From positions 1-21,714 of the IMG/VR virus record IMGVR_UViG_3300031669_000267: a stretch of 21,714 nt of DNA; one strand, given 5' to 3'. Positions 1-21,714 of the stretch are shown here, in pieces (within the stretch, counting starts at the first letter, position 1; each line of letters begins with the position of its first letter). The notes beneath the pieces were generated by a model, which was not told the origin of the DNA, ran no database searches, and was given only the letters and a program-made list of their open reading frames with translations. The DNA is from a virus. Position numbers and translations under genes: made by a program.

Positions 1-176
1 GCGCCAGCTGTCGCCATGGTGCCGAGGAATTTCATGAACCGGACGATTCCTTGCGCCGTCTCCCATGCCTCGACCAGTCCGCGTACCTGCTGATTGAGGT
101 CGCGTACCTCGACGCGTAGCGCATGCATCTCGCGCTGCCATTCCGGGGAATCGGGGCTGATTGGGTCGGGTGTCAT
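1..176 (-). CDS. Partial lysis-region protein, probably membrane-anchored (holin-like position)
   Basis: The gene starts with ATG at 176 behind a strong GGAGG ribosome site and runs off the left edge, so only about 58 residues are seen. The visible part is a charged, probably coiled-coil N-terminus (MTPDPISPDSPEWQREMHAL...) followed by the start of a hydrophobic stretch (FMKFLGTMATAG) that looks like a transmembrane helix. Small phage proteins with a charged coiled coil followed by one helix often sit in lysis cassettes. The position, second gene after the late promoter/terminator, fits that. The function is an inference from position; the rest of the protein is needed to tell holin, antiholin or structural accessory protein apart. 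Confidence 0.6.
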   Translation of the reverse strand, partial: MTPDPISPDSPEWQREMHALRVEVRDLNQQVRGLVEAWETAQGIVRFMKFLGTMATAG

Positions 177-467
177 CGCTACCTCCGCGTGCAAATACCC
201 CGCACGCGGCGGGTGTTGATAGGTTCCAGCCCGGTCAGCGAGCGGTCGGGGGTATCGACCTCGGCGTTGGGGGCTTGTAGACCGCAGCGCAGCGAGCCTC
301 GCGGCTGGCGGGAGTGCGCATGTAGCGGCCGGACTGGGGTGGTGCTGGCCCCGCATAGCGAGGCCGTAGCTGTGTCGCCGCGTGGGCGATCAGCTGGGAT
401 TTGCCGCGCCGGGATGGCCGCAGTAGCGCTTCCCCGGATATCCCCTAGGGCCAACGCGGCAAAAGGG
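177..467. other. About 290 bp without a convincing gene
   Basis: The stretch lies between the 62-aa late gene and the lysis-region gene. A 99-codon minus-strand frame (478-179) is open but has no ribosome site and a scrambled, arginine/proline-rich translation. Another minus frame holds a fragment reading GKSQLIAHAATQLRPRY that ends in a stop. Neither looks like a finished gene. The stretch may be a decayed gene or untranslated leader. Its right end holds the hairpin described at 182-209. Confidence 0.4.
182..209 (-). promoter_or_regulatory. Hairpin overlapping the Shine-Dalgarno of the lysis-region gene
   Basis: On the minus strand CCGCGTGC (209-202) and GCACGCGG (192-185) are perfect 8-bp complements around a 9-nt loop. 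The GGAGG ribosome site (186-182) begins inside the 3' arm. The ATG follows at 176. Such a structure could hold back or tune ribosome loading, as the sdi stem-loop does at lambda holin gene S. The pairing is seen; the regulatory role is inferred. Confidence 0.45.
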
Positions 468-656
468 TTACTCGGCATCTAGTTCGCGCAGTACAAGCTC
501 CTGACCTTCCCAGATGACGCATTCATGCGCGCTGATGGTGTCCTCAGCGACTTCCTTCAGGATCGTTTCGTTGCCGCTGGCAATCATGCGGTGCAGGATG
601 ACGGCCTTCTTGCCTGGCATGACGTGCGGGAAAACAACTCGAACTGTGGTTGCCAT
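468..656 (-). CDS. Small late-operon protein, 62 aa, unknown function
   Basis: The ATG at 656 has a CGGAG ribosome site 7-10 nt upstream, and an upstream in-frame start at 710 would place the start inside the terminator hairpin, so 656 is preferred. The product (MATTVRVVFPHVMPGKKAVI...VLRELDAE) is a compact soluble protein with a beta-rich look and no cysteines beyond one. It is the first gene after the Q-like late promoter and terminator, so it should be expressed late, next to the lysis genes. I do not recognise a named family. Confidence 0.72.
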   Translation of the reverse strand: MATTVRVVFPHVMPGKKAVILHRMIASGNETILKEVAEDTISAHECVIWEGQELVLRELDAE

Positions 657-671
657 TGCGAACTCCGGACG

Positions 672-700
672 TAAAAAGCCCCGCTGGTTAGGCGAGGCTT
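672..700 (-). terminator. Intrinsic terminator (tR'-like) before the late genes
   Basis: The minus-strand transcript can fold AAGCCUCGC (700-692), loop CUAACCA (691-685), GCGGGGCUU (684-676): nine pairs with one U-G wobble, followed directly by U residues. It is a textbook intrinsic terminator about 60 nt downstream of the promoter at 740-768 and 16 nt upstream of the first late gene. In lambdoid phages a terminator at this place is what Q protein overrides. Confidence 0.75.
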
Positions 701-739
701 CGGGGTGCATTTGCTCCGGTGGTGGCGAGCGTCAAGGTC

Positions 740-768
740 ATTGTAGAAATTAAATGGTAGGCAAACAA
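740..768 (-). promoter_or_regulatory. Candidate late promoter (pR'-like)
   Basis: On the minus strand TTGTTT (768-763) is separated by exactly 17 nt from TACAAT (745-740), a five-of-six match to the sigma-70 -10 element. Transcription would start near 733. The promoter sits in the only gap after the 22-gene leftward run, between the Q-like gene and a terminator, the place of lambda pR'. The -35 matches only three of six positions, which is common for Q-dependent late promoters but also limits certainty. Confidence 0.6.
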
Positions 769-776
769 CTACCGTT

Positions 777-1421
777 TTACGAGGCAGCAGCCGACATTTG
801 CCGCTTTGCGTCCGTTAGTTCGTCATTGCACCGGCTGAACATCCATTCGTAAGGTTGCTCCCACAACTGCCTGTAGCTCTGGTGCTTCATCCGTAGCTGT
901 GCGGCACGCCAGACCACGCCGCGAATCGTGTGGCCGGTTCCGGCACAGCGCATGCAGCCTTTGGTCGGGTTGGCCGGATCGATCCCGCGCCCTTTGCAGT
1001 CAGGGCATATCCGCAGGTCGGTCAGCTCGTTCACGACGGCCTTCCGGATGAGGCTGTAGGTATCGTCGATGCGCGGCCACATGCGCCTTTGTGCGCGATG
1101 CAGTTCGGCACTAGCGAGCTGCCGCTGGCGCGTCGTGTCGGCAGTCTGCTCGTGGATCTGAGCGGTCACCAGCGTGTCCATCCGATCGCGCCATTCGCCG
1201 AACTGCAGATCTACAAGGCATTTGTCCAGATCCGCAGCCGTCAACTTGGCGCCGTCAGGCCACCATACCCGACAGAGCAATTCTCGGCCGATGCCCGCCG
1301 GAACGAAGGCGATCGACGCGGCAATGTCCTGCTGCGTCAACTCCTGAATTCCTCCTGAGCCGATATCGAACCGGGCGTTCTTGGCGTTCAGCCGTGCGAG
1401 CAGGTAAGCGGGGTGCGTCAT
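777..1421 (-). CDS. Q-like late antiterminator with DnaJ-type zinc motif
   Basis: The 214-aa product starts at ATG 1421, which overlaps the preceding stop as ATGA; the upstream in-frame ATG at 1475 lies inside the previous gene. Residues 139-162 form a zinc module, CPDCKGRG then CMRCAGTGH, four cysteines at 139, 142, 156 and 159. Q antiterminators of the phage 21/82 type carry CxxCxGxG pairs of this kind in a similarly sized protein. It is the last gene of the leftward run and is followed at once by a promoter, a terminator and late genes, the site where Q acts. Function is inferred from motif plus position. A generic zinc-ribbon regulator is the alternative. Confidence 0.62.
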   Translation of the reverse strand: MTHPAYLLARLNAKNARFDIGSGGIQELTQQDIAASIAFVPAGIGRELLCRVWWPDGAKLTAADLDKCLVDLQFGEWRDRMDTLVTAQIHEQTADTTRQRQLASAELHRAQRRMWPRIDDTYSLIRKAVVNELTDLRICPDCKGRGIDPANPTKGCMRCAGTGHTIRGVVWRAAQLRMKHQSYRQLWEQPYEWMFSRCNDELTDAKRQMSAAAS

Positions 1422-1615
1422 AGCGAAGCCCTCAGCGATTGCAGAATGGTGCGAATTCGGATGTTGTCGGCCCATTTCAGCCCCATGACGGGCTTCGGCG
1501 GGGTGGTGGCTGCCACACGTAGCGGTACGCGGTCGGCGGCGCGCTCCGTGGGCGTCAGAACGTCGGCGCTATGGCACGCACTGTCTGGGCGTGGCTGGCG
1601 GCCGGGGCGGATCAT
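1418..1615 (-). CDS. Small basic protein, 65 aa, unknown
   Basis: This frame is joined to both neighbours by 4-nt ATGA overlaps (stop of the nuclease at 1612, start of the Q-like gene at 1421), the main reason to accept it. The product is rich in arginine and proline in its first half and ends in a short amphipathic stretch (WADNIRIRTILQSLRASL). No motif is recognised. The composition is less typical of a folded protein than its neighbours, so it could be a short leader that keeps ribosomes moving into the Q-like gene. Confidence 0.55.
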   Translation of the reverse strand: MIRPGRQPRPDSACHSADVLTPTERAADRVPLRVAATTPPKPVMGLKWADNIRIRTILQSLRASL

Positions 1616-2325
1616 GCGGCTACCTTCCCAGCCATCTTTTTTCGAGTCTCGGCGAGAATCTGAGCGTAAACGTCGGGGTGCTGCTCATCGAAACGCGGTG
1701 CTTTTCCGGTAGTCCACTTCCCGCGCTCTAGTGGCTTCAGCCAGCCATCGCCAGCGCACCAGCGGCGCGGATCATTTCGGCAAAGTCTGACATCTTTGCG
1801 AGTAACGAAGCCCTGCACCTCGATCATTGCCAGCACGCGAAGCGCGCCGACTTTCCACGGGGATAGCGTGCGTGGTGACGGCACGCCGCAAGGCACGTCC
1901 GGAACGTAATCCGGCAGCTCGCAACGCTGCTTTGGGTTCCAGTCATGCAGTTCATGGTGATACGCATGCTGGCGCTCAAACTCCCATTTCGTCGTCGCGG
2001 AACGGCTCCAAGCTTTTCTCGCGACAAATACCTCGATGCCGAGGTGTGCGCAGATGTCATCAACACCTTCGTGCGATTCCGGGACAAGGATGGCGCGATA
2101 GTCGGGCCCACGTTCGGCGGAATAAGTGCAACCCTTCAACGCCTGCGCCAGCACCTTGATGTTCAGCGATAGCTTCGCCTCAATGCCGAGCTGATGCCCA
2201 TCCTCTGCAACCAGCAACATGTCCCATCCCGCAGTTTCCGGGTATACCGTGAAACCTTCGGCGACAGCCCATGCGGAAAAGGCTGCGCACAACTCTTCCT
2301 CGGTAGCAAATTTCTTCTCTCGCAT
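1612..2325 (-). CDS. PD-(D/E)XK nuclease-like protein with C-terminal winged-helix-like part
   Basis: The start is GTG 2328 or ATG 2325, nested in GTGATG over the upstream stop; ATG is used here (237 aa). The N-terminal half shows the order expected of a PD-(D/E)XK fold: a helix with acidic residues (EEELCAAFSAWA), then GWDMLLV with the aspartate, then GIEAKLS supplying E-x-K about 14 residues later, then a helix. The C-terminal third (WKVGALRVLAMIEVQGFVTR... followed by an arginine- and tryptophan-rich strand) looks like a winged helix. The layout resembles DUF2161-type putative phosphodiesterases. It lies among other recombination nucleases (RusA, Ref-like). Substrate unknown. Confidence 0.6.
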   Translation of the reverse strand: MREKKFATEEELCAAFSAWAVAEGFTVYPETAGWDMLLVAEDGHQLGIEAKLSLNIKVLAQALKGCTYSAERGPDYRAILVPESHEGVDDICAHLGIEVFVARKAWSRSATTKWEFERQHAYHHELHDWNPKQRCELPDYVPDVPCGVPSPRTLSPWKVGALRVLAMIEVQGFVTRKDVRLCRNDPRRWCAGDGWLKPLERGKWTTGKAPRFDEQHPDVYAQILAETRKKMAGKVAA

Positions 2326-2498
2326 CACGCCCTCGCCTTGCGCTTGGCCCGCTTCTCTGCACGCTTCATCTCAGCCACAAGCCCTTGCAGCTTGCGCACG
2401 TAGGGATCAGCGACCGCCAGCGGCAGCATCTTGTAATCAGCGCCGATGAAGATCGCCAGCTTGTTGTCGGCTATGCAGGCTTCGGGTTTGTATTTCAT
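2325..2498 (-). CDS. Small lysine/arginine-rich protein, 57 aa
   Basis: ATG 2498 overlaps the preceding stop by 4 nt (ATGA). The N-terminus (MKYKPEACIADNKLAIFIGA) is beta-like and the C-terminus is a strongly basic helix ending KRAEKRAKRKARA, suited to binding nucleic acid or acidic partners. No named family recognised. Confidence 0.62.
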   Translation of the reverse strand: MKYKPEACIADNKLAIFIGADYKMLPLAVADPYVRKLQGLVAEMKRAEKRAKRKARA

Positions 2499-2626
2499 GG
2501 CAACTCCACCCGCTTGTGGCACCGGCGGCACTGGCAGGCTATCTGGATCACGCCGTATTCAGACCATGGCTGTCGGGCGTGGATAGGCTTCCACGAATGC
2601 AGGCCGAGGCGGCAGAGTAGGTTCAT
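2495..2626 (-). CDS. Small zinc-ribbon-like phage protein, 43 aa (DUF1660-like)
   Basis: ATG 2626 shares its A with the TAA stop of the upstream gene. The start [12 protein letters not shown] followed by a C-terminal CQCRRC is the pattern of very short phage proteins grouped as DUF1660: a Leu/Cys/His start and a distal CxxC, probably binding one zinc. Function unknown. It belongs to a trio of small cysteine-rich proteins before the nuclease gene. Confidence 0.58.
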   Translation of the reverse strand: MNLLCRLGLHSWKPIHARQPWSEYGVIQIACQCRRCHKRVELP

Positions 2627-3003
2627 TAGTAGCCCGACCATTCGCGGCGCTCTTCGTTGATGATCGCCCAGTACGCAGTGCATTCGGCCTTGTAGTCGTA
2701 GAACTCTTCGCTTTCATAAGGATCGAACGCAGGCGAATTGCGGTGCTGCACCACAGTTGCCAGCATGCAAGCCGGACACCCTACAGCGGCCTCACGAAGC
2801 GGCTGAAGCCTGCATCCGTTCTCGCGGTAAAGAGCGATCATTTCAGGCATTGGCGTCGGGTTATTTCCTCCCGCCTCACACATGCGGCATTCGCGCACTG
2901 GATTGCGAATGCAATGAAGCTCGTGCTTTATCATCGCGGCTTTACCGCAGCCCCCTTTCTTGCAGTGGTCGCAGTAGTAGCGCCATACCTTTTTCTGTCT
3001 CAT
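2626..3003 (-). CDS. Cysteine-rich zinc-binding protein, 125 aa, unknown
   Basis: It overlaps the RusA-like gene upstream by 4 nt. The first 45 residues contain [10 protein letters not shown], a KHELHC segment and CRMC, enough cysteines and histidines for one or two zinc sites. A second pair (CPAC) occurs near the middle. The C-terminus is acidic and aromatic ([18 protein letters not shown]). No enzyme motif is visible. The zinc sites and position after RusA suggest a nucleic-acid or protein adaptor, but this is a guess. Confidence 0.68.
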
Positions 3004-3365
3004 GCCTCTGGCCCTCCCGTAATTCGCACCCGAACCTCGCCACTCTTACGCACCTCGTCCTTGACGTAGGGGTGCGAGACGAATCGGTTGTCATCGATGC
3101 CAAGCGCGTCCGCGATGCCGTCGCGATAGGGCTTGAAGCTGGCCAGCAGACCGTCGTCGTCACGCCTACGCTTGTCAGGCGGGTAGAAGTCAATCCACAG
3201 ATGCAGCCGGCCTTCCGGGAGCGTGAAGCGGTGCCAGCCAGACGCTAGAGCAATCACCATGCCCTCTTGTCTTGCCGCCTTGGCAGCCTTGGCCTTGCGG
3301 TGGTAATGCACTCGGGCGTTCGGGTGCAGGTCGCGCGATGGCCAGAGCAGCATCAGTTCATTCAT
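3000..3365 (-). CDS. rusA: RusA-family Holliday junction resolvase
   Basis: RusA enzymes are small dimeric endonucleases that cut Holliday junctions. The 121-aa product has the usual family length. It carries the signature acidic core: [20 protein letters not shown] (residues 61-80) supplies the clustered aspartates after a basic patch, and [13 protein letters not shown] (83-95) supplies the downstream aspartates. ATG 3365 overlaps the Ref-like stop by 4 nt; the ATG two codons upstream is less likely. In lambdoid phages rusA (or rap) lies in the same nin-like region between replication genes and Q, which is the case here. Confidence 0.88.
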
Positions 3366-3628
3366 CGGCACATCCTCGCAATCGTCTCGTCCAGTACGTC
3401 CATTTCAGTGAGCTTGTGGATCTTCCACATTGCCCGGTCGCCGTGGATGCCATGCGGCCCTTGATGACAGGATTTGCAGAGCGGCACGACGCAGTAGTTC
3501 CCTGCTCGCTGGCTCATGCCCTGGCCGGTGCGGACGTGGTGCGCGTCGCTGGGGCCTGCTTGCTCGCATACGCCGCACGGGAGTTCCTTGACGCGGAGCA
3601 TGTAGGCGCGTTCGGCGTTGGTGCTCAT
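3362..3628 (-). CDS. Ref-like (RecA-dependent) HNH nuclease
   Basis: The 88-aa product has a CGVC pair (residues 18-21), a double histidine in DAHHVRTG (29-36), [17 protein letters not shown] (47-63) and a closing helix [18 protein letters not shown]. This order is that of the Ref family of phage P1, HNH-type nucleases that bind zinc and cut DNA at RecA-made displacement loops. It is shorter than P1 Ref, lacking its long basic N-terminal extension, as are many lambdoid phage members. Its gene lies directly upstream of RusA, joined by ATGA, so the two recombination nucleases are made together. Confidence 0.8.
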
Positions 3629-4200
3629 TGGCGGGAAAACTCCCCAAAAATGGTTGATGCCTTTGCTGTATATGCTGCAGATGCTTCCTCGGGCGTCTCA
3701 AAAAGGCCAATGTATAAATTACGTCCATTCACCTGTATTTGGGCTACCCACTTGCGATAGTGCTTCGTCACGCCCTTGAAACCTGACGTGTTGTTTGCTT
3801 GCTTGCCTCTATTCGCACCATTTTTGCTTTTGGTTGCTTCGCGCAAATTGGATATGGCGTTGTTCGACGGATTGCCGTCAATATGGTCAATTAGATCAAC
3901 CATTACTCCGAACTCAAAAAACCATGCAATCCGGTGCGCATAGAAATCACACCCGCCAATCCTTATGACTCGATATCCTGATGAGTTGACGCTCCCAGCC
4001 AAAGAACCTTCGCGAGCTCTTGACCCGCCATTCGTTCGCCAAGTGAAAATACCTGTTTGACGGTCGTAATTAAGCCTTTCCGTGAAAGTCATGCCGCGTG
4101 CGGCTTTGCGGAGCTTCGTTTTACTCATAGCCCCATTTGATCGCGCGAGATCACGCCCCATTTGCCACAGCTCATCATCCGTACTGCGTCCGTCGCTCAT
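3625..4200 (-). CDS. HNH homing endonuclease with AP2 DNA-binding domain
   Basis: Residues about 86-128 form an HNH nuclease: YAHRIAWFFEFG, then DHIDGNPSNNAISNLREA (105-122). Residues about 139-188 form an AP2 domain (SGFKGVTKHYRKWVAQIQ, then YIGLFETPEEASAAY). Proteins of this build are selfish mobile endonucleases in phages. The gene is poorer in G+C than its surroundings: 26 of 60 bases at 3661-3720 against 37 of 60 at 4261-4320. The start at ATG 4200 has a GGAG site and an ATGA overlap. The first 24 residues (up to SNGA) do not belong to the nuclease; an internal ATG at 4128 begins the nuclease proper. It may be an inserted element that took over the first codons of an older gene. Confidence 0.88.
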   Translation of the reverse strand: MSDGRSTDDELWQMGRDLARSNGAMSKTKLRKAARGMTFTERLNYDRQTGIFTWRTNGGSRAREGSLAGSVNSSGYRVIRIGGCDFYAHRIAWFFEFGVMVDLIDHIDGNPSNNAISNLREATKSKNGANRGKQANNTSGFKGVTKHYRKWVAQIQVNGRNLYIGLFETPEEASAAYTAKASTIFGEFSRQ

Positions 4201-4373
4201 GCAAACATCTCCGTCTGCCGGATATTGCGTATGGCCGCAGCCTCACGGCGCGCGCGCTGCGCCGACGCGAACAGATGCCAGTAGAAATCCCGGTTGACGC
4301 TTCCATGACGACGACGCGCGCACTCGGCGAGCAGCACGCGGGCATGCATGATGGCGTAGGTTCGTGGATTCAT
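4197..4373 (-). CDS. Small basic protein, 58 aa, unknown
   Basis: ATG 4373 overlaps the upstream stop (ATGA), and the stop at 4197 overlaps the next start in the same way. The product (MNPRTYAIMHARVLLAECAR...) is a mostly helical, arginine-rich protein. Its end, NIRQTEMFA, looks like a clamp-binding (QxxxxF-like) tail, but one weak match is not proof. No family recognised. Confidence 0.65.
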   Translation of the reverse strand: MNPRTYAIMHARVLLAECARRRHGSVNRDFYWHLFASAQRARREAAAIRNIRQTEMFA

Positions 4374-4840
4374 GCCGCCACCCAAACTTCGGCCATGCTT
4401 GCGATCTGATCCGCCGACAGGCTCGGCCAGTACGTGCGCGAGACGTGGCCGCATAGCCCGGTGATGACCGCCTTGAACTCGTCCTCGCCCATCGACTCAA
4501 ACGACAGGCTGCGCGGAATGCGGTAGCTGCAAGGCCCGATGCCGGGGAACACCACGGCCATCTCATCGCAGCCCACGTTCGCCTCGATCTGCAGGCGCTT
4601 GATGACCTGATGGGCGGTCGCATGCTCGAAAGCTTCGATGTTCTCCGCGATCAGGCCGCCCAGTGCATGCGCCAGCCGGTGAAAGCCTGGATTCCTAGGT
4701 TTGCTGAACTCGGCGAACACCAGATCGCCCACGCGGTGCGAGATGCGCAGGGCTGATGCTGCGGAGCTATCGGCAGGGGCGTAGCCGCCACGGATCACGC
4801 GCAGGGCATAGCGAGGCTTTCGGTGGGTGGCTGGCTTCAC
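4370..4840 (-). CDS. DUF1367-family phage protein
   Basis: DUF1367 proteins are conserved in lambdoid phages near nin-region and replication genes; their role is not established. The hallmark seen here is KPRNPGFHRLAHAL (residues 47-60 of 156), followed by a conserved acid and GPCSYRIPRSLSFESMGEDE (101-120) with its IPRSLSF-acidic helix pattern. GTG 4840 is taken as the start: it overlaps the upstream stop as GTGA and has GAGG about 10 nt upstream. A GTG at 4864 lacks a ribosome site. Confidence 0.72.
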   Translation of the reverse strand: MKPATHRKPRYALRVIRGGYAPADSSAASALRISHRVGDLVFAEFSKPRNPGFHRLAHALGGLIAENIEAFEHATAHQVIKRLQIEANVGCDEMAVVFPGIGPCSYRIPRSLSFESMGEDEFKAVITGLCGHVSRTYWPSLSADQIASMAEVWVAA

Positions 4841-5217
4841 GCGCTCACCCTCGCCTTCCGCCACTCGTCATCGAATGGCAGACCCTCGGCAACAAGTTCC
4901 TTGATGATTTCTCGGCCGATAGATACTGCGGAATCTCTGGGCAGGCGAAAAGTGAGCACCGACCCAGACCGATCGGTTTGCTGCGTTATCACGCCACACT
5001 TGGAGAGGATGCGAAGATGGGCGCGGGCAGCGGCCATGCTGCACCCCGCCTGTTTGGCGTAATCCCGTGAGTGGACACTGGTCAGATATACGGTGTGGTC
5101 CGTTGGCTCATGCACGGAAATGGTCTGTTCCCCGGTGACGTAGTTGTTTCGATACGCCCAGCACGACGACTTCTTCGCAGCCTCGCGCGCGTGCTTGATC
5201 TTGTCGGTGAACTTCAC
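4837..5217 (-). CDS. Winged-helix-like protein, 126 aa
   Basis: The start is GTG 5217, overlapping the upstream stop as GTGA; a longer open frame upstream runs inside the previous gene. The middle of the protein (DYAKQAGCSMAAARAHLRIL, then SKCGVITQQTDRSGSVLTFR) reads as helix-turn-helix plus wing, so DNA binding is likely. The C-terminus is acidic (GLPFDDEWRKARVSA). It may be an accessory replication or regulatory protein. Specific role not recognised. Confidence 0.68.
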   Translation of the reverse strand: MKFTDKIKHAREAAKKSSCWAYRNNYVTGEQTISVHEPTDHTVYLTSVHSRDYAKQAGCSMAAARAHLRILSKCGVITQQTDRSGSVLTFRLPRDSAVSIGREIIKELVAEGLPFDDEWRKARVSA

Positions 5218-5510
5218 GCCCCACCCCCTTTCGCCTTCCGCCACTTCGCCGACTTCGCCCCAGCCTCGCTGGACTTGATCTTGACGATCTCGCCATGCAG
5301 GTGCATCGCCCGTAACGCAGACGCGACGCCGATCCACGATTCGTGGCCGATCAGGTTGGTGATCTGGTTCGTGCTCAGCGTCTGGTCGCCAAGCACCGCA
5401 TCAATCTTGACGTGCGTGTCGTTGCGCGGCTTGGACTTCGACGCCGATACGCGGCGAGGGCTTGGTTTTGCCGTTTCCGGGTCGCGCGCGGGTGCGATCT
5501 GGGCATTCAT
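5214..5510 (-). CDS. Small winged-helix-like protein, 98 aa
   Basis: After a basic, disordered first 30 residues, the segment DAVLGDQTLSTNQITNLIGH followed by ESWIGVASALRAMHLHGEIV reads as a small helix-turn-helix domain. The tail is basic (SAKWRKAKGGGA). Overlaps of 4 nt link it to the DnaB-type helicase upstream and the next winged-helix protein. The two adjacent small DNA-binding proteins may work with the replisome or control this operon; neither is tested by the sequence alone. Confidence 0.66.
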   Translation of the reverse strand: MNAQIAPARDPETAKPSPRRVSASKSKPRNDTHVKIDAVLGDQTLSTNQITNLIGHESWIGVASALRAMHLHGEIVKIKSSEAGAKSAKWRKAKGGGA

Positions 5511-6805
5511 GCGGCGCCTCCGTAAATGTCGTCAAAGCGTTGATCGAGGTCACCGAAAGTCATCGTTGCGCCGTTCCAGTGCACGTCGATGTACCCGGTC
5601 GGTCCGTGGCGGTTCTTTTCCACGATCACGCGGGCGGTGTTCTGGTTGGCGTTCTGGTCGTAGTAGCCCTCCCGGTACAGCATCAGCACCTGGTCGGCCT
5701 CCTTCTCGATCTCGCTGGAATCGGACAGGTCGCCCATTTTCGGGACCGGGCTGCTGCGGTTCTCGACGGCGCGAGCCACTTGGGCCAGGACGATCACCGG
5801 GATATCCAGATCGCGCGCCAGGTTCTTCAACGCTCGCGCCACGAAGCTCACCTGCTCGTACTTGCGCTCACCCTCACCTGTGATGCGCTGCAGGTAGTCC
5901 ACATACAGCCCCTTGATGCCGTGCTTGTGCACCCAGCGGCGAGCCACGCGGGCAACCTCGGCCATCGTCGGGGCGGAGCGGTCGAGGAACCACATGGGCA
6001 GCTCAGCATTCGTCGCCACGACCCCGTAGAGCTTGCCCCACTCGAAATCCTCAAACTGGGCGCTGCGAAACTTCTTCGACTCGATGCCCGAGCCGGAGGA
6101 CATCATGCGCAGCGCGATCTGCTCGACCGGCTGCTCGCCGGAGATGATGCCAACCGGGTTACCCTCCTTCGCCGCTGACCTCGCCATGTTCATCAGGAAC
6201 GAGGTCTTGCCCATCGCTGCACGGCCACCGATGACGATCATGTCGCCGCGATGCAGGCCGCCCAGCTTGTCGTCAATATCCTTCAAGCCGGTAGTGACGC
6301 CGGGGAGCTTGCCGCCACTCTCGTGGATCACGGTCAATTCTTGAAACGCGGCGTTCGTTGCCTGCTTGGCGTCCCATTCGTGGTTCTGCTCGACCGCATG
6401 CAGGCTCATCAGCGCGTTGATCGCGGCATCCACTGACTTTTCATCGGTCGATGCGATCAGCGTGGCGCCGATCTCTTTCGCCTTGCGCTGTCGCCATGCC
6501 GTCGTGATGCGGTGGGCGAAGGCTTGCGGTACAGCGGTAACCATTCCCTCGTTGCCGATCGTCAGCGCGAGATTGGCCAGCGACTTGTGCCCGGCCTGCT
6601 CGAAGTAATCCAGCAGGGATACCGGGTCATGCGGCTTAGCTTCGGCGCTCAGTGATCGGATGGCTGAGAAGATCTCCGCATGCGGCTCGCTGACGAAGTA
6701 ATCGGCGCTCACCTCGACACGGTGGCAATCGCCGGGGCGAAGCATGAGAGTCGCCAGCAGGGCGCGCTCGATTTCAAGGATGGTGCTGTCTTTTTGGTTG
6801 CTCAT
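5507..6805 (-). CDS. dnaB: DnaB-like replicative DNA helicase
   Basis: At 432 aa it is close to bacterial DnaB length. The N-terminal domain (residues 1-110, beginning LEIERALLATLM) matches the DnaB primase/loader-binding region. The RecA-like motor shows TTGLKDIDDKLGGLHRGD, Walker A GGRAAMGKTS (193-202), an acidic residue in ISGEQP (221-226), Walker B GLYVDYLQ (299-306), LAQVARAVENR (340-350) and EKNRHGPTG (396-404). It would form the hexameric fork helicase. The initiator gene lies directly upstream with a 4-nt overlap, so the phage carries its own initiator and helicase rather than a lambda P-style loader. Confidence 0.94.
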   Translation of the reverse strand: MSNQKDSTILEIERALLATLMLRPGDCHRVEVSADYFVSEPHAEIFSAIRSLSAEAKPHDPVSLLDYFEQAGHKSLANLALTIGNEGMVTAVPQAFAHRITTAWRQRKAKEIGATLIASTDEKSVDAAINALMSLHAVEQNHEWDAKQATNAAFQELTVIHESGGKLPGVTTGLKDIDDKLGGLHRGDMIVIGGRAAMGKTSFLMNMARSAAKEGNPVGIISGEQPVEQIALRMMSSGSGIESKKFRSAQFEDFEWGKLYGVVATNAELPMWFLDRSAPTMAEVARVARRWVHKHGIKGLYVDYLQRITGEGERKYEQVSFVARALKNLARDLDIPVIVLAQVARAVENRSSPVPKMGDLSDSSEIEKEADQVLMLYREGYYDQNANQNTARVIVEKNRHGPTGYIDVHWNGATMTFGDLDQRFDDIYGGAA

Positions 6806-7512
6806 GACATGGGCCTCGATGCGGCCACGGAGTTACCGGAAGCCACGGTGGATTGCGGTGGATTTCCGAGCTTTGCCCAGTCGCCCCGTACTGCCTCCAT
6901 GAACGCGGCATCCCAGTCGGCATAGGCGTAGGACTTGGCTTTGCACTTGAGCTTGAATGCCTCCAGGTGCTCAGGTAATCGGGTATGACCTTTCTCGATT
7001 GACCATGCCTTCACGGCATCGGATATACCGAAGTCATCGGGAAGTGGGTGCGTCTCAGGCTTCTTCCGCTTGGGTGAGCGCGGCTTTACGCCTTCGCCTT
7101 CGACTACGTCTTCGACTACGACTAGACGGGGATTAACCGTGTCTTCCGGTTCTTCACCGTGATTCACGGTGGATTCCAGCAGGTCACTGCAAGGCTCGGG
7201 AAACTTCGATTTCGATTGAACGCGCTGACCGAAGTCCAGGATCTGGATGTATCGCTTCCCGTCCGGTGCCGGGTACACACTTACAAGGGCCGCTTTCTCG
7301 GCGCACCGAGTCCACTTCCCAATGTCCGCGTCGGATACTTTGTCCAGTTGGAGCGGATAGCACGCCGCACGAAGCAGCATCGGTGTTGCGTAATACCGTC
7401 CATGGTCATCAGCCACCGACATCAATCGGCGGTAGAACACTTCAGCAGCCCAGTCCAGCTTCGCCATACGCTCGCTGGTGAGGATGCCGTCACGGATAAT
7501 TCTGGTCGGCAT
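6802..7512 (-). CDS. Phage replication initiator (lambda O / DnaT-like)
   Basis: The 236-aa product has an N-terminal part (MPTRIIRDGILTSERMAKLD... through the LRAACYPLQL helix) typical of phage replisome organisers with a winged helix. A low-complexity acidic and basic linker follows (about 112-150). The C-terminal module has PEHLEAFKLKCKAKSYAYAD and WDAAFMEAVRGDWAKL, the pattern seen in lambda O-like and DnaT-like proteins that hand the helicase to the origin. It starts at ATG 7512, overlapping the upstream stop as TGATG. DnaB follows immediately. As in lambda O, repeats occur in the linker-coding DNA. Confidence 0.8.
   Translation of the reverse strand: MPTRIIRDGILTSERMAKLDWAAEVFYRRLMSVADDHGRYYATPMLLRAACYPLQLDKVSDADIGKWTRCAEKAALVSVYPAPDGKRYIQILDFGQRVQSKSKFPEPCSDLLESTVNHGEEPEDTVNPRLVVVEDVVEGEGVKPRSPKRKKPETHPLPDDFGISDAVKAWSIEKGHTRLPEHLEAFKLKCKAKSYAYADWDAAFMEAVRGDWAKLGNPPQSTVASGNSVAASRPMS
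7098..7171. other. Candidate replication origin inside the initiator gene
   Basis: CTTCGACTAC occurs at 7098-7107 and 7110-7119, a 12-bp period, followed by a perfect palindrome CACCGTGA-T-TCACGGTG at 7155-7171. These lie in DNA coding the linker of the initiator (about residues 113-139), the same relative place as the iterons in lambda gene O. A further tandem pair of AATCCACCG lies near 6846-6865 (minus sense). The number of copies is small, so this is a candidate only. Confidence 0.35.
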
Positions 7513-7757
7513 CAGATGCCGTCCTGTCGAACACGGTGCTTCTCGAAAACTCGGCGGGATGTTTCATCCATGCCGCGAACAAGCCTTTCATCCATCCTTC
7601 GGATCTGAGCTGGTGATCGCGATAGCACGGCGGACTTCAGAAGGCCCCAGTACATCTTGACCATGGCGCGATCACTGGAGGCTATGGCGGCATGGGTGCG
7701 ATCGCGCATACGACGGATATACCGCTCGTGCCGCCAGTCGATGAATCGTTGGATCAT
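7512..7757 (-). CDS. Basic helical protein, 81 aa, unknown
   Basis: ATG 7757 overlaps the previous stop (ATGA); longer starts lie inside the previous gene. The product is highly basic and helical (MIQRFIDWRHERYIRRMRDR and later IRRMDERLVRGMDETSRRVF). It directly precedes the replication initiator. No family recognised. Confidence 0.62.
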   Translation of the reverse strand: MIQRFIDWRHERYIRRMRDRTHAAIASSDRAMVKMYWGLLKSAVLSRSPAQIRRMDERLVRGMDETSRRVFEKHRVRQDGI

Positions 7758-8104
7758 GCCGTGACTCCGGCGAAGATGAGAGAGCGGTACCGAGGACACA
7801 CGGACGTATGTCGATGCGGGTTACGCCCGATGCCATCCATGACGATCACCTCAGTGTTCAGCGCGCGCTTGTAGATCGCTCCCCAAGCCCTGTCATCGGC
7901 CGGCGAGCCGAAGCCCATGGCGTTGGCAAGGTCGGTGCACTGCCAGCCCTCGAAGAATTCGTGACTGCGCGCATACCGGCACAGGAAGGCATAGGCCAGA
8001 TCCGGCCATTCCTGGTCGATGTACTCGGCGTGATCGAGCGCCTGCTGCATGCCGCGATCAGCGGCGGCGCGTGCGGCTGAAAAGTCGATGGCAAGCTGAT
8101 TCAT
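7754..8104 (-). CDS. Phage protein of the early leftward operon, 116 aa, unknown
   Basis: The start is ATG 8104, linked as ATGA to the upstream stop; a longer frame to 8170 runs through the 42-aa gene. The sequence begins MNQLAIDFSAARAAADRGM, has a helical middle (EWPDLAYAFLCRYARSHEFF) and an HTH-like part (CTDLANAMGFGSPADDRAWG), then a basic C-terminus with conserved-looking NPHRHTSVCPRYRSL. The segment about residues 55-85 could bind DNA. I know similar phage proteins next to replication genes but no experimental role. Confidence 0.7.
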   Translation of the reverse strand: MNQLAIDFSAARAAADRGMQQALDHAEYIDQEWPDLAYAFLCRYARSHEFFEGWQCTDLANAMGFGSPADDRAWGAIYKRALNTEVIVMDGIGRNPHRHTSVCPRYRSLIFAGVTA

Positions 8105-8229
8105 GACTCCCTCACTACGCGACCCCAGTCGCCGGCAAACTCGCGTGCTTCGGCGCGGGTGGCGAACCACATACAGCGCTCGCCGGTCTGCGGGTCAACG
8201 ATCAGCCAGCCGGGGATGTCGGTTTTCAT
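8101..8229 (-). CDS. Very small protein, 42 aa, unknown
   Basis: ATG 8229 overlaps the stop of the zinc protein (ATGA), and its own stop at 8101 overlaps the next ATG at 8104. The translation, MKTDIPGWLIVDPQTGERCM then WFATRAEAREFAGDWGRVVR, is a plausible beta-beta-alpha mini-domain of the 'ordinary sequence plus RAEAREFA helix' kind found in small phage proteins. Without this gene there would be the only gap in the operon between 11089 and 777. Confidence 0.66.
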   Translation of the reverse strand: MKTDIPGWLIVDPQTGERCMWFATRAEAREFAGDWGRVVRES

Positions 8230-8432
8230 GCGGCCACCGATATGAATCCGGTCATCTTTTCCTGCACCTCAGACCGGCATGCGCGGCATTTGCCAAGGCG
8301 CAGCTTCCGGAACTGAACGGGCCAGAACTCCTCAGTTACGGGATGCCATGCATCGTTCCCGTAACCCGCGCGATCGCATGACCGGCATAGGAAATACTCG
8401 CCATCCGGGCGCGACTGGAACTTGTGCTTCAC
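8226..8432 (-). CDS. Small zinc-binding protein, 68 aa
   Basis: GTG 8432 overlaps the methyltransferase stop as GTGA. CRSCDRAG (residues 16-23) and CRACRSEV near the C-terminus give four cysteines in two CxxC pairs, enough for one zinc ribbon. It may act with the methyltransferase and helicase upstream, with which it is translationally coupled. The sequence gives no direct evidence for that. Confidence 0.68.
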   Translation of the reverse strand: MKHKFQSRPDGEYFLCRSCDRAGYGNDAWHPVTEEFWPVQFRKLRLGKCRACRSEVQEKMTGFISVAA

Positions 8433-9304
8433 AGCAAGTCACCGAACAGCGATGACTGGTCTGCGGATGCGCGAAGGTTGCGCACGGCCTGCTCGTAGTA
8501 GCTGGTTTTCAGCTCCACGCCCACGCCACGTCTGCCAAGCTCGGCAGCGATGAACACTTCCGACCCGATGCCAGCGAATGGCGTCAGCACCACATCGCCA
8601 GGTTTCGTCCAGAGCCTCACGCCGCGCCGGATCACTTCAAGCTGCAACGGACAGATGTGCCGCTCATCGTCGTGCTCACGCGCGCTGCGGTACTGCAGGG
8701 TTTCGTTCGGGTTGATGTCCATCCAGACGGGGCTGGCCAGCTTCTGCCATTCGTCCACGGGGATGTCGCTGCCGTGGTCTACCTTGTCCACTACGTCGCC
8801 AGGTGCGCGCATGGTCACCAGGTAATCGGCGATGCCTTGCCGGCTCATGGTGGCGTTCGTGCGGATCGTCTTGTGCAGCAGGCCGAGTGCCTTGGTGCGC
8901 TGCATGGCCGTCACAGGGTCTTTCCAGATGCAGACCTCGCTTGCGTAGATGAAGCCTTGCGCCTCAAACGCACGGATCAGGTCGCCGCGGAAGTCGCGCA
9001 GTCCGATCACACCATCCCTCACCTTGGATGTCGGCAGTTGCATGCAGTGGAAGCTGACGTTGTGGCCCGGCTTGATGACCCGGCGAAGCTCTCGCACAAG
9101 ATGGGAAAAATGCTCGAAGAATTCATCCGTATTGCGGCAGTTGCCCATGTCGCGCGGGCTGTTGCTGTACGTGTACAGGCTGGCGAAGGGTGGCGAAAAG
9201 ATCGAATAATCCACACTCGCTTCCGGCAAGCCTTGCAGCACATCGACGCAATCGCCGTTGTACAGCGCCCAGTTGCCTTCGATGGTTGACGCGATGCACT
9301 TCAT
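8429..9304 (-). CDS. Orphan DNA methyltransferase (SPPF type, probably N4-cytosine)
   Basis: The 291-aa enzyme has catalytic motif IV SPPF (residues 37-40) near the N-terminus and the AdoMet-binding motif FAGIGSEVFIAAELGRRG (243-260) near the C-terminus, the beta-class order. SPP followed by an aromatic residue is usual for N4-cytosine enzymes, whereas N6-adenine enzymes mostly have DPPY; N6 activity is not excluded. The region from about 90 to 215 would be target recognition. No restriction endonuclease gene adjoins it, so it is an orphan, likely protecting phage DNA from host restriction. It overlaps the SNF2-like helicase gene by 4 nt. Confidence 0.88.
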   Translation of the reverse strand: MKCIASTIEGNWALYNGDCVDVLQGLPEASVDYSIFSPPFASLYTYSNSPRDMGNCRNTDEFFEHFSHLVRELRRVIKPGHNVSFHCMQLPTSKVRDGVIGLRDFRGDLIRAFEAQGFIYASEVCIWKDPVTAMQRTKALGLLHKTIRTNATMSRQGIADYLVTMRAPGDVVDKVDHGSDIPVDEWQKLASPVWMDINPNETLQYRSAREHDDERHICPLQLEVIRRGVRLWTKPGDVVLTPFAGIGSEVFIAAELGRRGVGVELKTSYYEQAVRNLRASADQSSLFGDLL

Positions 9305-10695
9305 GCGTTCTTCTCCGATGTGAGCCAGTCCGGGGCAGCAATGGGCTTGTTCGGCTGGTAGTTGTTGGATTGGCGCGCCTGACCGAACACTTCGGATCGG
9401 ACGGCATCGCGGGTTTCTGCCGAGAGCGATTCGGACATATCCATCGCATCGGCTTCTTTACGTTTTAGGTTGGCGACCACTGCGCCTTCGAGCTCACTGG
9501 CGAAGACGTGAACCATAACCTCGCGCTTTTGCCCGAAGCGCCAGCAGCGTCGAACCGCTTGGTAATACGCCTCGAATGAATCGGTTACGCCAACGAAGGC
9601 CATCCGCGCGCAGTGCTGCCAGTTGAGACCCCATCCAGCAATGGACGGCTTGGTGATCAGGACGCGGATGCGGCCGGCTGCGAAGTCGGCGAGGCGACGC
9701 TCTTTCGTGTCCGCATTGTCCGGCCCGCGAATCTCAATGGCGTCAGGGATGGCGGCTTTCAGCGCGTCCGCTTCCGCGTTCAGATCGCACCAGACGATCC
9801 ACAGTTCGCGGTCGGCATTAACCATCTCGGCGCACTTGGCGACACGGGCCGCGAGGCTGTCCTTGCGCGCATCGCGGCGCTCGCTCAGGGTCTGCGCTTC
9901 AAAGGCAAAGAGCTGGCCGGCCGTCTGCATGGTGGATCGAACCGTATGCTCGCTGACTGTCATGTCCGGCAGGTTGTAGGCACGGTCGTCATGGCCCAGG
10001 TCGGACGGTTTGCGCACCATCGCGCCCCATCCAGAGACCCACTTCCAGAACTGCGCCCGCGCATGGCCTTTCAGTCGCCAGACTTGCGTCTCAGCGCCGT
10101 CATGCACGAAGTACTCCGAAAGCATTTCGACGCGGGAACAGACCCCCAGAAACTCCGCATGCGTGCCCAGCTCTGTCCAATCGTTCGGGGCTGGTGTTGC
10201 GGTGGCGCAGAGCTTGAACGGCGTGGCTTTGAACGCTTCCAACAGAACGGCGAGCGTCTTGGTGTCGTGATGCTTGATACAACTTGATTCGTCCAGCACC
10301 ACCGCGCCGAACCGGCTGGCGTCGAACTTGTGCAGCCGGTCATAGTTCGTGATGTTGACGCCATGCGCCACATCAGCCAGTTCACGGCAGTGCGTAACCG
10401 TGACGCCAATCTCCGCACCCTCTTTGACGGTCTGCGCAGCCACCGCGAGCGGCGCCAGGATCAGTATGTCGCGCCCGGTGACTTTGTGGATCACGTCAGC
10501 CCATGCGAGCTGCATCCGCGTCTTGCCCAGCCCGGTATCCGCGAAGATGGCGCACCGGCCGCGACGCAACGCCCATGCGGTCAGGTCGGACTGATGCGGC
10601 ATAAGCGAGTAGCCAGACAGGTCATGCGACCCATCAAGGCCAGTCGCCACATGCGACGCGAGCTTGGACGCCACAAAGGATCGGTAATCGTTCAT
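9301..10695 (-). CDS. SNF2/DEAD-like superfamily 2 DNA helicase or translocase
   Basis: Motifs appear in SF2 order in 464 aa: a Q-like start LMPHQSDLTAWALRRGR, Walker A FADTGLGKTRMQLAWA (51-66), LILAPLAVAAQ (78-88), motif II VLDESSCIK (133-141; DESS in place of DEAH), motif III CATATPAPNDW (163-173), a C-terminal lobe with ITKPSIAGWGLNWQHC (347-362) and motif VI YYQAVRRCWRFGQKREV (377-393). The GWGLNWQ and QxxxRxxRxGQ patterns are SNF2-like. It should translocate on double-stranded DNA using ATP. It is paired with a methyltransferase, a linkage also known in other phages. Role in replication, recombination or anti-restriction is open. Confidence 0.88.
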   Translation of the reverse strand: MNDYRSFVASKLASHVATGLDGSHDLSGYSLMPHQSDLTAWALRRGRCAIFADTGLGKTRMQLAWADVIHKVTGRDILILAPLAVAAQTVKEGAEIGVTVTHCRELADVAHGVNITNYDRLHKFDASRFGAVVLDESSCIKHHDTKTLAVLLEAFKATPFKLCATATPAPNDWTELGTHAEFLGVCSRVEMLSEYFVHDGAETQVWRLKGHARAQFWKWVSGWGAMVRKPSDLGHDDRAYNLPDMTVSEHTVRSTMQTAGQLFAFEAQTLSERRDARKDSLAARVAKCAEMVNADRELWIVWCDLNAEADALKAAIPDAIEIRGPDNADTKERRLADFAAGRIRVLITKPSIAGWGLNWQHCARMAFVGVTDSFEAYYQAVRRCWRFGQKREVMVHVFASELEGAVVANLKRKEADAMDMSESLSAETRDAVRSEVFGQARQSNNYQPNKPIAAPDWLTSEKNA

Positions 10696-10874
10696 GACTG
10701 CCCATCCAGCGTGCGGTTATGTGCGAAGTAGTCCCTTTCCGCTTGCTCATAGGCATCACGGGCGGCGTTTTCGCGCTTGAGCTGGGCGATGCCGTAGCGC
10801 GCCCACTTGACCAGCTCGGGGTCGGGGTTGAAGTCCAGCGGTGCGAGGGAGTGATCGGAGATGGCGCAGTTCAT
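10692..10874 (-). CDS. Small protein, 60 aa, unknown
   Basis: A good ribosome site (AAGGAG) precedes ATG 10874, which overlaps the HTH gene stop as ATGA. The product is helical and charged (WARYGIAQLKRENAARDAYE...). No motif is recognised. It is the second gene of the leftward run, upstream of the helicase. Confidence 0.64.
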   Translation of the reverse strand: MNCAISDHSLAPLDFNPDPELVKWARYGIAQLKRENAARDAYEQAERDYFAHNRTLDGQS

Positions 10875-11089
10875 GCTGTTTTCTCCTTGGATGCGGGACT
10901 CACCTTTCGCGGCGGCCGCATTCGGCGGGAAGCCGCAAGAACAAGCTTGCGTCCAGCGTCATAATTCGGCTGTGTGTCATCAACGACGATGCGCGAGATG
11001 TTTGCTGGCGTCATGGAAACATGGGCTGCGATCTGAACCTGAGTCCATCCTGCGGCCTTGAGTGATTCGATAGCTTCTTTGGGCGTCAT
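10871..11089 (-). CDS. Cro/XRE-like helix-turn-helix regulator
   Basis: The segment MTPKEAIESLKAAGWTQVQI followed by AAHVSMTPANISRIVVDDTQ is a five-helix XRE/Cro-type DNA-binding domain, with WTQVQIAAHVSMTPANISRI as helix-turn-helix. The tail is basic. At 72 aa it is Cro-sized, with no CI-like oligomerisation or cleavage domain. It is the first gene of the leftward operon and likely controls the divergent promoters beside it. Start choice is open: ATG 11113 and 11110 are also in frame, but they have no ribosome site and would overlap the candidate promoter; 11089 begins at the domain boundary. Confidence 0.78.
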   Translation of the reverse strand: MTPKEAIESLKAAGWTQVQIAAHVSMTPANISRIVVDDTQPNYDAGRKLVLAASRRMRPPRKVSPASKEKTA

Positions 11090-11097
11090 GGCATCAG

Positions 11098-11126
11098 AGT
11101 CTATGCCCATCATTTGCCGGATGCAA
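11098..11126 (-). promoter_or_regulatory. Candidate leftward promoter (start near 11090)
   Basis: TTGCAT (11126-11121), a 17-nt spacer and TAGACT (11103-11098; four of six) stand in the same relation to the left arm of the inverted repeat as the TTGACA promoter does to the right arm. Transcription would begin within a few bases of ATG 11089, giving a leaderless message. An alternative leftward promoter is TTGTCA (11177-11172) with TATCTT (11156-11151), five and four matches but only a 15-nt spacer. Confidence 0.4.
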
Positions 11127-11173
11127 CAACTATTTTAGCGCAACGAGGCGAAGATAATTTAAAATAGTTGTTG
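11124..11173. promoter_or_regulatory. Operator candidate: perfect 14-bp inverted repeat
   Basis: CAACAACTATTTTA at 11124-11137 is exactly reverse-complemented as TAAAATAGTTGTTG at 11160-11173, with 22 bp between. Arm centres are 36 bp apart, between three and four helical turns. The right arm ends inside the TTGACA -35 box of the rightward promoter; the left arm ends inside a candidate leftward -35. It lies in the only divergent intergenic gap, beside an HTH gene, so it is the likely repressor-binding region. Confidence 0.65.
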
Positions 11174-11199
11174 ACAAGCGTTTTTGGATCGCCTAATCT
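11171..11199 (+). promoter_or_regulatory. Rightward early promoter
   Basis: A consensus TTGACA (11171-11176), a 17-nt spacer and TAATCT (11194-11199) form a sigma-70 promoter with a perfect -35 and a moderate -10. The expected start is near 11206, 25 nt before ATG 11231, leaving room for the ribosome site GGAGCAGG. It would drive the whole rightward operon. Its -35 overlaps the right arm of the inverted repeat. Confidence 0.65.
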
Positions 11200-11230
11200 A
11201 ACCCAATCGACCACGGCACGGGAGCAGGAT

Positions 11231-11446
11231 ATGGCAAGCATCACCTCACACATATACGACCGGCCGGCCACGGTTCGGCTCTGCTATTCGCAAGAGGCGC
11301 CCCACGCGTGGCAGGCCGTGAAAGTTGAACTTCTCGATTTCACGCTGAGCCTCTCCCGCGAAGAAGCCGCCCAGCTCGCTGTCGATCTGCTCAATGCGGT
11401 GGAAGCGACGCCGGTTGATGCGGACAAGGCGGAGGGTTTGGCATGA
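11231..11446 (+). CDS. First gene of rightward operon, 71 aa, unknown
   Basis: ATG 11231 follows a good ribosome site (GGAG 7 nt upstream); the open frame extends upstream but into the promoter. The product starts MASITSHIYDRPATVRLCYS and has a helical C-terminal half with SLSREEAAQLAVDLLNAVEA, a pattern of small phage proteins of unknown role. Being first from the early promoter it is likely made early and strongly. Early phage leaders of this size often disturb host functions; nothing in the sequence shows which. Confidence 0.72.
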   Translation: MASITSHIYDRPATVRLCYSQEAPHAWQAVKVELLDFTLSLSREEAAQLAVDLLNAVEATPVDADKAEGLA

Positions 11447-11640
11447 GCTTCAACAACGGAGTCATTACAACGGAGACGGACGGCGGAAAATTTATCGGGA
11501 CAATCCTCGATCGCGACACGCGGGAGTGCTACTGCCGAACTGAGCGTTCGTATGGCTCGGCTGACGAGGCAAAGCTCCGCGTTTCAAACATTTGGCGCGC
11601 GTGGCTGTCGGACCGTGGCTATGCCCCGGTGATGTCATGA
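11443..11640 (+). CDS. Small early protein, 65 aa, unknown
   Basis: ATG 11443 overlaps the previous stop (ATGA). Short beta-strands appear likely (GVITTETDGGKFIGTILDRD), then a helix with SADEAKLRVSNIWRAWLSD. The build resembles small phage proteins with a beta-sheet and one closing helix. No named family. Confidence 0.68.
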   Translation: MSFNNGVITTETDGGKFIGTILDRDTRECYCRTERSYGSADEAKLRVSNIWRAWLSDRGYAPVMS

Positions 11641-11894
11641 ACCGCCCGATCGACCTCTATGCCACCGCGCAGCTCGAAGCCGACCGCGCCAAGGTCGCCG
11701 CCCTGCTCGCCAGCATCGTCCGCGCCGAGCTGGACAGCATTGCGCAGGCTTGCGATTCCGAGCGTGACCAGTGGCCGCCGCTGAAGTTCTGGGCCTTATG
11801 GCTCGGTGTCGGCCTGCCGTTTTCGCTGGCTTGCAGCTATGGCGTGTGGAAGTTCGCCGCGTGGCTTCTGCCGGTGGTTTGGGGTGCGCTGTGA
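11637..11894 (+). CDS. Small inner-membrane protein with two predicted helices, 85 aa
   Basis: ATG 11637 overlaps the previous stop (ATGA). The first half is a soluble amphipathic helix with many alanines and acidic residues. The second half has WALWLGVGLPFSLACSYGVW and KFAAWLLPVVWGAL, two hydrophobic stretches parted by a lysine, so a hairpin or two membrane spans. Membrane proteins in early phage operons often act in superinfection exclusion or host takeover; here that is an inference. Confidence 0.7.
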   Translation: MNRPIDLYATAQLEADRAKVAALLASIVRAELDSIAQACDSERDQWPPLKFWALWLGVGLPFSLACSYGVWKFAAWLLPVVWGAL

Positions 11895-12178
11895 GCGGGC
11901 CGGTTGATGTGCTTGCGATCGGTATCAGCGCTGCTTTGCGTAACTGCGCCGACTACCTGCGTGATGAGCAGGGACTCACGGAAGCTGCCAAACAGATCGA
12001 AGCAGTGGATGCAGCCATCGCCGAGCTGATCGAGGCGGCGAAGCGAGTCATCGCATCGGATGACGCTCATGAATCGCTGCATGCGCCAGATGGCGACGAC
12101 ATTGCACGCATGGTCGAGTACGCGGATGCATACAACGGACTTCGCGAAGCCCTCGCCGCCATCGGCCACACGCCATGA
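11891..12178 (+). CDS. Helical protein, 95 aa (Ea22-like C-terminal pattern)
   Basis: GTG 11891 overlaps the membrane-protein stop as GTGA; the longer frame upstream lies inside that gene. The product is helical (AALRNCADYLRDEQGLTEAA, then AAIAELIEAAKRVIASDDAH) with an acidic middle and a final VEYADAYNGLREALAAIG helix. The 'LIEAAKRVI ... LREAL' pattern recurs in phage accessory proteins of the Ea22 type, a loosely defined family without known function. Confidence 0.68.
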   Translation: MSGPVDVLAIGISAALRNCADYLRDEQGLTEAAKQIEAVDAAIAELIEAAKRVIASDDAHESLHAPDGDDIARMVEYADAYNGLREALAAIGHTP

Positions 12179-12306
12179 CCTGCCGCCTGAAACTCGTCCG
12201 CTACATCGGCGCAGCGCTGCAAACGCTGGATTACATCGGCCCATTCGACCGGATTCCGGCTGGGTGGAGTTACAAGATGCGGGTTGTTAGGAGGGTATCT
12301 GCATGA
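12175..12306 (+). CDS. Very small basic protein, 43 aa
   Basis: ATG 12175 overlaps the previous stop, and its TGA at 12304-12306 overlaps the next ATG at 12303, so it is framed by ATGA on both sides. Translation: MTCRLKLVRYIGAALQTLDY then IGPFDRIPAGWSYKMRVVRR. It is basic with aromatic residues. The AGGAGG coded by its last codons is also the ribosome site of the next gene. No family recognised. Confidence 0.6.
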   Translation: MTCRLKLVRYIGAALQTLDYIGPFDRIPAGWSYKMRVVRRVSA

Positions 12307-12611
12307 GCGGGAACACACGTCTTAATCCGGTAATGGCGCAGATGCTCAAGCCATTCGCGCCAAAGCCTGTTGACGACACCAAGCGTATCGAATTGCAGGC
12401 CAAGGAAATCGAGCGTCTGCGAAAGGAGATTGAGGACATTTTTCGGCTTCCGTTTCCCGTCGATCTGAGCACCAGTAACCGGCTTGAGGATGAGCGCGAG
12501 GTGACGGCTGATCCGTCCATCGTTCGGCAGGTGATTGACCAGGTCATCGAGGACAACTTGGGCCTGATCGAGGGTCGGGTGATCGAGATGATTCGCCGGA
12601 GTAATCCGTGA
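12303..12611 (+). CDS. Coiled-coil protein, 102 aa, unknown
   Basis: ATG 12303 follows an AGGAGG ribosome site. Residues about 26-47 (KRIELQAKEIERLRKEIEDI) form a clear coiled coil. The C-terminal third is acidic and helical (VIDQVIEDNLGLIEGRVIEM). Likely an oligomeric small phage protein. No named family. Confidence 0.72.
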   Translation: MSGNTRLNPVMAQMLKPFAPKPVDDTKRIELQAKEIERLRKEIEDIFRLPFPVDLSTSNRLEDEREVTADPSIVRQVIDQVIEDNLGLIEGRVIEMIRRSNP

Positions 12612-12829
12612 TGAGCGAGCTGATCATCGACGCCGAGCTGCAATCCCTGCTTGACGCCAGCCGCGCCGAACGTGAACGCCGCAATGCGCCTTATCCAAAC
12701 CTGCGCCGCTACACAACAGACATTTCACCGCCGACCGCATCCGCTGCGATCACGAACCCTCCCGCGTGTACCTATGCGGATGGGGTCGGCGACCTATTAC
12801 GCAACACCAATCAAACAACGAGGATTTGA
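12611..12829 (+). CDS. Small protein, 72 aa, unknown; C-terminus doubtful
   Basis: The start lies in a GTGATG junction: GTG 12608 overlaps the previous stop by 4 nt and ATG 12611 by 1 nt. The N-terminus, MSELIIDAELQSLLDASRAE, looks like a normal helical start, but after about residue 30 the sequence turns into threonine/proline-rich text (PPTASAAITNPPACTYADGV) of low structural promise. Another plus frame is open over 12687-12848. A frameshift or a decayed 3' end is possible. Confidence 0.5.
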   Translation: MSELIIDAELQSLLDASRAERERRNAPYPNLRRYTTDISPPTASAAITNPPACTYADGVGDLLRNTNQTTRI

Positions 12830-12831
12830 AC

Positions 12832-12927
12832 ATGGCGAATCCGCGTGACGGTTCCGGCGCCACTTTCCACACGCGAGCCGGCGCTTACCGGCGACTAGCA
12901 GCGGTGTGCTGTCCCCACCAGCCGTGA
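12832..12927 (+). CDS. Possible 31-aa peptide
   Basis: ATG 12832 has a GAGGA ribosome site 8-12 nt upstream and begins 2 nt after the previous stop. The translation (MANPRDGSGATFHTRAGAYR...) has no motif. Accepted only because of the ribosome site and spacing. The following 12928-12980 holds no gene that I can support. Confidence 0.3.
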   Translation: MANPRDGSGATFHTRAGAYRRLAAVCCPHQP

Positions 12928-12980
12928 GCGTAGGCCAACTGGCGGCGCAAGCAACAGCGGCGAATTAGGACAGAGGAAAG

Positions 12981-13079
12981 GTGCTGATCCGTTATGAGGT
13001 TTTCGTGGAGCCAGGCGAACGAAACGCACCACTGGCCAACTATTCCAACAACGCGCCGGCCGATGCCGGCAAGGAATAA
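12981..13079 (+). CDS. Possible 32-aa peptide
   Basis: GTG 12981 follows an AGAGGA ribosome site. The translation is VLIRYEVFVEPGERNAPLAN then YSNNAPADAGKE. The last 12 codons coincide with the repeated hairpin leader at 13043-13075, which argues that at least that part is selected as RNA rather than protein. It may be a short upstream peptide coupled to the next gene. Confidence 0.33.
   Translation: MLIRYEVFVEPGERNAPLANYSNNAPADAGKE
13043..13075 (+). repeat. Repeated hairpin leader, copy 1
   Basis: The 15-bp block TTCCAACAACGCGCC (13043-13057) recurs exactly at 13355-13369. In this copy GCCGGC (13055-13060), loop CGAT and GCCGGC (13065-13070) form a 6-bp hairpin followed at once by the ribosome site AAGGA (13071-13075), 7 nt before ATG 13083. 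The stem differs from copy 2 yet both pair fully, a sign of selection on structure. Confidence 0.65.
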
Positions 13080-13082
13080 ATC

Positions 13083-13349
13083 ATGCAACTCAACGAACTG
13101 ATCATCCAGCGCAACAAGTACGCCTTTGACCATCAAGGCATCGAAGCGGGGGGTATTGGCGGCCGCGTTGCGTTCTCCGATCCGAATAAGCACGAGGTGA
13201 CGCTGCAGCTTACTCGGACGCAGATCGACAGCATCCTCGCCATCGTCGCGGAAAGCATGGTCCAGACAACGCGGGCGCTTGCCAAGGACCTGACGGCGAA
13301 CATCATCCAGCACGCGACGAAGATCCCCGCGCTGACGCTTGACGCCTAA
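13083..13349 (+). CDS. Phage protein, 88 aa, unknown
   Basis: ATG 13083 has the hairpin leader and AAGGA ribosome site upstream. The product (MQLNELIIQRNKYAFDHQGI...) has a beta-like GGRVAFSDPNKHEVTLQL middle and a helical second half with QIDSILAIVAESMVQTTRAL. It lies before the recombination module with the same kind of leader, so the two are likely expressed at similar levels. No named family. Confidence 0.72.
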   Translation: MQLNELIIQRNKYAFDHQGIEAGGIGGRVAFSDPNKHEVTLQLTRTQIDSILAIVAESMVQTTRALAKDLTANIIQHATKIPALTLDA

Positions 13350-13354
13350 ACCCT

Positions 13355-13387
13355 TTCCAACAACGCGCCCGGCGAACCGGGCAAGGA
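13355..13387 (+). repeat. Repeated hairpin leader, copy 2
   Basis: After the shared 15-bp block (13355-13369), GCCCGG (13367-13372), loop CGAA and CCGGGC (13377-13382) form a 6-bp hairpin, followed by AAGGA (13383-13387) 9 nt before ATG 13397. Relative to copy 1, several base pairs have changed on both sides of the stem while pairing is kept. Confidence 0.68.
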
Positions 13388-13396
13388 TCATGAAGC

Positions 13397-14485
13397 ATGA
13401 ACGCTCAACTTGAAATGAAGGACGCCGGCAGCAACCTGACCGCCGTGGCTGAATACACGCAGACGGCTGCCGCCCTGGCCGAGCTGCGCCAGAAGTTCGG
13501 CGGCCTGGTCGTGGACGTCAGCACGCCCAAGGGCCTGAAGGAAGCGAAGGCCTGCACCTACGAGCTGCGCATGCTGCGCACGGCGCTGGAAAAGAAGCGC
13601 GCCGAGCTGAAGGCGCCGATCTTGGCGCGCGGCAAGCTGCTGGACGACGAGGCCAAGCGCATCACCGCCGAGATCCGCGCGATGGAGGAACCGATCGACG
13701 TGCAGATCAAGGCCGAGGAGTCGCGCATCGAATCGGAGCGGCTGGAAAAGCTCGAAGCCGAGCGCCTGCGCGCCGAGGCGATCCAGCGGAAGATTCAGGC
13801 CATCCGTGACGTGCCGGCTTCACTGGTCGGCAAGCCTTCCGTGATCATCGCCGGACAGCTGGCCAAGCTGCGCGAGACCGTGCTCGATGAGGCTGATCTG
13901 GGCGAATATCACATTGCCGCCGATGACGCGCTGCTGGCGGCGATCGCGCGCACGGCCGAGCTGTTGGACGCGCAGAAGGATATCGAAGCCGAGCAGGCTC
14001 GCGTCCGGGCCGAGCGCGAGGAACTGGAGCGCATGCGGGCCGAGAATGCCCGGCTGCAGCGCGAGGCCGAGGAACGCGCCGAGGCTGATCGCCGCGAGCA
14101 GGATCGGCTGGCGCAGGTCGAGCGCGACCGTCTGGCGGCCATCGAGCGTGGCAAGGCGATGGAGGCGGCAGCAGCGGAGCGTGACAGGCTTGCTGCCGAG
14201 CGTGCCGAGCAGGAAGCCGCGATGCAGGCCGAACGCGAGCGCCAGGCTGCCGAGCAGCGGAAGCTGGACGAGCAGGCCGACAAGCTCAAGCGCGAACAGC
14301 GGGCGGCTAAGGAGGAGGCGGAGCGGGTGCGATTGGCTGGGTTGGGGCTGCGGGAGGCTGCGCAGGCGGTCGTTTCTGCACGGGACAATGGCGGCAACAT
14401 CGACGCTGCGATTGATGACCTTGAGGCAGCCCTCGCCAACGACGCAGCCCCTGCCAAGCCGGCGCGTGCGAAGAGGGCGAAGTGA
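13397..14485 (+). CDS. Long coiled-coil protein of the recombination module (DUF1351-like)
   Basis: The 362-aa product has a globular first 100 residues (KFGGLVVDVSTPKGLKEAKA, then LRMLRTALEKKRAELKAPIL) of the kind found in DUF1351 and related phage proteins. A long coiled coil of Glu/Arg/Ala heptads follows, about residues 105-145 and 205-320 (e.g. ARVRAEREELERMRAENARL). A lysine-rich alanine tail ends it. It stands two genes before the exonuclease, a common place for such proteins, which suggests help to recombination or nuclease inhibition. No catalytic motif is visible and the role is unproven. Confidence 0.75.
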   Translation: MNAQLEMKDAGSNLTAVAEYTQTAAALAELRQKFGGLVVDVSTPKGLKEAKACTYELRMLRTALEKKRAELKAPILARGKLLDDEAKRITAEIRAMEEPIDVQIKAEESRIESERLEKLEAERLRAEAIQRKIQAIRDVPASLVGKPSVIIAGQLAKLRETVLDEADLGEYHIAADDALLAAIARTAELLDAQKDIEAEQARVRAEREELERMRAENARLQREAEERAEADRREQDRLAQVERDRLAAIERGKAMEAAAAERDRLAAERAEQEAAMQAERERQAAEQRKLDEQADKLKREQRAAKEEAERVRLAGLGLREAAQAVVSARDNGGNIDAAIDDLEAALANDAAPAKPARAKRAK

Positions 14486-14664
14486 TGAATGAGCAGACTG
14501 TCCGAGCGCTCGGCTTCATTCTCGCCTGCAATGCGCGCGTCGAAGGCATGAAGGCCGAAAACATGGCAAAAGCCCGTGTCAGTGAGCCTATGGCTTATGA
14601 CGATGACGACTTCAATAATCAGGCTTTCCAGATGGAACGCATTGCTCATGAGCTGCAGGGATGA
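14485..14664 (+). CDS. Small acidic protein, 59 aa, unknown
   Basis: The start is in a GTGATG junction (GTG 14482 or ATG 14485) over the coiled-coil gene stop. The product is helical with an acidic cluster (MAYDDDDFNNQAFQMERIAH) and ends where the exonuclease begins (ATGA at 14661). Between the coiled-coil and exonuclease genes, it may be an accessory to recombination. No family recognised. Confidence 0.66.
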   Translation: MNEQTVRALGFILACNARVEGMKAENMAKARVSEPMAYDDDDFNNQAFQMERIAHELQG

Positions 14665-15509
14665 ACGCCCAACTCCACCCCACCCGAGGCTACATCGGCG
14701 GCGGCAACATCGCCAGCATCCTCGGTCTATCGCCTTTCCGCACGCCGCTGGATGAGTACCTGCTAATCGTCAACGAGAGGCAGGACGAGCTGACGCCGGA
14801 GAAGGCGGAATTTTTCGAGGATCGCCGCGACCTGGAGCCGTGGGCGGCCAAGAAGTTCACCCGCAAGACCGGGCTTCCGGTGTGTCGCACGAATCAGCGC
14901 TACACCGACGCCGAGTTCCCGCACTTCCGGGCCGAGATTGACTTCGAGGTCTACACGACGCCAAACCTTGATGAGGAGGCCAACGGCGAGACGAAATCCG
15001 TCCATCCGAACGCGGTCGGCGCATGGGGAAAGCCCGACGAAGGCGACGAGCCGCCGCTGTACGTCACCGCACAGGCGATGTGGGGACTCGGCATCACGGG
15101 TCGCGCGCGCTGCTACGTGCAGGCCCTGATCGGCTTCGATGACTACCGCGTCTATGTGGTCGAGCGCGACGACGATCTGATCGCCACCATCCGGCAGAAA
15201 GCCCACGACTTCTGGCGCTTCCATGTCATCCCGCGCCGGCCGCCACCGCCAGCCAATGCCGACGACGTGGCACGCCTGTACTCACGCGACAGCGGCCGGG
15301 CGGTCGAGGCTGATGCCGATATCCGCGACGCGCTGGCCAACCTCACCACCGAGCGCCAGGTGATCAAGCTGCACGAAGCGCGCAAGGCGACACACGAGTT
15401 CCAGATCAAGGCATTCATGCGCGACGCGACAACCCTGCTGGTCAATGGCCAGCCAGCACTCACATGGAAGGCGCGGACTGATGGTGTCCGGGTCTTTCGC
15501 ATCCGATAA
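14661..15509 (+). CDS. YqaJ-family (lambda-type) recombination exonuclease
   Basis: The 282-aa product has the whole YqaJ/lambda Exo set of a PD-(D/E)XK nuclease: YIGGGNIASILGLSPFRTPL (11-30) at the N-terminus, the glutamate in RRDLEPWAAKKF (55-66), the aspartate in FRAEIDFE (89-96), E-x-K in NGETKSVHP (108-116) and the glutamine in YVTAQAMWGLG (134-144). It would resect double-stranded ends 5' to 3' and feed the annealase encoded next. The long tail after residue 200 (many Arg, Asp, Ala) exceeds the catalytic core. Expressed with Bet/RecT from the rightward operon. Confidence 0.9.
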   Translation: MNAQLHPTRGYIGGGNIASILGLSPFRTPLDEYLLIVNERQDELTPEKAEFFEDRRDLEPWAAKKFTRKTGLPVCRTNQRYTDAEFPHFRAEIDFEVYTTPNLDEEANGETKSVHPNAVGAWGKPDEGDEPPLYVTAQAMWGLGITGRARCYVQALIGFDDYRVYVVERDDDLIATIRQKAHDFWRFHVIPRRPPPPANADDVARLYSRDSGRAVEADADIRDALANLTTERQVIKLHEARKATHEFQIKAFMRDATTLLVNGQPALTWKARTDGVRVFRIR

Positions 15510-15525
15510 CTGAAGGAGCACTGCA

Positions 15526-16398
15526 ATGAACGCAACAGCGATTGCTACGACTGCACCCACCAAGCAGAGTCTGGTATCCAAGTTCGCTCAGCGCTTTGGC
15601 GTGGATGCGAACAAGATCATGCCGATCCTGAAGGCAACTGCATTCCGGCAGCGCAAGGCCGAGACAGTCATCACTGATGAGCAGATGGCGGCCTTGATGA
15701 TCGTGGCAGATCAGTACGGGCTCAACCCGTTCACGAAAGAGATTTTCGCCTACGAGGACAAGGGCGCCATCGTGCCGGTTGTTTCGGTGGATGGCTGGAT
15801 TCGCATCATCAACGATCACCCGGCAATGGACGGCATCGAGTATCGCTACTCCGACGTGATGGACACGCCAGCGAAAGGCAAGAAGTGTCCGCAGTGGTGC
15901 GAGTCTGTCATCACACGCAAGGATCGCAGCAAGCCCATTGTGGTGCGCGAATACCTGGACGAAGTGTACGTGGCTGAACGGAACAACTACTCCGGCCCGT
16001 GGCAGTCACACACCAAGCGGATGCTGCGCCACAAGACGACGATCCAGGGCGGCCGCCTTGCGTTCGGATTCTCCGGAATCTACGACGAGGACGAGGCGCA
16101 GCGGATCATCCAGGCGCAGGAATTGCCGCCGGAGCGGATCGGCAACGAAAGGCCAAAAACACTCGCCGCCGCGCTGCATGTTCATGACGAGCCGCATGAT
16201 GCCGAGTTCACCGAGCCCCAGCGCGTCGCCACCGGCCCCGACATCACCGCGCAGGAAATCCACGACGCGATCGCCGGCGCCAAGGATCGCGATTCGCTGG
16301 ACGCAGCGTGCGACCTGATCAGGCTGCTGCCGGCATCGGAACAGGGCGCGCTGCATGCGCTTTACCAGACGCGCGCGCTTGATGTTGCGGGCGGCTGA
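15526..16398 (+). CDS. bet: Bet/RecT-family single-strand annealing protein
   Basis: ATG 15526 has a strong AAGGAG site. The conserved Bet core is present in 290 aa: DEQMAALMIVADQYGLNPFT followed by KEIFAYEDKG (51-80), VVSVDGWIRIINDHP (85-99), a central CESVITRKD segment, and the end of the core GPWQSHTKRMLRHKTTIQGG. The remainder (after about 200) is the variable, acidic protein-interaction tail. It anneals complementary strands and pairs with the exonuclease just upstream, as in lambda Red. Confidence 0.93.
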   Translation: MNATAIATTAPTKQSLVSKFAQRFGVDANKIMPILKATAFRQRKAETVITDEQMAALMIVADQYGLNPFTKEIFAYEDKGAIVPVVSVDGWIRIINDHPAMDGIEYRYSDVMDTPAKGKKCPQWCESVITRKDRSKPIVVREYLDEVYVAERNNYSGPWQSHTKRMLRHKTTIQGGRLAFGFSGIYDEDEAQRIIQAQELPPERIGNERPKTLAAALHVHDEPHDAEFTEPQRVATGPDITAQEIHDAIAGAKDRDSLDAACDLIRLLPASEQGALHALYQTRALDVAGG

Positions 16399-16598
16399 TG
16401 GACGCGCCCGACTTCTGGCCGTCCGGCATTTTCGATAACACCGCGACCAATCGGCGCGAGGTGCGACTGGACGGCAAGCTGACGCGCTTCGTTGAACGCA
16501 AGTGCTGCGGCGATACGGAGACAAGCTGGGCAATCGTGCGCAAGCCCTGGGGCGCGTTTCCGGATTACCCAGCCAACCAAGTGAGGATGCAGGCATGA
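16398..16598 (+). CDS. Small protein, 66 aa, unknown
   Basis: ATG 16398 shares its A with the TGA of the annealase gene. The translation (MDAPDFWPSGIFDNTATNRR...) has a Cys-Cys pair (KCCGDTETSWAIVRKPWGAF) and many aromatic residues, suggesting a small beta-rich fold. No named family. Confidence 0.66.
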   Translation: MDAPDFWPSGIFDNTATNRREVRLDGKLTRFVERKCCGDTETSWAIVRKPWGAFPDYPANQVRMQA

Positions 16599-16846
16599 CC
16601 ACGAAAATCCCCGAGGCGCTGGCGGTGTTGGATCGAATCATCGGAACATATTTCGATGATGACAATGTCGGGCAAGATGATCGTGATATGCGGAAAGCCC
16701 GCGCCGCGTTCTCTGCTCAGCATGATGCGTTGAAGTGGTTTGTAGAAAATGACGACACGAATTTGGATCAGGAAGGCAATGAGTATCTTGCACAAGGATT
16801 TTACCGAGGGGAGGCAGCCCTCGCCGCCGTGGAGCACCTGAAATGA
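16595..16846 (+). CDS. Small acidic protein, 83 aa, unknown
   Basis: ATG 16595 overlaps the previous stop (ATGA). The product is acidic and helical: IPEALAVLDRIIGTYFDDDN, then a charged middle, then a C-terminal helix (YRGEAALAAVEHL). Base use is more AT-rich than the recombination genes, which hints at a separate origin. No family recognised. Confidence 0.68.
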   Translation: MTTKIPEALAVLDRIIGTYFDDDNVGQDDRDMRKARAAFSAQHDALKWFVENDDTNLDQEGNEYLAQGFYRGEAALAAVEHLK

Positions 16847-17568
16847 CAAACGACGAACTGCGGGCTTTTGCTGATCGACTCGACGTACTGGCGCATGCCG
16901 TTACCGAGGCCAACTGGTCAGAGTTTTCAATGCGTGTACCAGTCGAGCCGGAACGGGATGCCGACTGTGTGCTGTCATCGGCTGCGCGTGAATTGCGCGC
17001 CTACGCCGCCCTTCTGGAACGGCAGGCACAGTGGCCGAGTGTCAAGCGTTTGCCTGACAAGTATTGGGTGAAGGGCGCCATATTCAAGGACACGGTTCTT
17101 GATGTTGACGTCGCTTGCGAAGCATACGCAAACTGCGGAGAACATTATGTCCTGCCTGATATAGACCGCATGCGCGCCGCCCTGCAAGCCGTCGTGCATG
17201 TACATGCTGTTGATGAACCGACAGACGAAATGGTTAATGCTGCATTGGCGCTGCAAGGTGAGGACGCGCTTTTGGCGAAAGCCCCCGCGCTTACATCGGC
17301 AATCGTGAAAATCTACAAGGCCATGCGCGCTGTCGCGCCTGTGCAGGCGAGTTCGGTGCCGGATGTAAAGGAAATGGTGAATCGTTTCCTTAGCTGGCGG
17401 TTACCAGCTGACTTCTACCCAGATGGTGGCATCAGCTTTGTGCATGTGACTGACCCTGCATGGACGCACAATAACTGGCCGACCGGAACGAACCTATTTC
17501 ACGCCGGACAAGCCGAGCAGATGGTTCGATACATGCTCGACGCCCCACAGTCGAAGGTGCAGCCATGA
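16843..17568 (+). CDS. Mosaic phage accessory protein, 241 aa
   Basis: ATG 16843 overlaps the previous stop. Three parts are visible. Residues 1-60 are helical (DELRAFADRLDVLAHAVTEA, then AARELRAYAALLERQ). The middle has DEPTDEMVNAALALQ, a helix found in many phage small proteins. The end, VNRFLSWRLPADFYPDGGIS and then WPTGTNLFHAGQAEQMVRYM, is a C-terminal module I know from unrelated phage accessory proteins of high-G+C hosts. The protein looks assembled from exchangeable pieces. No catalytic motif; function unknown. Confidence 0.7.
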   Translation: MTNDELRAFADRLDVLAHAVTEANWSEFSMRVPVEPERDADCVLSSAARELRAYAALLERQAQWPSVKRLPDKYWVKGAIFKDTVLDVDVACEAYANCGEHYVLPDIDRMRAALQAVVHVHAVDEPTDEMVNAALALQGEDALLAKAPALTSAIVKIYKAMRAVAPVQASSVPDVKEMVNRFLSWRLPADFYPDGGISFVHVTDPAWTHNNWPTGTNLFHAGQAEQMVRYMLDAPQSKVQP

Positions 17569-17747
17569 CCGACATGCACCGGGAGGCTTTTGAAAAGTGG
17601 GCAATTGATCGGGGATGGCGAGTATTGAGAATAAATCAAGACATTCCCGGCGCAGTTGAATATGACGAAACGTATGTTTCGTGCGCTTGGCTAGGTTTCC
17701 AAGCAGCCATGCGCTACCGCGACGAACAGGAGAAAGGTGATGAATGA
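17565..17747 (+). CDS. Small phage protein, 60 aa (EAFEKW...GFQAA type)
   Basis: ATG 17565 overlaps the previous stop. The framework 'REAFEKWA ... YDETYVSCAWLGFQAAM' is a recurrent module of short phage proteins: a first helix, a variable loop, then a W-x-GFQAA helix. The C-terminus RDEQEKGDE carries the ribosome site of the next gene in its codons. Function unknown. Confidence 0.7.
   Translation: MTDMHREAFEKWAIDRGWRVLRINQDIPGAVEYDETYVSCAWLGFQAAMRYRDEQEKGDE
17718..17734 (+). repeat. 17-bp repeat at gene ends (also at 18037-18053)
   Basis: CGCGACGAACAGGAGAA is identical at 17718-17734 and 18037-18053. Both copies code the C-terminal RDEQEK of a gene and contain the AGGAG ribosome site of the gene that follows. 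It could serve as a short homology for shuffling gene cassettes. Confidence 0.6.
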
Positions 17748-18063
17748 TGTAACTGTGCTGCCTGATGGAAGTGCTTTCTTTACTGCCTCATTTCCACTCC
17801 CAAAAGATCACTGGCTATATGCGCCAGCGTGTACCGAATGGGATTCATCGCGCGAGGAATGTGCAGATTGTCCATATCCGATAATTGGAAACACGGAAAG
17901 GGAAAAGGTAAAAGCCGCCCTTAAGTGGGCCATACGTGGAGCAACTATGCGAGGACAGGATATGGACTTCGATCCTGACGCATTAGTTCTCAACGCAGCC
18001 TACGCATTATGTGGCCCACTTCCCCTGTCAGTTATACGCGACGAACAGGAGAAGCATGCATGA
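17740..18063 (+). CDS. Cysteine-containing accessory protein, 107 aa, unknown
   Basis: The start is GTG 17737 or ATG 17740, behind AGGAG; the gene overlaps the previous one by 8 nt. The middle has CTEWDSSREECADCPYPIIG, three cysteines that may bind a metal. A helix after it reads EKVKAALKWAIRGATMRG. The C-terminus ends RDEQEKHA, like the neighbour. The region is AT-richer than the recombination module. No named family. Confidence 0.68.
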   Translation: MNDVTVLPDGSAFFTASFPLPKDHWLYAPACTEWDSSREECADCPYPIIGNTEREKVKAALKWAIRGATMRGQDMDFDPDALVLNAAYALCGPLPLSVIRDEQEKHA

Positions 18064-18266
18064 AAGATTTGATCAATTCAACAAGCACAGGCATGCCTTA
18101 TCGCTGGGATGACGGCAAGCACGTCCATAGCGTTGAAGGCGCGGAGGTGCATCCTGGAATCACACTTCTGTGGACGAAATGCTCGCGCGATGTTCCGGCA
18201 AACCAGGCTGTGGCAGCATGGGACATGCCGGTTACTTGCATGGTCTGTCAGGAGAAGCAGGCATGA
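18060..18266 (+). CDS. Small CxxC protein, 68 aa, unknown
   Basis: ATG 18060 overlaps the previous stop (ATGA), with AGGAG upstream. The chain has a beta-like core (KHVHSVEGAEVHPGITLLWT), a cysteine at KCSRDVPANQA and a closing VTCMVCQEK. A three-cysteine, several-histidine site could bind zinc. No family recognised. Confidence 0.66.
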   Translation: MKDLINSTSTGMPYRWDDGKHVHSVEGAEVHPGITLLWTKCSRDVPANQAVAAWDMPVTCMVCQEKQA

Positions 18267-18270
18267 AAGA
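18249..18270 (+). repeat. 22-bp repeat across a gene junction (also at 18046-18067)
   Basis: The 22 bases at 18046-18067 recur at 18249-18270 with one change. Each copy spans the last codons and ribosome site of one gene and the first codons (ATGAAAGA) of the next. The pair flanks exactly the gene 18060-18266, so recombination between copies would cleanly delete or duplicate that gene. Confidence 0.62.
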
Positions 18271-18850
18271 CAAGCTGAGTCACTTGGTGGAGCACTGGGA
18301 ACGCCATTATCTCTATGGCGGAGCTATGGAATACATGCAGTGCGCAAATGAACTCCGAGCCACCCTCGACGCCGATGGCGATAGCGGGGCGGATGAGATG
18401 GCGGTGCAATCAGCACGGGAGCGCGTGGAAATGGCTCTGCGTGAGCCAAATTCAGCCAAAGCGGCGCAAGTCGCTTCCGAACTTGGCGCGGCTCACAGGG
18501 TGACCAACCCGCCAGCCCAGCCCACCAAGCTGGAGGATGCGGTGCGGGATGTCGTTGCCGATGTTCTGGCGGAACTTAGTCGCGCCATGTTGAAGTTTCC
18601 GACATGGCCGACCGATCCGCTGCACGCGCTCGGTGTCGTGAATGAGGAAGTCGGAGAAATGGCCAAGGCTGTCCTGCAGCAAGTCTACGAGCCTCACAAA
18701 AACAAACCTGACGACGTTCGCAAAGAGGCTATTCAGGCTGCGGCTATGACCCTGCGGTTTATCGCCAGCCTACCAACCTACCAATTCACGCCGGGCATAC
18801 AGCACGACCAGCCTATGCTCACCGCCGCCATACAGGAGAACGCGAAATGA
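18263..18850 (+). CDS. MazG-like nucleotide pyrophosphohydrolase with N-terminal extension
   Basis: ATG 18263 overlaps the previous stop. The C-terminal domain (about residues 90-175) carries HALGVVNEEVGEMAKAVLQQ (121-140), the EExxE metal site of all-alpha NTP pyrophosphatases, and a second helix KEAIQAAAMTLRFIA (154-168) with the partner acidic residue. Such enzymes hydrolyse nucleoside triphosphates; phage MazG proteins have been linked to ppGpp or nucleotide-pool control. The first 85 residues (LSHLVEHWERHYLYGGAMEY...) form a separate helical piece, apparently fused. The substrate cannot be told from sequence. Confidence 0.78.
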   Translation: MKDKLSHLVEHWERHYLYGGAMEYMQCANELRATLDADGDSGADEMAVQSARERVEMALREPNSAKAAQVASELGAAHRVTNPPAQPTKLEDAVRDVVADVLAELSRAMLKFPTWPTDPLHALGVVNEEVGEMAKAVLQQVYEPHKNKPDDVRKEAIQAAAMTLRFIASLPTYQFTPGIQHDQPMLTAAIQENAK

Positions 18851-18933
18851 CTTATGGGCAATTCCTGGTTACCGCTGTCTTCTGCTTTTTGCTACTCGCC
18901 ATGCTAATTCACCTTTCGAGGTATATGAAATGA
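18847..18933 (+). CDS. Single-span membrane micropeptide, 28 aa
   Basis: ATG 18847 and the stop at 18931-18933 both overlap neighbours as ATGA. The translation, MTYGQFLVTAVFCFLLLAML then IHLSRYMK, is one hydrophobic helix of about 18 residues with a positive C-terminal end, so probably N-out, C-in. A CAGGAG ribosome site precedes it. Role unknown. Confidence 0.66.
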   Translation: MTYGQFLVTAVFCFLLLAMLIHLSRYMK

Positions 18934-19292
18934 CCAAGATGCCGGAGGATTTGGCGCAGCGGATTGTGCCGGAGGATCAGCACAAACATATTCCGGCAGC
19001 TGAGTGGTCAGATTTATGGGAATACCACTTAGCTGTATTGGGAAAGGGCAGTCTTGCCCACACATGGAAGGATAAATCACACCGCTTAGTCTACAACCTG
19101 ACGCGTATCATCGCTGATATGCGCAAAACCCACCACGCCACCATAACCGACATGGCGAAGCGGCTGGAGGCGGCGGAGAGGGATGCAAAGCGGCTGGCTG
19201 CGTTGGAGCAGGCGATGGAGGAAGAAGTCAGGTGCATTGATCGCATGCGTGTAGAAGAGCGAGCCGACGAAATCATGCGGGGAGGTGAGTGA
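18930..19292 (+). CDS. Helical accessory protein, 120 aa, coiled-coil end
   Basis: ATG 18930 overlaps the micropeptide stop and has GAGG upstream. The first half is mixed (AEWSDLWEYHLAVLGKGSLA) with many aromatic residues. The C-terminal 50 residues are a coiled coil (AKRLEAAERDAKRLAALEQA). No named family. Confidence 0.7.
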   Translation: MTKMPEDLAQRIVPEDQHKHIPAAEWSDLWEYHLAVLGKGSLAHTWKDKSHRLVYNLTRIIADMRKTHHATITDMAKRLEAAERDAKRLAALEQAMEEEVRCIDRMRVEERADEIMRGGE

Positions 19293-19507
19293 TGGAATGG
19301 TTGCCGATTGATAGTGCGCCAAGTGGAAAGGCGGTCCTTGCGTATTGGCGTCCAGCATTCGGGGGTGAATATTGCATTGCGGTCGCCGCGTGTTCTCACG
19401 GCATGTGGCATGACCCGCAGGACTTTGAGGACGACTTCAAAGAACCAGATGCTTGGATGCCACTCCCCGCACCGCCAACCGACCGACGCACACCGGAGGG
19501 TGAGTGA
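19292..19507 (+). CDS. DUF551-family phage protein
   Basis: The start is in a GTGATG junction (GTG 19289 or ATG 19292), behind GGAGG. MEWLPIDSAPSGKAVLAYWR at the N-terminus and DAWMPLPAPPTD at the C-terminus are the two hallmarks of DUF551, short proteins widespread in phages and prophages, often in accessory operons. Function not established. Confidence 0.82.
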   Translation: MEWLPIDSAPSGKAVLAYWRPAFGGEYCIAVAACSHGMWHDPQDFEDDFKEPDAWMPLPAPPTDRRTPEGE

Positions 19508-19707
19508 TGCGTTACATAGATCATGGTCACTATGCAGAGTGGTACCCAGAAACAGAAAAGGACGTGCAATACCTGCGCGGTGAGTATGCGCACCTATGGC
19601 CATTCCAAAGCGTTTGTGTTTTTCACCCAACAGAAGTATCCAGAGGTGCGAGGAATTGGTTTCCAAGATTTCATGCATACCGACGCACAACGGAGAGGCC
19701 AGAGTGA
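19507..19707 (+). CDS. Small aromatic-rich protein, 66 aa, unknown
   Basis: The start is in a GTGATG junction (GTG 19504 or ATG 19507) over the DUF551 stop, with GGAGG upstream. The translation (MRYIDHGHYAEWYPETEKDV...) is rich in His, Tyr and Trp. No motif or family recognised. Confidence 0.64.
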   Translation: MRYIDHGHYAEWYPETEKDVQYLRGEYAHLWPFQSVCVFHPTEVSRGARNWFPRFHAYRRTTERPE

Positions 19708-19931
19708 ATATCGAACTAGGCCCCGAGATTTTCCGCTTCACCAGTTTTCTGGACTGGGTGAACCATGCGCAGTCGCGATTCAAGAGAGCTGGCGTTGGCG
19801 CTTCGCAGTATGTCTGCATCGACGCTACGGGCCGCATCTGCGGCATGGGAAAGCAGTTCATGTCGGCGCGTGATCGCGGAGCCTTCCCTGTCGTCGTCTA
19901 TCACATTGAGCCAAAGGAGAATGCAGAGTGA
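19704..19931 (+). CDS. Small accessory protein, 75 aa, unknown
   Basis: GTG 19704 overlaps the previous stop as GTGA; the longer frame upstream lies inside that gene. The product has FTSFLDWVNHAQSRFKRAGV, then a compact beta part with CIDATGRICGMGKQFMSARD, reading like a small alpha/beta domain. The end EPKENAE repeats the local tail pattern that carries the next ribosome site. Confidence 0.68.
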   Translation: MNIELGPEIFRFTSFLDWVNHAQSRFKRAGVGASQYVCIDATGRICGMGKQFMSARDRGAFPVVVYHIEPKENAE

Positions 19932-20146
19932 TTACGCTGTTGACGACGAAGGCTGCCGGACTTACCGGCGCGTGGCAAGTAGAAACCAGCGGCAACACGA
20001 TGCTTGTCGTGCGTCGGCATCTGCGCAAAGAGCAAGAGATCGTCCGCCTGCCAAACGGCCGCATCTGGTGGTTTGAGTCACGCGATTTGGCGCAGATCGT
20101 TGCGGATCAGTTGAACGCGAAAAGCGAATTGGAGAAGGCAGAGTGA
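19928..20146 (+). CDS. Last accepted gene of rightward operon, 72 aa, unknown
   Basis: GTG 19928 overlaps the previous stop as GTGA. Strand-rich sequence (GAWQVETSGNTMLVVRRHLR, then EIVRLPNGRIWWFESRD) ends in a helix (LAQIVADQLNAKSELEKAE). It might be a small beta-sheet RNA or protein binder. After it only an 11-codon frame (20143-20178) and about 80 bp without a gene or clear terminator separate it from the convergent tail-fibre gene. Confidence 0.68.
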   Translation: MITLLTTKAAGLTGAWQVETSGNTMLVVRRHLRKEQEIVRLPNGRIWWFESRDLAQIVADQLNAKSELEKAE

Positions 20147-20257
20147 GCGAATACCTACTTACCCGCGGCGCACCCTGATGCAGGCATGGGCGGATTACTG
20201 CTTGGCCACGTAGCAATGCGGGCTGCCGAGGGGGATTTACACGTTACTTGATGGCCA

Positions 20258-21714
20258 TCACGCACCAGCGATGAAGCGCACCACACCTAAGTCGCAAGTC
20301 GTGTCAGCCGCGCGGTAGACGATCACGTTTCCGTTGACATCGACCACGATATGCGCCACGCCAGCGGCAGATCCTACTGCCCCAAACAGCATGCTTGCCG
20401 ATGGCCGGTAGCCTGCGGGGAGGACAAACGCGGCGCCGTCCGCCGCTGCTTGAACCATGCCGTGAACGCTCACCATTCCGTCGCTGCTCTTGGTGTATCC
20501 GGCAAGTTCCCATGGTGTCCCCGTATTCGTGAAGCCATTCGTAAAGGCAGGCGACGTCCAGGCACGATAAATGGGCGCACTTGTTCCGGCGTAGGCATTG
20601 TTCCCTATCTCAAAATCTTGGCAGCTTGGATCAACAGCTTGCGCCTGGTTGTAGAAGATGTTGTTGGTGAGCTGTCCGCCAGTGATGTTGTACCAAGTCT
20701 GTGAGGTCGTGTTGTAGCCTATCCAGTTTCCGTCGATACAAATTGCGCTGGAAGCTGCGCCAAAATAAATGGGTAGGTTTGCCTTAGACTCGACGTAATT
20801 CCCGCGAAACTGAAGAGCATTCACTCCCGCATTGAATATGATAGCCTGATTTCCGCCTTCCATGTCGTTGTTCAGGATGTTGACGTTATTTGCAGCAGCG
20901 GCAAGATAGATGTCCGATCCGGGTCCTGATGCACCAATCGAACTGAACTGGCACGCATCCACGGTCAGACTGTTAATTGCCGTCGAACAAATGATTCCGT
21001 ATTGGCTCTGATAAGTGAATTTGCATCGAGTGAAAACTGCCGCATAGACCGAGGCCAGACCAACTGCGGACGTTCCAGAGGCAAAAGAGCAATCGACGAA
21101 GTTGATTCCGTTTGAGTTTTGCACGGAAACAAGCGCAAACACGGTCGGCGTGAGATAGGGGCCGAAAAATTGAATACCCTTTACCAACACAGGAGGTGCA
21201 GAAACTGCGTTAGTGGCTTGACCTATGTAAAACAAGCTTCCGGTAAATGAGCCATGCCGGCCGACGGATGCGCCATACCCGTCGATGATCTGACGCGTAT
21301 TGGCCGTTGTAGGCCAATTCACGGTTGCCCCGGCCAAGTAAGTCTTGCCAGTCGTAAACTTGATTTTTGCGCCATAGGTAAGGGATGTGATGTAGTTGAC
21401 TGCGAGCTGGATAGCTGCTGCATCGTCCGCAGTACCGTCACCCAGCGCGCCAAAGTCATCGACGCTGATGCTTTCGGCCAGCTTGTCCTCGACCCATCGT
21501 GCTACAGCCCCGGTGACGCGGCGAATCCATGCAACGAGCCTGGAACCCTTCCCGGTCGCGGTGCTGGCGAGGTCTGCCTGCGCGGTATAGGTGGATGCAG
21601 CGCTGGCTATGGTTTCATACGTAGCCGTAGCATTAGCCTGAGTCTCGTAGGTGGATGCAGCGCTGGTTTGGGTTTCGTAGGTACTTGCTGCCGTTGCCGA
21701 CGTGAGTAGTGGCG
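20258..21714 (-). CDS. Partial tail fibre/tailspike with pectate-lyase-type beta-helix
   Basis: The frame is open to the right edge, so the N-terminus is missing; about 485 residues are seen. From the edge inward: four 10-residue repeats of the SAASTYETQA kind; a linker with WIRRVTGAVARWVEDKLAES; then SVDDFGALGDGTADDAAAIQ, the classic start of a pectate-lyase superfamily helix in phage depolymerases; then many Asn/Ser/Gly-rich coils (e.g. NNVNILNNDMEGGNQAIIFN); then a C-terminal domain with FVLPAGYRPSASMLFG and VDVNGNVIVYRAAD, typical of receptor-binding tips. It likely trimerises, binds and may cut host surface polysaccharide. Minus-strand orientation matches the late genes at the left edge. 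Confidence 0.88.
   Translation of the reverse strand, partial: PLLTSATAASTYETQTSAASTYETQANATATYETIASAASTYTAQADLASTATGKGSRLVAWIRRVTGAVARWVEDKLAESISVDDFGALGDGTADDAAAIQLAVNYITSLTYGAKIKFTTGKTYLAGATVNWPTTANTRQIIDGYGASVGRHGSFTGSLFYIGQATNAVSAPPVLVKGIQFFGPYLTPTVFALVSVQNSNGINFVDCSFASGTSAVGLASVYAAVFTRCKFTYQSQYGIICSTAINSLTVDACQFSSIGASGPGSDIYLAAAANNVNILNNDMEGGNQAIIFNAGVNALQFRGNYVESKANLPIYFGAASSAICIDGNWIGYNTTSQTWYNITGGQLTNNIFYNQAQAVDPSCQDFEIGNNAYAGTSAPIYRAWTSPAFTNGFTNTGTPWELAGYTKSSDGMVSVHGMVQAAADGAAFVLPAGYRPSASMLFGAVGSAAGVAHIVVDVNGNVIVYRAADTTCDLGVVRFIAGA
21588..21714 (-). repeat. Tandem 30-bp repeats in the tail-fibre gene
   Basis: The 19-bp block TAGGTGGATGCAGCGCTGG recurs exactly at 21588-21606 and 21648-21666, 60 bp apart. 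On the minus strand the stretch codes TAASTYETQT, SAASTYETQA, NATATYETIA and SAASTYTAQA, four tandem 10-residue units, possibly more beyond the edge. Such runs usually form the trimeric shaft between particle-binding and receptor-binding domains. Confidence 0.75.

Follow-up and report, generated by a model that had tools for sequence, protein, structure and literature searches.

A lambda Q-like protein and a candidate late switch with a palindrome on its -35 in a little-known phage family

The locus described here raises the question of whether the short region behind the last early gene of a virus works as a late switch of the lambda Q type and, if it does, where on the DNA its Q protein would bind. 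The window (the whole stretch of DNA analysed, a 21.7-kb virus record) holds one rightward operon and a leftward early operon, the last gene of which is a predicted Q-like antiterminator of 214 aa (minus strand, 777-1421; stop TAA at 779-777). Upstream of it we counted by eye 22 minus-strand ORFs, overlapping or abutting, from 11113 to 1418, whose products include a small transcriptional regulator, a replication initiator, a DnaB-like helicase and a RusA resolvase. The ORF list thus bears out the gapless 22-gene leftward operon ending in a zinc-motif Q-like protein that a first-pass annotation had described, and all of its coordinates proved correct when the minus strand was checked. Two other genes of the early operon deserve mention. 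One, two genes before Q (1612-2328, minus strand), encodes a conserved protein of phrog_15779, a group with no function assigned there, with a weak Pfam match to the pPIWI-associated REase domain (E 0.0065); the other (3625-4200, minus strand) is an HNH/AP2-type ORF that looks homing endonuclease-like by eye.

A distant member of the lambda Q superfamily

The 214-aa protein carries a zinc motif, CxxCxGRG...CxxCxGxG, at residues 139-163, followed by a C-terminal helical (HTH) region, and the four cysteines of the motif are at least 90% conserved in the family alignment. It had been said to show little resemblance to lambda Q, which is true by eye and wrong in substance. Among the PHROGs it matches phrog_127, 'anti-termination protein Q-like' (E 1.8e-7, residues 139-212), a group to which lambda Q itself belongs at 7.6e-83 and which is matched by all 58 alignment rows of relatives (best 2e-28). 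A search of the PDB with the single sequence gave no match, and a profile of the 58 relatives found the lambda Q chains 7ubm, 7ubj and 4mo1 (E 4e-4 to 9e-4), with residues 137-212, which cover the zinc motif and the helices at the C terminus, aligned to lambda Q 116-204. Predicted structures were to be compared with known Q proteins according to the first-pass annotation, and an AlphaFold (AF2) model of the protein (pLDDT 87.8, pTM 0.80) places lambda Q in its loading complex (7ubn_Q) on top in Foldseek against the PDB (prob 1.00, TM 0.51-0.53, E 1.2e-3), as the sole credible match, with all others at noise. The second match in BFVD is annotated Antitermination protein Q (prob 1.00, yet E 0.04). 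Because of the phrog_127 match, the profile matches to lambda Q and the 7ubn fold match, the protein belongs to the lambda Q superfamily, as a distant offshoot, and is not unrelated to lambda Q. PF03589 was matched by only one of the 58 family members (E 0.002), and we therefore claim membership at the superfamily level only. Pfam and NCBIfam alone returned weak DnaJ-zinc and TIGR02642 matches; we rejected kinship with DnaJ, the link being merely the common CxxCxGxG motif. An Rfam search gave no match.

Relatives of the protein come mostly from environmental sequence. IMG/VR yielded 149 confirmed relatives, of which 80 were kept, and bacterial genomes added four loci (Rhodanobacter sp. B04, with a Q 77% identical, and Dyella and two Luteibacter at 35-40%). 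INPHARED held no recognisable copy at E 1e-5, no relative at E 1e-3 when two distant family members served as queries, and no usable relative in DNA searches. With none in INPHARED at E 1e-5 against 149 in IMG/VR, the possibility of a new Q lineage, raised in the first-pass annotation, is well supported, and judged from these searches the Q branch in the window is a little-known, previously uncharted family.

Predicted promoter, leader and terminator in the window and in relatives

Immediately past the Q stop the minus strand reads GGTAGTTGTTTGCCTACCATTTAATTTCTACAATGACCTTGACGCTCG, followed by a hairpin at 700-673 and then by an ORF at 656-468. The putative promoter consists of a -35 hexamer TTGTTT (763-768, 3/6 consensus), whose geometry is conserved in relatives, and, after a 17-nt spacer, a -10 hexamer TACAAT (740-745, 5/6), which is (near-)invariant in the 12 closest loci. 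The hairpin, a predicted leader terminator analogous to tR', has a stem of 9-10 bp and a 7-nt loop, its arms AAGCCTCGC and GCGGGGCTT lying at 700-692 and 684-676 with one G.U pair; the RNA fold is -20.8 kcal/mol, and 10 of 200 shuffles were equally good. Five T flank it on the 3' side, and the free U tract is short because two of them (three with an extra G.U) pair within the stem. Of the nine-pair terminator with a U tract read earlier, the stem at 700-676 stands, and only three T lie past it. A consensus scan of the window neither reported a strict sigma-70 site nor picked up the terminator at 700-676, the weakness of the -35 and the shortness of the U tract accounting for this; we take the module as real because it recurs behind the Q gene of relatives. 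There too the leader is short, so that the leader of about 60 nt in the window is both real and typical of this Q family.

Downstream of the Q gene, most relatives combine an inverted repeat with a -10, which a short leader separates from a terminator. A strict detector, which required arms of 5 or more, a set spacing, at least 4/6 matches in the -10 and a terminator, found the module in 27 of 59 non-redundant downstream regions, as compared with 0/55 upstream, 1 antisense and a mean of 0.03 in shuffles; the 27/59 is a lower bound, as core arms of 4 bp keep the closest relatives (L002-L004) from being detected. Altogether a dyad at a fixed distance from the -10 is present in 41 non-redundant loci, with L002-L004, L028 and L040 placed by hand. 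This spacing is kept where genes intervene (about 470 nt from Q in L011, L015 and L016, about 800 nt in L067), and some relatives have no module within the first 1.1 kb downstream of Q. The hairpin, too, is kept close to the promoter, some tens of nucleotides away, and compensatory changes preserve its stem. We also searched IMG/VR in reverse, using four DNA patterns that describe the -10 and leader, CCCA upstream being an added requirement in one. All 35 modules recovered have a -10 and a hairpin, and with few exceptions a dyad is plain at 19-22 nt; a Q relative lies within 3 kb upstream in 28 of them and the other seven have at most 642 nt of upstream sequence, so the module adjoins Q wherever there is enough sequence. 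Homology, synteny and comparative DNA evidence thus all support the Q / pR' / tR' architecture proposed in the first-pass annotation. Some loci depart from the simple plan: L051, L056, L058, L059 and L060 have two tandem palindrome/-10 modules, about 10 and about 132-156 nt past the Q stop, L010 and L014 have an ORF between the Q promoter and the terminator (T5orf172/GIY-YIG-like by eye), and in L011, L012, L015, L016, L062 and L072 other ORFs lie between Q and the module.

The start of the putative transcript is marked by TTGACGCT (728-735, minus strand), conserved in L002-L005. Q proteins are said to require a -10-like pause element (PMC9371919). Within the window GACGCT (733-728, about +1 to +6) is a weak candidate for it; a strict -10-like pause hexamer is absent there and in the closest relatives, by a cut-off that lambda's own AACGAT also fails. 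By the same cut-off 13 of 41 modules do have such a hexamer (1.7 expected), all of them (TACCAT, TATCGT and similar) from groups remote from that of the window; in the window's own subgroup the -10 is followed only by TTGACGCT, TCTGCCGCT or TCTGCCTCT. TTGACGCT (735-728) also resembles the -35-like element TTGACT that lambda Q requires, about 5 nt further downstream than in lambda, and is lost in sister groups.

The palindrome on the -35 and its possible readings

Comparison of the relatives brought out a further feature, which the first-pass annotation had not noticed. The -35 lies in the middle of a palindrome, GGTAG-TTGTTTGC-CTACC (756-773, minus strand), present as a single copy within the window, with arms of only 5 bp and the right arm extending into the -35/-10 spacer. 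Across relatives the palindrome is centred 19-22 nt ahead of the -10, where its midpoint coincides with that of the -35 hexamer, and its letters differ among lineages (GGTAG..CTACC, GGCAGT..ACTGCC, TCGCA..TGCGA, TGGGTGGG..CCCACCCA, GTGCGGGG..CCCCGCAC) with both arms altered together. In the open-access literature searched we found no earlier description of a Q palindrome centred on the -35. This palindrome is probably the site that Q reads, as far as sequence comparison can tell, and we put the probability of a lambda Q-type late switch with its Q site there at about 80%. From these features we infer the following course of events. RNA polymerase would start near 733 from TTGTTT and TACAAT and would normally halt some 60 nt on, at the hairpin 700-676, so that the lysis and packaging operon stays off. 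As the product of the last early gene, the remote lambda Q superfamily member, accumulates, two Q protomers would occupy the palindrome at 773-756 around the -35, Q would load onto polymerase in the promoter-proximal region, and the Q-loaded polymerase would then pass the hairpin and later terminators and turn the late genes on. Counting against this explanation are the lack of a strict pause hexamer, a site that is not in the spacer, the weak -35, the short U tract and the 5-bp arms.

The same features can be read in other ways. The switch may be a Q switch in which Q binds the -35/-10 spacer as in lambda, the palindrome being the operator of another phage or host regulator. Known Q and AlpA sites do lie in the spacer (PMC6606751, PMC9371919), and a palindrome overlapping the -35 is what a repressor operator would look like. 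We nevertheless consider this unlikely, since the palindrome is inherited with the Q family in nearly every recovered module, conservation in an alignment of the 12 closest leaders is lower in the stretch of spacer that separates dyad and -10, and the palindrome changes in step with the C-terminal half of Q. In those 12 leaders, aligned without regard to structure, changes on both sides affect 6 of 8 pairs of the palindrome and 3 of 9 pairs of the terminator, and the covariation score is 0.41, as compared with 0.16 +/- 0.03 in shuffles (0/500 reach 0.41) and at most 0.11 in slid controls. Palindromes resemble one another in line with the C-terminal halves of their Qs (r 0.60; partial 0.45 with the N half controlled for) and show no such relation to the N half (partial -0.04 given the C half). 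The correlation with the C-terminal half may be inflated by linkage because that half is physically nearest the switch; leader similarity correlates with the C half as well (r 0.56). In L018, L026 and L044, with Qs 31-51% identical, near-identical leaders (TACAATGGTTCTGCCGCTTCG) come after three distinct palindromes.

It is less probable again that the 214-aa protein is a classical activator that recruits polymerase from the palindrome, the hairpin being incidental or serving to end early transcription. The weak -35, the palindrome lying over it and the zinc motif of the protein would all suit such an activator, but homology and fold match an antiterminator, lambda Q, and a hairpin kept near the promoter with compensatory changes is needless for activation alone. 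The palindrome might, finally, be the stem of an intrinsic terminator for the early operon that overlaps the promoter by a coincidence of compact packing, and indeed a pattern scan flags 773-756 as terminator-like. However, at least five T within the 8 nt after the dyad occur in only 3 of the 41 loci, the tail being AAAAAA in one large group, so that the palindrome is not generally a terminator, and the distance between dyad and -10 is fixed even where the module lies 200-800 nt from Q. We rejected this reading as highly improbable, and return to the late switch with Q on the -35 palindrome.

Late genes and comparison with known antitermination systems

The first ORF past the terminator (468-656, minus strand; 62 aa, GGAG 6 nt ahead of its start) had no relative among the fetched loci by tblastn and is absent in the L002 sequence. 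Most of the late operon is outside the window, which ends about 470 bases past this ORF. The second late ORF (3-176, minus strand), of which 58 codons lie within the window, does have relatives at the same place past the switch (97% in L002, 62% in L004 and L013), and in L004 and L013 its counterpart stands between endolysin and packaging genes. Downstream of the module, L013, the prophage of Rhodanobacter sp. B04 with the 77%-identical Q, carries tRNA-Trp, endolysin, lipase, minor tail protein, TerS and TerL, its tRNA-Trp being at the same site as in L004. A tRNA gene just past the leader terminator, as the first late 'gene', was found in 8 of 34 loci scanned (L003, 3756-3830; L004, 3762-3837; L017, 3748-3899; L028, 3781-3855; L029, 3781-3856; L035, 1132-1207; L014, 7214-7288; L038, 3783-3858); these are mostly Gly-TCC, with Trp, Thr and Met as well.

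The mechanism of Q antitermination is known from a few phages and their relatives, and the DNA site differs in each. The family of the window adds well over a hundred natural sets of Q, promoter and terminator from environmental phages and prophages, and because the sites vary with Q, comparing and swapping these sets could test how lambda-type Q recognises its DNA, what the -35 contributes to loading and whether a pause element is required. The module also lets late operons be found in unannotated metagenomic phages. As a wider and tentative proposal, to which we give somewhat less than even odds, one branch of the lambda Qs may bind a palindrome around the -35 as a twofold-symmetric pair and load only after sigma region 4 frees the -35, and its specificity may have diversified through matched changes of C-terminal domain and arms, giving many mutually insulated late switches.

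Similar to the lambda Q / pR' / tR' system (PF03589, phrog_127), the locus combines a homologous zinc and C-terminal domain of the same fold, a Q gene that ends the early operon, and a short promoter-leader-terminator arrangement ahead of lysis genes. It differs in its leader of about 60 nt (about 194 nt in lambda), in a Q sequence so distant from that of lambda that it stays under the Pfam cut-off, and in the candidate palindrome, any dyad on lambda's own -35 measuring 3 bp at most. Whereas lambda Q, 21Q and AlpA bind within the spacer, the candidate site of this family is on the -35. Phage 21 Q (PF06530) shares the plan of promoter, candidate pause region and terminator and would share the use of two protomers on a two-part site; the protein had no relation to the window Q in the searches run, and its QBE consists of two direct TGAGCA repeats inside the spacer rather than an inverted repeat on the -35 (PMC6606751). 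AlpA of Pseudomonas aeruginosa is likewise a promoter-bound antiterminator with a terminator right downstream, its site being a single GGGACG in the spacer bound by one protomer (PMC9371919). GafZ of the Caulobacter gene transfer agent is similar in that a palindromic promoter site has been reported for an antiterminator; that palindrome lies between the -35 and the -10, and GafZ reportedly does not resemble known Q proteins (PMC11150451), whereas the candidate palindrome described here is centred on the -35 and follows the gene of a lambda Q relative.
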